A stretch of DNA of 64,000 nucleotides from NCBI GenBank assembly GCA_028287465.1, contig JAQBPO010000018.1, forward strand, positions 1 through 64,000. The letters run 5' to 3'. Below, piece by piece: positions 1 through 64,000 of the stretch (positions are counted from its first letter, which is position 1; each line of letters starts with the position of its first letter). Below the pieces are notes generated by a model. The model worked only from the letters and a program-made list of their open reading frames with translations, did not search any database and was not told the DNA's origin. This DNA is from Fibrobacterota bacterium (lineage in GTDB: Bacteria > Fibrobacterota > Fibrobacteria > UBA11236). A program made the translations under genes and the position numbers.

Positions 1-1574
1 ACGACGATGAGGTAGATGACGGTCTCGTTGCCCACGAACTGATCGGTGGGGGCGCCGTTGGCCGTGAGGGAGAAATAGGCCTGGGCCTGCTTGGGGGCGG
101 GACGCACCAGCACCCGCTTCTCGGCGACATCCTTGGCGTCCTTGGGGTTGACCCAGGTCACGATGAGGCTGTCGTATGCGGCGGCTTCGGTCTTGTTGTT
201 CGCCTTGGTCGCGGCCGCGATCTGGAACGCGGAGGCGCCGCTGAAAACGATATTGTCCCCCAGGATTTGCGGCGACCCGATGGTAAGGGTTTCCTGGTCT
301 CCCCGGACCTCGGTTGTCGCGATCGGGGAAATGGAGGCGAGGCCGGCCTGGGTGGTGGTGACCTTCACGGTGTAATCGGTGTTGAGTTCGGTGAGGTAGC
401 CGCCGGTGAGGGGATTGCCGTTCTGGTCCAGGACGTCCAGGGTGGAGGCCACGAAATTCTTGGCATAGGCCGCGGTCAGGACATCGCTTTTCTGCCACCC
501 CGCCTTGTATCCGATGGCCTTGATGACGGTGGCCGCCGTGATCAGGATAGGCTTGGTGGGGTCATAGACCGCGCTGGTGCTGTCCGGGACCGAACCGTTC
601 AGGGTATAGTGGATGGTGGCCCCGGGAGTGGGGGTGGAAAGGGAGACGGATACCTGGGAGTTGAAGCTGGAGGCGCCCGGGGTGGCGATGGGCGTGGCCA
701 CCTTGGGGGGATCCGTGGTCAACTGCAGGCTGGTGGTTATCCGGCAATTGGACGCGTCCGTATGGCGCTCCGCGAAGAAGAAGTCGAGCTTGTAATTCTC
801 GTTGTTCACCAGGCCGAGGCCCGCGGCCGCGGCATCCAGGTTGACGGACGCGGAACCGGCGGGATGCAGGCCGCCCAGATCGATGACCAATTGCCCGTTG
901 ATGAACACCCAGACATCGTCGTCGCCGGTGAAGCTGAAGACCTGGTTGGTTCCCTTGAGGTAGGCGAAATTGGCGTGGAACTCCATGGTGAAGCCGAAAT
1001 TGTGCTTGCTCATGTCCCCGCCCCAAGGGCTCGTGAGGTTCAGGTGTCCGTAGGGCACGGCTTCCGCCCCGGTGAAGACGGGAACGGGCTTGGGACTGGC
1101 GTTATTGTCCAGGGGGAAGAAGCTGGTATTGCTGTACTGGTAGAGGCCGCCGCCGATCGAGTTGAACGTCAGGGAGGTCGTGAAGGGCCGGTTGGTACTG
1201 TGGATATCGTTGAACCAATCCGGGAAATGCGCGCCGCCGTCGGCGAAGCAGACGATGTTCGGATCGGTTACGCGATCCCGGAGGAAGCTCGGTCCGCGAT
1301 TGTCATCCGGGAAGAGTGGATCCTTTTGTCCGTTGGTATCGATCACCGTTTTGATATAACCGGGTACGCCGTTCACGCCCGCCTTGGTCACGCCGCAATT
1401 GACGTGCGCATTGTTGTTGAAATCAGGGTGCACGGGAGTGAACCCGCGATCATTCACTTCCAGGAAATCCCGCAACTTCACGTCGAGGTTCAAGGTTGTC
1501 GGCGGAGCCTGCCCCCATCCGACGGCGGCGGAAAAAAGGCATGCGATCGACAAGGAACGGAATCTGGATTTCAC
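1..1574 (-). CDS. Fibro-slime domain surface protein, 3' part missing (runs off the window)
   Basis: Secreted, probably surface-attached protein; 524 codons are visible and the C-terminus lies beyond position 1. The GTG start at 1572-1574 follows AAAGGA with about 6 bases spacing and opens a signal peptide (KSRFRSLSIACLFSAAVGWG). Residues ~20-290 form a fibro-slime (PA14-like) domain, recognised by DDDVWVFINGQLVIDLGG followed by LHP, which in this family resembles calcium/carbohydrate-binding PA14 folds. A chitobiase/hexosaminidase C-terminal-like module follows (PGATIHYTLNGSVPDS, ~residues 300-370). The rest is a module also found twice in the next gene (DSLIVTWVNPKDAKDV). Fibro-slime proteins are known from Fibrobacter and are thought to act in adhesion; the exact role here is inference. 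Confidence 0.85.
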   Translation of the reverse strand, partial: MKSRFRSLSIACLFSAAVGWGQAPPTTLNLDVKLRDFLEVNDRGFTPVHPDFNNNAHVNCGVTKAGVNGVPGYIKTVIDTNGQKDPLFPDDNRGPSFLRDRVTDPNIVCFADGGAHFPDWFNDIHSTNRPFTTSLTFNSIGGGLYQYSNTSFFPLDNNASPKPVPVFTGAEAVPYGHLNLTSPWGGDMSKHNFGFTMEFHANFAYLKGTNQVFSFTGDDDVWVFINGQLVIDLGGLHPAGSASVNLDAAAAGLGLVNNENYKLDFFFAERHTDASNCRITTSLQLTTDPPKVATPIATPGASSFNSQVSVSLSTPTPGATIHYTLNGSVPDSTSAVYDPTKPILITAATVIKAIGYKAGWQKSDVLTAAYAKNFVASTLDVLDQNGNPLTGGYLTELNTDYTVKVTTTQAGLASISPIATTEVRGDQETLTIGSPQILGDNIVFSGASAFQIAAATKANNKTEAAAYDSLIVTWVNPKDAKDVAEKRVLVRPAPKQAQAYFSLTANGAPTDQFVGNETVIYLIV

Positions 1575-1786
1575 GGCGGATCCTTTGCGTAGCCTCAACG
1601 GGCCAAAGTCATTGAGACGGTGCGAATGGGTGTAATCGGGTCTTAGCGAAAAAAATATACGTACGCGATACAGCCGGCGTACCCTGGTAAAAGTGCCCTG
1701 GATGGGGAAACCGCTTTTTTTGAGCGAGCGGGCGGGGTGAAGGGGCACAAGCCGCGATTTTGGGAACGGATGCGGTGCATGGGGGC

Positions 1787-1803
1787 GGGGTCATAATGAC
1801 CCC
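1787..1803. promoter_or_regulatory. Perfect 17-bp palindrome upstream of the fibro-slime gene
   Basis: GGGGTCAT-a-ATGACCCC, an 8+1+8 perfect inverted repeat about 215 bp upstream of the GTG start and 40 bp beyond the terminator of the neighbouring gene. It could be an operator. A possible -10 (TATATT on the minus strand, 1654-1659) lies between it and the gene, but I see no good -35. Confidence 0.4.
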
Positions 1804-1842
1804 TTGGCTACACTACAACCAGGTCGGGCGGCGCCGGCCCCG

Positions 1843-1877
1843 AATAAAAAACGCGGCGCCCGGGAAGGCGCCGCGTT
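1843..1877 (-). terminator. Rho-independent terminator of the vWA surface protein gene
   Basis: On the minus strand an 11-bp perfect stem (AACGCGGCGCC / GGCGCCGCGTT, plus-strand arms 1850-1860 and 1867-1877) with a 6-base loop is followed by TTTTTTATT. It begins 24 bases after the stop codon of the gene ending at 1901. Confidence 0.9.
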
Positions 1878-1900
1878 AGGCTCGCCGAGGGGAATCCGCC

Positions 1901-4900
1901 CTAATTCCTGAGCACGCCCGTGCGGGTGTACATGACTTCCGACTTCTTGTTCTTCTCCAGGAAGGTGAAAGCCACCTTCCACACGTATACGCCCTGTCCG
2001 ACCTTGTTGCCGGTCGCATCCTTCATGTCCCAAACCAGGAAGCTGACCTGGCCCTTGTCGGTGGCGCGCCAGGGATTCTTGTCCTCCCCGTTGAACCCGT
2101 AAGCCTGATCCATGGTCCGGACGAAATGGCCCAGGTTGTCGAAGATGCGGATTTGGGCCTTGTAGGCGCCCGAAGCGATGATCTGCACCGTGCTGATGCC
2201 GGGGGGCATGGGTTGCGGGTTGGAGACTTCGGGACGGCGTTCGCCGGTCTGGGGATTGTTGAAGTCCTTGGCGATGTCCCGAAGGGATCCGACCGGGTCC
2301 TTGGCATTGAAACCATAAGGAGGAATCCAGACCACTTCCCAGGTCCCATCGTTCCCGGTAGGCTGGCTCCAAACGCCGCCCTGGTCATTGCGCTTGTCAT
2401 TGGTGCTGATCAGGAAGCCGGCGCTGCCCGCATCCAGCCCCGCCACCGGAGGATAGCCGCGGAACTCCCGTATGGTGAGCTTGGGGTTCTCGCCCGTGAG
2501 GGGCACGCCCAGGCGGCCGGGGCGGTTGTCGACGAGATCCGTATACCGGCCGTCCGTCTCCAGGAAGATGCAATCGCCGACCAAGGGAGCCTGGGCGCTC
2601 GGGGAATTGTCGATGATGATCAGCCAGGTCAGGCCATCGGCCGAAACGGAAGGCGGGCTGTAGAGGCGCAGGGGGGACGATTCCTTGTAGTCCGAACAAC
2701 CCTTGGAAAACCGCAGCATGTCCTCGAAGGTCGTCGACGTCTTGATCTTCTCCGAGACGGTGATCAGCAAGGTATCCGGGTTGAAGCGTTTCTCCGTATT
2801 GGTCACGTTGTAGCTTTGCAGGTTGGACGGGCGCTTCAAGGCGGTCACGGGCACCGGCCCGATCGAATCGGCGAGCATGGCCTTTTGACCGCCGAAAAGG
2901 TTGTCGTCCTGGAACCGCCCGAAGGGGCCGGGTTTGCCGGCGGGGATGTCCGTCAGGTTGGCGCCGAATTGCGACTTGGAGAAGTCGGCCACGACGATGG
3001 CGGAGTCAGAGCCCGCGAGGAAGGACAGCATGGATGCCTCGGCCTTGCGCTTGAAATCGGATCCTTCCAGGTTCCAGTACACCTCGTCGAGGCCGGTGGG
3101 CAAACGGGCCAGCTTATGGTCGAATACGAAGTAGGCATGGTCCGCGCGCCCATCCTCATCGAGGTCTTTCATGTAGGCGCGGGCGATGAGGTCGTAGCTG
3201 GACAGGAGGGAGATGTCCGCGGCCACGTTCGCGCCGTAGATGGATGCCGTGCCGCTCACCAGGACCTGATTGACCCGGTTGGCCAGGGTGATGCGGGCCT
3301 GGAGCTTCTTGTCGGATTTGACCGGGTCGGAGCTCAGGAAGACGTAGTCCACCTTCACGATGAACTTTCCCGTGAAGACGCCCGTCTCGATGGCCCGGTA
3401 GACTTCCTTTTCCCCCTGGGCCGTCATCAGGGTGACCTCGATGGTGTCCACCTTGTCCAAGGTGGGGCTCTTGCCCTCGACGACGATCAGGAAATCGTTG
3501 CCGGCGCCGTCCGCGGCGGAGGTGATCACGGAATTGTCCTTGGCCGAGGCGTAGTACATCCTGGCCACGGTCTCATCGCTCCACCTCACTTCGGCCGTCC
3601 TGGGCTGCAGGTAGACGGGATCATTGTAGGTCACGCTGAGCACGTCGGAATCGCGGCACAGGAGGAGCGCGTCCGACTTGTCCACGGTCGAACCGGTCAC
3701 CTCACCTTTGTCCAGGGGAGGCACGGAAACGTAGGCCGTTCCGTTCCATACCAGGGTGACCTTGGCCACCTTGTCGCCCGACGCGGCGCAGCTGACGGAG
3801 GCGATGATTGAGGACTCTCCGGATTTCGTGAAGAGCTGATCCCGGATGATGATCTCGACCTTGTCGGTCTTGCGGTCCACGCCCTTTCCCGAGGTGTCGC
3901 GGATGACGATTTCCCCAGGCTGATCGGGATAGGCGATTTTCAGGTCGTCGAAGGCGTTCGGGCTGGACGGCAGGCCCGCATTGTTATGGGCGACGACGAC
4001 GGCATGCAGTTCGCCGCGGTAATAGGTCTCGATGGTATCGTTCGAATTCCCGCTTTTCGCCGGCGTCTTGTCGGCCAGTACCAAGGAGCCCTCCCAGGTA
4101 CCGCGGGATCCGGTATGGGACTTGAGCGCAAGTGAGACGGACTCGGCGTCCGCCCCAACGGAGTCCGTGGCGATGTAGTTGATGATTTTCAGGCTCGCGG
4201 ACTTGGTCTGGATCAAAAGATCGATGCCGGGATTCCAGTCATCCGAGTAGCGCAGGAAGACCTTGCCCTTGGCCGGGCTCCACATGTCCCCGGGCGCGAT
4301 AACGTTCCCGTTCTCGTCGATGAATTCCAGGCTCGCGGATTCCTGCACCTGCTGGGCGAAGCCCGCGTCCCCGCGGTAATCGTTCTTATACACCGGGTCG
4401 GTGAATACGGCGGTCAATTGATCGCCCGCGGCGGCCACCTGGATGATGTTGTCCGCGGCATTCTTGGCCCCGGTCCCGACCGGTGCCTTCGCGGAGAAGA
4501 CCCCGGGCGTCAGTTCGGTCAGGTTGAGAACCAGTTTGTCCCCGCTGCCGTCGCTCGAGGTCACGGTCACGGTATAGGGGAGGGCAGGGTCGCGCGGGCG
4601 CGTCTTCACGACGATGTAGATGCTGTCCTGTCCCACCGGGTATTCCGTGATCTTGGGACCGTTTTCGGAACCCGAGAAATAGACATCCGCGGCGACGAAG
4701 GCGGGCTTGATGATGAGGGTGTCGGCGGCCACGTCGTTGGGATTGAAGGGATTGACCCAGCGGACAATGAGGGTATCCGTGCCGATGGCCTCTATCGTGT
4801 CATTGCCCGCGGACTTCGCGGAAGGATGGACCAGGGGAACCTGCCGCCAGAGTTCGAAGGCGTTGCCAAGAGAACCCAGGTTGCCCAGGTTCACCGTTTC

Positions 4901-7900
4901 CGCATCCCCTGCCGATTTGGTGGTTGCGAGCGCCTCGGCGGAATTCAGGTTGTCCTGGGTGGTGATAAGCTTGATACGGACCGCGGTGGCCGAACCCGTG
5001 ATGACGCCGCCGGGCACGGAGTTCCCGTTCTCATCCAGGATCTCCAGGCGCGAGACCGTGAATTCCTTGGTATAGGTCTCGCTCATCACCTTGCTGTCCT
5101 TGAATCCGGGCTTGACCGCTACGGCCATGATGGTCGTGGTCACGCTCACGCGGATGGGATCGGTATAGACCGGGCTCACCCCGGGCCTGGGCTTGGTGCC
5201 ATCGATCGTATAGTAGATGACGGCGCCGGGGGTCGCCGAGGTCAAGGTCACCAGTTCGCTGGTGATGAACTTCCTGCCGGCCGGAGCGGCTTCCGGCTTG
5301 GCGACCTCGTCGATGAGGAGTTCGGTGAGGGTGCCGTAGACCGGATCCACGTAGCGGATGCGGATCTGGTCGGTGGTGAGGCAGGAGAGGATCCTGTCGG
5401 AAAGGTTGGGGACCCCTTCGACCTTGGTCAGGGTTCCGCTGGTATAGGTTCCGGAGGTGGGCGTGCCCTCGATGGCCGGGAACGCGGACACGCTGTCCCC
5501 GGATTTGGTGCAGGCGACGGAAACCAGGGCGGTGTCCTTGAGGGTGGGGGTATAGGTCTGGTCGTTGACGGTGATGATCAATCCTTCATTCGAGGATACC
5601 GTGGTATCCATCTTCCATTGGATGGATGCGGTGGAATCGGGATAGGCGATGACAAGGAAGTCCGTGGCCGTCGTCGCCTGCTGCACTCCGAGGTTGTCAT
5701 GGGCGAAGACGGAGACCGTGGCTTCCCCGCGGAACCGGGTTTCGGCCTTGCCGTTGGAATCCGCCGCCGGAAATACGTCTCCGAGGTCTATGGATCCGGT
5801 CCAGGTCTGCCGCGTGCCCTTGATCCCGGATTGCATGTTCACCGTGATGCGTTCATGATCGGTTCCGATGGCGGCGCCGAACTTGCGGTTCGCCAAGGTG
5901 AGGGAGACCTGCTTCGAAGGGACGCGGCCATAGGCGGAATCGTCGCTGTAGGTCAGGTACAGCTTTCCCTTGGCCGGTGACCAGATGGCTCCGGGGGCCA
6001 GGGGGACCCCTGCCGCGTCGGTGAATTCCAGTATGGCCGCTTCCTGCACGTTTTCATCGAAGCCGGCCGTGGCCACCGCCGAATCCCCATCGATCTGGTC
6101 CTTGTAGACGACGCGCAATTGGTCGCCGCCCGTCGATACCTGGAGGTTGCCGTCGCCGATGGCCTTGCTTTGGAATTGCTTGATGGGAATCGCCCCGAGC
6201 AGGATGCCGGAACCCAGAGGGGATTCGGTAAGGGTCACGGTCTCGCGGTCGAGGCCGAACTTCTCCGCGGTCACGATGGCGGTATAGGTGCGGCGCGGAT
6301 CGGCCGGCTGGTCGGTGACCACGATATAGGCCGTGGTCGCATCTATCAAGTATTGGTTCGTGATCGGTCCCCCGTTGGTCTGGGAGAACCAGACCGTGGC
6401 CCCTTTGGCCAAGGCCCGGACCGGCATGGTATCCGCGGCCACGTCCTGGGCATCCCGCGGATGCACCCAGGAGACAATCAGGGAATCGTAAAGGCTCGAT
6501 TCCGTAACGCCGTTCCCGGCGGTCTTGCCCGCGGACAAAGAGGCCAGAAAGGAGAAGGGATTCCCGAACACCAGGCTGTCGGCGTTGGAAACCAGCTTCG
6601 TCTTGAGTTTCGGGTTTTCGGCATCCGCTTTGACGCGTGTCTTGGCATCGGTCACCGCGGAGTCCAGCGGAGTGGGGGCCGTGCGGATGCGGACCTGGTA
6701 GACGGTATTCGTGTCCGAGAAGTACGGCGGATTGCCGCCGGCCGCGTTGAAGATGGCCAGGTTCGAGCGATCATAGCAGGTCACCCCGAATTGCGTGGTG
6801 CCGATCTTCTGGGTGGTCCCGGCCGCGGGAAGGGTGGTGCTCACCGTAAAGGAGATGTTCTTGGTTTCCAGGGTCCCCTTGGTCTTCTCCTTGAAGGTGG
6901 TTGCGACCGTGATGACGTTGGACGCGGAAGCCTTCAGGCCGATGATGTCGTTCAGCTTCATGAGCCAGCTGCCGTCGGGTTGCGGGATGAAATCGGCCGG
7001 GGCGCTCACGGCGGATTGGGCCGGAGTCAGGCTGGTATTGGTGACGGTGGCGCTCTGGGGCGAATATTCCAGTAGGACGATATTCAGGATTTGCGCGATG
7101 ACGGATTTCAGGCTGTCGGGATCCCCCGGCGGGATGAGGAAGAACTTCCCGTTGGTGCGGACCGACATGTTGTAGAGCGCGAGAGTGTCGGCGCGGGGCC
7201 TTCCCAGGAAGATCCCATAGATGGGGGGGGCGGTGGCCAACCGCGGGGTGTAGGTGGTATCGCTGGGTTTGCCGTCCGACAGGAAGATGATGGCTTTGTT
7301 GGGATTCGAGGTGATGGCGGAGTTGGACAGCCAGTTCTTGGCCGTGTCCAGGGGCGGTCCGTAATTGGTACCCCCGTTCGCGACGGAATTGATTCCGTCT
7401 CGGATGAAGTTGATGTTCGTCTGGGAGTTGAGGACCCGGGGCAACCGGATATTGCCGACCGCGGTTTCGAAGGACATGATTCCCGCGGAAGATTGGGGCG
7501 CACGCGAAGCCTGGTTGGTGATGGCCTGGTAGAAGGCCCGGCCCCGCGTATTGTAGGGGTCGCCGGAAAGGTTGGTGCATCCCGTATTCGATACCAGCCT
7601 CGGGACCGTCAAAGTGACGTTCTGGGCCGTACCCGCGGAATTCCATTGCAGGTAGGTCGCGTTGGAGGCATGGCGCGTTTTGTCGGCGCAGTTGCCGTCG
7701 TTCTCGTAGAAGACGGTATCGTTCGTCGAGGTGTTCACGTAGGCCAGGGTCGACTTCATGCTTCCCGAATTGTCGTAGACGTAGGCCAGGTCCACGTCCC
7801 CGCCGGTCTGGATGGAGCTCTTGCAGAGCGAGAGTCCGTCATTGTCGATGCGCGTTACGTTGGACGGGATGTTCACCGTGCCGTTGTTCAAGGCGGTGAG

Positions 7901-8128
7901 ATCCAGGCACCGCTTGAAGGTCGCGGGGTTGCCGGATATCGTGGTGTCGCGTCCGACCAGATCGCATCGCTTGGCCTGCGCACCGGCTTCCATCGCCGCA
8001 GCCAGGAAAACCAGGGTAACCGCTAAGTTACCGAAGCGGCCCGGTTTCCCGGGAAGGCCGCGTTTTTCCGCGGCGGCTCGGGAGGTCGAGAGGAGGCGGG
8101 ATTGGCGGGAGGGTGCATTGGTATGCAT
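1901..8128 (-). CDS. Giant vWA-domain modular surface protein, 2075 aa
   Basis: Probable cell-surface or secreted protein. I place the start at ATG 8128 (MHTNAPSRQS) because GGAG lies 7-8 bases upstream and a signal sequence ending AMEAGAQA follows; an upstream in-frame ATG at 8263 would precede the promoter found at 8211-8239. Residues ~110-330 are a von Willebrand A domain with a MIDAS motif (DNSGSM, and FLSDGKPSD further on). Two ~430-residue tandem copies of an extracellular module follow (~500-930 and ~1070-1500), each with xLIVxWVxP near its start and WSPAKGK(L/V)(Y/F)L inside. A chitobiase C-terminal-like module (PGAVIYYTIDGTKP) lies between them. The last ~95 residues look like a FlgD-type Ig fold (IRIFDNLGHFVRTM ... 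GVYVWKVAFTF), which in FCB bacteria often acts as a C-terminal sorting or anchoring domain. The function is inferred as adhesion or substrate binding. Confidence 0.85.
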   Translation of the reverse strand: MHTNAPSRQSRLLSTSRAAAEKRGLPGKPGRFGNLAVTLVFLAAAMEAGAQAKRCDLVGRDTTISGNPATFKRCLDLTALNNGTVNIPSNVTRIDNDGLSLCKSSIQTGGDVDLAYVYDNSGSMKSTLAYVNTSTNDTVFYENDGNCADKTRHASNATYLQWNSAGTAQNVTLTVPRLVSNTGCTNLSGDPYNTRGRAFYQAITNQASRAPQSSAGIMSFETAVGNIRLPRVLNSQTNINFIRDGINSVANGGTNYGPPLDTAKNWLSNSAITSNPNKAIIFLSDGKPSDTTYTPRLATAPPIYGIFLGRPRADTLALYNMSVRTNGKFFLIPPGDPDSLKSVIAQILNIVLLEYSPQSATVTNTSLTPAQSAVSAPADFIPQPDGSWLMKLNDIIGLKASASNVITVATTFKEKTKGTLETKNISFTVSTTLPAAGTTQKIGTTQFGVTCYDRSNLAIFNAAGGNPPYFSDTNTVYQVRIRTAPTPLDSAVTDAKTRVKADAENPKLKTKLVSNADSLVFGNPFSFLASLSAGKTAGNGVTESSLYDSLIVSWVHPRDAQDVAADTMPVRALAKGATVWFSQTNGGPITNQYLIDATTAYIVVTDQPADPRRTYTAIVTAEKFGLDRETVTLTESPLGSGILLGAIPIKQFQSKAIGDGNLQVSTGGDQLRVVYKDQIDGDSAVATAGFDENVQEAAILEFTDAAGVPLAPGAIWSPAKGKLYLTYSDDSAYGRVPSKQVSLTLANRKFGAAIGTDHERITVNMQSGIKGTRQTWTGSIDLGDVFPAADSNGKAETRFRGEATVSVFAHDNLGVQQATTATDFLVIAYPDSTASIQWKMDTTVSSNEGLIITVNDQTYTPTLKDTALVSVACTKSGDSVSAFPAIEGTPTSGTYTSGTLTKVEGVPNLSDRILSCLTTDQIRIRYVDPVYGTLTELLIDEVAKPEAAPAGRKFITSELVTLTSATPGAVIYYTIDGTKPRPGVSPVYTDPIRVSVTTTIMAVAVKPGFKDSKVMSETYTKEFTVSRLEILDENGNSVPGGVITGSATAVRIKLITTQDNLNSAEALATTKSAGDAETVNLGNLGSLGNAFELWRQVPLVHPSAKSAGNDTIEAIGTDTLIVRWVNPFNPNDVAADTLIIKPAFVAADVYFSGSENGPKITEYPVGQDSIYIVVKTRPRDPALPYTVTVTSSDGSGDKLVLNLTELTPGVFSAKAPVGTGAKNAADNIIQVAAAGDQLTAVFTDPVYKNDYRGDAGFAQQVQESASLEFIDENGNVIAPGDMWSPAKGKVFLRYSDDWNPGIDLLIQTKSASLKIINYIATDSVGADAESVSLALKSHTGSRGTWEGSLVLADKTPAKSGNSNDTIETYYRGELHAVVVAHNNAGLPSSPNAFDDLKIAYPDQPGEIVIRDTSGKGVDRKTDKVEIIIRDQLFTKSGESSIIASVSCAASGDKVAKVTLVWNGTAYVSVPPLDKGEVTGSTVDKSDALLLCRDSDVLSVTYNDPVYLQPRTAEVRWSDETVARMYYASAKDNSVITSAADGAGNDFLIVVEGKSPTLDKVDTIEVTLMTAQGEKEVYRAIETGVFTGKFIVKVDYVFLSSDPVKSDKKLQARITLANRVNQVLVSGTASIYGANVAADISLLSSYDLIARAYMKDLDEDGRADHAYFVFDHKLARLPTGLDEVYWNLEGSDFKRKAEASMLSFLAGSDSAIVVADFSKSQFGANLTDIPAGKPGPFGRFQDDNLFGGQKAMLADSIGPVPVTALKRPSNLQSYNVTNTEKRFNPDTLLITVSEKIKTSTTFEDMLRFSKGCSDYKESSPLRLYSPPSVSADGLTWLIIIDNSPSAQAPLVGDCIFLETDGRYTDLVDNRPGRLGVPLTGENPKLTIREFRGYPPVAGLDAGSAGFLISTNDKRNDQGGVWSQPTGNDGTWEVVWIPPYGFNAKDPVGSLRDIAKDFNNPQTGERRPEVSNPQPMPPGISTVQIIASGAYKAQIRIFDNLGHFVRTMDQAYGFNGEDKNPWRATDKGQVSFLVWDMKDATGNKVGQGVYVWKVAFTFLEKNKKSEVMYTRTGVLRN

Positions 8129-8210
8129 TGCGGACTCCAAATGGTTCGATCCGGATTCGGCTGCGGAAAAAAGACACCCTAGAAGAACGGCCGGACACCG
8201 TCCCCCCCAA

Positions 8211-8239
8211 ATTATATCATTCCCAAACGAGCCGGGTAA
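8211..8239 (-). promoter_or_regulatory. Extended -10 promoter for the vWA surface protein gene
   Basis: On the minus strand TGATATAAT is an exact TGnTATAAT extended -10 (TATAAT = 8216-8211). At 17 bp spacing the -35 position holds TTACCC (8239-8234), only a partial match, as is usual for extended -10 promoters. The predicted transcript would begin near 8204, giving a leader of about 75 bases. Confidence 0.6.
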
Positions 8240-8991
8240 GAATGTTGATTTCCCCAATGCCATTATGGGCGGAAGGTTTTTCCAAGTAAAGAAGAATCAG
8301 GGCCTAAGCCGTTGCGGTATGGCCGGATTTTGGGAAGGGCGTCAAAAAGAAATGGGGTTGGACGATGGAAAAATGGAGCTTCGACGGCTGCAGGCAGGCA
8401 TAACCCCATGCGCTTAGGCGGTTTCCGGCGTCCGAGCCCTCCGGCCGGACGTTGCGGACGCGCCATGCCTGGGGCGGACCGGTTTCCTCGGAGTCAGGGA
8501 CCTTGCATAGGACCGCCGGAGCGCCGCCCCCTCCCGGAGTAAAAAAAGGGGTCGAGAAGGTTCCCGGGCGTCGCGGCGAAATCGGAACGGAACCGACCAT
8601 GTAAATTGGTTTTCCGGACCCGGTCCCTTCCCGGATCCGCATCCCCGCATTTCCGTTCCGGAAGGGAGTCCGCCCGGACCGCCGCTTCATCGCGGGGCAA
8701 TCCGCCGATAGGGCCCGCGCAAAGAAAGAATACCGCGGAGGAGGCTCCGCAACCCGGCCTCCCGCCGGGGGTAACGACGACCATACCAAACCTTTCCCGC
8801 CGGACAAGCCGGGGCCCGGAAATTGTCGTGTCGGGATCAACTTTCCTATCTTTTCAATTGAAGCCCTCCACGGCGACCGCGGCGTTGAACCCGGTCGCGG
8901 GGAGGCTGATCCCGGCCGGAGGAGATCCATGCGGAATGCCTGGTTTTCCGTTTCAGAAATAGGATAATGGCTTGAAAGGGGATATATAGGC
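8240..8991. other. Divergent intergenic region, no convincing gene
   Basis: This ~750 bp stretch separates the minus-strand surface protein gene from the plus-strand nuo operon. Open frames on both strands are present but look like GC-rich chance frames: no family, no Shine-Dalgarno sequence, and arginine/proline-rich translations. On the minus strand an imperfect hairpin (GGTCG/CGACC with inner GTTCC/GGAAC, plus-strand 8550-8597) runs into seven Ts (8541-8547), a possible terminator of a small minus-strand transcript. A GATAAT hexamer at 8963-8968 could be the -10 of the nuo promoter, but no good -35 is seen. Confidence 0.5.
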
Positions 8992-9372
8992 ATGCCGGAC
9001 TACATCATCATAGGCGTATTCGCCGTGGTGGGTATCCTCTTCGCGGGGGCCGCCATGGTCTTTTCCCGCATCGTCGCTCCCCGATTCCCCAATGCCGGCA
9101 AAAAGCTGGAACCCTATGAATCCGGGGAAGATACCATCGGGTCCGCGCGCATCCAGTTCAAAATCGGTTATTACCTGTTCGCCCTGGTCTTCCTGGTCTT
9201 CGACGTGGAAGCCGTTTTCCTCTTTCCCGTCCTCGGTGTCCTGCGGTCCGCGGGCGAGGGGGCCCTGCCGGTATCGGCCCTGTTCGTCTGGATCGAATTG
9301 CTGGTCTTCATCGCCATCCTGGGGTTCGCCCTCTTTTACGCGTGGCGGAAAAAGGTGTTGGAATGGGAATGA
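8992..9372 (+). CDS. nuoA: NADH-quinone oxidoreductase subunit A
   Basis: Small membrane subunit of respiratory complex I (126 aa, normal length) that shapes the quinone-site region at the junction of the membrane and peripheral arms. Three transmembrane segments are visible (residues ~4-28, ~60-82, ~95-118). The family motifs [20 protein letters not shown] and the FDVE motif in the second helix are intact. It is the first gene of the nuo operon. Only a weak TAGG precedes the ATG, with AAAGGGG further upstream. The end overlaps nuoBC. Confidence 0.96.
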
Positions 9373-10667
9373 ACAAGGCCAACCCGGGCGGAGAGCCCGG
9401 ACACCATGATCCGGCGGCCCAATATCTGGCCGATTTGACAGGCGGTTCCGGAATGCCGGGCGGCCTGCCGGCGATTCCCGGGGTCGAAGGCTCCGGCGGC
9501 CTGACCAATGCCGTCGATTGGGTGGTCGGCTGGGCGCGGGCGAATTCCCTATGGCCCCTGGTTTTCGGGACCTCCTGCTGCGCCATCGAAATGATGGCCA
9601 CAGGCGCGTCCCATAACGATTGGGCCCGGTTCGGGCTGGAAGTGGCCCGGGCCTCCCCCCGTCAGGCGGATTTGATCATCCTGGCAGGCACCATCGTGGA
9701 AAAGATGGGATCGCGGCTCATCACCTTGTACGAGCAGATGCCGGGGCCGAAATACGTGATTGCCATGGGCGCCTGCACCATCAGCGGCGGGCCCTTCTAT
9801 TACGACAGTTATTCCGTGGTCAAAGGGGCGGATCGCCTGATTCCCGTGGACGTTTACGTTCCCGGTTGCCCGCCGCGCCCGGAAGCCCTGCTTTTCGGCG
9901 TCATGAAACTCCAGGAACTCATCCGCAAAGGCGGTTGGCGCAATTCCCTGACCCCGCGTCCCATCAACCATTCGCCCATCAAGGACGAGATGAGCGAGAC
10001 GGCGCGGCTTTGGGAGGAGAAGGAAAAGGCCAAACAGGAGGGGATGAAGGAGGCGCAGGAACGCTTTAAGGCAGAGAACCCGGATTTCAAGGGCGTGGTC
10101 ATCAAGCGCGTAGCCGCCCCCAAGTTCGATGAAGTGCCCCGGGTAGTGCGGTCCCAACGCGGCCTCCCGGCCCCGGAAACCTTCGCCATCCTCGCGGAGC
10201 GTTTCCCGGGCCTTATGGTACAGGGTCTGTCCGAACCGACGCCGGAAAAGCTGGCGGCCTTGGGTCCGGAATACATCCTCGACGTCATCGTGGGCCGGGA
10301 GGATTACCTGGGTCTCGTCGGCTTCCTCAAGTCGGATGCGCGCCTGAAGCTGGATTTCCTGATCGAATTGACGGCCGTTGATTGGAAGGACCGTTTCGAC
10401 GTGGTCGTGCACCTGCAATCCCTCGAGAAGGGCCATAAGGTTTTCCTCCGTTGCGCCCTGCCCCGCGAGGAGCATCCGGAAATCCCTTCCCTGACCGGGA
10501 TTTTCTCCGGGGCCGATTGGCATGAGCGCGAGGCGTACGATTTCTTCGGCATCCGATTCGCCGGCCATCCGGACCTCCGACGCCTTTTCCTGGACGATGA
10601 TTTCCCCGGACACCCGCTGCGCAAGGATTTCGAGGATCCCTCGCGCATCGTGAAGAGGCCCTACTGA
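9363..10667 (+). CDS. nuoBC: Fused NADH-quinone oxidoreductase subunits B and C
   Basis: One 434-residue polypeptide joins NuoB, which carries the N2 iron-sulfur cluster that reduces quinone, to NuoC, a peripheral-arm scaffold. Residues ~45-190 are NuoB with the cluster ligands in TSCCAIEMM (C72, C73), GACTISGG (C138) and VPGCPPRPE (C169). Residues ~190-275 form a charged linker ([19 protein letters not shown]). Residues ~280-434 are NuoC, with [20 protein letters not shown] and [10 protein letters not shown] at the end. No stop or frameshift separates the halves. ATG 9363 and ATG 9369 are both plausible starts; the latter overlaps the nuoA stop as ATGA. A 45-residue Gly/Pro-rich N-terminal extension precedes the NuoB core. 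Confidence 0.95.
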
Positions 10668-11884
10668 TGGGCAACGGAATGCAGGCCGGAATGGCCGGGG
10701 CATCCGACGCCCTGCATGCCGAGCAAGGACGTCCGGGATCGGAATCCTTCCGGTTGCCTCCCGGCTTCACCTTGCGGGAAACGCGCGCGGACGGCAGCCA
10801 GGAATACTTCCTCAATATGGGCCCGCAGCATCCCAGCACCCATGGCGTGCTGAAGCTGGTGGTGCGCCTGGACGGCGAGACCGTGATCGAGGTGGTGCCG
10901 CATCTGGGGTTCATCCACCGCGCCATCGAGAAGATGGGGGAGAACGAGACCTTCGTGCAGTACATCCATCTGACCGATCGGATGGACTACCTGAGCAGCC
11001 ATATCAACAACCTCTGCGTCTGCATGGCCATCGAGAAGGCAATGGGCATCGGCGTCCCGGAGCGCGGGGAATACATCCGCGTGATGGTTTCCGAATTGCA
11101 GCGCATCCAGTCCCACCTGCTTTGGTGGGGCGCCTTCGGCATGGACATGGGGGCGGTCAGCGCCTTCCTGTACGGATTCAAGGAACGCGAGAAGATCACG
11201 GCCTTGTTCGAGGAGCTCTGCGGCGCGCGCCTGACCATGAATTACTTCCGCCCGGGTGGGTCCAACGCGGATGTGCCCGCGGACTTCCTGCCCCGCATCA
11301 AAGAGGTCCTGGAGGACTTGAAGTTCTCGCTGGACGAATTCGAGGTGCTCCTCACCAAGAACCCCATCATCCGCGAACGGACGGTGGGCGTGGGCGCGCT
11401 TTCGAAGGATCGGGCCATCAGCTATGGCTGCTCCGGGCCCGTGGGCCGGGCATCGGGAGTCGACTTCGACGTGCGCAAGCACGATCCCTATTCCGTGTAC
11501 GATCGCTTCACCTTCGACGTCCCCCTGGGCAAGAACGGGGATTGCTACGATCGTTACATGGTGCGCATGCAGGAGATGCGGGAATCCATCCGCATCCTGG
11601 AGCAGGCCATGGCGGGATTCCCGGAAGGCCAGTACCGGTCCAAGGAAAAACCGAACTACAAGGTCCCCGCGGGCAGCTATTATGCCAACGTGGAGACGGC
11701 GCGCGGCCTCTACGCCACCTACATGGTATCGGACAATTCCTTCAAGCCCTATCGCATCAAGAGCCGTTCGCCCAACCTGTCCAACCTGGCCGCCATCGGG
11801 GAGATGGCCAGGGGCGGCAAGATCGCGGATCTGGTGGCCGTCCTGTCCACCCTGGATCTCATCATCCCGGATATCGACCGATGA
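10667..11884 (+). CDS. nuoD: NADH-quinone oxidoreductase subunit D
   Basis: The 49-kDa-type subunit of complex I, 405 aa, which forms most of the quinone-binding cavity together with NuoB. Family signatures are clear: MGPQHPSTHGVLKLVVRLDGE near residue 51, HLGFIHRAIEKM, DRMDYLSSHINN, and the C-terminal RSPNLSNLAAI and DLVAVLSTLDLIIPDIDR. It is a separate gene, unlike the NuoCD fusion of enterobacteria. It starts on the last base of the nuoBC stop codon (TGATG). The first ~45 residues are a low-complexity extension before the conserved core. Confidence 0.97.
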   Translation: MGNGMQAGMAGASDALHAEQGRPGSESFRLPPGFTLRETRADGSQEYFLNMGPQHPSTHGVLKLVVRLDGETVIEVVPHLGFIHRAIEKMGENETFVQYIHLTDRMDYLSSHINNLCVCMAIEKAMGIGVPERGEYIRVMVSELQRIQSHLLWWGAFGMDMGAVSAFLYGFKEREKITALFEELCGARLTMNYFRPGGSNADVPADFLPRIKEVLEDLKFSLDEFEVLLTKNPIIRERTVGVGALSKDRAISYGCSGPVGRASGVDFDVRKHDPYSVYDRFTFDVPLGKNGDCYDRYMVRMQEMRESIRILEQAMAGFPEGQYRSKEKPNYKVPAGSYYANVETARGLYATYMVSDNSFKPYRIKSRSPNLSNLAAIGEMARGGKIADLVAVLSTLDLIIPDIDR

Positions 11885-12972
11885 CGGCCCTCCGCGAATA
11901 TCCCCTGAACCATCCCGTAGGCGATTTCATCCGCGGGCTGCTGCCCTCGCCGTGGTCCGCCATCGCCAACGGCGCTTTGGCGGTAGCCTTGATGTGCGGA
12001 CTGGTGACCGTGGCCGCCATCGGCCTCATCTGGCTGGAGCGCAAGGTCTGCGCCCATTTCCAAGCGCGCCTGGGCCCCACGCGGGTCGGACCGTTCGGCC
12101 TATTGCAACCCATCGCCGACGCCATCAAACTCCTGATGAAGGAGAACATCCGGCCGCGCACGGTGGATGGGCTCGCCTATTTCCTGGCTCCCCTCCTGCC
12201 CATCACGGGTTCGTTCCTGGTCCTGGCGGTGATGCCCTTCGATCACGATATCCAGGCCATGGACCTGCCCGCGGGGGTGGTTTACGTCGTGGCGGTTTCC
12301 GGCCTCGGCATCCTGGGCATCCTCATCGGGGGCTGGGGTTCGAACAACAAATACTCCATGCTCGGCTCGATGCGTTCCGGCGCGCAACTCTTCTCCTATG
12401 AACTGTCCATGGTCCTTTGCATGTTGCTGGTGGTGATGGCGAGCGGAACCGCGTCCTTGCGGGAAATCGTGCTTTCCCAGCAAGGCATGGTTTGGGACTG
12501 GTGGATCATCAAGATGCCCGGGGCCGGATTGCTGGCCTTCCTGCTGTTCATGATTTCCTCCACCGCCGAACTGAACCGCGGACCCCTGGACCTTTCCGAA
12601 GCGGAGTCCGAACTCACCGGCGGATTCCATACCGAATACACCGGCATCTCCTTCTCCATGTTCTTCCTGGCGGAGTTCGTGAACATGTTCGCGTCCGCGG
12701 GCCTCGGGGCGACGTTCTTCCTGGGCGGATTCCTGGCGCCCCAGTTCGGCTTCGCGCCCCTGGACAATGCCCTGTTCGCCATTCCCGGCGTCCTATGGTT
12801 CTTCGCCAAGGTGCTTGGGCTCATCTTCCTGTATATGTGGTTCCGATGGACCTTTCCGCGCCTGCGCATCGATCATCTGCTCTCCCTGGAGTGGAAGTTC
12901 CTGCTGCCCGTCTCGATGGCGAACCTGTTGCTCGGCGCCACCTTGGTCACCTTCAAACTCATGATTCCCTGA
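11881..12972 (+). CDS. nuoH: NADH-quinone oxidoreductase subunit H
   Basis: Membrane subunit (363 aa) that connects the quinone cavity to the proton-pumping arm. About eight transmembrane helices are visible. Conserved stretches include GLIWLERKVCAHFQARLGP, RVGPFGLLQPIADAIKLLMKE, the loop GGWGSNNKYSMLGSMRSGAQ, and the acidic segment STAELNRGPLDLSEAESELTGGFHTEY that lines the quinone channel. The ATG overlaps the nuoD stop codon as ATGA, indicating translational coupling. Confidence 0.97.
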   Translation: MTALREYPLNHPVGDFIRGLLPSPWSAIANGALAVALMCGLVTVAAIGLIWLERKVCAHFQARLGPTRVGPFGLLQPIADAIKLLMKENIRPRTVDGLAYFLAPLLPITGSFLVLAVMPFDHDIQAMDLPAGVVYVVAVSGLGILGILIGGWGSNNKYSMLGSMRSGAQLFSYELSMVLCMLLVVMASGTASLREIVLSQQGMVWDWWIIKMPGAGLLAFLLFMISSTAELNRGPLDLSEAESELTGGFHTEYTGISFSMFFLAEFVNMFASAGLGATFFLGGFLAPQFGFAPLDNALFAIPGVLWFFAKVLGLIFLYMWFRWTFPRLRIDHLLSLEWKFLLPVSMANLLLGATLVTFKLMIP

Positions 12973-12985
12973 GATAGGAGCGGCC

Positions 12986-13741
12986 ATGTCAGAAGAACTC
13001 CCATCCCCGGCGAACAACCCGGAACCGGCCAAACCCGCCGCCCCGGTTGGGGCCAAGCCGGCGGAACCGGTCTCCGCCAAGCCGGCCGAACCCTCCGCCG
13101 CGAAGCCTGTCGCCGCACCTTCGGAACCTGGTGAGGCGAAGTCCGCTGCTCCCGCCGCCGCGCCTGCCTCCGCTCCCCCCTCTCCCCCTGCCGCGGCGAA
13201 ACCGGCCGAACCGCCGGCAGCCAAGGCGCCGCCCGCGCCCCCGCCCCCTCCTCTCAAGGCCGTCGATCCAGGCCGCGGCAAATCCGTCGAAGCCGCGGAC
13301 GAGAAGCCGAGCCTGCGCCGTTTCCTCGGGGACGCCTTCAGCCTGATCAAAGGCATGAACGTCACCTTCCGGTATATCCGCAAGCCCAGCCGCACGGTCA
13401 CAAGGGAATACCCGGAGAACCGGGACACCCTGAAATTCCCGGAACGCTTCCGCGGCCAGGTGGTGATGCCCCATGATGATAATGGCGACCATACCTGCAC
13501 GGCCTGCACCTTGTGCGAAAAGGCCTGCCCGAACGGGAGCATCTCCATCCTTACCACCAAGAACATCGCGAGCAAGCGCGTCCTGGGGGCGTTCGTCTAC
13601 CGGCTTTCCTCCTGCACCTTGTGCAACCTCTGCATCGAGGCCTGCCCGTTCGACGCCATCCGCATGGGACATGGGTTCGAAATGGCGACCTACTCCCGCG
13701 AGCCGCTGGACCTGATCCTGAACAAGACGGAAGGGCGCTGA
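12986..13741 (+). CDS. nuoI: NADH-quinone oxidoreductase subunit I with a long Pro/Ala-rich N-terminal extension
   Basis: Carries the two [4Fe-4S] clusters N6a and N6b that pass electrons towards NuoB. The ferredoxin part (residues ~110-251) has both ligand sets, CTACTLCEKACP (~171-182) and CTLCNLCIEACP (~210-221), the second followed by FDAIRMGH. The first ~90 residues are an unusual low-complexity segment of AKPAEP-like repeats with many prolines, before SLRRFLGDAFSLIKGMNVTF. Normal NuoI is ~160-180 aa; this one is 251 aa. The start has AGATAGGAGCGGCC upstream, a good Shine-Dalgarno sequence 13 bases after the nuoH stop. Confidence 0.95.
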   Translation: MSEELPSPANNPEPAKPAAPVGAKPAEPVSAKPAEPSAAKPVAAPSEPGEAKSAAPAAAPASAPPSPPAAAKPAEPPAAKAPPAPPPPPLKAVDPGRGKSVEAADEKPSLRRFLGDAFSLIKGMNVTFRYIRKPSRTVTREYPENRDTLKFPERFRGQVVMPHDDNGDHTCTACTLCEKACPNGSISILTTKNIASKRVLGAFVYRLSSCTLCNLCIEACPFDAIRMGHGFEMATYSREPLDLILNKTEGR

Positions 13742-14296
13742 GTGCGGGATCTCTTCTTCTACGCGCTTTGCGCCGTCATGCTGGGCCTGGCCATCACCAC
13801 CGTCCTGGCGCGTAACCTTTTCCGCGCCGCCCTCGCCTTGCTCGGGGTGCTCTTATGCACGGCCATTCTGTTCCTCTTGCTGCGGGCCGAGATGGTGGCC
13901 CTGGTGCAGGTGATGGTCTATATCGGCGGGATCATGATCTTCGTGCTTTACGCCGTGCTGCTGACCTCCGAACTGGGCGGCCGGATGGCTTCGCCTTCCC
14001 CTTTGAAAATCGGCGCCTCCGTGGTGGTGGCCGCCATCGCGTTCGGTTCCCTAGGCGTCCTCGCCAAACGGGCGGGAGCTTCCATCGAACCGGCATCGGT
14101 TTCCGCGCCGACCGCCTCCGGGTCATCCGCGCCTGCGGATGGGGAGGCCAATATCGCTTCCTTGAAAAACCTCGGAGCCCGCTTGCTCGATCCGCATGGT
14201 TTCCTGATCCCGTTCGAACTGGTATCCGTCCTTTTGCTGGCCGCCATGGTGGGCGCGATCGCCGTGGCCAGGGAAGGGAAGGGGGACGCGGCATGA
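13742..14296 (+). CDS. nuoJ: NADH-quinone oxidoreductase subunit J
   Basis: Membrane subunit (184 aa) with five transmembrane helices, part of the proton-translocation relay. The conserved third helix is visible as QVMVYIGGIMIFVLYAVLLT. Between helices 4 and 5 there is a polar insert rich in Ala, Ser and Pro (~residues 105-140). The GTG start directly follows the nuoI stop codon with GGAAGGG upstream, and the stop overlaps the nuoK start. Confidence 0.95.
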   Translation: MRDLFFYALCAVMLGLAITTVLARNLFRAALALLGVLLCTAILFLLLRAEMVALVQVMVYIGGIMIFVLYAVLLTSELGGRMASPSPLKIGASVVVAAIAFGSLGVLAKRAGASIEPASVSAPTASGSSAPADGEANIASLKNLGARLLDPHGFLIPFELVSVLLLAAMVGAIAVAREGKGDAA

Positions 14297-14613
14297 ACCT
14301 GACCGCATGCCTGGCGCTCTCCGCCGCCTTGTTCGCCATCGGCGCGTACGGCCTGGTGACCCGCCGCAACATGATCGCGGCCCTGATGTCCCTGGAACTG
14401 ATGGTGAACGCTGCCTTGATCAATTTCGTCGCGTTCGCCCGATTCGGCGGACCCCATCATGGTCACGGCGACCCCGAATCGGGCAGCCTGTTCGCCCTAT
14501 TCGCCGTGGCCGTAACCGCGGCGGAAATGGCCTTGGCCCTGGCCATCGTGATCGCGGTGCATCGCCAAAGAAGGCATCTGGATATCCGGGAGCTGGACGG
14601 CCTTCATGGGTGA
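14293..14613 (+). CDS. nuoK: NADH-quinone oxidoreductase subunit K
   Basis: Mrp-like small membrane subunit, 106 aa (normal length), three helices. It shows the family pattern GLVTRRNMIAALMSLELMVNA, with a buried glutamate (SLELM) in helix 2, and a second acidic residue in AVTAAEMALALAI in helix 3. A histidine-rich stretch (GGPHHGHGDPES) lies in the loop between helices 2 and 3. ATGA overlap with nuoJ; overlaps nuoL by 8 bases. Confidence 0.96.
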   Translation: MNLTACLALSAALFAIGAYGLVTRRNMIAALMSLELMVNAALINFVAFARFGGPHHGHGDPESGSLFALFAVAVTAAEMALALAIVIAVHRQRRHLDIRELDGLHG

Positions 14614-16648
14614 CCCTGCCATGACGGGCGCTTCAGCCTGGGAGACCCTGGGCCGGGTCGGATACGGCATCCTGGCCTTGCCCTTCCTTTCCTTCCTGAT
14701 CAACGGCCTGTGGCTGGGGCGCAAGAGCCCGCGGGCATCCGCCTGGACCGCCACGGCGCTGATGGGTTTGAACCTGGCCTTGGCGGTAATCCTCGCGATG
14801 GGTTATCGCGCCATGGTTCTCGGGGACCCCCAAGGCTTTCCGCAGCGCACGGCACTGCTTTGGAACCATACCTGGATGGACTTCACCCTGGAACCGGGGA
14901 CGGCCCTCGCCGCCCGTTTCGGGTTCTACCTGGATCCCATTTCCGTCATGATGGTCCTGGTCATCAGTTTCATTTCCTTCCTGGTGAACGTGTACTCCAT
15001 CGGATACATGCAGGGGGACAAGGGCGCGGGCCGCTTTTTCCCCCTGCTTTCCTTCTTCAGCTTCACCATGCTCGGTCTGGTGGTTTCCAGCAACCTGGTG
15101 CAGACCTTTTTCTTCTGGGAACTGGTGGGCGCGGCTTCCTACCTGCTTATCGGATTCTGGTATACCAAGCCCTCGGCGGTCGCGGCCAGCAAGAAGGCTT
15201 TCGTTCTGACCCGATTCGCGGACGCGTTCTTCCTGATGGGCATGCTGGTGACCGGCATCGTCGCGGGCGGTTTCGATTTCGCCCATCTGAACGGCCCCGA
15301 AGCCGCGGCGGCCCTCAACCATACGCTTACGGCGGGAATGTTCACCTGCAACCTGCTGACCTTGGGTACCCTGGGCATCTATATGGGCGCCTGGGGCAAA
15401 TCGGCCATGTTCCCGTTCCACGTCTGGCTGCCGGACGCAATGGAAGGGCCGACGCCGGTCTCCTCGCTCATCCATTCCGCCACCATGGTGGTGGCCGGCG
15501 TTTACCTGACGGCCCGCCTCTTCCCGCTCTTCTCCGCCGCCGAGCATACCCTCCGGGTGGTGGAATTCACGGGCGCCTTCACCGCCGTCTTCGCGGCCGC
15601 CATCGCCTGCACCCAGACGGATTTGAAACGCATCCTCGCCTTCTCCACCTTGTCCCAGCTGGGCCTGATGATGTTCGCCTTGGGCACGGGAGGCTCGGCC
15701 TATCCGGCCTCCATGTTCCATATCTTCACCCATGCCTTCTTCAAATGCCTGCTCTTCCTCTCCGCGGGAGTGGTCATCCACGCCATCCACAGCAACGATG
15801 TGCGCGATGCGGGCGGCCTGCGAAAATCCCTGCCCCGGACGTATTGGGCCACCCTGATCGCGGTCCTGGCCATCGCCGGCATCTTTCCCTTCTCGGGATT
15901 CTTCTCCAAAGAGGAAATCCTGCACGCGGCCCTGGCGAACGGACGCTACGGGGCCTTCCTCGCCGGCCTGGCCACCAGCGCGCTCACGGCCTTCTACATG
16001 TCGCGGTATTTCTTCCTGGTCTTCCATGGGCCGCGCCGCGGATCCCCCGCCCACCATGCGCATGGGGACGGGCACAAACCCATCCGTGAAGGCCTCTTGA
16101 TGACCCTGCCCATCCTCGTACTGGCCGTACCGAGCGCGTTCATCGGTTGGTTGAGCAAGGGGTTCTTCCTTGATCATGTGAAGCCGCCCGTTCCCGGATT
16201 CGCGGAAGGCGCCTCGGCCGCCGGCGAATCGCATGGAGCGGGCTTGGGCGGTACGATAGGCGGCGGCGCCGAATGGCTCCCGATCGTCGCGACCGTCCTG
16301 GCCCTGACCGGCGTAGCGGTAAGTTGGTATTGGTACGGTCTGAAAAAGAACGGGCCCGGATTCCCCGGACGCGCGGCGCCCCTCTGGTACCGGGTCCTGG
16401 CGGACAAGTTCTATATCGATGAAGCCTACCTGTTCCTAGCCAAGCGGGTGGGCGGCCGCTTGATCGCCGCGCCCGCGGCCTGGGTCGAACGCAATATCGT
16501 CAATGGCGCTTTCGACCTTGTGACGGGCGCCGTGCGCAAGCTGGCCTTCCTGCAGGGCCTTTTCCATAACGGCCAGGTCCAGGTGTACATCGCCGTGGCC
16601 CTGGTCGGACTCTGGCTGCTCGCCCGTTTCGGAAGCGTCGGTTACTGA
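14606..16648 (+). CDS. nuoL: NADH-quinone oxidoreductase subunit L
   Basis: Distal antiporter-like subunit (680 aa) of complex I, with about 14-16 transmembrane helices plus the C-terminal extension that forms the lateral helix and last transmembrane segment. Key stretches are the helix with FFFWELVGAASYLLIGFWY (essential glutamate), HVWLPDAMEGPTPVSSLIHSATMVVAGVYL and the central TDLKRILAFSTLSQLGLMMFA. The cytoplasmic loop holds a His-rich patch (AHHAHGDGHK). An alternative start at 14621 has a better-spaced GGGTGA upstream. It is overlapped by nuoK at the start and by nuoM at the stop (TGATG). Confidence 0.97.
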   Translation: MGDPAMTGASAWETLGRVGYGILALPFLSFLINGLWLGRKSPRASAWTATALMGLNLALAVILAMGYRAMVLGDPQGFPQRTALLWNHTWMDFTLEPGTALAARFGFYLDPISVMMVLVISFISFLVNVYSIGYMQGDKGAGRFFPLLSFFSFTMLGLVVSSNLVQTFFFWELVGAASYLLIGFWYTKPSAVAASKKAFVLTRFADAFFLMGMLVTGIVAGGFDFAHLNGPEAAAALNHTLTAGMFTCNLLTLGTLGIYMGAWGKSAMFPFHVWLPDAMEGPTPVSSLIHSATMVVAGVYLTARLFPLFSAAEHTLRVVEFTGAFTAVFAAAIACTQTDLKRILAFSTLSQLGLMMFALGTGGSAYPASMFHIFTHAFFKCLLFLSAGVVIHAIHSNDVRDAGGLRKSLPRTYWATLIAVLAIAGIFPFSGFFSKEEILHAALANGRYGAFLAGLATSALTAFYMSRYFFLVFHGPRRGSPAHHAHGDGHKPIREGLLMTLPILVLAVPSAFIGWLSKGFFLDHVKPPVPGFAEGASAAGESHGAGLGGTIGGGAEWLPIVATVLALTGVAVSWYWYGLKKNGPGFPGRAAPLWYRVLADKFYIDEAYLFLAKRVGGRLIAAPAAWVERNIVNGAFDLVTGAVRKLAFLQGLFHNGQVQVYIAVALVGLWLLARFGSVGY

Positions 16649-18153
16649 TGGCGTCCTCATGGATCCTGACCTGCACCTGGGTGCTGCCCCTGGTTTCGGC
16701 CCTCGCATTGATGGCCTTTCCGGCGAACGCGACCTCCGGCGTGAAACGCTTCAGCCTGTTCGCGAACGCGTTGAACCTGGTTTTGATCGCCTGGCTCTGC
16801 TACCTCTTTTTCCGGAATCCGCCCCAGGCCGTCGCCGGTTCCACCCAACCCATATTGGCGTTCGCCACGGATGTCGCCTGGTTCCGCGATTGGGGTATCC
16901 GCTACCACGTGGGCGTCGACGCCATTTCCATGTCCCTGATGCTGCTGGCGGGCATCGTGGTCTTTTGCGGCACCCTGGCCAGCTGGAACATCGAGTCGCG
17001 CGCCAAGGAATTCTTCGTGCTCCTGCAGGTGCTGGCCGCGGGCGTATTCGGGAGCTTCATCGCTTTCGATCTGTTCGCGTTCTTCGTGTTCAACGAACTG
17101 ACCCTCATCCCGACCTATCTCCTGATCGGCATGTTCGGAAGCGGTCGCAAGGAATTCGCGGCCATGAAGCTGAACCTCATGCTGATGGGGGGATCGGCCC
17201 TGATCCTGCTCGGCATCCTGGGCATGTACCTGGAATCCGGCAAGCATACCTTCGATATCGTCGAGCTCTCCCAGGTCCGTTTCGAGCAGGGTTTCCAGAT
17301 GTGGGCCTTCCCGGCCGTATTCCTGGGCTTCGGCATCCTCGGCAACATGTTCCCGTTCCATATCTGGTCCCCGGACGGGCACGCATCGGCGCCCACGGCC
17401 ATCTCCATGTTCCTGGCCGGCGTGCACATGAAGCTCGGCAGTTACGGATGCCTGCGCATCGCCATGTACCTCATGCCCGAGGGGGCCCGCGCCTGGATGG
17501 ATGTGTTCCTCGTCCTGGCCACCGCCGGAGTGGTATGGGGCGCCATCGTGGCCGTCAGGCAGAAGGATCTCAAATACCTGAACGCCTATTCCTCCGTTTC
17601 CCATTGCGGCCTGGTCTTCTTGGGGCTGGCCGCCCTGAACGCGACCGCCCTACGAGGCGCGGTGATGCAGATGCTGGCCCATGGATTCATCACCTCCGCG
17701 GTATTCTGCCTGATCGGGATGATCTACGCACGTACCCATACCCGTCTCATCCCGGAGATGTCCGGGCTCATGACCCGGATGCCCTTCCTTTCCGTTTCCT
17801 TCATCATCGCCGGGTTCGCCGCGCTCGGGCTTCCCGGGCTTGCCGGCTTCGCCGCCGAGCTCAACGTGTTCCTGGGGGGATTCGCCGCGGGTAGCCCTCT
17901 GGCCGTCGTCTGCACCGCATTGGCGGTCCTCTCCATCATCGTGACGGCCATCTACGTCCTCCGGGCCACCAACGCCATCCTGCATGGCCCGCCCAATGCC
18001 GCCGCAGCGCAAGTGACGGACGCGACCTGGCTGGAACGGGTCCCGCTCCTGCTGCTGCTGGCCTGCATCATCCTGATGGGTCTCTTTCCGGGCCGTATCG
18101 CCGGATTGGTGGACCAGGCCCTGATTCCCATCCTCAACAACCTGAACCGATAG
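16648..18153 (+). CDS. nuoM: NADH-quinone oxidoreductase subunit M
   Basis: Antiporter-like subunit (501 aa) in the middle of the membrane arm. The family patterns YHVGVDAISMSLMLLAGIV, FFVFNELTLIPTYLLIGMFG (helix 5 glutamate), FPFHIWSPDGHASAPTAISM and KDLKYLNAYSSVSHCGLVFLG are present, with about 14 transmembrane helices. The length is typical. The ATG shares a base with the nuoL stop; nuoN follows after 8 bases. Confidence 0.97.
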   Translation: MASSWILTCTWVLPLVSALALMAFPANATSGVKRFSLFANALNLVLIAWLCYLFFRNPPQAVAGSTQPILAFATDVAWFRDWGIRYHVGVDAISMSLMLLAGIVVFCGTLASWNIESRAKEFFVLLQVLAAGVFGSFIAFDLFAFFVFNELTLIPTYLLIGMFGSGRKEFAAMKLNLMLMGGSALILLGILGMYLESGKHTFDIVELSQVRFEQGFQMWAFPAVFLGFGILGNMFPFHIWSPDGHASAPTAISMFLAGVHMKLGSYGCLRIAMYLMPEGARAWMDVFLVLATAGVVWGAIVAVRQKDLKYLNAYSSVSHCGLVFLGLAALNATALRGAVMQMLAHGFITSAVFCLIGMIYARTHTRLIPEMSGLMTRMPFLSVSFIIAGFAALGLPGLAGFAAELNVFLGGFAAGSPLAVVCTALAVLSIIVTAIYVLRATNAILHGPPNAAAAQVTDATWLERVPLLLLLACIILMGLFPGRIAGLVDQALIPILNNLNR

Positions 18154-18161
18154 GGCGGACC

Positions 18162-19586
18162 GTGACTTCGTTGTTACCCTTCCTGCCCGACCTGGCCTTG
18201 CTGGCCCTGGCATTCATGGTCCTGACCATAGACATGCGCCGCCGGGAGGATGAAGCGGCGTTCCATCTTTCCTGGATCGGATTGGCCGCGATCGGGTTCC
18301 TGCTGGCATTCACGCCCTTGGAAAACCTGGAAGCGTCCTTCGGCGGTTATGCCATGACGCGTTCGGGCCAGGTATGGAAATTGATTTTCATCTTGGCCGC
18401 GTTCGGTACCGTGCTCCTCTCCCGGCCCTATTTCCGGAAGGGCGGGAACGCCCGCGGCAGGCTGGAGAAACCTGCGGCCTTCTTCGGATTGTCGATCCTC
18501 TGCGTCCAAGGCATGTTCGCCCTGGTTTCCGCCACCGACCTGCTCGTCTTCTACCTGGGCTTGGAGCTGGCCACCTTGCCTTTCTTCGCCTTGGCTGCCT
18601 TCCAGCCCCGGGACGTCGATTCGGCGGAAGCGGGCTCGAAGTACGTGCTGATGGGCGGATTCTCCTCGGCCTTGCTGCTCTTCGGGATTTCCTTCTTGTA
18701 CGGCGCCACCGGTTCCCTTGATTTCGCCTCCCTGGCCTTGGCGGCGCGGGAAGCGCCGGGCGAACCCGTCCTGTGGGGCGGCATCGTGTTCCTCCTGGGC
18801 GGCCTGGGCTTCAAGCTCGCCATGTTCCCCCTGCATATGTGGGCTCCGGACGTCTACGAAGGGTCGCCCACGCCCGTGATGGCCTTCCTTTCGGTAGGCT
18901 CCAAGGCCGCCGCCGTGGCCGCCCTCTCGGTGATCTTCCTGGGTCCCTTGGAGGGCATGCGTCCCGCCTTGGCGGGCTTCTTTTCGATCGCGGCGGTGCT
19001 TTCCATGGCCGCCGGCAATCTGGGCGCCATGCGCCAATCCAACCTGAGGCGCTTCGTGGCCTATTCCTCGATAGCCCAGGTCGGTTATATGCTGGTGGGC
19101 CTGCTGGGGGACGCCTCCGCGGGCAGGTCGGCCCTGCAATACAACCTGCTCGTCTACGGAGTCACCAGTTTCGCGCTCTATTTCATCATGGGCGTGGTGG
19201 GCAGGGAAGGGCCGGAAACCCTCCGGTCCTTGCGCGGCCTGAGCCGGCGCAGCCCCGGATTGGCGGCCTTGCTGGTCCTTTGCATGTTCTCCCTGGCCGG
19301 CATACCGCCCTTGGCGGGCTTCCTTGGCAAATTCATGCTGTTCACCACGGCCGCGTCCCAGGGCCATTACATCCTGGTGGGGATCGCCTTGGCCAATGCC
19401 GTGGTTTCCTTCTACTACTATATGCTGGTGGTCAAGGAGGCCTATATCGTCCCGCAAGGCGAGGGCGGCCTGATCGACTTGGGTGCGATGCGGACCGCAT
19501 GGGTCTGGATCCTGGCGGCCTTGCTGGTAATCCTGGGTTTGTTCCCCGCGGCCGGCGCGTGGCTGGCCGGGCGCGGCGGGCTGTGA
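18162..19586 (+). CDS. nuoN: NADH-quinone oxidoreductase subunit N
   Basis: Third antiporter-like subunit (474 aa), the last gene of the nuo operon. The GTG start is preceded by GGGCGGACC. Motifs include LVFYLGLELATLPFFALAAF (helix 5 glutamate), FKLAMFPLHMWAPDVYEGSP and QSNLRRFVAYSSIAQVGYML. The stop lies 10 bases from the 3' end of the convergent Bat operon (19597), and I see no hairpin terminator between them. No nuoE, nuoF or nuoG is found before, within or after the operon. Confidence 0.96.
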   Translation: MTSLLPFLPDLALLALAFMVLTIDMRRREDEAAFHLSWIGLAAIGFLLAFTPLENLEASFGGYAMTRSGQVWKLIFILAAFGTVLLSRPYFRKGGNARGRLEKPAAFFGLSILCVQGMFALVSATDLLVFYLGLELATLPFFALAAFQPRDVDSAEAGSKYVLMGGFSSALLLFGISFLYGATGSLDFASLALAAREAPGEPVLWGGIVFLLGGLGFKLAMFPLHMWAPDVYEGSPTPVMAFLSVGSKAAAVAALSVIFLGPLEGMRPALAGFFSIAAVLSMAAGNLGAMRQSNLRRFVAYSSIAQVGYMLVGLLGDASAGRSALQYNLLVYGVTSFALYFIMGVVGREGPETLRSLRGLSRRSPGLAALLVLCMFSLAGIPPLAGFLGKFMLFTTAASQGHYILVGIALANAVVSFYYYMLVVKEAYIVPQGEGGLIDLGAMRTAWVWILAALLVILGLFPAAGAWLAGRGGL

Positions 19587-19596
19587 AGCGGGTCGG

Positions 19597-20397
19597 CTAG
19601 ACCTTCCCCAAATCGGAAAGGCGCACGAATCCGCCTTTGCCGTTGGCCAGCTTCACGGAAACCCAATCCCCTCGGGTCTCCACGATCTCGAACTTGGTCC
19701 CCTCATGCACCTGGGTCAGCACCTGGAAGTTCTCCCCGGGGCCGCTGAACATCTCCACCGCCGGCTTCAGGACGATGCCGTATTGGAGGGTTTCCTGTTC
19801 CCGGATCTTGATCGCCAGGGAAGGCGTCATGGCCAAGAGGGCCAGGGCGGCCAGCACCATGGCCGTGATGAGCGCGCCGCGGGCGGCCGCTCCGGCATAA
19901 AGGGCGAGGATGGCCGACAGGAAGATCAGGCTGAACAGTCCCAGGGTGATCCAGAGTCCCTCGTTGATGGAAAAGGCCGAATGGGCGAACGTGATGGCCT
20001 TGGTCAAGGCGTTGGTCTCCGGGGCGGGACTCTTGTCGACGATGTTCGCGTTCACGAAGCGCAGGTTATAGGCGATGTCCTGATCGTTGGGGTCGAGCTT
20101 CCTGGCCTTTTCGTAGTAAAGGATGGCCATGCCCGGCTGGTTCAGGCGGAACAGGCTGTTGGCGTAATTGAAATACAACCTTGAGTCCGCCACGCCTTCG
20201 TCCAGGGCGCGGCGGTACAGGTCCGCGGCCTTGGCATAGTCGTTCTTCTCGTAGGCGGCGTTGGCCTGCTGGTAGGCCTTGGTCGCGCGGGCCAGGGCCT
20301 GTTGCGAAACGGCGGCCGGGGAAAGAGAGGCAAGGGCAAGCACGAGGAAGGCGAAGCGGATCGCGCGGATCCTCAACCATTTTCCGGCCATCATCAT
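19597..20397 (-). CDS. batE: BatE-like TPR/SH3 membrane protein
   Basis: Last gene of the Bat operon, 266 aa. A signal peptide (LVLALASLSPAAVSQQA) is followed by two or three TPR repeats (residues ~35-105), two transmembrane helices (~145-200), and a C-terminal SH3-like domain (~210-266; GTKFEIVETRGDWVSVKLANGKGGFV). This TPR-TM-TM-SH3 order is that of BatE of Bacteroides-type Bat operons, thought to sit in the inner membrane and bind partner proteins in the periplasm. Three consecutive ATG codons (20397, 20394, 20391) are possible starts; the first overlaps the batD stop as ATGA. Confidence 0.8.
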   Translation of the reverse strand: MMMAGKWLRIRAIRFAFLVLALASLSPAAVSQQALARATKAYQQANAAYEKNDYAKAADLYRRALDEGVADSRLYFNYANSLFRLNQPGMAILYYEKARKLDPNDQDIAYNLRFVNANIVDKSPAPETNALTKAITFAHSAFSINEGLWITLGLFSLIFLSAILALYAGAAARGALITAMVLAALALLAMTPSLAIKIREQETLQYGIVLKPAVEMFSGPGENFQVLTQVHEGTKFEIVETRGDWVSVKLANGKGGFVRLSDLGKV

Positions 20398-22247
20398 AAC
20401 TCCCTATCCAGCATGCGCAACAGGTTATCCGTGGCGTCCAGGGATTCCTTCCAGGCCTTCTCGTCCCGCTCGCCGCCGCCGAACTGGCCGAAATCGCACA
20501 TGTTCAGGACTTTTTCGTATTCGGCCACCGATGCGGCGGAAATGCCGCGCTTGCGCAATTGCGCCTTCGCGTCCTCCAGGGTGAGGCCGCGGAATTCGAC
20601 GTTGAGCTTGTCGCTGGCGAAGCCCACCACCGCCTGGGAAAGCGCCTTGTAGAATTCCCGGGAGTTGCGCTGCTTCAAGGATTCATTGGCTTCCTTCAGG
20701 CGGCGCTTCAGTTGGGCGCCCGCCAGGGTCTTGCGCTTGAGGGTGGCGTCCGTGGCCAGCTTCCGGCTCCGGGTCCGGACCATGAACAGCATGGCGAAGG
20801 CCACCGGGGTAGGGGAGAAGAGCAGCCAGAACCAGGGATGCTTATAGAGGAAATCATTCTCGCTGCGCAGGGGGGCGGACCCGCTCTTGATATGGCGGAT
20901 GTCCGATCCGATATCGGCGATTTCCCGCTGGCTCATGACCCGGTTGGGCGAGGCGGCGATTTCCTTGCCCTGGGTCACCGAGATGGTGAGGGGCTGGGAT
21001 TTCGCTTCCGCATAGGCTTTGCGGGCGGGATCGAAATAGCTGAAGGCGACGGGGCCCAAGGTGTATTCGCCGCGGCGATGGGGGACGATGACGTACTTGA
21101 AGGTTTTGGTCGTAATCAGGGTCGATCCCTGGACGGCGGATCCGGTCGTGACTTCCGGGTCGAAGACCTCGAACTGCCCGAGGTCCGGGAGCCTGGGCTT
21201 GGTGATGGTCTTGGGCTCGCCATCCCCGCGGATGGTGACGGTCATGGTGAGCGCGTCGCCCGAGGCGAGGGAGGTCTTGTCCAGGTTGGCGCTGATGCTG
21301 TATTCGCCCACGGAACCGGTGAAGTCGGCGGGGGCCTCGGGCGGGAGTTGCTTGACCTCCATGGAGATGGGGCTCGCCATTGCGGTCATCTGGACCACGT
21401 TGCCGGCGCCGCCGAAGAACTGATCGTCGAACATGTCGAATACGGATCCGGTCCGTCGGCGTTGGGTGCGGCTCACCTGCTGGTATTCCACCGGGATCCC
21501 GGACAGGTCCGCGGTCCCGGCGATAAGGGGGAACAGGACGATGCGCACGTCGAAGACGCGGGTATCCTGGCCGTTCACCTTGACCGTCTTGGCCTCCACG
21601 TTCTTGTCCAATCGTTGGAACCAGAATTTCTCCCCGATGAGTTTCTGCAGGTCCTGGGGAAGGTTGATCTGCTGCACGCCCTGGGACGGGATGATGCGCA
21701 GGTTGTAAAGCAGTTGTTCCCCCACATAGGCGGAGCGCTTGGTCAGGGAGGGCTGGCTGGTGAGGCCGGCTTCCTGTTTGACCACGGTGATGTTCGCGCT
21801 TCCCAGGTTCCGGTCGTAGGTCTTGTGGGCATAACGGATGGGGCCCACCTGGAATACCCCGGGTTTCTGGGCCGTCAGGGTATAGGTGAAGTTGACGATG
21901 AACAGGGTTCGATTGGAAATCTTCCCGTTCATGATGGTGGTCTGCGTGCTGTGGGTGGTGCCGGTATTCTTGGCCACCGTGAACTTGTCCAGGCCTTCCA
22001 CCTGGGGCCAAGGCAGGCCTTCCGTCTTTTCGTCCGAGGTGACCTGCACCGTGACCTGGAAAGGCTCTCCTACGCCTACCTGGGTAGCGGAGATGGAAGC
22101 TTCCGCCGAGACGTCCGCCTGGGAAAGAGAGAAGGCAAAAGCCAAAATGAAAAGCGAAAAGTGAAAAATGGAAATCCGGGGAAAGCGCATCGGCTTGGAC
22201 CGGCATCCCTTCTTGCACATTCGGATTTCGAGAGTTGAATTTTTCAT
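20394..22247 (-). CDS. batD: BatD, oxygen-tolerance/aerotolerance membrane protein
   Basis: BatD-family protein (617 aa), periplasmic with one C-terminal membrane anchor. Several Ig-like beta domains (~50-450) carry family patterns such as VGEPFQVTVQVTSDEKTEGLPWPQVEGLDKF (seen in part), SAYVGEQLLYNLRII and GEYTLGPVAFSYFDP. The transmembrane segment is at ~475-500 and a cytosolic helical tail follows. The signal peptide FPRISIFHFSLFILAFAFSL is encoded by a low-complexity inverted repeat (separate entry). ATG 22190 (MRFPRISIF) is an alternative start that would give a more normal signal peptide. Known genetic data link Bat genes to aerotolerance or stress in Bacteroides and Leptospira, but the molecular role is unsettled. 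Confidence 0.85.
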   Translation of the reverse strand: MKNSTLEIRMCKKGCRSKPMRFPRISIFHFSLFILAFAFSLSQADVSAEASISATQVGVGEPFQVTVQVTSDEKTEGLPWPQVEGLDKFTVAKNTGTTHSTQTTIMNGKISNRTLFIVNFTYTLTAQKPGVFQVGPIRYAHKTYDRNLGSANITVVKQEAGLTSQPSLTKRSAYVGEQLLYNLRIIPSQGVQQINLPQDLQKLIGEKFWFQRLDKNVEAKTVKVNGQDTRVFDVRIVLFPLIAGTADLSGIPVEYQQVSRTQRRRTGSVFDMFDDQFFGGAGNVVQMTAMASPISMEVKQLPPEAPADFTGSVGEYSISANLDKTSLASGDALTMTVTIRGDGEPKTITKPRLPDLGQFEVFDPEVTTGSAVQGSTLITTKTFKYVIVPHRRGEYTLGPVAFSYFDPARKAYAEAKSQPLTISVTQGKEIAASPNRVMSQREIADIGSDIRHIKSGSAPLRSENDFLYKHPWFWLLFSPTPVAFAMLFMVRTRSRKLATDATLKRKTLAGAQLKRRLKEANESLKQRNSREFYKALSQAVVGFASDKLNVEFRGLTLEDAKAQLRKRGISAASVAEYEKVLNMCDFGQFGGGERDEKAWKESLDATDNLLRMLDREL

Positions 22248-22262
22248 TTTGGATTCTATCCC
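22131..22262. repeat. A-rich low-complexity inverted repeat encoding the BatD signal peptide
   Basis: Two related A-rich tracts face each other: 22131-22178 read on the plus strand and 22221-22262 read on the minus strand. Both contain CCAAAATGAAAA and GAAATCCG, separated by GAAAAnTG-like units. They lie 42 bp apart and cover the first codons of batD. A similar paired element occurs at 28167-28319 in the same operon. Confidence 0.6.
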
Positions 22263-22273
22263 GCGGATCGCGG

Positions 22274-22909
22274 CTACCAGTCCTCTTCGACTTCAATCGG
22301 GCGGCGATTGCGCTTCTGCATGTTCTTCTGCTCGCGCTTTTCGTCGTCCTGGTAGGAATTTAGCAATCGTTCCGCTTCTTCCTTGCTCATCTGGCCCGGC
22401 TTGGCCGGGGCGGCGGCCTGGCCGGAGGAATCGCCCTGCTTTGCCTCCTCGGGTTGGGGCTTTTGACCCTCCTGGTCCTTGCCGTCCTTCCCCTTGTCCT
22501 TCTCTTTTTCCTTATCCTTGGCTTCCTGCTCCTTTTCCTTCTCCTTTTGCAGGTCCTTGTCCTTCTGATCCTGCTTCCCGTCCTTGTTCCCCTTGCCGGT
22601 GGAATCCTGCTTATCCTGCTTGTCCTTGTTCTGGTCCCCGCCCGGGGAATCCTGGGATCCTTGATCCTTCTTCTGCTGATCCTTCATGGTCTTGAGCTGG
22701 CCGGCCAAGGCTTTCAGCCTCGCGTCATCGGGGAAATGATGGAGGCCTTCCTCCACCTCCACGCCGGCTTCCTGCAGGCGCCCCTGGATGTATTTTCCCG
22801 CGGCCCCATGGGTATACTCATCCGCGGACTTGGCGGCAATCGCCGCCGGGATCAGGAGGGATGCCAGGATAAGGGCCTGTAGGCTTCGCATGCGGCCGGG
22901 CCTCCTCAT
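22274..22909 (-). CDS. BatC-like lipid- or membrane-associated protein with a Lys/Asp/Gln low-complexity core
   Basis: Exported protein of 211 aa: signal peptide (SLQALILASLLIPAAIA), one TPR-like helix pair (~30-70), then ~90 residues made almost only of K, D, E, Q and G (for example KEKEKEQEAKDKEKEKDKGK), and a conserved tail AERLLNSYQDDEKREQKN ending EVEEDW. The tail with a final acidic-Trp end is typical of BatC proteins of FCB bacteria (known from family alignments), so I call it BatC-like. The function is unknown. ATGA-overlap coupled to the upstream TPR gene; the stop lies 26 bases before the batD start. Confidence 0.65.
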   Translation of the reverse strand: MRRPGRMRSLQALILASLLIPAAIAAKSADEYTHGAAGKYIQGRLQEAGVEVEEGLHHFPDDARLKALAGQLKTMKDQQKKDQGSQDSPGGDQNKDKQDKQDSTGKGNKDGKQDQKDKDLQKEKEKEQEAKDKEKEKDKGKDGKDQEGQKPQPEEAKQGDSSGQAAAPAKPGQMSKEEAERLLNSYQDDEKREQKNMQKRNRRPIEVEEDW

Positions 22910-23976
22910 ATGACCCCGACTCCGGGTTGCGACGCGCGGGGATCCTGGCTCCGGGGCGGCGTTGGGGCTTCACCCCGCAGGATCTTCAGGACATCGTCGA
23001 TGCGCTGTACGAAGGATTGGTAGGTCACGGCCGTCTTGTCCTTCTGCAGCAAATCCTCGAGCAGGGCCTTGGCTTCGGCGTATCGGCGCTCCTGCACCAA
23101 CTGCATCGCGCGCGCCAGGATTTCCTTGGCCTTCTCGCTCGGCTCGGGCGGCTTCTGGGGCTTTCCCTGCTGTTGTTGGTCGTCCTGTTTCTGCTTTTCC
23201 AGCAGCTCCTTGATGCGCGCCTGGACCACCTCGATATTGCGTTTGGCGTCCTTGTTGTCCGGCCGTATCTCCAGGGACTTCTTGTACTGGGCCATGGCTT
23301 CCCGGTAGTCCTCTATTCCCTCCTGCTTCCCGTTCTGCACGGCGAATTCGCCTTTGCGGAAATGGGCGTTGCCGAGATTGTAATAGGCGGCCGAGGCAAG
23401 ACCGGCATCATCCCCATGCAAGGCCTTCTTATAGGCCTGGATGGCATCGTCGTATTTCTTTTTCCGGTACTCGGCGTTGCCGATATTGTAGGCCAGGGCC
23501 TGGTTTTCGGGATTGTCCAGGCGCGCTTCGGCGAACTTCTGCAGGGCCTTGTCGTAATCGCCGTCCGCGTAGGCCTTGGCCCCCTGCTTGGAAGGCGCGC
23601 CGCCCGCGCCCAGGAGCCCGAGCAGTTTCGAGACCCAGCGGGGCTTCCCGCCGGCGGATTTCTCGTATTGGGAAAGGAGGTCGGGTGAGGAAGCCTGATC
23701 GGCATTGCCGGCATCACCAGAGCCGGCAGGGTCGGCGGGATCGGCCGCGCCGGGATTCGCGCCCGGGCCGGCGGCGGGTTGCGCGCCAGCGTTCGATCCG
23801 TCGCGGGCCGGATCGATGGAAACCGGGCCGCCGGATTGCCCGGAGGGCGGCGTGAGTTTGATTTGCGCCTGGGACTCCGGGACGGCGCAAATGAGGGCCA
23901 ACGCGGCCAAGATGGCGATGCCATGGGCGGCGAAAGCGGGACTCCGGATTGGGTTCCGCGGCGATGGGCGCATCAT
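22906..23976 (-). CDS. TPR-repeat periplasmic protein of the Bat operon
   Basis: Exported TPR protein, 356 aa from ATG 23976 (MMRPSPRNP), chosen because it overlaps the batB stop as ATGA and has GGGAGGG about 9 bases upstream. The signal peptide ends near AVPESQAQ. A Gly/Ala/Asp/Pro-rich linker (~40-95) precedes 3-4 TPR units (~130-260; ALAYNIGNAEYRKKKYDDAI, SAAYYNLGNAHFRKGEF) and a helical C-terminus with QKQDDQQQQGKPQ. In other Bat operons this position holds batC, a TPR protein proposed to scaffold the complex. Partner identity is inference. Confidence 0.7.
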   Translation of the reverse strand: MMRPSPRNPIRSPAFAAHGIAILAALALICAVPESQAQIKLTPPSGQSGGPVSIDPARDGSNAGAQPAAGPGANPGAADPADPAGSGDAGNADQASSPDLLSQYEKSAGGKPRWVSKLLGLLGAGGAPSKQGAKAYADGDYDKALQKFAEARLDNPENQALAYNIGNAEYRKKKYDDAIQAYKKALHGDDAGLASAAYYNLGNAHFRKGEFAVQNGKQEGIEDYREAMAQYKKSLEIRPDNKDAKRNIEVVQARIKELLEKQKQDDQQQQGKPQKPPEPSEKAKEILARAMQLVQERRYAEAKALLEDLLQKDKTAVTYQSFVQRIDDVLKILRGEAPTPPRSQDPRASQPGVGVI

Positions 23977-24998
23977 GTGAAACGTCCCTCCCATTCCTTA
24001 CGGCGCTTCCGGCGATCGGAAATCAGCATTTCCGCGATCAGCAGGAAGAGCGCGATGCCGAGGGGGATCTGGAATCGATCCTCGTATTGGCTCATGCGTT
24101 CGGACTCCAGTTCCCGCTTCTCCATCTTGTTGATTTCCTTCAAGACGTCCTCGAGTTCGAAACGGCCCGGCTCGGCATGGTAATATTTGCCGTTGGTGGC
24201 GAGGGCGATCTTCTGCAAGAGGACCTCATCGAGCCTGGTCGTGACCACGTTTCCGCGGGAGTCCTTCTTATAGGACACGTTCCCCTGCTCATCCTTCAAG
24301 GGTATGGGTACGCCCGAGGGCAGGCCGATGCCTACGGTATAGATGGCCACGCCCATCTTGGCCGCCTCTTCCGCCATCTTTTCCGCGCGGCCGCTATGGT
24401 CCTCGCCGTCGGTCAGGAGGACCAGCACCCGGTATTTCCGATCCTTGGGATCGAAGGCCTTCAAGGAAGCCTCGATGGCCCCGGCGATGTCCGTGCCCGG
24501 GGTGGGAAGGAGGTCCGGGCCGAGCACGTCGAGGAAGATCTTGAAGGCCGCGTAGTCCATGGTGAGGGGGCATTGCAGGAAGGCCTCTCCGGCGAATGCC
24601 ACCAGGGCCACGCGATCGCCCGCCAAGCGGTCCACGAACTTGCCGATCTCCTGTCTCGATCGGGCCATGCGGTTGGGCTTGATGTCCTCGGCGTACATGG
24701 AAAGGGAGACGTCCACGGCCATCACCACGTCCAGGCCCTTGCGGCGCATCAGCTCCATCTTGGTGCCGAACTGCGGGCGCGCGAGGGCCAGCACGGAAAA
24801 GAAGGCCACCAGCAGCAAAAGAATGGATTTGAAGATCTGGCGCCCGCGGGAGATCCCCACGGTCATGCGCTTCAGCATGTCCACCTGGGCGAAACGCGCC
24901 AGGGTCCTGGCCTTCTTCCGGAACGCGTAGATGAAGAATCCCGCCAGGAGGGGGACCAGCCAGAAAAGCCAGAACATGTCGGGGGAGGCGAATCTCAT
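23973..24998 (-). CDS. batB: BatB, membrane-anchored von Willebrand A protein
   Basis: Inner-membrane vWA protein of 341 aa. Two N-terminal transmembrane helices (~8-27 and ~56-74) flank a short loop, followed by LARPQFG and a vWA domain (~88-300) with a complete MIDAS: DVSLSM at 96-101, a threonine in TPGTDIAGA and LLTDGEDHSG. A last helix (~310-327) returns to the membrane. The layout and order next to batA match the Bat operon. It probably binds a ligand or a MoxR-activated partner through the metal site. Overlaps batA by four bases (ATGA). Confidence 0.9.
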   Translation of the reverse strand: MRFASPDMFWLFWLVPLLAGFFIYAFRKKARTLARFAQVDMLKRMTVGISRGRQIFKSILLLLVAFFSVLALARPQFGTKMELMRRKGLDVVMAVDVSLSMYAEDIKPNRMARSRQEIGKFVDRLAGDRVALVAFAGEAFLQCPLTMDYAAFKIFLDVLGPDLLPTPGTDIAGAIEASLKAFDPKDRKYRVLVLLTDGEDHSGRAEKMAEEAAKMGVAIYTVGIGLPSGVPIPLKDEQGNVSYKKDSRGNVVTTRLDEVLLQKIALATNGKYYHAEPGRFELEDVLKEINKMEKRELESERMSQYEDRFQIPLGIALFLLIAEMLISDRRKRRKEWEGRFT

Positions 24999-25993
24999 GG
25001 GATTTTCATGAACCTCGTATTTGCCAACGCCGTCTCCAGGAGGAGGATCAGCAAGGCGATGATGAGGAGGTTGCGGAACAATTCATGGTAACGGTAGTAG
25101 CTCGTGGTCTTGACCTCGGTCTTCTCCAGTTTGTCGATGTCCTCGTAGATGCCCTCCAGGGCCTTGGCGTCCTGGGCCCGGTAGGACTTGCCCCCGGTCA
25201 GGTTGGCGATGGTCTGAAGCATGGGCAGATCCACGTCCGTCTTGACGCTGACGATGCGCTTGCCGAACATGGGGTCGTCTATCTCCAAGGGCTGCTCGCC
25301 TTCCTTGCCTACGCCGATGGCGTATATCTTGATCCCCAGGGCCTTGGCCGCCTTGGCGGAAGTGATAGGATCCACTTCGCCGGCATTGTTCGCTCCGTCG
25401 GTCAGGAGGATGATCACCTTGCTTTTGGCCCCGGACAGGCGCAGGCGGTTGGTCGAATTGAGCAGGGCGGTGCCGATGGCCGTACCGTCCTCGACCATGC
25501 CGAAGTTGACCGACCTCAGGAATTGCACCAGGATGCCATAGTCGAGGGTCAGGGGGCATTGGGTGAAGCTCTTGCCCGCGAATACGACCAGGCCGATGCG
25601 ATCATGCTGGCGTCCCAGCACGAAGTTCTCGATCACCTTCTTGGCCACGAAGAGGCGGTTCTGGGGCCGGAAATCCATGGTCCGCATGGAACCCGAAATG
25701 TCCAGGACGAGCATGATATCCACGCCGTTGGTGGTCACGTCCTCCATGGCCTCGCCGTATTGCGGCCTCGCCAGGGCGATGCACATCAGGGCTATGGCGA
25801 TCAGGCGCAGGGCCAGCAGCATGTGCCTGGCGCGATAGGCCCAGCTATGCGGCACCCGCTTGATGATGGCGAGGGAAGGGAAGCGGATGCTGGCCGTACG
25901 CTTCCGGTTCTTGCGGAAATAATCCCAGGCCAGGAAGGGGATGATCGCCATGCCCGCCAGGAAATAGGGATTCTGGAAATGGGGGACGTTCAT
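24995..25993 (-). CDS. batA: BatA, membrane-anchored von Willebrand A protein
   Basis: Inner-membrane vWA protein, 332 aa from ATG 25993 (MNVPHFQNPYF). This start overlaps the preceding stop as ATGA and has AAGGGA 8 bases upstream; the upstream ATG at 26002 lacks a usable Shine-Dalgarno. Two N-terminal helices (~10-22, ~57-75), LARPQYGEAME, then a vWA domain with MIDAS DISGSM (98-103), EDGTAIGTAL and LLTDGANNAGEV, and a C-terminal helix (~308-325). It is a paralogue of BatB next door; the pair is the core of Bat systems. Confidence 0.9.
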   Translation of the reverse strand: MNVPHFQNPYFLAGMAIIPFLAWDYFRKNRKRTASIRFPSLAIIKRVPHSWAYRARHMLLALRLIAIALMCIALARPQYGEAMEDVTTNGVDIMLVLDISGSMRTMDFRPQNRLFVAKKVIENFVLGRQHDRIGLVVFAGKSFTQCPLTLDYGILVQFLRSVNFGMVEDGTAIGTALLNSTNRLRLSGAKSKVIILLTDGANNAGEVDPITSAKAAKALGIKIYAIGVGKEGEQPLEIDDPMFGKRIVSVKTDVDLPMLQTIANLTGGKSYRAQDAKALEGIYEDIDKLEKTEVKTTSYYRYHELFRNLLIIALLILLLETALANTRFMKIP

Positions 25994-27291
25994 GCCGTCC
26001 ATCCCTTGCCGTTATTGTCCGGGTCGTGGCCGTGACCGCCCTGGGTATAGCCGGGACCGGGTCCAGGGCCTTTCGGCTTGGCGGGCGGGCGTACGCCGGG
26101 CTTGGAGGTCGGATTGACGGAAGGCCGGTTCTGGGGCGTGCCCGCCGTGCCGCCGGGGGCGGGTTTCCCCGTCAATGGCCTTTTCGCAGGAGCGGTCGGA
26201 GCGCCGGATCCCGTATTTCCGGCCTGCTCGTCTTCCTTGGGCCTGGTCTGCTTGAGGAATTCCTCCACGGACGCGAGCATGGCGGCGGCCTCGCTTTCCA
26301 GCAGGAGCGCATTGGCGAATTTGACCAGGTCCGCCTCTTCGGAGGATTTGGCCAGCCATTGCTTCTGGGCGCCGGTAACCGGTAAGGTACGCACCTTCTC
26401 GATGAATTCGGAGGTGGTGGATTCCAGGGCGTCGATGCCGTAGCGGCGCGAGATGTACCGCCGCAGGGCCTCGGAGAGGGCGAAGCAGAATTCCCGGGCG
26501 CGGTTCTGGCGGATGAGGGCGAGGTCCTTGAGCCCGGCGATCGCGGCCATGGCTTCTTCGAAAGGCGGGAGCGCGGGCTTTACCGCCGTTGCCGCGGTCT
26601 TACGGCGGAACTTCCGCCACAGGAAGAATGCGAGAGCCATCAGGACGGCGGCGCCCAATCCGATGGCGAGCCAGGGAGGGGGGGAAGGGACCTCGGCCAA
26701 GGTGGCGATATCGGCGATGTCCTTGACCGTTTCCGGCGAGGTGCGGACCACGTTTATTTCGATGGGCTGGGTGAAGTAGACGGCGGCTGAGGTATCCGCC
26801 CCGCGCCGGAACAGGATCTGTTGGGGCGGAATGGTGTACTTGCCGACCGTGAAGGTGGAAAGGTCGAAATGCCAGGTCTGGATCTTCAGCTTTCCCGCGT
26901 CCTTGGGTTCGGAGGCCTGGTACTCCTTGACCTCGAAAGACCCCAGGTTGCCCAGCACGGACGGGAGCTCCACCCGGCCGCCATTGGGGTAGACCACCTT
27001 GATTTCATATTGGATGCGGTCGCCGATGGTTATTTCGGAGCGGTCCACCTGGGAGGATATGTCCAAGGATGCGGATGCCGTGGTCAGGGCGGATCCGGAA
27101 GCCGAACCCGCCGGTGCATCCGACCCTGTCCCGGGAGCCGCGGCGGCCGGAACCGCTCTAGCGGCCGGAACCGCCGTAGCGGCATCGTCCGCGGCCAGGC
27201 CGGAACGCGCTCCGAAGGCCAGGCCCGCGGCCAGAAGTCCCATAGCTAACCGCAATCGCGGTGGATAGGGTTTCCCGGATCCTGGATTCAT
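25990..27291 (-). CDS. BatD-like / DUF4381-type membrane protein with a Pro-Gly tail
   Basis: Envelope protein of 433 aa. A signal peptide (LAMGLLAAGLAFGARSGLA) and an Ala/Pro-rich linker lead to a BatD-like beta domain (~75-200: DISSQVDRSEITIGDRIQYE, VELPSVLGNLGSFEVKEY). One transmembrane helix (~222-242) is followed by a cytosolic helical domain with FCFALSEALRRYISRRYGID, a pattern of DUF4381-like proteins in MoxR/Bat operons. The last ~90 residues are a disordered Pro/Gly/Lys tail. ATGA overlaps at both ends place it firmly in the operon. Its role as a partner of the vWA proteins is inferred. Confidence 0.7.
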   Translation of the reverse strand: MNPGSGKPYPPRLRLAMGLLAAGLAFGARSGLAADDAATAVPAARAVPAAAAPGTGSDAPAGSASGSALTTASASLDISSQVDRSEITIGDRIQYEIKVVYPNGGRVELPSVLGNLGSFEVKEYQASEPKDAGKLKIQTWHFDLSTFTVGKYTIPPQQILFRRGADTSAAVYFTQPIEINVVRTSPETVKDIADIATLAEVPSPPPWLAIGLGAAVLMALAFFLWRKFRRKTAATAVKPALPPFEEAMAAIAGLKDLALIRQNRAREFCFALSEALRRYISRRYGIDALESTTSEFIEKVRTLPVTGAQKQWLAKSSEEADLVKFANALLLESEAAAMLASVEEFLKQTRPKEDEQAGNTGSGAPTAPAKRPLTGKPAPGGTAGTPQNRPSVNPTSKPGVRPPAKPKGPGPGPGYTQGGHGHDPDNNGKGWTA

Positions 27292-28340
27292 CGTACGGCC
27301 GAGGCTCCCGCATTCGCGCTGTAGAACCGCACCTTGGCCGTCTGCAGCAGGCGTTCCACGTACTTCTGGTACTCCGCACCCTGTTTTTCCCGGGCCCAGT
27401 CCGCCTGGACGCGCGGAGCCAGTTTTTCGAAGGTGGCGTTGGAGTCCGATCCGGTCAGGTACCGGGACTTGTTGGCTTCGAAGTAGTACTTCAGGTCGTT
27501 TCCCGTGGGAGGCTGGATCTTGATTTCATCCATCAGTCCCGCCTGGGTCAGGATCTGGTTCTCCACCTGGCCGATGCGCTGCTTGACTTCGGGACGGTCC
27601 GCGATGCCCTTGCGCCGCGCCGCGTCCGCGATCAGGATTTGCGCCACGTATTCCCTAACCAATTGGTTCACCTCAAGGGGCGCCTCGGGCAATTTGCCGA
27701 CCATGGCGGCGATCTCGCCCAAGGTGATTTTGCGCCCGTCCAATTCGGCCACGACCGAGGCGCCGTCCGCGGTTTTCGCGGTGTCAGGATTCAAATCCGT
27801 GATGCGGGAGCGGGCCTGGGTCGCGTCCACGCTGCGGCCCATGGACTCGAGGCAGGCCACCATGCGCTTGCCCAGCTGGTTCTCGAAGGTCTTGTCCGGG
27901 TAGAGGGCCTTGATGACCGCGTACTTGGCCAAGGCGCCCTTTGGATCCATCAGGTTCTCCTGGTAGATCACGCCCATCTGGTAAAGCACGTTGGGGACGT
28001 CCTCGGGAACTATGGACGGGGAACGGAGGTATTCCTGATAGGTATCGAGGGCTTCCCGGTAGAGCTGGCGTTCATACAGGGCCGTGGCGGCCGCGCGGTA
28101 TTGCTCGCGGGAGAAGGCCGAGCGGGATGAGTCGCAGGCGGAGAGAATCACCGCCAAGAGAAGGGAGATTGCAAATTGGAAATTGCAAAATGAAAATCGC
28201 AAAATGGGCTTCCCACCTGGGTCAGCGGAAAGCATTCCAGATGCCGTTTTACCGGAGGAAAGTCCGGGCAAGGTCCATCCCATTTTCAATTCGCGATTTT
28301 CAATCTGCATTTTGCAATCCGGTTTCGCTCTTTTCGTCAT
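27288..28340 (-). CDS. Lipoprotein with TPR and SurA-like chaperone domain lacking parvulin
   Basis: Outer-envelope lipoprotein. The lipobox LLLAVILSAC is clear, followed by one or two TPR-like units (~75-160) and a SurA/PrsA-type N-terminal chaperone domain (~190-350: ELDGRKITLGEIAAMVGKLP, VREYVAQILIADAARRKGI, LKYYFEANKSRY). The peptidyl-prolyl isomerase (parvulin) insert normally found after this segment is absent. ATG 28340 overlaps the DUF58 stop as ATGA but leaves an odd 69-residue leader. A TTG inside the leader preceded by AGGTGGG would give a normal 20-residue lipoprotein signal (RFSFCNFQFAISLLLAVILS). The leader is encoded by an inverted repeat (28167-28319). Confidence 0.7.
   Translation of the reverse strand: MTKRAKPDCKMQIENRELKMGWTLPGLSSGKTASGMLSADPGGKPILRFSFCNFQFAISLLLAVILSACDSSRSAFSREQYRAAATALYERQLYREALDTYQEYLRSPSIVPEDVPNVLYQMGVIYQENLMDPKGALAKYAVIKALYPDKTFENQLGKRMVACLESMGRSVDATQARSRITDLNPDTAKTADGASVVAELDGRKITLGEIAAMVGKLPEAPLEVNQLVREYVAQILIADAARRKGIADRPEVKQRIGQVENQILTQAGLMDEIKIQPPTGNDLKYYFEANKSRYLTGSDSNATFEKLAPRVQADWAREKQGAEYQKYVERLLQTAKVRFYSANAGASAVR
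28167..28319. repeat. 41-bp imperfect inverted repeat encoding a lipoprotein leader
   Basis: Arms 28167-28208 (plus-strand reading) and 28279-28319 (minus-strand reading) share GATTGCAAA at one end and GAAAATCGC and AATGGG towards the other, built from GCAAAATTGAAAA-like units. The 70 bp between them are ordinary sequence. The whole ~153 bp unit sits at the 5' end of the lipoprotein gene and looks like a small element or an interspersed low-complexity repeat. Confidence 0.7.
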
Positions 28341-29224
28341 CTCAGCTTAGCCGCCCTCTTGCGGAAAAATTCCAACAATGGATGGATGGTGTCATCATAC
28401 TTGGGTCGGATTATGATTTCCACGAAATCGATCTGGAGCTTACGGAAGAGGCGTTTCAGCTGGGAGCTCTCCCGCTGGGCTTCTTTCTTGAAGGTCTTCC
28501 GGAAATCCTCATCGCTGGTATCGACCAGGATGACCTCGCCCGTTTCTGCGTCTTCCAGCTCGATGAAGCCCACGTCCGGGATTTCCCGCTCGCGGGGGTC
28601 CCAGACCGTTATGGCCACGCCTTCATGCCGGCGCTGCAGCAACTTGATGGGCTTCTCGAAATCGCCCGTGGCGAAATCCGAGACCACGAAGACCACGGCG
28701 CGGCGGGTGAGGATGCGGTTCAGGTATTCCAGGGCAAGGGAAAGGTTGGTGCCCCGTTCCTTGGGCTTGAAATACAGGAGCTCCCGGATCACGCGGAGCA
28801 CGTGTTTTCGGCCCTTCTTGGGCGGGATGAACATTTCCACCTGGGAGGTGAAGATGAGGAGCCCGACCCGATCATTGTTGCTGGTCGCGGAAAAGGCCAG
28901 CAGGGCGCTGATGGTCGCCATGACCTCGCCCTTCATTTCCGATTGGCTGCCGAATTCTCCCGAAGAACTGGCGTCCACCACGAGGATTACCGTCTGTTCG
29001 CGCTCCTCGATGAACTTCTTGATGTAGGGGGTTCCGTGGCGCGCGGTCACGTTCCAGTCGATGGAACGGATCTCGTCGCCCGGGACGTACTCCCGGACTT
29101 CGGCGAACTCCATGCCCTGGCCCTTGAACGAGGAGGAATACGCGCCGGACAACACCGAGTTCACGATGCCGGTCGTGCGGATCTCGATCTGCTTGACCTT
29201 TTTTAGGACTTCCTTCGGGATCAT
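28337..29224 (-). CDS. DUF58 domain protein of the MoxR/vWA operon
   Basis: Soluble 295-residue DUF58 protein. The family core is plain: SGAYSSSFKGQGMEFAEVRE, YVPGDEIRSIDWNVTARHG, then a degenerate vWA-like fold with VDASSSGEFG and VFVVSDFATGDFEKP. DUF58 genes nearly always sit just downstream of moxR and are thought to be MoxR substrates or adaptors in the cytoplasm. Here it follows moxR by 47 bases and overlaps the lipoprotein start (ATGA). No transmembrane segment is visible. Confidence 0.9.
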   Translation of the reverse strand: MIPKEVLKKVKQIEIRTTGIVNSVLSGAYSSSFKGQGMEFAEVREYVPGDEIRSIDWNVTARHGTPYIKKFIEEREQTVILVVDASSSGEFGSQSEMKGEVMATISALLAFSATSNNDRVGLLIFTSQVEMFIPPKKGRKHVLRVIRELLYFKPKERGTNLSLALEYLNRILTRRAVVFVVSDFATGDFEKPIKLLQRRHEGVAITVWDPREREIPDVGFIELEDAETGEVILVDTSDEDFRKTFKKEAQRESSQLKRLFRKLQIDFVEIIIRPKYDDTIHPLLEFFRKRAAKLR

Positions 29225-29271
29225 TCTTTCAGTCTGCGCTTCGTTAGGTTATGGGGGGCTGGTATGAACCC

Positions 29272-30273
29272 TTACGGGACCTCGATGGAATCGAATATCC
29301 TCTGCACCACGTTCTCGGCCTTCACTTCCTCGGCTTCCGCCTCATAGCTCAGGATCAGGCGGTGCTTCATGACGTCCATCCCGATCGATTTCACGTCTTC
29401 CGGGGTGACATAGCCCCGACCCCGGATCAAGGCATGGGCCTTGGAAGCCTTGGCCAGGCTGATGCTCGTGCGCGGCGAAGCGCCGTATTCGATGAGGCCG
29501 GCGACGTCCTTGATGCCGTGCCCGGCGGGATCGCGGGTGGCAGCCACCAGGTTGATGATGTAGTCCATGATCTTATCGTCCATGAACACCTCGCCCACGG
29601 TCTTGCGCGCGCGGAGGATGTCCTCTTCCGTGGCCATCTTCTGGGCCGTATGCAGGCCCTGGCCCGAGACCAGGTTCACGATGGCCTTCTCCTCCTCCTT
29701 GGTGGGATAGGTCAAGGTGACCTTGAGCATGAAACGGTCGACCTGGGCTTCCGGCAGGGGATAGGTGCCTTCCTGCTCGACCGGGTTCTGGGTGGCGAGC
29801 ACCAGGAAGAGGGGCGAGAGCTGGTAGGTGGTATCCCCGATGGTCACGCACTTTTCCTGCATGGCTTCCAGCAGGGCCGATTGGACCTTGGACGGCGCGC
29901 GGTTGATTTCGTCCGCCAGGATGATGTTCGAGAAGATGGGGCCGCGCTTCACGTGGAAGTCGCCGGACTTGGGGTTGAAGATGAGGGTTCCGATCAGATC
30001 CGCCGGCAGCAGGTCGGGCGTGAACTGGATGCGGTTGAACTGGCAGTTGATGGCATTGGCCAGGGCCTTGACCGCCGTGGTCTTGGCGAGGCCGGGCACG
30101 CCCTCCAACAGCACGTGCCCGTCGGCCAACACGCCGATGAGCAGCTTTTCCAGCATGTTCTTCTGGCCGATGACGCTGCGCCCGACTTCGTCCAGAATCC
30201 TCTGGATGAAGGCGCCTTCACGCTTCACCTTATCCGTAATGGCCTGGATATCCACCTTGGTCGCGCTATTCAT
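29272..30273 (-). CDS. moxR: MoxR-family AAA+ ATPase
   Basis: Cytosolic AAA+ ATPase, 333 aa, of the MoxR/RavA class that acts on vWA proteins as a chaperone. Walker A GVPGLAKT (58-65), Walker B ILADEINRA (D121, E122), the pore-side TQNPVEQEGTYPLPEAQVDRF segment and the C-terminal GASPRTSISL sensor-2 region are all present. It is the ATP-driven component of the Bat operon. The start overlaps the upstream gene by 8 bases. Confidence 0.95.
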   Translation of the reverse strand: MNSATKVDIQAITDKVKREGAFIQRILDEVGRSVIGQKNMLEKLLIGVLADGHVLLEGVPGLAKTTAVKALANAINCQFNRIQFTPDLLPADLIGTLIFNPKSGDFHVKRGPIFSNIILADEINRAPSKVQSALLEAMQEKCVTIGDTTYQLSPLFLVLATQNPVEQEGTYPLPEAQVDRFMLKVTLTYPTKEEEKAIVNLVSGQGLHTAQKMATEEDILRARKTVGEVFMDDKIMDYIINLVAATRDPAGHGIKDVAGLIEYGASPRTSISLAKASKAHALIRGRGYVTPEDVKSIGMDVMKHRLILSYEAEAEEVKAENVVQRIFDSIEVP

Positions 30274-31429
30274 GCTCGTCTTCTCCCGTTATCTTGAGGC
30301 ATTTCCTGAAAGTCCGGAACGCATCCTGGAGCTCATGCGGCTCCTTGTACCCGCCCGCGAACCGGGCATGCCGGAACAATTCCCCGAGCCTGGCCCATTC
30401 CTGATCCGAACCGGACGGGCCTGAACCGTTGGAGCCGTTGCGGCCGGCCAGATAGGCCGACAGCATGGATTCGAACCGGGCCGGGGCCAAGGCCGGAGCC
30501 GTCGCCGGCGCGCCTGGAGCGCTCGCCTTTCCCGTACCCGCGGCCATCCCTTTGGAAAGGGGTGATATCCCCGTGGCCGATAATTCGTCCCGTAGGAACC
30601 GGGTCGCGAGGTTTTCCATTTCGAGGAGGATTTCCTTGCTCGCGTCCGGCGAGTTCTGGGCCGAGCGCAGGCGGTTCTTCAGGGTGGCGACCGCGGGCCG
30701 CAAATCCTCCCGCGGGGGAGTCTTCGCCGCCTTTTTGCGGGAGGCGAGCTTGAAACTGATCCTACCAAGGGCGCCGGCGCCGCCCAGGATGATCAGTCCG
30801 AGCAGGATTTTGAACCAGGCCATGTCCAGCAACCGGGTCGGCGCCGGGAGGATATCCGTGTGGGCGGTGGGGATGAAAACCGCTTCCTCCTGGCGGGACA
30901 GGCCGGTCAGGTAGCGGAGCTTCATGGACGCGGCTTTGCCCGGACCCTGGGCCTGGGCGCGTAGTCGGAAGATGAATTCGGTATGGTTCCGCACCGATTG
31001 CCCGGAGGCCAGCTTCTTGTGCACGGTCGCCTGGCCGATGATCTTGAAACCGGGGAAGTCGAGGCTGTCCGGAGCGAGCACGATCACGGGTACCTGGGTA
31101 TCCTCCCATTCCACCTGCACCACGTAGTCGAGGGAATCCCCGACGCGGGGGGATGCCAAGGTGAAGGCGCCTTGGGTGGAAAGCTTGACGGCCTCCTGCA
31201 TGGGAGCCTGCGCCTGGGCCGCGGAATCCGGAAGGGGGGCCGACGGTGGAGCCATGAAGGGATCCCGCGGGGCGGAGGCGCCGCTTGCGGAATTGGAGTC
31301 CTGACCGGCCCGGCCTTGGGCGGAAAGGGAGGTCGGAAGGATGACGGAAGCCAGCAGGGCAAAGGCCAGGATTGCCGCCGGAAAGCGTGCTATCGCAGGG
31401 GAATTCGATGGAACCGAAGCGGTGAGCAT
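30266..31429 (-). CDS. BatD-like exported membrane protein, first gene of the Bat operon
   Basis: 387 aa from ATG 31429 (MLTASVPSNSP), chosen because a promoter at 31554-31583 lies downstream of the only longer in-frame ATG (31576) and because a clean signal peptide (ILAFALLASVILPTSLSAQ) follows. A short Ser/Pro-rich linker leads to one BatD-like beta domain (~85-215; ASPRVGDSLDYVVQVEWEDT, RNHTEFIFRLRAQ). One transmembrane helix (~227-247, LLGLIILGGAGALGRISF) is followed by a cytosolic helical domain ending FRKCLKITGEDEHE. It resembles the other BatD-like protein in the operon in layout. Function is inferred from context. Confidence 0.65.
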   Translation of the reverse strand: MLTASVPSNSPAIARFPAAILAFALLASVILPTSLSAQGRAGQDSNSASGASAPRDPFMAPPSAPLPDSAAQAQAPMQEAVKLSTQGAFTLASPRVGDSLDYVVQVEWEDTQVPVIVLAPDSLDFPGFKIIGQATVHKKLASGQSVRNHTEFIFRLRAQAQGPGKAASMKLRYLTGLSRQEEAVFIPTAHTDILPAPTRLLDMAWFKILLGLIILGGAGALGRISFKLASRKKAAKTPPREDLRPAVATLKNRLRSAQNSPDASKEILLEMENLATRFLRDELSATGISPLSKGMAAGTGKASAPGAPATAPALAPARFESMLSAYLAGRNGSNGSGPSGSDQEWARLGELFRHARFAGGYKEPHELQDAFRTFRKCLKITGEDEHE

Positions 31430-31553
31430 GGGCCTGGTAACGGAAACCTCCACTAATCCGGAGTGCGGTAAATCGTGGGTTAATTTAGCAAATTCACCGA
31501 ACGGAAAAAACAGATCGACGTGATTTCTTGGTCCTTTTCCCGTTGTTTTCCGG

Positions 31554-31583
31554 ATTATAGAATATGGCCCCGACACGATTCAA
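31554..31583 (-). promoter_or_regulatory. Promoter of the Bat operon
   Basis: On the minus strand TTGAAT (31583-31578), an 18-bp spacer and a perfect TATAAT (31559-31554). The predicted start near 31547 gives a leader of about 118 bases before the ATG at 31429. The region is divergent with recR. Confidence 0.7.
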
Positions 31584-31654
31584 TTAGTCGCATATATCCA
31601 GGCAGGGATACCTCCCGGGGTACCCGTACCGCGGATAATGAGTATTTTGTTGCA

Positions 31655-32263
31655 ATGCTGGATGCGGACATCAAGGAAACCCTGATCGAGAACCTGATCG
31701 GCCAATTGGCCGGGCTGCCTTCCATCGGAAGGAAGACCGCCCAGCGGCTGGCCTACCATATCCTTGCCCAGGATTCCTCGGCCGTGAACGAGCTGGCGCG
31801 CACCCTTACGGACGCCAAGTCGCGCATCCACGCCTGCGCCTCTTGCGGGAATTACACGGAACGGGAGACATGCCGGATCTGCGGCAACGGTCGCCGCCAG
31901 CAGAACATGATCTGCGTCGTGGAGAAGCCCGCGGACATCCTGGCCTTCGAGCGCTCCGGCAGCTACCTTGGCGTCTATCACGTCCTGGGCGGGACCATCT
32001 CGCCCCTGGACGGAATCGGGCCCGGCGACCTGAATTTCGCCAGGCTATGGGAGCGGAGCCGGCAGTCCCAGGTCGAACTGATCCTGGCGCTGAATACCAA
32101 TGCCGAAGGGGAGGCGACCGCTTCCTACATCGTGCAGAAGCTGCAGGGCATGCCTGTCCGCATTTCGCGCCTAGCCCGCGGCATTCCCGTCGGTTCCGAA
32201 CTTGAATACGTGGATGAACTAACGGTGCAACGCGCCCTGGAAAGCCGGGTCGAGATGGGTTGA
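31655..32263 (+). CDS. recR: Recombination mediator RecR
   Basis: RecR of the RecFOR pathway, which loads RecA at gaps; 202 aa, normal length. Helix-hairpin-helix LPSIGRKTAQRLAYHIL (~21-37), a four-cysteine zinc finger (C61, C64, C73, C76), and a Toprim domain beginning ICVVEKPADILAFE with YHVLGGTISPLDGIGP. The ATG at 31655 is chosen because the conserved N-terminus starts here; a longer frame from 31520 adds 45 unconserved residues. No Shine-Dalgarno is seen; a GATAAT hexamer lies 15 bases before the ATG. No dnaX or ybaB neighbour is present. Confidence 0.95.
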   Translation: MLDADIKETLIENLIGQLAGLPSIGRKTAQRLAYHILAQDSSAVNELARTLTDAKSRIHACASCGNYTERETCRICGNGRRQQNMICVVEKPADILAFERSGSYLGVYHVLGGTISPLDGIGPGDLNFARLWERSRQSQVELILALNTNAEGEATASYIVQKLQGMPVRISRLARGIPVGSELEYVDELTVQRALESRVEMG

Positions 32264-32300
32264 GCCTTCCGGCCGCCCGCTCGCACCCAACAAACAACCC

Positions 32301-32912
32301 ATGCAGATCAAATCCGCCGAATTCGTGAAGTCCGCCCAGCACCCGGACGATTACCCCAATGACGGTCGGCCGCATATCGCCGTGGCCGGCCGATCCAACG
32401 TCGGCAAATCCTCCCTGCTCAACATGCTGGTGCAACGCAAGAACCTGGTGAAGACGAGCCAGATGCCCGGCAAGACCCGGCTCATCAATTTCTTCCTCAT
32501 CAACGACGCCTTTTACCTCGTGGACATTCCCGGCTTCGGCTACGCCAAGGTGGGCCGCGAGGAAAAGCGCCAGATGGAGGACGCCATCGAGACCTATTTC
32601 CGGAAGTCCGGCCTGGTCGCGGGGATGATGTACCTCGTGGACATCCGCATGCCCGACAGCCCGGTCGACAAGGAAGCGATCCAATGGCTGAATGATTTCG
32701 GGGTGCCCATGCTGGTCGTCGCGACCAAGGGCGACAAGCTGAAAACCGAACAGACGCGCAAGGCCCTGGCCGAAATCACCAAGTTCCACGCCCTGCCCGA
32801 GCCCCCCCTGGTCACCAGCGCGGATAAGAAGACCGGCCGCGAGGCGGTCCTGGAGCAGTTGGCGATGGTCCTGGAAAGCGCCGCCTCCGGATCCTCCGGC
32901 GCGAAGGGCTGA
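32301..32912 (+). CDS. engB: Ribosome biogenesis GTPase EngB (YsxC/YihA)
   Basis: Essential-type GTPase for assembly of the large ribosomal subunit, 203 aa. G1 GRSNVGKSS, the switch region PGKTRLINFF, G3 DIPGFGYAKV, G4 TKGDKL and the G5-like TSADKK are intact. It lies 37 bases after recR, probably in the same transcript. No Shine-Dalgarno precedes the ATG (upstream ACAAACAACCC). Confidence 0.95.
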   Translation: MQIKSAEFVKSAQHPDDYPNDGRPHIAVAGRSNVGKSSLLNMLVQRKNLVKTSQMPGKTRLINFFLINDAFYLVDIPGFGYAKVGREEKRQMEDAIETYFRKSGLVAGMMYLVDIRMPDSPVDKEAIQWLNDFGVPMLVVATKGDKLKTEQTRKALAEITKFHALPEPPLVTSADKKTGREAVLEQLAMVLESAASGSSGAKG

Positions 32913-33045
32913 CCCGGCCTTCGGAGGGTGCAGGCTCCCGATCGGGCCCGCAAACTTAAAGTAGATCCATAAATCCTCCAATTGCCCACCGACCCCAAAC
33001 TCCCAATCATTCCCTTGGGACGGGGCCACGTGTACAATAAACCCA

Positions 33046-33867
33046 ATGACCCAGATGTTAGTCTGGATCGGGCAGCAGTACCGCCGATCCTACGTAGGCC
33101 AATTGATGGAATTGGGGCTCCAGGCCTCCTGGTGCGCCGTCCATAAGGAAGGCAACCGGAAGCAGAGCCTGGATCAATTGATCCAGCAGATCTATTACAC
33201 CGGGGTGGAAGCCATCCCCTTGGTGGCCTTCCTGGCCCTCGTCATCGGCAGCGCCACCATCCTGCAGGCCTCGACCGTCATGCCCAAGATCGGCGCAGGC
33301 GATTATTTCGGCAATGTCATGGTGCTGGTCGTGGTGCGCGAAGTGGGCCCGCTGTTCACGGCCTTCCTGGTGGCCGGCCGTACCGGATCCGCTTTGTCCA
33401 CCTACCTGGGGAACATGAAGGTGCAGCAGGAGATCGATGCCCTCAAGACCATGGGCATAGACCCCGTACGCTACCTCGTGTATCCCAGCTTCGCCGCGAC
33501 GGTGATCTCGATGTTCTGCCTGACCGTGATCTTCAACCTGGTCGCCATCTTCGGGGGATACCTCGTCGTGAAATCCCTGTCCCTTTTCGTTTCCGATTTC
33601 TCGGAGTTGCAGCTTTCCCTGTCCCTTTTCCTCGAGCGCATCCTGGCCTCCATGGGCATCATGGACGGGGTCCTGGGCATCGTGAAGCCGGTGTTCTTCG
33701 GTATCCTGGTATCGGTCATCGCCTGTTACCATGGCATAAACGTTTCCAACGATATCCGCGAGGTGCCCAAGGCTACCACCAACGGCGTGGTGAACTCCTT
33801 CGTCTGCATCACCCTGTTCGACACCCTTTTCGCCCTGCCCTTCCTGGCCAAGCTGGGGTTCCTGTGA
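33046..33867 (+). CDS. mlaE: MlaE-family ABC transporter permease
   Basis: Integral membrane permease (273 aa) of the MCE/Mla lipid-transport ABC system, which moves phospholipids between inner and outer membrane. Five to six helices are visible; family stretches are VREVGPLFTAFLVAGRTGSAL, GNMKVQQEIDALKTMGIDP and ACYHGINVSNDIREVPKATT. The ATG lacks a Shine-Dalgarno, but a TACAAT hexamer ends 7 bases upstream, so the message may be leaderless. First gene of a five-gene operon. Confidence 0.92.
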   Translation: MTQMLVWIGQQYRRSYVGQLMELGLQASWCAVHKEGNRKQSLDQLIQQIYYTGVEAIPLVAFLALVIGSATILQASTVMPKIGAGDYFGNVMVLVVVREVGPLFTAFLVAGRTGSALSTYLGNMKVQQEIDALKTMGIDPVRYLVYPSFAATVISMFCLTVIFNLVAIFGGYLVVKSLSLFVSDFSELQLSLSLFLERILASMGIMDGVLGIVKPVFFGILVSVIACYHGINVSNDIREVPKATTNGVVNSFVCITLFDTLFALPFLAKLGFL

Positions 33868-33901
33868 AGCCCGCGGTCCTTAGTCTCAAGGGAGGCCGCC
33901 C

Positions 33902-34672
33902 ATGAGCGTGATCGCGTCCGTGCACAACCTGCGCTTCACCTACCCCGGCCAGGAGACCGTCCTCAGGCGCGTGAACTTCCACGTGCTTCCCGGCCAGATC
34001 CTCGTCATCTGCGGGCTTTCCGGCCAGGGCAAGAGCACCTTGCTGAGGTTGCTGATCGGCCTTGAGAAGCCCGACGCGGGGGTGATACGCCTGCTCGGCA
34101 AGGATATCTCCACCCTGGGCTTCGAGGAGTTCAACGAACTCAAGCGCAGCGTCGGTTTCGTCTTCCAGTCCCCGGCCCTGCTCTCCACCAAGACCATTTT
34201 CGAGAACGTGGCCCTCCCGCTCATCTACCATAACGTCGGGGACGAGGACGAAATCCGTTCCCGCGTGGACAATGCCCTGGAAATGCTCCTCATCAAGGAT
34301 TTCCAGCACCAGTACCCGGCTTCCGTCAGCCTTGGCATCCTCAAGCGCGCCGCGGTGGCCCGCGCCATGATCATGCGCCCCAAGCTCATCCTCATGGATG
34401 AGCCGACCGCCGGCCTGGATCGCATCAGCCGCGCGGTTCTGCTTGCCTTGATCGCCAATATCCGGCGCATCAACCACGTCTCCATGGTGCTGGTGACCCA
34501 TGATCTGCTCGCCGCGCGCGAACTGGGCGGGGAAATCGGCGTGCTCAAGGAAGGCGAACTCTTGCAGCCCATGAACTTCGAACAATTGAAGAATTGCCAG
34601 GATTCGTTCGTCGAATACCTCTTCCGCCAGTTGGAAGAAGAAGCGAACATGACCGGGGAGAAGGCGGCATGA
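33902..34672 (+). CDS. mlaF: MlaF-family ABC transporter ATPase with an altered signature motif
   Basis: Cytosolic ATPase (256 aa) that drives the Mla-type transporter. Walker A GLSGQGKST (38-46), Q-loop FVFQSPALLS, Walker B LILMDEPTAGLD (162-173) and switch histidine TH(D) are intact. The ABC signature, usually LSGG(M/Q), reads VSLGILKRAAVARA (from 142), so two signature positions differ. The rest of the helix (KRAAVARA) matches MlaF. GGGAGGCCGCCC precedes the ATG; the stop overlaps the MCE gene start (ATGA). Confidence 0.9.
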   Translation: MSVIASVHNLRFTYPGQETVLRRVNFHVLPGQILVICGLSGQGKSTLLRLLIGLEKPDAGVIRLLGKDISTLGFEEFNELKRSVGFVFQSPALLSTKTIFENVALPLIYHNVGDEDEIRSRVDNALEMLLIKDFQHQYPASVSLGILKRAAVARAMIMRPKLILMDEPTAGLDRISRAVLLALIANIRRINHVSMVLVTHDLLAARELGGEIGVLKEGELLQPMNFEQLKNCQDSFVEYLFRQLEEEANMTGEKAA

Positions 34673-35619
34673 AGCTCCAGTTGCACAAGCACCGGAACCT
34701 GCTCGCCGGTTTCTTCGTTTCCACGGCCATCGTCACCTTCGTGGTGTCCCTGATCGTGCTCTTCCACAAGAAGGGCGTGTTCGAGATGCAATACACCCTG
34801 AGCGCCGTCTTCGAGAACGGAGTGGGGCTGCGCCCCGGTGCGGACGTTCTTTTCAACGGCGTGAAAATAGGACGGGTGGAATCCGTGAACCTTCTGGGCA
34901 AGGGAGGCATCGACATCTCATCGGGAAAGGTGGTGCTCGACCTGCTCATCGATCGCAAGTTCCAGGATTTCATCACCAGCCGCTCGGTGGCCTTCGCCTT
35001 GCGCGACAAGAACCTGGTTTCGGATCGCGTCGTCAACATCGAGACCCTGGGCCTCGGCGGCAAGATCCTCGAGGGAGGGGATACCGTCATGGTCTCGAAC
35101 TCCCGCGACATCGAATCCGTCCTGAGCGGGCTGACCAAGCTGATGGGGAAGATGGACATGCTCATCAACAGCATCGACGAGATAGTGGTCAAAAGCAAGG
35201 ATCCCAACACCACCGTGGGGGCCATGCTCGGTTCCCGCGAGCTCTATGACCGCCTGCTGGCGGGAGTGAACAACGTGGATACCGCCGTCACCGAGGGCCG
35301 CCAGGTGATGGGGCGCGTCCAGATGCTCACCGATACCATGCACACCGCCCTGGGCGGCCTGTTGGCCCGCGCGGACACGACCTCCGCGAAGCTGGTCCGG
35401 ACGGCCGATCAGGCCGAGCGCCTGGCCGTCCACGCCAACGTACTGGCCGGCCAGGGGGAAACCATCCTCCGGCGCATGGATCAAATCATGCTCCAGGGAG
35501 CGGGCAAGATCGATCAGGCCGGGGACGTGATGGACGCCGTCTCGCAACTGTGGTTCATCCGCGGCAAGATGGCCAAGAAGGGGGATTACCCGGTTTTGCT
35601 CAATGAGGCCGGGCCATGA
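34669..35619 (+). CDS. mlaD: MCE (MlaD-type) lipid-transport protein
   Basis: Membrane-anchored periplasmic substrate-binding component of the Mla-type system, 316 aa from ATG 34669 (MKLQLHKHRN), overlapping the mlaF stop as ATGA. One N-terminal helix (~12-35: LLAGFFVSTAIVTFVVSLIV), then one MCE domain (~45-130: LSAVFENGVGLRPGADVLFNG, IGRVESVNLL). The ~180-residue C-terminus is helical, with long heptad-like stretches (ADTTSAKLVRTADQAERLAV), as in MCE proteins that form tube-like or hexameric assemblies. Longer than E. coli MlaD (~180 aa). Confidence 0.9.
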   Translation: MKLQLHKHRNLLAGFFVSTAIVTFVVSLIVLFHKKGVFEMQYTLSAVFENGVGLRPGADVLFNGVKIGRVESVNLLGKGGIDISSGKVVLDLLIDRKFQDFITSRSVAFALRDKNLVSDRVVNIETLGLGGKILEGGDTVMVSNSRDIESVLSGLTKLMGKMDMLINSIDEIVVKSKDPNTTVGAMLGSRELYDRLLAGVNNVDTAVTEGRQVMGRVQMLTDTMHTALGGLLARADTTSAKLVRTADQAERLAVHANVLAGQGETILRRMDQIMLQGAGKIDQAGDVMDAVSQLWFIRGKMAKKGDYPVLLNEAGP

Positions 35620-36545
35620 GCCGAGCCTCATTCATCGCGGGCCTCTCGCTCTGGGCCGCATTATCCTTGTGCCCGCGCGCGGCGCGCGCGGACGACTCGC
35701 CCAAATACGCCGAGCGCGGCCTAACCGCCTATTACGCCGGCAAATACGATCTGGCGCGCATGTTCTTCGCCAAGGCGATGCAGGACGCCGTGCTCAAGGG
35801 CAAGGACGAATGGATCGCCAAGGCCACCTTGAACCTCGTGGACGTGGAGTTGGAGGCCAATGATGAACGCGAGGCCCAGCGTCTGCTGGAGGGCATGAAC
35901 ACCCGGGATAAGGGCATCCGGTCCCTGTGGCTTTGGAAGCGCTCCCAGCTCGCCAACCTGCAAAGGCTATATCCCCTCGCGTTGGAACTGGTCGATTCCG
36001 CCTTGGATCTGGCCAAGGGCGATCCCGCGAAAACGGCATCGATGGGCCTGGACCGGATGCGTTACCTGATCCAATCGAAAGAACCTTCCGTATGGTCTTC
36101 GCAGTACGAAAGCTTCAGGAAGGGACTCGGCCGCATGCGGTCCGCTCCCCTGGACGCGATGGCGGCCATGGCCCGCAAGGATTACGGCAAGGCGGACACC
36201 TTATGGCGCGAGGCCATGGGTTATTACCGGGACCAGGGCCGCCTGGCCAAGGTGGCCGGATGCCTGAACCAGTCCGCGATCTGCCTTTTTTCCATGGGAC
36301 GCCGGAGCGAGGCCCTGGAAACCAATGCCCGCGCCGTCGCCATCTTCGGCGAATTGGGCCTGGAGATGCCCGGCCTGAAGGCCCAGGCGCTCCGGCTTTT
36401 GCTCGTGGACGACGGTCCTGAGCTTGCCAAATTGCGGCAGGATATGGATCTTGTCGGACAACGGTTCAGCGGCTTCGACCTGCAAGGGATCCTGGATGAG
36501 TATTCGCACAATCTGCGTGACGGCCGCCCTGGCGTGGGGAATTAG
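35616..36545 (+). CDS. Exported TPR-repeat protein in the Mla operon
   Basis: 309 aa with signal peptide SLWAALSLCPRAARA. The mature part is a helical TPR solenoid: repeats at ~30-65 (AERGLTAYYAGKYDLARMFF), ~75-105, ~110-145, then after a less regular stretch ~195-250 (YYRDQGRLAKVAGCLNQSAI, FSMGRRSEALETNARAVAIF). No enzyme motif is seen. It overlaps the MCE gene stop by four bases, so it is translationally coupled, and overlaps the next gene by 50. It probably acts in the periplasm with the MCE transporter; not recognised as a named family. Confidence 0.75.
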   Translation: MSRASFIAGLSLWAALSLCPRAARADDSPKYAERGLTAYYAGKYDLARMFFAKAMQDAVLKGKDEWIAKATLNLVDVELEANDEREAQRLLEGMNTRDKGIRSLWLWKRSQLANLQRLYPLALELVDSALDLAKGDPAKTASMGLDRMRYLIQSKEPSVWSSQYESFRKGLGRMRSAPLDAMAAMARKDYGKADTLWREAMGYYRDQGRLAKVAGCLNQSAICLFSMGRRSEALETNARAVAIFGELGLEMPGLKAQALRLLLVDDGPELAKLRQDMDLVGQRFSGFDLQGILDEYSHNLRDGRPGVGN

Positions 36546-37971
36546 CTCAGCCGCGAATCTCCAGCCCCAGGATCTCCTTTTCGTTTCCACCCATAAATAC
36601 CCGACCCAGGTGGTCGGGGATTCGAAAAACGCCTTCCTCCTCACCGAGGGCGGCATCCTCATGTACGATTACCGGAAGTCCGCGTGGCTGGACAACCTTG
36701 TCCCGGGCGGACCGGTTTCGGGAATCCGGTTTTCCCAGACTCGATCCAAGCTTTACGTGCTGATGGCGGGGGGGCGCACCCTGGAATACAACCCCGTATT
36801 CCGCCGCTTCACGGACGCGTCCCTCGAGGATTACCAGGCGGCCACCGATGCGGGCACCCAGCCGGACCTGACCGGCCTGACCCTGGACGGAGACAACTTT
36901 TTCCTCGGGGACGCCTTGCGGGACAAATACATGCGTCGCGCCCCGATCAAATCGGCCAAGGTATTCGACTACGACAATCTGTGGATCCTGACCGACGGCC
37001 TGGGGCCATTCTACGGTTCCGTGCGCCGCAAGCAGGCCTCCTCGTTCTGGTTCGGCCTCGACTATCCCGCCACCTCGGTCATCTATCCGGAAGGAAACAA
37101 CCTCTGGTTCGGTTCCTGCCGCAGCGATTTTCCCGGCGCCAACGTCGGAACCGGGATCGCGTCGCAGAGCAACGGAGCGCTGGTCAAGGCCAAGGCCGAT
37201 CTGAACGGATGGAAGGCCTACCCCGCCCAGTTGGAATACGGCTTCGGGGACGGATGCGTGCGCGACATCAAGGCCTGGCGGGACTTCATCTGGCTGGCCA
37301 CGGACAAAGGGCTGGTGCGCCATGACCCCCGTACCGGGCTCTTCAAGACCGTCCGGCACATGATGGGCAGCACGGACGTGCGCGTCAACTTCCTGCACGT
37401 GCATGAGAACCTGCTCTACCTTGGGACCGAGCGCGGCGTATGCTTCCTGGACGACGTGAACAAGGACGACCTGCCGACCCTGGGCGAGCTTCCGGTGCCG
37501 GGAGGCGTGCAGGTCTTCGATCTCGTCTCAAAGGACAAGGACCTATGGGCGGCCACGCGTTACGGCCTCCATGTCTTCCAGGGCGGCGCCTGGAAAAGCC
37601 TGAACAAGGTATCCGCCAAGGACGTGCCGGAGGCGACCAATGTGCTCAACCTTTCCATGGCCTACCACGATACTTCCATGTATTGGATCTACGAGAACAA
37701 GGTCATGGTCAAGCCGCGCAGGCATGAGCAGAAGGTGTTGCTGGAGCGGGATCATCCCACCAAACTGGCCTTCGACGGCGAGATCCTCTACGTGGCATTC
37801 CGGAGCGGCGTGACCGCCTACGATACCCGCAAAGGTTTATGGACCGACTTCCGCCTGGAGGACGGCATACCCGGGTCGCGCGTCGTAAGCATGGCCCTGT
37901 CCGCCGGGAAGCTCTGGATCGGAACGGACGCCGGAGTGCAGCGGGTCAACCTCAGGTCGTACCTTCCCTGA
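36496..37971 (+). CDS. Exported beta-propeller protein in the Mla operon
   Basis: 491 aa from ATG 36496 (MSIRTICVTAALAWGISSAA), chosen for AAGGGA 6-7 bases upstream and a clear signal peptide; the gene therefore overlaps the TPR gene by 50 bases in another frame. Repeated blades with the pattern LWxG(T)xxGVxxxD (DNLWILTDGLG, DFIWLATDKGLVRHDPRTGL, NLLYLGTERGVCFLDD, KDLWAATRYGLHVFQGG, GKLWIGTDAGVQRVN) resemble two-component-regulator propeller repeats, but no kinase or DNA-binding domain follows. Probably a periplasmic binding or scaffolding protein. The specific role is unknown. Confidence 0.75.
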   Translation: MSIRTICVTAALAWGISSAANLQPQDLLFVSTHKYPTQVVGDSKNAFLLTEGGILMYDYRKSAWLDNLVPGGPVSGIRFSQTRSKLYVLMAGGRTLEYNPVFRRFTDASLEDYQAATDAGTQPDLTGLTLDGDNFFLGDALRDKYMRRAPIKSAKVFDYDNLWILTDGLGPFYGSVRRKQASSFWFGLDYPATSVIYPEGNNLWFGSCRSDFPGANVGTGIASQSNGALVKAKADLNGWKAYPAQLEYGFGDGCVRDIKAWRDFIWLATDKGLVRHDPRTGLFKTVRHMMGSTDVRVNFLHVHENLLYLGTERGVCFLDDVNKDDLPTLGELPVPGGVQVFDLVSKDKDLWAATRYGLHVFQGGAWKSLNKVSAKDVPEATNVLNLSMAYHDTSMYWIYENKVMVKPRRHEQKVLLERDHPTKLAFDGEILYVAFRSGVTAYDTRKGLWTDFRLEDGIPGSRVVSMALSAGKLWIGTDAGVQRVNLRSYLP

Positions 37972-38214
37972 GCCCGGCGGCCCGGAAGTCAAAGCCGTAA
38001 TGCGGGTTTTCCGGCACCAACCAGCGCGGCCGGCCACCTGATCAGCCTCTCGAGGCCGAGGTTTGAGGTTGTTTAGGATCCCCATCCTCCATTCAGCCTT
38101 CCTTTTTCCGCTCGGCTTCCCAGACTTTCCTTTACGTATTTTGCGGCCAGCCTGTACTCTCTAGGTACCCCGCCGCCGCGTCGATTCCGAAAGGCCGGGA
38201 AGAGGATTGGACCC

Positions 38215-39279
38215 GTGAAGCGCAAGTACAAATTCCCCGTCTCCCAACAAGCGAACCTCCTGGGCCTCGAATGGCAGAAGCTATGCACCTTCGGCCTCTC
38301 GCAACCCGAGCGGTTCGAGGAAAAGAAGCATCGCGCCACCTTCCTGGGGCCCTTGGACAGCCGCGGCTACCATTGGTCCTATCCGGCCAACGATTACCCG
38401 TCCACCTTCGGCCGGTTCATGTCGTATTTCCTGCACGAGGTTCCCCAGCCCGATGGCAGCATCTACGAGATCTACATGAAGGAAACGGAATTCCCGACCC
38501 AGCTCGAGGAAGTCCTCGCCCTGCGCCTCGGCGAAGCCGAAACCGCCCTGGTCGAGTTCATGGGCATGCACGAGGACCGCGTACGGTTCTACGGGCGCGA
38601 CCTCGGGAGCGGAAAGGAAATCCTCTACAGCCCCAACGATTACCTGGCCTGGTGGACCTCGCCCCTGAAGCCGTCCAAGGACGCCTGCTTCATGCAGGTC
38701 CATCGCGCTCCGCTCCGTTCCATCAACGTGAACGTCTCCGAGGCCGTCCTGCTCACCGCGCCAACGTACTACACGGGCAATGAATTGCGCGCCCGCAGCC
38801 TCACCTGCCTGCGCCTCTGCCCCAACGGCCTCTCCGCCTTCACCCTCGAGAAGAAAATCTGGGCGCACGCGCATTGGATGGACTTCTGCGTGGACATGCC
38901 CATCCCCAGCGAGAACTACCTCCAGGCCCTGGTGCGGTGGGAAGAGTATCTCGACAAGGAACTCGAGGATTCCTGGTCATTCCCGGCCCTTCTTCACGAC
39001 TGGGAGTTGAGCGGCAGCCTGGTCACGCGCATGGTGCAGGATCTGGCCGGCGCGACCATCGCCATCCCCGAATTGGAATGGGTGATCGAAAGCATCTGGA
39101 ACGAGCAACCGCGCGTCAGCCTTTGGGGCAAAACGCCCAGGCAGACGGGCAAATGCCTGTGCAGCCAGGACATGCTCGACGAGGTCATCCGCGCCATCAA
39201 GCTCAAGGGCAAGGCCAACCTGCTGCCCCGGCACGTCCTGATGGCCCGCGCCATCGAATTGCCGGAACCGGCACGATAG
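38215..39279 (+). CDS. Hypothetical protein, 354 aa
   Basis: Not recognised. The GTG start has AGAGGA 9 bases upstream and the frame is closed by TAG at 39277. The protein is soluble-looking, rich in aromatic residues (SRGYHWSYPANDYPSTFGRF, WAHAHWMDFCVDM) and Cys (CLRLCPNGLS, KCLCSQDM), with no signal peptide or membrane segment. It stands alone between the Mla operon (243 bp upstream, no clear hairpin) and a bidirectional terminator. Codon use is like its neighbours. Confidence 0.75.
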   Translation: MKRKYKFPVSQQANLLGLEWQKLCTFGLSQPERFEEKKHRATFLGPLDSRGYHWSYPANDYPSTFGRFMSYFLHEVPQPDGSIYEIYMKETEFPTQLEEVLALRLGEAETALVEFMGMHEDRVRFYGRDLGSGKEILYSPNDYLAWWTSPLKPSKDACFMQVHRAPLRSINVNVSEAVLLTAPTYYTGNELRARSLTCLRLCPNGLSAFTLEKKIWAHAHWMDFCVDMPIPSENYLQALVRWEEYLDKELEDSWSFPALLHDWELSGSLVTRMVQDLAGATIAIPELEWVIESIWNEQPRVSLWGKTPRQTGKCLCSQDMLDEVIRAIKLKGKANLLPRHVLMARAIELPEPAR

Positions 39280-39331
39280 GAATCGTGTTCGCCCGTTAGG
39301 AGTCGGGTTCGCACGATAGGAATCGGGTCGA
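39272..39331. repeat. Three tandem 20-bp repeats overlapping a stop codon
   Basis: Units 39272-39291 (CACGATAGGAATCGTGTTCG), 39292-39311 and 39312-39331 differ from each other by 3-6 bases and keep the core GnTAGGAnTCGnGT. The first unit contains the TAG stop of the gene ending at 39279. Confidence 0.8.
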
Positions 39332-39346
39332 CCGGAAATCAAGACA

Positions 39347-39384
39347 TGAAAAAAGCCGCGGGTCCAGGGACCCGCGGCTTTTTA
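39347..39384. terminator. Bidirectional Rho-independent terminator
   Basis: GCCGCGGGTC / GACCCGCGGC stem with a four-base loop, preceded by AAAAAA and followed by TTTTTA. It serves the plus-strand gene ending at 39279 and the minus-strand gene ending at 39407. Confidence 0.92.
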
Positions 39385-39406
39385 TTTGCATCCTATCCGG
39401 GTAGGC

Positions 39407-40165
39407 TCAGAACGCCAGGGCGCCGCCCAATTCGAAGGTCATGCTGTTGGCGTCGACGGCCGAAGGCATGGATCCGAGGAAGTGGTATTTGGCATCGGCA
39501 TAGATGGCGATGGGGATGATGGGAGCCTTGGCCTTGGCGCCCAGTTCCAGGTGGAAACCAAAGCCGCTCTTGAGGCCCTCGTCCTTGATCGCTTCTACGA
39601 GGATCTTGGAAACCTCTTCGGGGGAATCGGCGGCGGTGGAACCGCCCGTTGCGACGGCCTTGTCCACGGCGGACTTGGCGAACTTGGCGTTCAGGACTTC
39701 CGTGGCCACCACCTGGGTGATGCCGGCGCCGGCATACAGCTTGACGATGCTCACCAGGGGGGGCAGCTTGAGGAACGGATAAAGGATGGTCGCGTCGCTG
39801 ACGATGCGGGCGAAGCCGGGCTTATCGACCGTGGGAATTCCCAGGTCGAACTTGAGGGGGGTCGTGGTCGTGCCCGGGCCGATGATGCTGACATCGTACA
39901 TGCCGTACTGGATATTGCTGCCGGCTTCGATATCGATGAACGGGAGGAAGTCGATCCACAGTTTCAGGCCGAACCCGTTCAGGCCGGAGACCGCGTTCTG
40001 CTTGATCGAGATGCTTTCCGATCCGCTGGTGGCTATCTGCCCATTGGAAGATTTGACTTCCAGGCTGGGCGCGGGGGCCCAGTGGCCTCCGATCCCGAAA
40101 ATCGCGTGGGAATACACCACCGAGCATGCGGCGACGGCCAAGGTTCTGGTCCACAAGGTATTCAT
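39407..40165 (-). CDS. Putative outer-membrane protein, 252 aa
   Basis: ATG 40165 (MNTLWTRTLAVAACSVVYSH) with GGAGG four to five bases upstream and a signal peptide ending near HAIFG. The mature protein alternates hydrophobic and polar residues (FGLKLWIDFLPFIDIEAGSNIQYGMY in part, IIPIAIYADAKYHF) and ends MTFELGGALAF; a terminal phenylalanine is typical of outer-membrane beta-barrels. It contains TEVLNAKFAKSAVDKAVATG, probably a loop. No specific family recognised. It is followed by the shared terminator at 39347. Confidence 0.65.
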   Translation of the reverse strand: MNTLWTRTLAVAACSVVYSHAIFGIGGHWAPAPSLEVKSSNGQIATSGSESISIKQNAVSGLNGFGLKLWIDFLPFIDIEAGSNIQYGMYDVSIIGPGTTTTPLKFDLGIPTVDKPGFARIVSDATILYPFLKLPPLVSIVKLYAGAGITQVVATEVLNAKFAKSAVDKAVATGGSTAADSPEEVSKILVEAIKDEGLKSGFGFHLELGAKAKAPIIPIAIYADAKYHFLGSMPSAVDANSMTFELGGALAF

Positions 40166-40264
40166 GTATCCTCCGGAAAATGTGAATCGCTGATGCCTTT
40201 TACAATAAATAAAAGGGGGGCCTTTTGCAACGCATTCCGGAGCCTGTCCGCGATTTGCCATTAC

Positions 40265-41068
40265 TCAAACGAGGGAAATGAAGGCCGCCATCCGTCCGGA
40301 AGCCTGTCCGTCGCGGCGATACGAGAAGTACCTCTCCGGTTCACGCAGGGTATCGCCGCCGCAATCGCGGATATTGCCGGAAGGTATCCCGGCGGCCAAT
40401 GCCTGGGCGCGATTGCTTGCGGGCATATCGAAATGGAACCGCCCATCCTTGCGGACCACGAACTCCGGCTCGAGGCGGCACGCCAATTCCGCTCCCACTT
40501 CCAGGGATTCGACGCGCAGGCAAGGGCCGAAGGCGACCAAGGTACGATCGGGGCAGATGCGCCCGGATGCCGCCAGGGCGCGCAGGGCCTTTTCCAGGAT
40601 ATGCGCATGGGTTCCCCGCCATCCCGCATGCACGGCGGCGATGGTTCCCGCCTGGGGATCGAATACGAGAGCGGTGAGGCAATCCGCCATGGTGACTGCG
40701 AGCGCTCGGGCGGAAGAGCCGGAACAGAGCGCATCCGCCTCCGCAGGCTCCAGGCGCACCGGCGAAGGGGTTTTCCTTTCCTTTCCCCATGTTTCCGCGG
40801 GATCGGGAAACAGGTCGGCATCCGCCATGGAATCGCCGTGGACCATGCGGGGAAGAACCAGGGTTTTTCCGGCGAGCCCGGCCGCGGCCAGGGTCAGGTT
40901 CCAGTTGCTGGAAACGCTTTCCGGATCATCGCCGGCGCGGAATCCGAGGTTCAGATCGGAATAGGCCCCTGTGCTCGCGCCCCCGGCATGGCGCGTGGTG
41001 AAGGCCGCGCGGACTCGTCCCTCCCATTCCGGGAAAGGACGGATCAAAAACGGGGGGAAGGGACTCAC
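40265..41068 (-). CDS. pgeF: PgeF/YfiH-family multicopper-like purine nucleosidase or peptidoglycan editing factor
   Basis: 267 aa laccase-domain (DUF152) protein. Family members remove wrongly built amino acids from peptidoglycan precursors and/or cleave purine nucleosides. The metal-site pattern is complete: RMVHGDSM, MADCLTALVFDP, HAGWRGTHAHILEKAL, FGPCLRVESLEVG, and the end FSYRRDGQASGRMAAFI. The GTG start overlaps the stop of the upstream phosphatase gene, so the two are co-translated. Confidence 0.93.
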   Translation of the reverse strand: MSPFPPFLIRPFPEWEGRVRAAFTTRHAGGASTGAYSDLNLGFRAGDDPESVSSNWNLTLAAAGLAGKTLVLPRMVHGDSMADADLFPDPAETWGKERKTPSPVRLEPAEADALCSGSSARALAVTMADCLTALVFDPQAGTIAAVHAGWRGTHAHILEKALRALAASGRICPDRTLVAFGPCLRVESLEVGAELACRLEPEFVVRKDGRFHFDMPASNRAQALAAGIPSGNIRDCGGDTLREPERYFSYRRDGQASGRMAAFISLV

Positions 41069-42492
41069 ACGTCAAGGATAACAAGGGTGGCGTCGTCCGC
41101 CAATTCGCCCGTGGCCTGGGTCGATCCGCCCAGGAAGTCCGATCGCAATCGCATCAGGGAATCGATCAAGGCCGCTGGGTGGTCGGGCCCGGAGCCAAGG
41201 GCCAATTCCTTGAGCGGCTCAATGCCGAACATCTTTCCGTTGATGCCATGGGCCTCGGTAATGCCGTCGGTGAATAGGAAGATGCGCGCTTCCGGCGCCA
41301 GTTCGAGAGTCGCCTCGGAAAGGAAGGTGTTGGCGAACATTCCCAGGACGAGCCCTTGGGAGGACATCTCCAACAGGCTTTCCCCGGTCGGCTCGCTTTC
41401 CGGGCTCTGACGCACCATTTGCGCCACGTGGCCGGCATTGCAATAGGTGAGCCGCCGGCTCCGCTTGTCGAAAATGGCGTAGAAAGCGGTCACGAACTGG
41501 GCCGCGCCGAGTTGCTGGGTCATGAAGGTGGCGTTGATCCTGTTGAGAACGCTGCAAGGCGAGGGATCCGGGTCTCCCGCGGAGTCCATGGCGGAGAACG
41601 TCCGGAGCAGGACCTTGAACATGGACATGACCAGGGCCGCTCCGATTCCATGGCCCGAAACATCGGCCACCACCAGGCCCAGGTTCCCGGAGGGCAATTC
41701 GAAGCAATCGTAGTAGTCGCCTCCGACCATGCCGGCCGGGATGTATTTGGAGGCGATGCGCTTCAGCAGGTGGTCCGGAAAGGCGGTCGGGAGCAGGTTG
41801 TTCTGGATGGCCCGCGCACGGTCCAGATCCTTTTCGATGGTCTTCTGGGCCTTGCTCAGGGCGGCATAGGCCTCATTGAGCTTGGTATTGATCTGCTTCA
41901 ATTCCGTATTCGCGGCGGCCAGTTCGCGCTGGGCCCGCCACGTCTCCATCATCAGTCCCGCCTGATTGGCGAGGCTGGAGAGATGGGAGATCGTCTGACC
42001 GGTGAGTTCTGGGCCGGGAGGCGTGGTATCCAACCACAATGCGCCAAGGGGCAGGATGCAGGAAGGGGTTTCCGGAGCCATTTCCGCCACCCGGGTGGTG
42101 ATGGGCATGATGAGGTAGCTTCCGGCGCCGGTCACGAAGAATGGATCGTCCTTTGGGATGGTTTCCACAAGCAGATGGCGGTGGGTCATCAAGCAGGCAT
42201 GTATGGTTCCCGTGGCGGGGGAAACCCGGATGGCCTCCATGATTTCCGGCGACAAGCCCAATCCATGGGTGGGGGAGAGGTAGGCCTGTCCCGGTTTCAG
42301 GCCGAGCAAGGCCATGTTCTGCACCCCGGTCAGTTCGGTGATGCCTAATAGGAAGGCATCCAGGGCCTGATCCAAGGTGGCCGCCGAATGCATCACCCGC
42401 GTGACTTCCTGGACCAGGGAGCTCAGCACCAGTTCCTTGGATAGGAGTTCCTGGTTCTGATTGTCTTCCGTTTCTTGCGGCTCCATGGGCAT
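41065..42492 (-). CDS. GAF-domain SpoIIE/RsbU-type PP2C serine phosphatase
   Basis: Signalling phosphatase, 475 aa from ATG 42492 (MPMEPQETED), with AGGAGA 11 bases upstream; ATG 42486 is the alternative. A GAF domain (~25-190), a coiled coil (~195-245: RELAAANTELKQINTKLNEA), then a PP2C domain with GGDYYDCFELP, DVSGHGIGAAL, YCNAGHVAQM, LFTDGITEAHG and DDATLVIL, the acidic metal ligands of RsbU-like phosphatases. It probably dephosphorylates an anti-sigma-factor antagonist in partner switching, though no STAS or HPK gene lies nearby. The promoter is at 42527-42555. Confidence 0.9.
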   Translation of the reverse strand: MPMEPQETEDNQNQELLSKELVLSSLVQEVTRVMHSAATLDQALDAFLLGITELTGVQNMALLGLKPGQAYLSPTHGLGLSPEIMEAIRVSPATGTIHACLMTHRHLLVETIPKDDPFFVTGAGSYLIMPITTRVAEMAPETPSCILPLGALWLDTTPPGPELTGQTISHLSSLANQAGLMMETWRAQRELAAANTELKQINTKLNEAYAALSKAQKTIEKDLDRARAIQNNLLPTAFPDHLLKRIASKYIPAGMVGGDYYDCFELPSGNLGLVVADVSGHGIGAALVMSMFKVLLRTFSAMDSAGDPDPSPCSVLNRINATFMTQQLGAAQFVTAFYAIFDKRSRRLTYCNAGHVAQMVRQSPESEPTGESLLEMSSQGLVLGMFANTFLSEATLELAPEARIFLFTDGITEAHGINGKMFGIEPLKELALGSGPDHPAALIDSLMRLRSDFLGGSTQATGELADDATLVILDV

Positions 42493-42526
42493 TTCGGTGG
42501 CTTTCTCCTGATTGGTGGCCGGTCCG

Positions 42527-42555
42527 ATTATACCACAACCGAGGGACCAGACCAA
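42527..42555 (-). promoter_or_regulatory. Extended -10 promoter of the phosphatase-pgeF operon
   Basis: On the minus strand TGGTATAAT, an exact TGnTATAAT (TATAAT = 42532-42527), with TTGGTC at 17 bp spacing (42555-42550). Start predicted near 42520, about 28 bases before the ATG at 42492. A weaker candidate for the divergent plus-strand gene is TTGACC (42562-42567) with TAAGTT at 17 bp. Confidence 0.7.
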
Positions 42556-42668
42556 AGCCGGTTGACCGGGCAGGGGGGGATAGCTAAGTTTTATAGCCGT
42601 TTTCAAGGGGTGGATGCCCCTTCCGAACAGCGTTCCATAGTTCCCTCATAGTTCCTTAAGAGGCCCGG

Positions 42669-43388
42669 ATGAATCTCATGAATCAAAACCCCGCCGCCAA
42701 AGCCCCCGAGAAGGAAGCCGGCCTCGTCGAATGGTTCCTCATCGATTTCTGGCCGCGTTTCGGGAAGCAGTTCTCCATCTTCCTCGTGGCCCTGGCCGCG
42801 CTGGTGCTTGGAGTCGTGTGGTTCAAGGGGCACCAGGAGGCCCAGGCCGCGAAGGAGAACAAGGAACTCGGACTGGCCTATGTCTATTACAGCGAGGACA
42901 AGAACGATTCCGCTCTCGCCTTCTTGACTTCCTTCCTGAAAACCAACCATTCCCGCCTGGTGCAGGACAAGGCCAATCTGATGCTCGGCCAAATCCAATA
43001 TTCCAATGGCAAATATGATGACGCCATCAAGGCTTTCAGCCAGGTCGATCTTTCCAATACCAAGCAGCCTTTGATCTCTTCCGGGGCCATGCATGGCCTG
43101 GCCTCGGCCTATATCCAGAACAAGAACTACCCCCTGGCCGTTGAAACCCTGGAGAAGTTCGTTTCCCGTTTCGGCCGCAGGACCGGTAAGCCCTCGGAGA
43201 AGGTGGCCGGAAACGAGGTCGCCGACCTGAGCCCGGCCGTGCCTAACGCCTTGTGGAAACTGGCCTTGAGCTATCATGAGCTGAAGAACGACGAGAAGGC
43301 CAAGGCGACCGCCAAAAAGCTGGCGAATCTCTATCCCGAATCCCGCGAAGCCTTCGACGCCACGCGCCTTCTGGCCCAACTTCCCTGA
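42669..43388 (+). CDS. Membrane-anchored TPR protein (YfgM-like)
   Basis: 239 aa, one transmembrane helix near the N-terminus (~37-52: FSIFLVALAALVLGVVWF), cytosolic head of ~35 residues, and a periplasmic helical TPR part (LGLAYVYYSEDKNDSALAFL, LMLGQIQYSNGKYDDAIKAF, GLASAYIQNKNYPLAVETLE, ALSYHELKNDEKAKATAKKL). The topology is that of YfgM-like ancillary translocon proteins. AGAGG lies 6 bases before ATG 42669; ATG 42678 is possible. Single gene between divergent and uvrB promoters. Confidence 0.75.
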   Translation: MNLMNQNPAAKAPEKEAGLVEWFLIDFWPRFGKQFSIFLVALAALVLGVVWFKGHQEAQAAKENKELGLAYVYYSEDKNDSALAFLTSFLKTNHSRLVQDKANLMLGQIQYSNGKYDDAIKAFSQVDLSNTKQPLISSGAMHGLASAYIQNKNYPLAVETLEKFVSRFGRRTGKPSEKVAGNEVADLSPAVPNALWKLALSYHELKNDEKAKATAKKLANLYPESREAFDATRLLAQLP

Positions 43389-43393
43389 GTCCC

Positions 43394-43413
43394 GGGCCCC
43401 GTTCCCGGGGCCC
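43394..43413 (+). terminator. GC-rich hairpin after the TPR gene, possible terminator
   Basis: GGGCCCCG / CGGGGCCC stem with a four-base loop six bases after the stop codon at 43388. It lacks a T-run (TCCTTCC follows), so termination is uncertain. Confidence 0.4.
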
Positions 43414-43449
43414 TCCTTCCGGTCCATAATCCACCCTTGATGGACCCTA

Positions 43450-43482
43450 CTGCCATTTTCCGGCAGACCCGATTCGTATATT
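43450..43482 (+). promoter_or_regulatory. uvrB promoter region with a possible operator
   Basis: An interrupted palindrome CTGCC-N7-GGCAG (43450-43466) overlaps the expected -35 position. TATATT (43477-43482) lies 6 bases before the ATG, which suggests transcription begins at or next to the start codon. The palindrome could be a damage-response (LexA-type) operator, but it does not match a LexA box that I know. Confidence 0.4.
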
Positions 43483-43488
43483 CTTAGC

Positions 43489-45492
43489 ATGTCCATATTC
43501 AAGCTCGAATCCCCCTTCGCCCCCGCAGGCGATCAGCCGGCAGCCATTGAACAATTGATCGGCGGATTCAAGGCCGGGGAGAAGTTCCAGACCCTGATGG
43601 GGGTGACCGGATCCGGCAAGACCTTCACCATGGCCAACCTGATCCAGGAACTGGGCAAACCCACCCTGATCATCTCCCATAACAAGACCCTGGCCGCCCA
43701 GCTTTACCAGGAGTTCAGGGCCTTCTTCCCCAAGAACGCGGTGGAATACTTCGTCAGCTATTACGATTACTACCAGCCGGAGGCGTACGTTCCTTCCAGC
43801 GATACCTACATCGAAAAGGATTCGAGCCAGAACGATGAGATCGACAAGCTCCGGCTGAGGGCCACGGCCTCCCTGGTCTCGCGAAAGGACGTCATCGTGG
43901 TCTCTTCGGTTTCCTGCATCTATGGCCTGGGCACCCCTACGGAATTCCGTAAGATGATGATCGAGATCAAGGTCGGTGATTCCATTGAACGCAACGACTT
44001 GCTGAGGAAGTTCATCGACATCTATTACAGCCGCAACGATTTCGATTTCCGGCGCGGCACCTTCCGGGTGCGCGGGGACGTGGTGGAGCTCCATCCCGCC
44101 TATGACGACTTCGCCTATCGCTTCGAGTTCTTCGGCGATGAAGTCGAGAAAATAAGGCGCATCAACCTGATTACCGGCGAGGAAGAGGCCCAGCTTGACC
44201 AGGTCCTGATCTATCCCGCCCGGCATTACGTGACCAGCGAACAGGGGATGGATCGCGTGCTCCGGGACATGCGCAACGAATTGGATGAATCCCTGCGCAC
44301 CTTCACGGCCCAGAACAAGCTCCTGGAGGCCCAACGCCTGAGCCAGCGCACCATGTACGACATGGAAATGCTCAAGGAGGTCGGCCACTGCCCCGGAGTC
44401 GAGAACTACTCCCGCATCATCGAAAACCGGGCCGTCGGGACCCCGCCATCCACCTTGATGGACTTTTTCGGGGACGACTACCTGCTCATCCTGGATGAAT
44501 CCCATGTGACCATCCCCCAGATCGGGGCCATGTACAATGGGGACCGTTCCCGTAAGGAGAACCTGGTCAATTACGGGTTCCGCCTCCCATGCGCCCTGGA
44601 CAACCGTCCCCTGAAGTTCAATGAATTCGAGGCCAAGATCCCAGCCACCCTTTTCGTCTCGGCCACGCCCGCGGATTATGAATTGCGGAAATCAGGCGGC
44701 GTGGTGGTCGAACAGATCATCCGTCCCACCGGTCTCCTCGACCCGGAAATCGAAGTGCGGCCCACCAAGGGACAGATCGACGAAATCCTGAACGAAATAT
44801 CCATGCGCAACGCCAAGAACGAACGCACCCTGATAACCACCCTTACGAAGCGGAGCGCCGAGGATCTGACCGATTACCTGCAGCAGGCCGGTCTTAAGGT
44901 GAGCTATATGCACTCCGATACCACCACCCTGGCGCGCAGCGCGATCGTCAAGGATCTTCGCGAGGGGAACATAGATATCCTTGTGGGAATCAATCTCTTG
45001 CGCGAGGGCCTGGATCTTCCCGAAGTGTCCCTGGTCGTCATCCTGGATGCGGACAAGGAAGGGTTCCTCCGCAGCAATCGATCCCTGATCCAGACCATCG
45101 GCCGCGCGGCCCGCCACCTCCACGGAAAGGTCATCCTGTTCGCGGACAAGATGACGGACAGCATGCGGTACGCCATCGATGAGACGAACAAGCGCCGGGC
45201 CAGGCAGGAAGAATCGAACCGGCGCACGGGCATGGTCCCAAGGGGCGTACAGAGGGAAATCCACAAGCATCTGCAACTCGTCCCGGACGTCGATTACAGC
45301 ATCGACCTCAAGGCCCTGATGGTCGCGGAAGAAGATGCGGCCTACCAGGCCGCCGAACGGGATGGGGTCGCGAAGGGCGGAAACCCGACCGTGGAGGCCC
45401 TTCGCAAGGAGATGCGCGAGGCCGCCGCGAATCTGGAATTCGAAAAGGCCGCCCACTTCCGCGACCGGATCCGAAAACTCGAAGGGGGCTGA
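43489..45492 (+). CDS. uvrB: Excinuclease ABC subunit B
   Basis: DNA-damage recognition and strand-opening helicase of nucleotide excision repair, 667 aa (normal). Walker A GVTGSGKT (38-45), the beta-hairpin YYDYYQPEAYVPSSDTYIEK, helicase motifs DESH (in LLILDESHVTIPQIGAMY), FVSATPADYE, GINLLREGLDLPEVSLV and TIGRAARH, and the C-terminal UVR motif EMREAAANLEFEKAAHFRD that contacts UvrC. No Shine-Dalgarno precedes the ATG. No uvrA or uvrC is adjacent. Confidence 0.98.
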   Translation: MSIFKLESPFAPAGDQPAAIEQLIGGFKAGEKFQTLMGVTGSGKTFTMANLIQELGKPTLIISHNKTLAAQLYQEFRAFFPKNAVEYFVSYYDYYQPEAYVPSSDTYIEKDSSQNDEIDKLRLRATASLVSRKDVIVVSSVSCIYGLGTPTEFRKMMIEIKVGDSIERNDLLRKFIDIYYSRNDFDFRRGTFRVRGDVVELHPAYDDFAYRFEFFGDEVEKIRRINLITGEEEAQLDQVLIYPARHYVTSEQGMDRVLRDMRNELDESLRTFTAQNKLLEAQRLSQRTMYDMEMLKEVGHCPGVENYSRIIENRAVGTPPSTLMDFFGDDYLLILDESHVTIPQIGAMYNGDRSRKENLVNYGFRLPCALDNRPLKFNEFEAKIPATLFVSATPADYELRKSGGVVVEQIIRPTGLLDPEIEVRPTKGQIDEILNEISMRNAKNERTLITTLTKRSAEDLTDYLQQAGLKVSYMHSDTTTLARSAIVKDLREGNIDILVGINLLREGLDLPEVSLVVILDADKEGFLRSNRSLIQTIGRAARHLHGKVILFADKMTDSMRYAIDETNKRRARQEESNRRTGMVPRGVQREIHKHLQLVPDVDYSIDLKALMVAEEDAAYQAAERDGVAKGGNPTVEALRKEMREAAANLEFEKAAHFRDRIRKLEGG

Positions 45493-45845
45493 GCCGACAG
45501 CCCGGTTACAGGAGACGAAGACCGATGATGGTTACGGTCTTCCATTTGCTTTTTGTTTTATTCCCGTTCGATTCGGAAGTAATCGATTTGCCATTCATCC
45601 CGCTGCTCGATTAGCACGTTTCCGCCCTAACCTCCCGGACGGTAACTGTGAAGTATTTATCCATTCAGAGGGATCTAATTGAACGGTAATGGGACAATAA
45701 TTCCCAATACTCGACCCTTGATTGGACGGGATCCCTTAATCATCCGCATATATCAAAATTACCTTGCTCTTTGTTTTTTATTTTTATTTTTTGCATACTT
45801 ATCCGGTTGATCCGAGAATCAACTGAAAACCTTAAGGAGTAATTC
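45493..45845. other. AT-rich intergenic region, no gene seen
   Basis: About 350 bp that are clearly more AT-rich than the surroundings. There are short inverted repeats (AGGGATC near 45669 facing GATCCCT near 45730; TGGGA/TCCCA around 45690-45710), a T-rich tract (45763-45796) and TGCATACT near 45792-45799 that may be part of the promoter of the lipoprotein gene. No uvrB terminator is obvious and no RNA family is recognised. Confidence 0.5.
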
Positions 45846-46463
45846 ATGAACGTTTGGGGCAATGTTAAGAAGATTTCGGTCGGTGGCATGTTCATCGGCG
45901 CAATGGTGGTTGTCGGCTCGCTCTCCCTCACCGGTTGCTTGACCGATGACAAGAAAGACGATACGACCCCGGTCGCCAAAGACAGCGTCAGCACCAAGAG
46001 CGTGACCGTCGGCGCCCAGGCGAACAACACCTTGGGTTCCTTCATCGACCTCGACACCTACTCGGTGCTCAAGCAGTCCGCCGCCGAAGCCGCTTCCGCG
46101 ACCGTCGACATCGTATTCGCCTTTTCCGGTTCCGCCAGCTCCTCCGCCGTGTACTCGCCTGATTCCGCCAAGGGCGGCATCGCCGGCGGCCCCGGTCTGG
46201 ATATCGCCAAGAACCTGACCACGGTCAACCACACCGAGCTGAAGACCGTTGATGCCGCCAAGTTCGACGCCGCCGCGACGGTTGAGGACTTGAACGCCTT
46301 GTACGCAGCCGGCACCGTCGCCGCCAACGGCCGCCTCCTCGTCTCCAAGGGTTTCGCGTTCGGCGCGAAGACCGCCGGCGGCAAGATTGTCGGACTGAAG
46401 ATCACGGATGTGACCACCTCCGCCACCGGCGAGGCCACCATCCAGGCCAAGGCCAAGTGGTAA
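45846..46463 (+). CDS. Small lipoprotein of unknown function, 205 aa
   Basis: Lipoprotein signal with lipobox SLSLTGC (cysteine ~31), then an acidic Lys/Asp linker (LTDDKKDDTTPVAKDS). The mature domain is Ala/Ser/Thr-rich with IDLDTYSVL, VDIVFAFSGSASSS, TVNHTELKTVDAAKFDAA and ends ATIQAKAKW; probably beta-rich. AAGGAG lies 6 bases before the ATG, and a strong terminator follows, so it is a single-gene, probably well-expressed unit. Not recognised as a known family. Confidence 0.85.
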   Translation: MNVWGNVKKISVGGMFIGAMVVVGSLSLTGCLTDDKKDDTTPVAKDSVSTKSVTVGAQANNTLGSFIDLDTYSVLKQSAAEAASATVDIVFAFSGSASSSAVYSPDSAKGGIAGGPGLDIAKNLTTVNHTELKTVDAAKFDAAATVEDLNALYAAGTVAANGRLLVSKGFAFGAKTAGGKIVGLKITDVTTSATGEATIQAKAKW

Positions 46464-46494
46464 GCTAAGCCCCAAAGGCCCGGCTTTCATTTTC

Positions 46495-46530
46495 GAAAAG
46501 CACTCCCTCACCGGAGTGCTTTTCTTTTTT
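46495..46530 (+). terminator. Rho-independent terminator of the small lipoprotein gene
   Basis: GAAAAGCACTCC / GGAGTGCTTTTC, a 12-bp perfect stem with a 6-base loop, followed by TTTTTT. Confidence 0.95.
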
Positions 46531-46579
46531 CCCCTCCAGGTACTAGATTTACACCTTTCCATACCACGGGAGCCCGTCC

Positions 46580-49285
46580 ATGAAGGTCTTGAAGCGTATC
46601 ATCCTGGCAGGCATAGTCCTCCTGCTTCTCCTGAGCCTGGGCGCCTATTTCGCCATCAAAATCGCCTTCCCCCCCGCCAAGATAAAGGAGCTCGTGCACA
46701 AGCACGGTTCCGAGGCCCTCAACCGGGACGTCAGCGTTCAGGACGTTTCCATCCGCGTTTTCCCGAATCTGAAGCTGTCCGTAAGCGAAATCAACGTGGC
46801 CAATGCCAAGGGGTTCTCGGCCGACCCGTGCATCAAGCTCCGGGAGCTCGCCCTTTCCATCAACTTCCTTTCGCTATTGAGATTCTCTCCCGTCGTGAAC
46901 GAGATCAAGCTTGTGGATCCGGAGATCCTCTACGAGGTTTCCAAGGACGGGCACAACAACCTCGAGGGAATCGGGAAGACGGATACCGTACAGGCGGTAA
47001 AGGATTCGGCCAAGACCATCGAAAGCCCCGCCGCGGTCGCACTCAAATCCTTTACGATCGAAAACGGCCGCGTCCGGTACCGGGACCTGCAGACCGGCCG
47101 GGAGCTCATCCTCGGCAAGATCAACCAGAACGTCTCCCTGGATTTGGATCAGCGCCTCGAGGACGTCCAGACCAAGGGCAAGCTCGAGATCCTGGAAATC
47201 AAGGTTTCGGATTCGGCCTCCGGCCTGCGCAAGGGTGACATCAAGGTTACTGTCCGCCACGATATCCACCTGAACCTGCCCGCTGAACGCCTCCAGATCC
47301 GCAGCCTCGAGATCGGATTCCAGGACATCCGGGCCACGGTCAAAGGCGAGGCGACGCGATTCATGACCAAACCGCCGGTCCTGGATCTGAGCCTTTCGGC
47401 CCAGGACATCAAGCTCGCCTCCGTGCTCAAGGAGGTCCCCGCCAGCCTTTCCCCGGACATCCCCAAGCTCAGCGCCAAGGGCATCGCGGCCCTTGAAGCC
47501 CATATCAAAGGGGTTTTGGACACGGGTAAAATCCCGGACATCCTCGCCCACTTCACCATCCGCGACGGCGGCATTTCCCATAAGGACCTTCCGGCGGGCA
47601 TCGGGAACATGAACCTGGATCTCGACATGGTCGGCGACAGCCTGAAGCTCGGCCGCTTCGCTTTCGATCTCGGCGGCAACCCCGTGAAGATGGACGCCTT
47701 GGTCACCTCCTTGCGCGCACCCATCCCCATGCTCCAGGAATTCAATCTGAACGCCTTGCTGGATATCGGGAAACTGGTCCCATTGCTTCAGAAGCTGGCC
47801 TTGGCGGATAAGTCCCTCAAGGCGGAAGGAATGGTCCAGGCGAATATCAAGGCCGCCGGTCCCATGGATCCCAATGCGCCGCAGAACCTCAAGGCCAATG
47901 GGCTGGTGGAGCTCAAGAACGTCGCCGCCGAAGGAAAGCCCCTACCGCAGCCGGTCCGGCTGAGCGGACAGGTCAAGATCGACAATGAGAAGATAGGGGA
48001 GAATCTGAACGTCCATATCGGACAATCGGATCTGGCGGTGAACGGAACGGTATCGAATTACCTGGCCATGATCATGCCCAAGGCGGCGAAGGGCCAGACC
48101 ACCAAGGCCAAGATCACCGTCCAGTCCGGCTTTCTCAATCTGGATGAGCTGATGCCCGCGGGTGAGAAGAAGCCTGAAGCCGAAAGCGCGCCCGCGACCT
48201 CCTGGCCCAAGCTTCCGAACCTGGACGCGGAAGTGGACGTGAAGCTGGCCAAGACGCAATTGATGAACCTGGCCATGACGGACTATTCCTCCAAGACCAC
48301 CTTGCTCGGGGGCGTGGCGAATACGGCCTTGAAGGGCACCCTTTATTCAGGCGGCTTCAGCTCCGTGGTCAAGGCGGATCTGCGGGACACCAGCGACGCC
48401 AAGGTCGCGCTCAAGCTGGACGTCAACCATGTCGAAGCCAACGATTTCATCTCGCGGCTCAATGATCGCCTGCCCGGCACCAACCGCCTTCTCAAGAGCC
48501 TTTCCCGGGCGGACAGCACCATCTTCGGCAAGTTCAACCTGAACATGGACGTGGTCACCCATGGAACCCCCAAGGAGGTCGCGGACAATCTGATCGGGAA
48601 GATAGCGTTCGCCCTGAACGACGGGAAGCTGATGGAAACCGGCCTCGTGAAAGGCCTTTCCGACGCCCTTTCCAAGATCAACAAGTCCCTGGCCTTCCGC
48701 GAGTTCACCTTCTCCAACTTCAAGTCCGATCTTGAGGCCGTAAACGGCAAACTGCTCGTCAAGCATGTCGATATCGCCGAATCCGTCATCGGCGCCCTCA
48801 ATGCTACGGGCACCATCGGCTTCGACAATTCCCTGGACCTTTCCCTGGAAAGCCATCTGCCCCCGGGTCTCAGTTCTTCCGTGGCCGGCGCGAGCGGGGC
48901 CCTGGCTTCGGAAGTCGCGAAGCTCAGCAAGATCCCGGCGCTCGGCAATGCAAGCTTGGTCCCGGTCGATAAGGCCGGGAGGGCCGTGGTCTATTTCCTG
49001 GTGGGCGGGACCCTCGCCAAGCCAAGCTTCGCCTTGGATGCCAAGCGAATGGCCGGAGAGGCCGCCTCAGGGGCCAAGAGCGCCGTGGGAGACGCCTTGA
49101 AGAAGAAGACGGATGAACTGAAGGCCCAGGCCAACGCCGAAAAGGACAAGCTGGAGGCCCAGGCACGCGCCCGCGCCGATGAAGAGAAGAAGAAAATCGA
49201 TGCCGCGGCCGAGGAACAGAAAAAGAAGGCCACGGAAGAAGGCAAGAAGCAGGGCAAGAAAGTGCTAAAGGGGCTTGGCCTCTGA
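46580..49285 (+). CDS. AsmA-family envelope protein
   Basis: 901 aa, anchored by one N-terminal helix (IILAGIVLLLLLSLGAYFAI) with a large periplasmic part. The N-terminus has the AsmA pattern: KELVHKHGSEALNRDVSVQDVSIRVFPNLKLSVSEINVAN. The C-terminal AsmA-like region (~640-800) has LPGTNRLLKSLSRADSTIFG, GKIAFALNDGKLMETGLVKG and GTIGFDNSLDLSLESHLPPG. AsmA-like proteins are long beta-groove lipid-transfer or outer-membrane-biogenesis factors. The last ~75 residues are a Lys/Ala/Glu helical tail. The 3' end overlaps the convergent gene at 49265. Confidence 0.88.
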   Translation: MKVLKRIILAGIVLLLLLSLGAYFAIKIAFPPAKIKELVHKHGSEALNRDVSVQDVSIRVFPNLKLSVSEINVANAKGFSADPCIKLRELALSINFLSLLRFSPVVNEIKLVDPEILYEVSKDGHNNLEGIGKTDTVQAVKDSAKTIESPAAVALKSFTIENGRVRYRDLQTGRELILGKINQNVSLDLDQRLEDVQTKGKLEILEIKVSDSASGLRKGDIKVTVRHDIHLNLPAERLQIRSLEIGFQDIRATVKGEATRFMTKPPVLDLSLSAQDIKLASVLKEVPASLSPDIPKLSAKGIAALEAHIKGVLDTGKIPDILAHFTIRDGGISHKDLPAGIGNMNLDLDMVGDSLKLGRFAFDLGGNPVKMDALVTSLRAPIPMLQEFNLNALLDIGKLVPLLQKLALADKSLKAEGMVQANIKAAGPMDPNAPQNLKANGLVELKNVAAEGKPLPQPVRLSGQVKIDNEKIGENLNVHIGQSDLAVNGTVSNYLAMIMPKAAKGQTTKAKITVQSGFLNLDELMPAGEKKPEAESAPATSWPKLPNLDAEVDVKLAKTQLMNLAMTDYSSKTTLLGGVANTALKGTLYSGGFSSVVKADLRDTSDAKVALKLDVNHVEANDFISRLNDRLPGTNRLLKSLSRADSTIFGKFNLNMDVVTHGTPKEVADNLIGKIAFALNDGKLMETGLVKGLSDALSKINKSLAFREFTFSNFKSDLEAVNGKLLVKHVDIAESVIGALNATGTIGFDNSLDLSLESHLPPGLSSSVAGASGALASEVAKLSKIPALGNASLVPVDKAGRAVVYFLVGGTLAKPSFALDAKRMAGEAASGAKSAVGDALKKKTDELKAQANAEKDKLEAQARARADEEKKKIDAAAEEQKKKATEEGKKQGKKVLKGLGL

Positions 49286-49786
49286 TTTGACCAGGCGGAT
49301 GCCGTTCAAATGGTCCAGGAGTTTCCGGGCCAGGTCTTCGGACTCCGCGACGCGGCCCTTGACCTCCTCAAGGGAAACGATTTCCGCATCCTGGTCCGTA
49401 TCCTCGGGACGATAATTCAGGATCCCGGAAATCGCCGGCGCATCCTTTCCGTTCCCGTCCGCCATCGCAAGGCCGATGGCCCCATTGGCGACAACGTTCC
49501 GGAAGAAGGACAACTGGCGGATCTCCTCGAGGGTTTCGTGGATGGCCTCAACGGTTTCCGGCGGCGCATCCGAACATTCCGCCAGGTTCTCGATGATCCA
49601 GGTCAGCTTTTGGCTGAGGAACTTCTTCTTGATGGATTTGTACTTGTACCCATCCGCCATCTTCACGATGAATTCCATGGCCAGGAACTCGATCATCCCC
49701 AGATTGAGGAAGAACCTGCCGGTGACTTCCGCCCATTCGCGGGTCAGGGGATCATCCGCCGCTATCTTTATCGTTTTGGTATCCAT
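49265..49786 (-). CDS. Hypothetical protein, 173 aa
   Basis: Not recognised. A soluble, mostly helical protein (EWAEVTGRFFLNLGMIEFLA, MEFIVKMADGYKYKSIKKKF, KLTWIIENLAECSDAPPETV). The amino-acid pattern resembles small helical proteins of unknown function that bracket mobile or stress genes, but no motif supports a role. It ends 21 bases inside the 3' end of the convergent AsmA gene and lies 3 bases after the stop of the DUF6526-like gene upstream, so the two are probably one transcript. Confidence 0.65.
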   Translation of the reverse strand: MDTKTIKIAADDPLTREWAEVTGRFFLNLGMIEFLAMEFIVKMADGYKYKSIKKKFLSQKLTWIIENLAECSDAPPETVEAIHETLEEIRQLSFFRNVVANGAIGLAMADGNGKDAPAISGILNYRPEDTDQDAEIVSLEEVKGRVAESEDLARKLLDHLNGIRLVKSEAKPL

Positions 49787-49789
49787 AAC

Positions 49790-50218
49790 TCAGGCCCGGT
49801 GGTTATCCGGCCTCCATTCCTTGATGTTCTTTTTGATCGCTTCTCCGGAAAGCCTTTCCGCGGCGGCTTGCAGGGCCAAGGCCGGGAATTCGCCATCCGA
49901 GGCGAATCGCAGGCTGATGATCTGGCGCAAGGTCAGGCCCGTCGGCAGGGGCTTCCCGGTCAGGGCATAGTGCCGGAATCCCTCTTCGGCCCGGATGGCG
50001 CGATCCTGGACCCGGTTCACCATAACTCGGGTGTAGAACCACTGCAGCAACATGCCGAAACCGATCATGGCCGGAAGCATTCCCCGGATTCCGTCGCCGA
50101 GGGTCTCAGGCAATTTCCAGGCGAAGATGGCGCCGCCGAAGATGAGGAACAGTACCGTAGGCAGGACATAGCGCTGCAACGGGTATCGGCGGTGATTGGC
50201 GTAGCTTTGGGCGTTCAT
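49790..50218 (-). CDS. DUF6526-like small membrane protein
   Basis: 142 aa. QSYANHRRYPLQRYVLPTVL at the N-terminus, two transmembrane helices (~18-38, ~46-66), then a conserved cytosolic tail RVQDRAIRAEEGFRHYALTG, LTLRQIISLRFASDGEFPAL and IKEWRPDNHR. This matches from memory the DUF6526 family of unknown function. The ATG follows GGTAGA weakly. It lies upstream of the unknown gene ending at 49265. Confidence 0.7.
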   Translation of the reverse strand: MNAQSYANHRRYPLQRYVLPTVLFLIFGGAIFAWKLPETLGDGIRGMLPAMIGFGMLLQWFYTRVMVNRVQDRAIRAEEGFRHYALTGKPLPTGLTLRQIISLRFASDGEFPALALQAAAERLSGEAIKKNIKEWRPDNHRA

Positions 50219-50306
50219 TCTACCTCGGTTCCGGGTCGATCGGACGGTGAAATATACTTCAAAGCCATGGGGAGTCCCGGTCTTGCGGCAAGCCGCGGTC
50301 CCGAGG

Positions 50307-51050
50307 TCACATCACCGCGTCGAGCAAGGCCAGGAACCGGTCCACGGCGGAACCTCCGGCCGCCTTGGCGTTCACCGAGCCTTTGGCCACGTTCAAGGTC
50401 ACCGCCTTGGTCGAGTCCGGAAGTCCAAGCGCTCCGCCCAGGAGATGGATGCGCATCTCCGCATCGACCTTGTAAGGCACGTCCTGGCCCCGTACGATGG
50501 CTTTCCAGGCCGCCTTGGCGAAAACGGGATTGTCCAGGCGCAAGGGGAAGGTGATCCTCACCACCGTATCCGCGTTGGGGGCCACGGAAAACGCAGGGAT
50601 GACGCCGGAGGCCGATGGGGCCGAGGAAGAGGTTTCCTTCACCCTCAGGTGACCCGTGCCCCCGTCGAAGACGGCCCGCATGGCGTGGGTATTGGATGCC
50701 TTGATATCGCAATCGATGTCCACGCCGATGCGTCCAAGCAAGGAACGGTTGGGGGAGATGAGGCTGATGGAGGCGCTCAGGAGGTCGGAAGGATAGACAA
50801 GATGGGAAACGTCCACCTGTTGCAGGGAAAACCCGAGGCCGAATACCCCCAGCCTTTGCTTCAGGGACTCCAAGACCGCGCAGCCGCCCAGGGTAAGGCT
50901 GGTGGCAAGGCCAAGAACCACGGCGGTAGCAAGCCCGATCCATGTTCCGGCCCGTAGCGGCCTGGAGCCGGCCGGTGGGGGGGCCGGCATGGATTCCGAA
51001 GCGGAGGAAACCGGGAAGGAACTTTCGCCGTGCCAACCGTTTCCAGTCAT
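50307..51050 (-). CDS. LEA14/WHy-like lipoprotein
   Basis: 247 aa, start ATG 51050 with AGGAGG 6 bases upstream. A Pro-rich cytosolic head of ~35 residues precedes the helix ATAVVLGLATSLTLGGC with a lipobox-like end (LGGC). The domain (~65-220) has the LEA14/WHy layout: FGLGFSLQQVDVSHLVYPSD, SASISLISPNRSLLGRIGVD, TVVRITFPLRLDNP. It ends in KAAGGSAVDRFLALLDAVM. WHy proteins are linked to desiccation or stress tolerance. It starts 15 bases after the glgB stop and is probably co-transcribed. Confidence 0.7.
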   Translation of the reverse strand: MTGNGWHGESSFPVSSASESMPAPPPAGSRPLRAGTWIGLATAVVLGLATSLTLGGCAVLESLKQRLGVFGLGFSLQQVDVSHLVYPSDLLSASISLISPNRSLLGRIGVDIDCDIKASNTHAMRAVFDGGTGHLRVKETSSSAPSASGVIPAFSVAPNADTVVRITFPLRLDNPVFAKAAWKAIVRGQDVPYKVDAEMRIHLLGGALGLPDSTKAVTLNVAKGSVNAKAAGGSAVDRFLALLDAVM

Positions 51051-51064
51051 TTCAAGCCTCCTGG

Positions 51065-53335
51065 TCAGCTCCGGATGCGCGGTTGCGGCGGCGGGGGTGG
51101 ACCGGGTTGGAATTTGAAGAAACAAGCCGCAAGGGGCGGCGCGGTCAATTCCAGGGAATAGGGCATGCCGTGCATGGGAATGGCCTCCGTATGCTTGCCG
51201 CCCATATTGCCGAGGTTGCCCCCGGCGTAGACCTGGGAATCGCTGTTGAAGACTTCCGCATAGAAGCCTTCGAGCGGCGCACCCAGCCGGTAGTTGTGCT
51301 GGGGGATGGGGCTGAAATTGAACAGGCAAAGGATCAATTCCTGCGGCCCGCCTCCCTCGCGCGGACGTCCCTTTCGGATGAAGGAAACGATATTGTTGTC
51401 CTGGTCGTGGAAATCGACCCATTGGAAGCCGGTATAAGAGGAGTCGAGCTCGTAGAGAGATGGTTCCTGCTTGTAGATGACATTCAGGTCCCGCACCAGC
51501 ATCTGCAAGCCCTTGTGGCGCTCCGACTGCAGGAGATGCCAGTCCAGGGAGACTCCGGGATTCCATTCCAGCCATTGCCCGATTTCCAGGCCCATGAAAT
51601 GGAGTTTCTTGCCCGGATGGGCGAACAGGTAGGCGAAGGCCGTCCTCACATTGGCGAACTTCTGCCATTCGTCCCCGGGCATCTTGTTGGGAAGCGAACC
51701 CTTGCCGTGCACCACCTCATCATGGGAGAGCACGAGGCAGAACCGTTCCGAGAAGGCATAGGACATTTCGAAGGTGAGCAGTCCCTGGTGGTAGCGGCGG
51801 AACAACGGGTCTTTGGAGAGATAGGTCAGGAAATCGTTCATCCACCCCAGATTCCATTTGTAATGGAATCCCAGCCCGCCGTGATCGAGGGGATGGGTGA
51901 CGCCCGGAAAGGCCGAGCTCTCTTCCGCGATCATCAACCGGTTGGGCACGTGTTGGGCGACCACGGAATTCAGATGCTTCAGGAACTCCACGGCCTCATG
52001 GTTCGTATTGCTCCCGTCCGGATTCGGGATCCAGGCGCCGTTTTCCCGGGCATAGTCCAGGTAGAGCATGGAGGCGACCGCGTCCACCCGCAGGCCGTCG
52101 ATATGGAACTCTTCCATCCAATAGATGGCGTTGGCGATCAGGAAATTGCTCACCTCATGGCGGCTGTAATTGAAGATCCGCGTGCCCCATTGGGGGTGGC
52201 TGCCCTTGCGGGGATCTTCGTGGGCATAGAGCGAGGTCCCGTCGAAAAAATCGAGGCCATGCAGATCGGACGGGAAATGCGCCGGTACCCAATCCAACAG
52301 GACTCCGAGCCCCGCCTGATGGCATTTGTCGACGAAGGATTTGAATTGGGAAGGCGTGCCGAAGCGCTTGGTGGGCGCGTAATACCCGATGACATGGTAT
52401 CCCCAGGATTCATCCAGGGGATGCTCTTGGACGGGCATCAGTTCCAGATGGGTGTATCCCATACCCTTCACATAGGGGATGAGGCGTTCCGCCAGCTCAT
52501 CATACGAGAGGAATCCGGATTCCCGCCCGCTCGACTTCTGCCAGGAACCGAGATGGACCTCATAGATCGAAATCGGCTTGTCGTCCCTTTGCACCTGGGG
52601 CCGGATATCGTTCCAGGCATGGTCATTCCAGGAATAGGGAGCGGGATCGGTGATGATGGACGCGGTCCGGGGCCGCAATTCGGCCTCCTTGGCGTACGGA
52701 TCCATTTTCTCCACCTTGGCGCCGCCTTCGGCGTGGATCAGGAACTTGTAGGCCTGCCCGTGATCGAGGCCCGGTATGAAGGTTTCCCAGATCCCGGAGA
52801 AGGAGAGCCTGCGCATCATATGGCTGCGCCCGTTCCATCCGTTGAAATCGCCGATGACCGCCACGCCCTTGGCGTTGGGGGCCCAGACCGCGAAATGCAC
52901 GCCCTGGTAACCTTGGTGGTCGATGCGGTTCGCGCCCAGTTTCCGCCAAATCTGGTAGTGGGTGCCTTTCCCGAAGAGGAACATGTCATAGTCGCTCAGA
53001 ACGGGCAGGATGGAGTACGGATCCTCGTATTCCGTGACCTGGCCCGAATGGTAGGTGGCGCGGATGCGGTATGGGAAGAACTCCAACCGGTCCGGGAACA
53101 GGCATTCGAAGCACCCGGTTCCGGATCGGTATTCGCATTCGGCAAGGCCACCTTGCGGCGCGCCGTCATCCCAAAGGATTTCGACCTTCTTGAATTGCGG
53201 GTTGAAAACGCGGATGATCCCGCAAGTCTGGCGGTTCACCGTGATGTGGTGATAGCCGAGCTTGGAGAAGGGATCGATGCTTTCAAGGTTTTCCAGGAAA
53301 TGCAATTCCTGGGGCGGGATCAGGCATTTTTTCAT
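51065..53335 (-). CDS. glgB: 1,4-alpha-glucan branching enzyme
   Basis: Makes alpha-1,6 branches in glycogen. 756 aa with two N-terminal CBM48-type beta domains (~1-115, ~125-235) and a GH13 barrel. Catalytic residues are D418 (GLRVDAVASMLY), E471 (MIAEESSAFPG) and D539 (LVLSHDEVVHGKG); their spacing equals that of the E. coli enzyme. DWVPAHFPSDLHGL and the C-terminal all-beta domain are present. No other glg gene is adjacent. The start ATG is followed by KKCLIPPQELHFLENL. Confidence 0.97.
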   Translation of the reverse strand: MKKCLIPPQELHFLENLESIDPFSKLGYHHITVNRQTCGIIRVFNPQFKKVEILWDDGAPQGGLAECEYRSGTGCFECLFPDRLEFFPYRIRATYHSGQVTEYEDPYSILPVLSDYDMFLFGKGTHYQIWRKLGANRIDHQGYQGVHFAVWAPNAKGVAVIGDFNGWNGRSHMMRRLSFSGIWETFIPGLDHGQAYKFLIHAEGGAKVEKMDPYAKEAELRPRTASIITDPAPYSWNDHAWNDIRPQVQRDDKPISIYEVHLGSWQKSSGRESGFLSYDELAERLIPYVKGMGYTHLELMPVQEHPLDESWGYHVIGYYAPTKRFGTPSQFKSFVDKCHQAGLGVLLDWVPAHFPSDLHGLDFFDGTSLYAHEDPRKGSHPQWGTRIFNYSRHEVSNFLIANAIYWMEEFHIDGLRVDAVASMLYLDYARENGAWIPNPDGSNTNHEAVEFLKHLNSVVAQHVPNRLMIAEESSAFPGVTHPLDHGGLGFHYKWNLGWMNDFLTYLSKDPLFRRYHQGLLTFEMSYAFSERFCLVLSHDEVVHGKGSLPNKMPGDEWQKFANVRTAFAYLFAHPGKKLHFMGLEIGQWLEWNPGVSLDWHLLQSERHKGLQMLVRDLNVIYKQEPSLYELDSSYTGFQWVDFHDQDNNIVSFIRKGRPREGGGPQELILCLFNFSPIPQHNYRLGAPLEGFYAEVFNSDSQVYAGGNLGNMGGKHTEAIPMHGMPYSLELTAPPLAACFFKFQPGPPPPPQPRIRS

Positions 53336-53500
53336 GTCCCTGCTAAATTAGTTATTCAATCCGGCCAATGCCGGAAATTGGTGCAGATTGGAGGATGAGG
53401 GTCGGATGGTTACGGAGGAGGGAAACGCGTTTTAGCGGCGGCGGAACTGGATCGACGCGATGATGCGAAGTAATGCGATGGGGAAGATGGAAACCCTATC

Positions 53501-53542
53501 CCCCGGTCCGGAATCCTCCACGAGGGAGGCTCCGGACCGGGG
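53501..53542. terminator. Very stable GC-rich hairpin downstream of the tRNA genes
   Basis: CCCCGGTCCGGA / TCCGGACCGGGG, a 12-bp perfect stem with an inner CCTCC/GGAGG stem, 9 bp downstream of the minus-strand tRNA-Asp 3' end. No T-run follows on either strand, so it may be a processing or weak termination signal for the tRNA transcript. Confidence 0.5.
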
Positions 53543-53550
53543 CGGGTTGA

Positions 53551-53627
53551 TGGCGGAATGGACGGGACTTGAACCCGCAACCCCTAGCGTGACAGGCTAG
53601 TACTCTAACCAATTGAGCTACCACTCC
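53551..53627 (-). tRNA. tRNA-Asp (anticodon GTC)
   Basis: Cloverleaf on the minus strand: acceptor GGAGTGG / CCATTCC, D-arm TAGCTCAATTGGTTAGAG, anticodon loop CTGTCAC reading GTC, T-arm GGGTTCAAGTCCC, discriminator G and encoded CCA. Confidence 0.97.
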
Positions 53628-53635
53628 GAGTATGT

Positions 53636-53713
53636 TGGTGGGCGTTGAGGGACTTGAACCCCCGACCCTCTGCGTGTAAAGCAGATGCTCTAAACCAACT
53701 GAGCTAAACGCCC
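53636..53713 (-). tRNA. tRNA-Val (anticodon TAC)
   Basis: Cloverleaf on the minus strand: acceptor GGGCGTT / AACGCCC, D-arm TAGCTCAGTTGGTTTAGAG, anticodon loop TTTACAC reading TAC, T-arm GGGGGTTCAAGTCCC, encoded ACCA. Eight bases from tRNA-Asp, likely one transcript. Confidence 0.97.
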
Positions 53714-53719
53714 GAAACC

Positions 53720-53923
53720 CTACTTCTTTTCTTCCTTATCCTTTCCCATCAGGATGCTGATGGGCAGAACCACCGCAAAGGCGAGAATCAGGATGAAAGG
53801 CGCAACGTTCAAGGCGAGCTTGTTATCTGCCGGACCTCTCCCCAAGAGATAGAAACCGATGACCAGCAAGACGGCGCCCGCGAGGAGCCCCAGATAATTC
53901 TTCGATGAGAAAAAGTCCTGCAT
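53720..53923 (-). CDS. DUF3098-like small membrane protein, 67 aa
   Basis: Two-helix membrane protein: NYLGLLAGAVLLVIGFYLL and APFILILAFAVVLPISILMG, ending in a charged tail KDKEEKK. The first helix followed by GRGPADN and the second helix is the layout of DUF3098 proteins of FCB bacteria. The function is unknown. It lies just upstream of the tRNAs in transcript order. Confidence 0.7.
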   Translation of the reverse strand: MQDFFSSKNYLGLLAGAVLLVIGFYLLGRGPADNKLALNVAPFILILAFAVVLPISILMGKDKEEKK

Positions 53924-54024
53924 CTTGCCTTCTGACGTCGATCCCGTTTTTCTTGGGATGAGGAAAAATAAGATAGAAAGGCGGATAAATCAAGGTAGGG
54001 CGCCCCAAAAAAGCCGGTAAATGC

Positions 54025-55005
54025 TCAGGTGGGGAAGCCCGACTTCTCGTATGCCTTGATGATGTCCCGTACCAGGCGGTGGCGGACCACGTCTTCCACG
54101 GTAAGCTCGATCTGGCCGATGCCTTCGATGCCCGCCAGGATCTTCCTCGCATGGGCGAATCCGGACTTTTCGAACTTGTCCAGATCCACCTGGGTCTCAT
54201 CGCCCGTAAGTACGGCCTTGCTGTTGATGCCGATGCGGGTGAGGAACATCTTCATCTGCGAGATGGAGGTGTTCTGGGCTTCATCCAGGATGATGAAGCT
54301 CTTGCCCAGGGTGCGTCCCCGCATGTAGGCCAGCGGAGCGATCTCGATGGAGTTCCCATCCCAGTATTCTTTCAGCTTTTCCGTAGATAACATCAAGCTC
54401 AGGGAGTCGTAGAGCGGGCGCATGTAAGGGCCGATCTTGTCGCCGATGGCTCCGGGAAGGAAGCCAAGGCTTTCCCCGGACTCGACCGCGGGACGGACCA
54501 GGATGATGCGGTCGACAAGTTTCTTTTCCAAGGCCTGCACGGCCATGGCCACCGCGAGGAAGGTCTTTCCGGTACCGGCGGGACCGCCCGCGAGGACGAT
54601 ATCATGTTGCTTGATGACATTGATGAACCGAGCCTGGCCGCGCGTCTTGGGCTGCACGGGATGGCCGAAGCGGTCAATGAGGATGGGCTTTTCCAGATGG
54701 GGGGCGAAATCGCCCGTCGCTCCGCCGTCCACGGTCGCCGCGCCGCTGGTTGAACCGCCTGCGAGGATTTCCTGGACGTAGAAGTCGGTGAGCTGATGGC
54801 CGGTGCGGAGCGCGTCCCTCATCCGTTCCACGGCCGCGCGTGCATTGCGGACCTGGAGTTCCTCTCCGGCCTGGATGGTGATGCCGGGGTTGCGGGTCAG
54901 GAGCTTTACGTGGAAGGTCCGCTCCAGGCGGATGAAGTTTTTTTCACCTTCCCCCGCCAGCTGTATTTTTTCGTCGTCTGTGGCGGCAAGATTAAAGGAG
55001 AACAA
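54025..55005 (-). CDS. phoH: PhoH-like ATPase
   Basis: PhoH/YbeZ-family P-loop ATPase, 326 aa. N-terminal KH-like part (~15-70), Walker A GPAGTGKT (141-148), PAVESGESLGFLPGAI, Walker B FIILDEAQNTS and LTGDETQVDL, C-terminal RHRLVRDIIKAYE. The family acts on RNA, often with YbeY, which is not adjacent here. Translation starts at a TTG (55005) preceded by AAGGGG 7 bases upstream; no ATG or GTG near the conserved N-terminus fits better. Confidence 0.93.
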   Translation of the reverse strand: MFSFNLAATDDEKIQLAGEGEKNFIRLERTFHVKLLTRNPGITIQAGEELQVRNARAAVERMRDALRTGHQLTDFYVQEILAGGSTSGAATVDGGATGDFAPHLEKPILIDRFGHPVQPKTRGQARFINVIKQHDIVLAGGPAGTGKTFLAVAMAVQALEKKLVDRIILVRPAVESGESLGFLPGAIGDKIGPYMRPLYDSLSLMLSTEKLKEYWDGNSIEIAPLAYMRGRTLGKSFIILDEAQNTSISQMKMFLTRIGINSKAVLTGDETQVDLDKFEKSGFAHARKILAGIEGIGQIELTVEDVVRHRLVRDIIKAYEKSGFPT

Positions 55006-55014
55006 TAATTCCCC

Positions 55015-55260
55015 TTAATTCCCGGCTTTGGCGGTGTTCCGATTCTTTTCTTCGCGAAGCTGATGCGCCTTCGCCTCGGCATCCTCGGCGGAACGGCGTG
55101 CGTCCTCGAGCTTCTGGTTCTTGGAAGGCTCGGACATGGCCGAATCCATCGAAGAGGAGGATGAGGATTTGCTCCCGGCGCATCCGGTCATGACCGCCAT
55201 GGAAGCCAAAACAGCGGCCAATGAAACGGGCCCTACAAAGCTCTTAAACCTTGAAACCAT
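55015..55260 (-). CDS. Small coiled-coil lipoprotein, 81 aa
   Basis: Signal peptide with lipobox AVMTGC (cysteine ~27), a serine run (SKSSSSSSMDS), then a charged helix EDARRSAEDAEAKAHQLREE that could form a coiled coil, ending KAGN. It resembles Lpp/Pal-linker-type small lipoproteins in plan only. GGGAG lies 7 bases before the ATG. It ends 10 bases before the phoH TTG start, so the two may be co-transcribed. Confidence 0.75.
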   Translation of the reverse strand: MVSRFKSFVGPVSLAAVLASMAVMTGCAGSKSSSSSSMDSAMSEPSKNQKLEDARRSAEDAEAKAHQLREEKNRNTAKAGN

Positions 55261-55654
55261 TCGATTCTCCCTGATTTTCCCTTAACTTAGGGCTAAGGAC
55301 CCGGTTAGTCAATAAGCAAAGGGAGAAATCTACTCGAATTGGGCGAGGAAACCAATCCCGCCCGGGCCCGCCTTTGACCTTTCCCATCCCCATCCAGCCG
55401 CCTCGGCCCAGCCTGGGGCCGCCGATACCTCCCTACCCACCCCGCCAGGCGCCCAGATGCCTCCGACCTGCCTTGTTCTCCCTGAAAAACCCGGCCGAGG
55501 GGGGGCTTGCCCTCTCAAATCACCCCCTAGGGGAATCCCGCAACCCCTCCCGGTCCGACTGATTTCAAATCCGCATCAAATCACCTTGCTATTTTGCTCC
55601 GCCTGTTAATACTTTTTGATTCGATCGGCGGATAGCCCAAAGACTGAAAGGTTT
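55261..55654. other. Divergent intergenic region, no gene seen
   Basis: About 390 bp between the small lipoprotein and a plus-strand gene. Pyrimidine-rich on the plus strand in its middle part. A possible plus-strand promoter has TTGCTA (55586-55591) and TAATAC (55607-55612), only 15 bp apart. No RNA gene recognised. Confidence 0.45.
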
Positions 55655-56026
55655 ATGCAAGCGGATTTGCGTTCAATGATCGAAACCATCAAGGGAACCT
55701 TGGTGAATGCTGAATTGATCCACGACTCCGTGGACCTCGTATACGTAGGCTCGGACCTCAACGAGCTCACGGATGATCTCACAAACATCATGCTCGCCAC
55801 GAATCTGGTCCACATAAGGCTGATGGAAGTCGCCGAAGAAGTGGACATCGTGGCCATCGTGTTCTGCCACGGGCATCTTCCCAAGCCCAAGGAAATCTCC
55901 CGCGCCAAGGAACTGGAGATCGACCTGATCACCACCCCCCTGTCGCTCGAAGAAGTCCATCGCCAGCTCAAGGCGGAATACGGAACGACCTTGGATATCA
56001 AAGCCAAGATCGCCCCGACCGTCTAA
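55655..56026 (+). CDS. DRTGG-like domain protein, 123 aa
   Basis: ATG 55655 (MQADLRSMIE) with AAAGG four bases upstream. A single alpha/beta domain with LVYVGSDLNELTDDLTNIML, RLMEVAEEVDIVAIVFCHGH and IDLITTPLSLEEVHRQLKAE. The order of strands and helices resembles DRTGG domains found in regulatory proteins near hydrogenases, but the DRTGG motif itself is not present, so the family call is tentative. Stands alone between two intergenic stretches. Confidence 0.55.
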   Translation: MQADLRSMIETIKGTLVNAELIHDSVDLVYVGSDLNELTDDLTNIMLATNLVHIRLMEVAEEVDIVAIVFCHGHLPKPKEISRAKELEIDLITTPLSLEEVHRQLKAEYGTTLDIKAKIAPTV

Positions 56027-56729
56027 GCCCGGCTTTACACCTTCCTCAAGAAAATCCCGGAGTAGGAAACGCGCGCCCAACCAAGGGACGCGTAACCCTT
56101 TTCCACTAATCCTGGACCAATCCCCATCCCATCTCCCCCTATCATCCCATATCTCATCTCCTCCTTCTCCCTGGAAGCAATGACATCCTCGACTCAGGCG
56201 CCAGTGAATAAGGCCCGACCCTATTAGCCGATGAACGCCGCGCAAACCCCATCGCCCCACCACGCCGCCCAACCCGGGAAGCCAAAACTCCCCGAGGTCC
56301 TGTCCACCGCCAGCTACCGTAACCTTTAAGCTACAGCGGGGCCCACGCGCCGGTGAAGGCCGCCGAACCCCAGGCGGCCGAATGGACGCCGCGCGTGCTC
56401 AAAGCCCGAAACGGCAAGCCATAACAACCACCCTGAACCCAACCACCCTGAACCGGATTGACCAACCTCTTAGCGACCCACCGACCACGCGGGACACCAG
56501 GGCGCGGGCGTGCGGAGGCCGGGGCATATCAGTCGGAGGCGTAAAACCGGGGCGGCCGGCATCGCATCCGCACGCGCTCTTCCTGAAGCCTGATTGTACT
56601 GACGGGGTAATGCGCGAGCGGATGCCGGGACCGCAGGGGAAAGGAACGCCGGCCGCCCAAAGGACCACGGAGCGCAGCGGTTTTCCGCCGGAGTCGCTCG
56701 CCCCGGCCCCCGCGCGCCCGCGCCCAAGG
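56027..56729. other. Long non-coding stretch of unknown content
   Basis: About 700 bp without a convincing gene on either strand. A pyrimidine-rich tract (56108-56172), an inverted repeat GGCCGCC-N9-GGCGGCC-like at ~56359-56381, and two tandem copies of CAACCACCCTGAACC (56425-56439 and 56440-56454). I compared it by eye with RNase P RNA, tmRNA and SRP RNA and saw none of their hallmarks. It could hold a degraded gene or an unknown structured RNA. Confidence 0.5.
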
Positions 56730-57611
56730 CTACTCGATGTTTTGGATCTGTTCCCGGACGATTTCAAGCTCCTCTTTCCATCCCACGCACAGGTGCTGCA
56801 TATCGGGAAACTGGCTCTTCGTCCCCAAGGTATTCACTTCCCGGAGCATCTCTTGCAGCAGGAACCCCAAACGCTTCCCAGGGCCCTTATGGGAGGCCAT
56901 GGTTTCCAGGAAATGATGGAGATGCGCTTCCAATCGTACGATCTCCTCCGTTACGTCCTGTCTCTCGGCCATGATGCTGATCTCCGTTATCATCCGGTCC
57001 TCGGAAATGGTCGCATCACCTACGAGCTCCTGCACGCGGGCGCGCATTTTCGCGATGTATTCCTGTTGGCGCACGGGCACCAGGCCCTTCACCTTTTCCA
57101 GGCCCGGGAAGAACCCGCGGATGCGCGCTTCCAGGTCGGCGGCAAGGACCCGCCCTTCGTTTTCACGCATGGCGACTAGCTCGAGGCAGGCTCGATCGAA
57201 AACGGGCAGGATGCGCGCCATGGCCGTTTCCGCCGATTCCGAAGCCTCCGAGGACGTGACCATGTCGGGGATCTTCAGGAGATCGGCGATATCGAGGGTT
57301 GTGGGCATTCCGAGCCTCGCCTGGGCATCTTTGATGACCGCGGTGTAGGCGCGGAAGACCGGTTCATTGAGAGCCAGGCCGGCCCCACCCGGTCCTTCGC
57401 TGTCGTATTGCACGTGACAGGTCACGCTTCCCCGGGTAACGTGTTTCCCCAGCTCCTGTTTGAGCTTGGACTCAAGGTGCATGATGCTTTTGGGTGCGCG
57501 GATCTGGAATTCGAGGAACCGGTTGTTCACGGTCTTCAGTTCCACGTTGACGGAATATCCCGAGCCCATCGCCTCGGCCTTGCCGTATCCGGTCATGCTC
57601 TGTATAGCCAC
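56730..57611 (-). CDS. yicC: YicC-family stress-associated endoribonuclease
   Basis: 293 aa from GTG 57611 (VAIQSMTGYGKAEA), where the universal SMTGYG N-terminus begins and AGGAGG lies four bases upstream. YicC-like N-terminal domain with VNVELKTVNNRFLEFQIRAP, DUF1732 C-terminal part with EEIVRLEAHLHHFLE, GKRLGFLLQEMLREVNTLGTKS and EELEIVREQIQNIE. Known members are Mn-dependent RNases acting in small-RNA decay. A longer frame from 57899 is unconserved. gmk, often the neighbour, is absent. Confidence 0.94.
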   Translation of the reverse strand: MAIQSMTGYGKAEAMGSGYSVNVELKTVNNRFLEFQIRAPKSIMHLESKLKQELGKHVTRGSVTCHVQYDSEGPGGAGLALNEPVFRAYTAVIKDAQARLGMPTTLDIADLLKIPDMVTSSEASESAETAMARILPVFDRACLELVAMRENEGRVLAADLEARIRGFFPGLEKVKGLVPVRQQEYIAKMRARVQELVGDATISEDRMITEISIMAERQDVTEEIVRLEAHLHHFLETMASHKGPGKRLGFLLQEMLREVNTLGTKSQFPDMQHLCVGWKEELEIVREQIQNIE

Positions 57612-57858
57612 GAATCCTCCTGGGTTTATGGGCGATACGGCCCCAACCGGGGTGGGTATCCGCCTCAAAAAGTGCAAGTCAGAACTTAGAAAATAGTGGC
57701 CATTCTCCCGCAAACGGGTACGAGACCGTCGATATGGACCCAGCGGGGATGGCACGGGAGAAGTCAAGGAGGATCCGCCTCGGCGGGAAATTCCTGGCGC
57801 GCGGACCTTGAACCGCCGTGCCGGGATCACACACTTGGCCGCTTGCCGACAAAATTTC

Positions 57859-57887
57859 TTGCCGTAAGATTCCCCACCCTCTAAAAT
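57859..57887 (+). promoter_or_regulatory. Promoter of the giant lipoprotein gene
   Basis: TTGCCG (57859-57864), a 17-bp spacer and TAAAAT (57882-57887, five of six matches). Start expected near 57894, about 50 bases before ATG 57944. Confidence 0.6.
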
Positions 57888-57889
57888 CG

Positions 57890-57901
57890 ATTTGATCAAA
57901 T
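57890..57901. promoter_or_regulatory. Perfect 12-bp palindrome at the predicted transcription start
   Basis: ATTTGATCAAAT spans the predicted start site of the lipoprotein promoter. On the minus strand it joins a TTGACA hexamer (57906-57901), a possible -35 of a promoter reading towards yicC. A repressor site or a divergent promoter control element is plausible. Confidence 0.45.
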
Positions 57902-57943
57902 GTCAAATCCCGGTCAAGTAACACCAGCATGGAGAGCTCGGCA

Positions 57944-60900
57944 ATGAATCTTCCCAACGGCTTCTACAAAGGAGGAGGCGCCCAAAACCGCGGCGTACGT
58001 ATCCTCGGAAAATCCATCGTGGCGGGGCTTTGCGTCCTGTCCATCGCCTTCACCGGCTGCTCGCAGAAATCGGGCAAGTCGACGCCTAAGGTGGTTACCA
58101 ACCCGGAGGAGCCGGGAACGAAGAAGATCGTGACCGCGCTCGACTCCTTGGTCAAGGCCAACTCCGGCAAAGGCAAAGGCGTCGTAACCGGATTCCTGAC
58201 CGGGGAAGGCAAATCCCTGGCCCAAGGCCTCCTGAAGCAGGCCAGCAACGCGGGCGGCGAACGCCGTTTCCTGCAGAAGTCGGAAATTCCCCTGACGGGC
58301 GCGACCATCCTCATCTTCGATGCCTTGAAGCCCACGACCTCCGCCGACACCACCCTCAAGACCGACACCGCGGGCAATTATACCTGCGTGCTTAAAGAGG
58401 GAAAATATTTCGGATTCGCCGTCTACCTGGATCTCGAGACCTTCCAGCTGGTGACCACCTCCATACCTAACATGAATCCAAAGGCGGATTCCGTCATCCA
58501 CATGGATACGGCCACGGCCATTGAAGACGTGACCGCGCCGACGGTCGCCGGCGTCTACGATGCCAACACCGCCAATAGCGACGGCATCTTCCTGGTCGGC
58601 TCCGTGCCGGACAAGAACGCCAAGATCAACATCACCTTCTCGGAACCCATGAACCGGGAATCCGCCAAGAACGTTATCCTGGGCCGCATCGATACGACCA
58701 ACACCTCCACCTCCATGGTGCTCGCCGATACCGTCAAGGACGCCAAGCTGAGCTGGAACGGCGATAGCAAGGAATTGACCATCTTCGCCCCGTCCCTGGT
58801 CCTGGGCGCCCAGTACGGGCTGATCATCCCGACCACGATGAAGGACCTGGCCAAGAACCCGCTTGAGAAGGAATACAAGGCCACCTTCGTGACCGTCCTC
58901 TCGGCCGACCTCGCAGCCATCAAGTTCGCCGTCGCCGCGACCTTCCCGGCCGACAAGGAAACCATCAAGCCCATCCAGAACCCCGGCGTGAGCTTCAACC
59001 GCCCCGTCGAAGTGTTCTCCATACTCAAGAATGCGACCATCTCGCCCGCCATCAATGGCTATTGGGAGGTTTCCGGCGCGCGCGCCGTATTCATCCATAA
59101 GGAACCCCTGGTCGTCGGTCAGACCTACACCATAACCTTGCCCACGACCGTGGCCGACCTGGCCGCCGCGGGCCTCGAAACCGCTTTCACCTATTCGTTC
59201 ACGGTCAAGGACTTCGAGGGCGCGGCCAAGGAAAGCTCGGGCAAGGCCCAGCAAGTCGCCCTCGCGGTGGAAGCCGCGTTCGACGCATACCTGTCCGGCG
59301 ATGTCGGCCGTTTCGCGGCCGCCTTCCACCAGAACTTCCGCCTCTACAACGAGGACGGCGGAATCAAGTCCAAGACCCAGTTCCTCGACATGATCCGCGC
59401 GGACGTGGGCGAGAAGCAGGCCATGATCGCCGGCTTCATGGGACCGGTATTCGACAATACCGCCGATGCCTGCAAGGATCGTCTGGCCCGTTGGAAGGTC
59501 GGCGCCGAAGGCGGCACCGCCGACGACGAGATCTGGGTGGACGCCTACGTCAATCCCGGCCAATCCCCGCGCGCCTATGACAAGGACAAGGTGGCCATTC
59601 CCGCCTCCAGCCTGACCTGGGATCCCACCGGCCCCCGGTTCACCTACAAGGGCAAAAAATACGGATTCGGACCGGACATGTCCAAGTTCTCCGGCCCGGT
59701 CAACATGGATGCCGCCAAGGGCGACATGCGCTTCATGGCCGATATGCTGAAACAGACCTCCACCGTGGTCCTGCAGCTCGTGAAGTACGAAGGCAAGGAG
59801 GAATTCCGCGTTGATCCTTCCGTGACCCTTTCGGGGGACACAGCCCGTCTCGCCGTGAAGATGATCAATTACGAGAAATACAACCGCGTCAATTTCGGCG
59901 ACATCAACCGTGCCTGCGAAGCCAAGTTGGTTGATACCACCTACGAAGTCCTGAAATTCACCCTTGTTTTCGACGGGTCCAAATGGCTCGTCACTTCCAT
60001 CGTTTCGCCCTCCAAGGAGACGAACAGGGAGGACTTCAACAAGGCCGTGGACACCAAGGATTTCCAGATTAAGCAAATCCTGCCCATCACCCTTGTCTCG
60101 CCCCTCAAGGAAGGCGCCCAGGCGGCTGACGGTACGGTGACCTTCAAGTTCAAGGGACCGGTTCTGGACAGCGTCGGCGGCTACCTGGTCGGCATTTCGG
60201 AAGATCCGAAGTTCTGCTTCGGCCGTCCTCCGTACGGCGCCCTGGTTTACGTTAAGGCCTCCAACCATTCTGGCGCGGAGGAAACCTTCGTGCTCGGATC
60301 GAACGGTATCCCCACCAGTTCCAACGCCGCTTCCATCCTCCGTCGCGTGCAGGATCTCAGGCTGCCCGGTTGGGAACGCTGCATGTTCGAGAACGCCTTG
60401 ACAACGCTCTACAAGACCGAAAGCGGTTTCGGCGGCGTGTACAACTGGAAGGTCATCGCCATCAAGGACACCTCCGCGGTCTCCTTCCTGGCCAACGGCT
60501 TCAGCGGGGAGCGTTTCTACGGCGAATCCGATTTCGGACCCACCCGCGGCTACTTCGCCTGCAAGGCCTTCCCCCAAGGAACCGCCTTCGCGGCCCTCGA
60601 GACCAACCAGCAGAACTTCGTCAATACCCAGCCGGTGATTAATAACGGCAGCTTCAACGACATGGATCAGGACGGCGTGCCGGACGGAATGGAAGGCAAG
60701 TACAAGACGGATCCCCGGGATCGCAACTCCTTCCCCAACTTCCGCGTGGACACCGATGGTGACGGCCTGGCCGATTTCCTGGAAGCCATGCTGGACCCCA
60801 AAGGAACCGACAGCCTCATCACCAAGAAGGCGGACGCAGCCGGGGTGAAGGGCGAAATCGAGAAGCTCAGGGCCCTCGGTCTCGTGTGGCAGGATTCGGA

Positions 60901-63328
60901 TGCGGACGGATTCCCGGACGACATCGAAATGATGTACGGCTTCAATCCGAATGACCCCAGGAACAATCCGGGCACCACGGTGCGCGCCAATGCGCCCATC
61001 GGCGTGTTCTCCGGCAAGTTCCAGATGGGCTCCATGACCAACACCATCACCTTCAAGGTGTATACCGATAGCCTCAAGGCCTTGTGGGTCGCCTACTCCG
61101 CCGTCATCGGCAGGGACACCCTGGTCGACACCCTGAAGACGGCCTTCAACGAGATGGCCGGCGAGTTGTATATCGCCGTCAAGCTGCCCATGAACGGACC
61201 GGACGCCGGCAAGGCCCTCCTGCTGCGCGGCCACTTCGATGCCAATGCCTCCCTGTTGATGGGCCCTATCGACATGATCACGGCTCCGGTCAAGGGCGCG
61301 ACCAATTTCGGCGGAGGCCCCTACGTCGGCCAGTTCGCCGCTTCCGGCCGCGGAGAGGACGTGTCCCGCTACCTGCCGGGCGCGAATGGAACCACGGTCA
61401 TCAACAATCCCATCAACCAACCGGTGAATGCGGTGTTCGGCTATCGTGCTCCCCCGGCGGGCACGACCGAAGGCGCCCAGATCATCTTCAAGGGCAATAC
61501 CCTCATCCTGGTAAATGATTTCGGGGATACCCTCGCCACCATTCCGAACCTGGTCTTCCGCACCCAGCCCGACGGCAGCTTCGATTTCAACGGGGAGACC
61601 CGTTCCGTTGGAGCCAACAATAGCTGGAAGCGGTCCGAAGCGGGCGCACACATCGCCTATGACGGAAACGGCAACTGGATAGTGGACGGCCATTTCTTCC
61701 AGGAATCCGATTCCGTCGGCGTCCACAAGACCATTCCCGGACAGTTCTGCGCCAAGGCCGAAAAGGCCGCCATGACTCCGTCGCCCGACAAGATCGAAGG
61801 CAGCATGAGGGGTTGGATCGCCCAGGACAAGACCGGAGGGGGCTTCGTGGTCCAACCGGTGAACACTTGCGATCCGACCCGCGGCCCCTGCACCAACAAC
61901 CCCCCCGCCTGCGACCCGGCCAAGGGTCCTTGCAATACCGATCCCAATGCCTGCCCGGCCGGCCAGGTATGCAATACCAACCCGGTCAACTCCTTCAACC
62001 AGCCCTGGATGGCCGGCGGAGTCGCCAACTTCAGGACCTTCCTGGAACGCGCCGGGTACAAGGTCGACCAGTACGTCTTCGTCTCGATGGGCGGCCGCGT
62101 CTATCGCGTATTGAACGACTCGAACCATGTCAAGAACGCCAAGGCTCCCTGGTGCGGTCAGGTGGTCCTTTCGCTGGAAGCCGTTCCGGCCAAGGATGAG
62201 ACGGACGTGGCAAGGGCCGCGTTCAAGAACGACTCCATGAGCCTGGCGACCATGTTTACCGGCGCCCTGGTCATCGCCATCGAGGACCAGTTCATGAAAG
62301 GCCAGCCCGCACTCATGGACAAGGCCCGCGACAACCAGGGTGAAATCCGCGCCAACGTATTCGTGGTGGAAAACCGCCCCGCGCCGATGGAGTACGGAGC
62401 CGCCACCATGGTCTGCAACAATGGCCCCGTCAATCCGGTTTGCGACCCGGCCAAGGGCGCTTGCCCGCAGCCGGTTTGCGATCCCGCCAAGGGCCCCTGC
62501 CCGATCGATACCAACAAGGTGGTTTGCGACCCGACCCGTGGCTCTTGCCCCCAGCCGGTCTGCGACCCCGCGAAAGGTCCTTGCCCGGTTCCCTGTGACC
62601 CTGCCAAGGGCCCCTGCCCGATCGATACCAACAAGGTGGTCTGCGACCCGACCCGGGGCACCTGCCCGCAACCGGTCTGCGACCCCGCCAAGGGTCCCTG
62701 CGGTCCCCAGATGCCTCCTGCCTACATGGGAACGCTCGATGTCCTGAAGGCAGCCTTGGCGGTTTCCCAGAACACGGTCGGCATCGTGAAGGACAGCCTT
62801 GGGAACATCTCCGGCAAGGTGACGGTCAACCCCGGCTCCATGTTCGTCGATGCGAATACCCGGATCGTGATGATTGCCGATATCGCCGGCACCACCAAGT
62901 TCGTGGTGCTCTCGATTCCCGGTGATCCCATGAAACTGGCCATCAAGGACGGCCTCCCCCTGGTCTTCCCCCGTCAAAATGATTCCGGCGTCGTGAACAA
63001 TCCTCCCAAAGACACGAACGTGGTGGTCAACAATCCCCCGGTCGTGGATACCACCAAGCCCCCGGTCTATAAGGGAGGCATCGAGACCCTTCGGTCGGTC
63101 CTTTCCAGCACCGGCGGTGAAGTCCGGGTGATGGATCCCAAGGGCGGCTTCCTGGCCAATGTGAACCAGGAAACCCTCAAGACCGACGGCGTCATCACCA
63201 CCATCCTGGATGCCAACAGCGGCGCCGTCTATGTCTTCATGGGCGCCAAGGAAGACCCGACCAAGCCCGCCCTCGCCGCCGATGGCAGCCTGGTCGTAAC
63301 GGTCAAGCCGACGGTCGCCGGCCCATAA
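57944..63328 (+). CDS. Giant multidomain lipoprotein, 1794 aa
   Basis: Surface lipoprotein from ATG 57944 (MNLPNGFYKGG), chosen for GGAGAG 7 bases upstream; lipobox SIAFTGC (cysteine ~39). Domains: ~60-190 a carboxypeptidase-regulatory-like part (DTAGNYTCVLKEGKYFGFAV); ~195-320 and ~325-430 two SbsA Ig-like domains (KINITFSEPMNRESAKNVIL, AGLETAFTYSFTVKDFEG); ~440-560 an NTF2-like fold (AFDAYLSGDVGRFAAAFHQN); calcium-binding thrombospondin-type-3 repeats DMDQDGVPDGME, DTDGDGLADFLE, DSDADGFPDDIE (~905-1000). CDPxxGxC repeats (~1307-1345 and ~1499-1586) surround a folded domain, and two related C-terminal modules follow. Role probably adhesion or extracellular binding; no enzyme motif seen. A terminator follows. 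Confidence 0.88.
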   Translation: MNLPNGFYKGGGAQNRGVRILGKSIVAGLCVLSIAFTGCSQKSGKSTPKVVTNPEEPGTKKIVTALDSLVKANSGKGKGVVTGFLTGEGKSLAQGLLKQASNAGGERRFLQKSEIPLTGATILIFDALKPTTSADTTLKTDTAGNYTCVLKEGKYFGFAVYLDLETFQLVTTSIPNMNPKADSVIHMDTATAIEDVTAPTVAGVYDANTANSDGIFLVGSVPDKNAKINITFSEPMNRESAKNVILGRIDTTNTSTSMVLADTVKDAKLSWNGDSKELTIFAPSLVLGAQYGLIIPTTMKDLAKNPLEKEYKATFVTVLSADLAAIKFAVAATFPADKETIKPIQNPGVSFNRPVEVFSILKNATISPAINGYWEVSGARAVFIHKEPLVVGQTYTITLPTTVADLAAAGLETAFTYSFTVKDFEGAAKESSGKAQQVALAVEAAFDAYLSGDVGRFAAAFHQNFRLYNEDGGIKSKTQFLDMIRADVGEKQAMIAGFMGPVFDNTADACKDRLARWKVGAEGGTADDEIWVDAYVNPGQSPRAYDKDKVAIPASSLTWDPTGPRFTYKGKKYGFGPDMSKFSGPVNMDAAKGDMRFMADMLKQTSTVVLQLVKYEGKEEFRVDPSVTLSGDTARLAVKMINYEKYNRVNFGDINRACEAKLVDTTYEVLKFTLVFDGSKWLVTSIVSPSKETNREDFNKAVDTKDFQIKQILPITLVSPLKEGAQAADGTVTFKFKGPVLDSVGGYLVGISEDPKFCFGRPPYGALVYVKASNHSGAEETFVLGSNGIPTSSNAASILRRVQDLRLPGWERCMFENALTTLYKTESGFGGVYNWKVIAIKDTSAVSFLANGFSGERFYGESDFGPTRGYFACKAFPQGTAFAALETNQQNFVNTQPVINNGSFNDMDQDGVPDGMEGKYKTDPRDRNSFPNFRVDTDGDGLADFLEAMLDPKGTDSLITKKADAAGVKGEIEKLRALGLVWQDSDADGFPDDIEMMYGFNPNDPRNNPGTTVRANAPIGVFSGKFQMGSMTNTITFKVYTDSLKALWVAYSAVIGRDTLVDTLKTAFNEMAGELYIAVKLPMNGPDAGKALLLRGHFDANASLLMGPIDMITAPVKGATNFGGGPYVGQFAASGRGEDVSRYLPGANGTTVINNPINQPVNAVFGYRAPPAGTTEGAQIIFKGNTLILVNDFGDTLATIPNLVFRTQPDGSFDFNGETRSVGANNSWKRSEAGAHIAYDGNGNWIVDGHFFQESDSVGVHKTIPGQFCAKAEKAAMTPSPDKIEGSMRGWIAQDKTGGGFVVQPVNTCDPTRGPCTNNPPACDPAKGPCNTDPNACPAGQVCNTNPVNSFNQPWMAGGVANFRTFLERAGYKVDQYVFVSMGGRVYRVLNDSNHVKNAKAPWCGQVVLSLEAVPAKDETDVARAAFKNDSMSLATMFTGALVIAIEDQFMKGQPALMDKARDNQGEIRANVFVVENRPAPMEYGAATMVCNNGPVNPVCDPAKGACPQPVCDPAKGPCPIDTNKVVCDPTRGSCPQPVCDPAKGPCPVPCDPAKGPCPIDTNKVVCDPTRGTCPQPVCDPAKGPCGPQMPPAYMGTLDVLKAALAVSQNTVGIVKDSLGNISGKVTVNPGSMFVDANTRIVMIADIAGTTKFVVLSIPGDPMKLAIKDGLPLVFPRQNDSGVVNNPPKDTNVVVNNPPVVDTTKPPVYKGGIETLRSVLSSTGGEVRVMDPKGGFLANVNQETLKTDGVITTILDANSGAVYVFMGAKEDPTKPALAADGSLVVTVKPTVAGP
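62438..62704 (+). repeat. CDPxxGxC repeat array inside the giant lipoprotein gene
   Basis: Seven units of CDP(A/T)(K/R)G(P/A/S/T)C in about 89 codons, alternating with PQPV and PIDTNKVV linkers. A 117-bp segment is duplicated in tandem: CCGATCGATACCAACAAGGT begins at 62501 and again at 62618. Two more units occur at ~61867-61935. Confidence 0.9.
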
Positions 63329-63352
63329 GGCCGTTCGGAGTCCTTTTCTTCA

Positions 63353-63387
63353 GGCCCCGGGGTTCCATCCCCGGGGCCTTTTCTTTT
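63353..63387 (+). terminator. Rho-independent terminator of the giant lipoprotein gene
   Basis: GGCCCCGGGG / CCCCGGGGCC, a 10-bp perfect stem with a 6-base loop, followed by TTTTCTTTT, 25 bases after the stop codon. Confidence 0.95.
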
Positions 63388-63476
63388 CCCCGGAAAATAT
63401 CCCCGTCCAGGCGGGAAAAACCGGCCTATGGCTTCCCCGCGGCCTGCAATGGTATCCTGGAAGACAGGTCGATACC

Positions 63477-63884
63477 ATGGAAGTCCCGGAATTCCGCATG
63501 CAGGATCACGATTTGGAGGCCCGCCTCGCCCGTTTGGAGCGGGCGCAGGCCCTCGCCTTGGAAGAAGCCCTGGAAAGGCTTTCAGGGGCCCCGGGTAAAG
63601 GGGAAAGGGAAGGCCTTCCCCTGTTCCTCTTGCCGTTGGCGGAGTCCGGACTGACCGCCACCCAGATGGTTCGCCTCGCGGGCAAGGTTCCGGATGGTTT
63701 TCCGCTCGATCATCGGGAAATCTATTTTGACTTCCGGTTGGCGCGATGGATGCGTCATATCGAACCGCCCACCATTTCCCAATGCCTGGATGAATACATG
63801 GAGAACGCCGAGTCGCCCGCGGCCGGGATGGCGTATCTCAAGGCCCAGTGGCTGGGTTTCCTGCGACGGTACGGAGCGGGGTAG
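63477..63884 (+). CDS. Hypothetical protein, 135 aa
   Basis: Not recognised. A small soluble helical protein: heptad-like N-terminus LEARLARLERAQALALEEAL, then LPLAESGLTATQMVRLAGKV, FPLDHREIYFDFRLARWMRH and a tail LKAQWLGFLRRYGAG. The ATG 63477 lies in the right arm of an 8-bp inverted repeat (63449-63456 and 63471-63478). ATG 63498 is an alternative start. It follows a terminator, so it has its own promoter, which I could not locate. Confidence 0.6.
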   Translation: MEVPEFRMQDHDLEARLARLERAQALALEEALERLSGAPGKGEREGLPLFLLPLAESGLTATQMVRLAGKVPDGFPLDHREIYFDFRLARWMRHIEPPTISQCLDEYMENAESPAAGMAYLKAQWLGFLRRYGAG

Positions 63885-63918
63885 GGGATCGGCCTCGAGG
63901 GCCGGGCGAAGCCTATTC

Positions 63919-64000
63919 TCAGAACGGCAGGGACAGGCTCGCGGCGAGGGTCCCGTCGGGATGGGCCTCGAAAGCGAAATGGCTGGGAGCGTCGAAGTCC
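63919..64000 (-). CDS. C-terminal end of a protein cut by the window edge
   Basis: The last 26 residues of a minus-strand frame, ending EAHPDGTLAASLSLPF before TGA at 63919-63921. Codon use fits real coding sequence, and a final phenylalanine after alternating hydrophobic residues suggests an outer-membrane protein, but the visible part is too short to name. Confidence 0.45.
   Translation of the reverse strand, partial: DFDAPSHFAFEAHPDGTLAASLSLPF

Follow-up and report, generated by a model that had tools for sequence, protein, structure and literature searches.

Does the MlaEFD-type transporter of a Fibrobacterota bacterium work with exported partners that are encoded directly behind it? The question is raised by a locus in a stretch of 64,000 nucleotides of DNA (contig C88 of the 5.8-Mb assembly G000), hereafter called the window. 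There, mlaE, mlaF and mlaD are followed in series by genes for an exported TPR protein and an exported beta-propeller. The initial annotation had proposed that both proteins belong to the transporter and may replace the periplasmic shuttle and the outer-membrane parts of the Mla system. Pfam matches and coordinates bear out the series of five genes itself (Table 1). Gene order, conservation, co-loss, a gene fusion, export signals and the fold of the TPR protein were read directly. In our main reading, to which we give a probability of roughly 0.6, mlaE-mlaF-mlaD-TPR would encode a four-gene MCE transporter. The TPR protein would bind the distal end of MlaD and tether it toward the outer membrane, and the propeller would be a separate protein.

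Table 1 Genes of the mla locus and its upstream neighbours in the window
Feature	Position	Strand	Remark	Basis
recR	31655..32263	+	conserved upstream neighbour	TIGR00615 recR, 235 bits
engB/ysxC GTPase	32301..32912	+	conserved upstream neighbour	TIGR03598, 198 bits
mlaE	33046..33867	+	permease, no STAS domain	Pfam MlaE (PF02405), E=4.5e-62; solved MlaE relatives
mlaF	33902..34672	+	ATPase, LSxG-type signature motif	Pfam ABC_tran; Walker A GLSGQGKS, Walker B LILMDEP
mlaD	34669..35619	+	one MCE domain and long C-terminal region	Pfam MlaD (PF02470), E=6.2e-12; alignment A2
TPR gene	35616..36545	+	exported TPR protein, 309 aa, proposed fourth subunit	TPR_12, E=2.6e-11; AlphaFold2 model
propeller gene	36496..37971	+	exported Reg_prop-type beta-propeller, judged outside the transporter	Pfam Reg_prop

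The four-base overlaps described initially are present at the mlaF/mlaD and mlaD/TPR junctions (ATGA) but not between mlaE and mlaF, which lie 34 nt apart in the window. The mlaE/mlaF junction is readable in six relatives, and in four of them (G001, G002, G003, G010) it is a 4-nt overlap. As claimed, the propeller starts (ATG at 36496) 50 nt inside the TPR gene. No promoter or terminator patterns above chance level were found between the five genes, and Ka/Ks values of 0.07-0.25 against two congeners indicate purifying selection on all of them. Upstream, recR is a neighbour common to the loci of genera g1 and g2 and of families f2 and f3. The GTPase gene engB adjoins mlaE in other families of the phylum as well.

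The ABC ATPase with its two Walker motifs adjoins mlaE and mlaD. Its signature motif in the lineage of the window is SLG/LSxG, where LSGG is usual; the MlaF encoded at a second locus of the same genome, on contig C53, has LSGG. MlaD carries a hydrophobic stretch at about residues 10-33. A profile search matched its C-terminal region of about 190 residues to designed coiled coils. Pfam detects no barrel domain in this protein, which at the sequence level ends soon after the helical region.

The signal peptide of the window TPR protein is SPase I-like, with a site of the AxA type (AARA-DD), and contains no lipobox. According to their signal patterns, the TPR proteins of families f1-f3 are soluble-looking rather than lipid-anchored. 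As far as pattern matches can tell, lipobox-like signals are found on the TPR proteins of f5, on part of those of f7 and f9, and on almost every one from outside the phylum. The AlphaFold2 model (pLDDT 90.6) is an all-helical TPR solenoid. Profile searches of the gene returned TPR families only, with no PF03886 (DUF330) domain, and no resemblance to a lipid-binding family was found. The best structural matches are peptide- or protein-binding TPRs such as LGN/Pins and Rap. These matches, and the general capacity of TPR domains to bind peptides and proteins, would suit an assembly, regulatory or recruiting factor (e.g., to peptidoglycan, TamB-like or outer-membrane assembly proteins) that is not part of the lipid conduit. 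We consider this role unlikely, yet the most serious competitor among those discussed here. A fusion to the tip of MlaD, described below, and the strict gene order favour a stoichiometric subunit, although both are compatible with such a factor. That TPR proteins are generic binders nonetheless counts against a subunit role.

Within the phylum, the TPR gene is closely tied to mlaD. A TPR profile (A1) and, alongside, an MlaD-type profile were searched against 168 genomes and matched in 115 and 126 of them, respectively. For 114 of the 126 mlaD genes of this type, the gene immediately downstream, in the same orientation, is the TPR gene; the gap between domain ends has a median of 11 nt. Since A1 matches one place per genome, contig-split copies aside, it does not simply pick up any TPR at the cut-off used. 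Among about 700 predicted genes of longer loci, one further TPR-profile match was found beyond the target loci and split or fused copies. Three of the 12 exceptions to the adjacency are contig ends. In another six (G166, G167, G112, G107, G124, G133), a divergent exported TPR-type gene that scores below the A1 cut-off follows mlaD. Family f4 (two genomes, G012 and G014) and G138 have mlaEFD without a TPR gene; the TPR protein is therefore not indispensable.

Several loci show particular features. The MlaE proteins of the TPR-less family f4 (L101, L116) have an N-terminal extension of 180-290 aa without a Pfam match. Open frames of 903 and 608 aa in f5 were considered as MlaD-TPR fusions and rejected, as they are stop-to-stop stretches in which the TPR part starts at the mlaD stop. 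Short interspersed repeats stand in frame between the start codon and the mature part of the TPR gene in L073 (8517-8700), L075 (600-743, minus strand) and L077 (1850-2180, minus strand). They are AATTGCAAATTGAAAA-like in L073 and L075 and GTCGGGCGTCGGGCG-like in L077. In both L073 and L075, the letters of the repeat, once translated, give the hydrophobic core of the TPR signal peptide. L074 and L075 (contigs C28 and C77 of the MAG G002) each carry a partial TPR copy at a contig end; the two copies differ and possibly reflect mixed strains. L075 also contains an additional gene of 447 aa between engB and mlaE.

The fate of the locus in closely related genera separates the two exported proteins. 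Genus g1 has all five genes in unchanged order. In G001, G002 and G005, the cluster was read from two contigs, as contigs end inside it, and the TPR gene was not recovered in G001, where contig ends break the cluster. In the four genomes of the sister genus g2, mlaE, mlaF, mlaD and the TPR gene are absent as a block, with the flanking synteny intact. The propeller is kept there, 45% identical, in the part of the conserved block close to recR-engB. Because the TPR gene was lost together with mlaEFD in one event, it seems to serve the transporter; because the propeller survived that loss, it does not seem to. The g2 genomes retain three other MCE genes, the counterparts of the other three of G000 (loci assigned in G006 and G008).

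More distant families point the same way for the propeller. In family f2 (G010), mlaEFD-TPR is complete and no propeller stands behind it. The f3 loci examined have recR-engB-mlaEFD-TPR, and no propeller homologue was found beside them. By homology search, the propeller is a gene of family f1. Relatives conserve its signal peptide and the ANLQ.QD mature start. In f3, weak matches to the propeller were rejected as orthologues; the two inspected in detail are PorV-like, with 727-735 aa (in L022 and L028, the latter PorV plus Reg_prop by Pfam). The fold resembles the propellers of BT4663, BT4673 and PorZ, but the model is poor (pLDDT 67.8) and the matches are only indicative. An identification as PorZ was rejected, with 22.1 bits for PF21544 against a cut-off of 27 bits. 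The propeller counts 491 aa, and PorZ about 750 residues in its solved structure (5m11).

A five-component transport system of MlaEFD, TPR protein and propeller, as the initial annotation had it, is very improbable on these grounds. Order and overlaps are kept in genus g1 and purifying selection acts on all the genes. For the propeller, however, the system is largely refuted by its persistence in g2 after the loss of mlaEFD and TPR, and further by the propeller-free homologous loci of f2 and f3 and its confinement to f1 by homology search. The five-gene order, whose conservation elsewhere had been put forward as a check, thus holds in g1 but not in f2 and f3, where the propeller is missing, nor in g2, where mlaEFD and TPR are. 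Unlinking from mlaEFD in relatives had been named beforehand as a refutation; it was found for the propeller and not for the TPR gene. The proposed association with MlaEFD stands for the TPR protein alone, through its adjacency across the phylum, its occurrence in other phyla and one fusion. The simplest history is that of an old mlaEFD-TPR unit, behind which the propeller joined in f1, and which was lost without the propeller in g2. In our judgement, the propeller is an exported protein in its own right, confined to one family and placed at the end of the operon by chance; it should be dropped from the system.

Outside the phylum, similar arrangements recur. The MlaD-TPR fusion protein of G317 served as query against a wide sample of other bacteria. 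The TPR gene stands directly behind mlaD at seven of the 20 MCE loci retrieved from outside the phylum, one of the 20 being impossible to judge. Exported TPR genes after mlaD were found in eight outside genomes (G290, G337, G258, G191, G338, G393, G255, G305). The mlaD/TPR junctions are mostly 4-nt overlaps and the TPR protein is usually lipoprotein-like. In the phylum of G191, all three genomes sampled have one mlaD with a TPR gene and others without. Position and fold, rather than specific sequence, are the grounds for taking these proteins as homologues of the window TPR. More remote matches (G346, G374, G254) were rejected as generic TPRs with no MCE gene nearby.

In G317 itself, mlaE and mlaF are followed by a single ORF that encodes MlaD (Pfam E=1.2e-8) and TPR (TPR_12, E=2.6e-16) parts. 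No signal sequence or lipobox was found between the two parts. A frameshift artefact is unlikely, as a frameshift between neighbouring genes would leave a signal sequence there. The fusion, present in one genome, is probably real. It would put the TPR part on the periplasmic side, at the C-terminus of MlaD.

These data also bear on the idea that the TPR gene is only a passenger of a conserved recR-engB operon, functionally unrelated to MlaEFD. The recR-engB-mlaE synteny is indeed conserved in itself. Nevertheless, G337, G290 and G305 have mlaEFD-TPR, yet homologues of engB and recR were not detected immediately before mlaE; g2 lost the TPR gene with mlaEFD and kept recR-engB, and the G317 fusion joins TPR to MlaD. 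We regard hitchhiking as extremely unlikely. At the level of sequence comparison, the view that the TPR protein works with MlaEFD is well supported.

As for the missing Mla components, the statement that MlaA, MlaB and MlaC are absent holds for the locus. MlaA (PF04333) had no match in G000 or nine relatives either, in a search that was positive in the E. coli control. In contrast, MlaC and an MlaE with an MlaB-like STAS domain are encoded in G000 at the second mla locus, away from the window transporter. This locus (C53; L071, 2925-10730) has genes for a TolC-like OEP and MlaC on one strand. The other strand encodes STAS-MlaE, MlaF, MlaD, ABC_trans_aux and a 540-aa protein without a family match, which is conserved in G010 (L094, 562 aa, 37%). 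The DUF330 gene of G000 thus sits behind this other mlaD, so the TPR gene holds the same operon position as DUF330.

The suggested replacement of the periplasmic shuttle was not borne out, given that an MlaC exists elsewhere in the genome and that MlaEFD systems without MlaA, MlaB and MlaC are reportedly the commonest type outside Proteobacteria (PMC10665443). A TPR protein that works with MlaEFD as a soluble substitute for MlaC, carrying lipid across the periplasm, would fit its export, its soluble-looking form in f1-f3 and the lack of mlaC at the window locus. Helical solenoids are also able to hold hydrophobic ligands. However, the lipobox-bearing TPR proteins of other lineages and the covalent fusion in G317 are unsuited to a shuttle, and the TPR protein does not resemble lipid-binding families. 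A shuttle would also be less needed given the long MlaD (PMC10665443). We find this role quite improbable.

The four-gene transporter remains our preferred reading. MlaE, MlaF and an MCE ring of MlaD would form an inner-membrane ABC complex, from which the long C-terminal helices of MlaD, judging from MlaD families, could reach into the periplasm. The exported TPR protein, lipid-anchored by prediction in many lineages, would bind MlaD close to or at its distal C-terminus, a site implied by the natural fusion. There, it might tether or position MlaD at the outer membrane or at an outer-membrane or peptidoglycan partner. Most likely, it is an accessory subunit, periplasmic or held by a lipid anchor, that docks on the far end of the MlaD needle, comparable by position to PqiC and other DUF330 lipoproteins of MCE systems. 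Docking of the needle to the outer membrane would be the most economical reading of position, anchoring and analogy. Physical binding, the outer-membrane side, stoichiometry, and lipid cargo and direction are points that we infer. A wider proposal is more tentative, and we lean against it: MlaEFD and a TPR (lipo)protein could form an ancient four-component system spread over several phyla, with the TPR protein as outer-membrane dock in place of MlaA/MlaC, PqiC or an MlaD beta-barrel.

MlaD of the FCB group lacks the outer-membrane beta-barrel found in Veillonella (PMC10665443), which leaves its connection to the outer membrane to be explained. The TPR protein is a concrete and testable candidate for this link: it is fixed behind mlaD through the phylum, likely a lipoprotein elsewhere, and once fused to the MlaD tip. 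No description of an MlaEFD-TPR partnership was found in the literature searched; MCE-TPR fusions could stand in supplementary tables outside that search.

Compared with known systems, the window propeller shares the Reg_prop beta-propeller domain with the sensor propellers BT4663 and BT4673 and with PorZ, but it is a lone, exported protein in which no kinase or PorZ architecture was seen. The transporter has homologues of MlaE, MlaF and MlaD in common with the E. coli MlaFEDB-MlaC-MlaA system. It differs from those six components by the absence of MlaA from the genome, the restriction of MlaC and STAS to the other locus, a longer MlaD and the TPR protein. The DUF330/ABC_trans_aux family (PF03886), which includes PqiC, offers a close parallel: its accessory genes stand immediately after the MCE gene, and their exported products are often lipid-anchored and sometimes MCE-fused (PMC5561183, PMC10897342). 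In Proteobacteria, a single-MCE gene is most often followed by a DUF330 lipoprotein gene (PMC5561183), and PqiAB is tethered to the outer membrane by PqiC (PMC10897342). The partner in the window is, however, a TPR solenoid instead of a DUF330 fold. Finally, MlaEFD of Veillonella parvula likewise has an elongated MlaD and no MlaA, MlaB or MlaC. Its MlaD ends in an outer-membrane beta-barrel (PMC10665443), whereas a separate TPR protein follows MlaD in the window.
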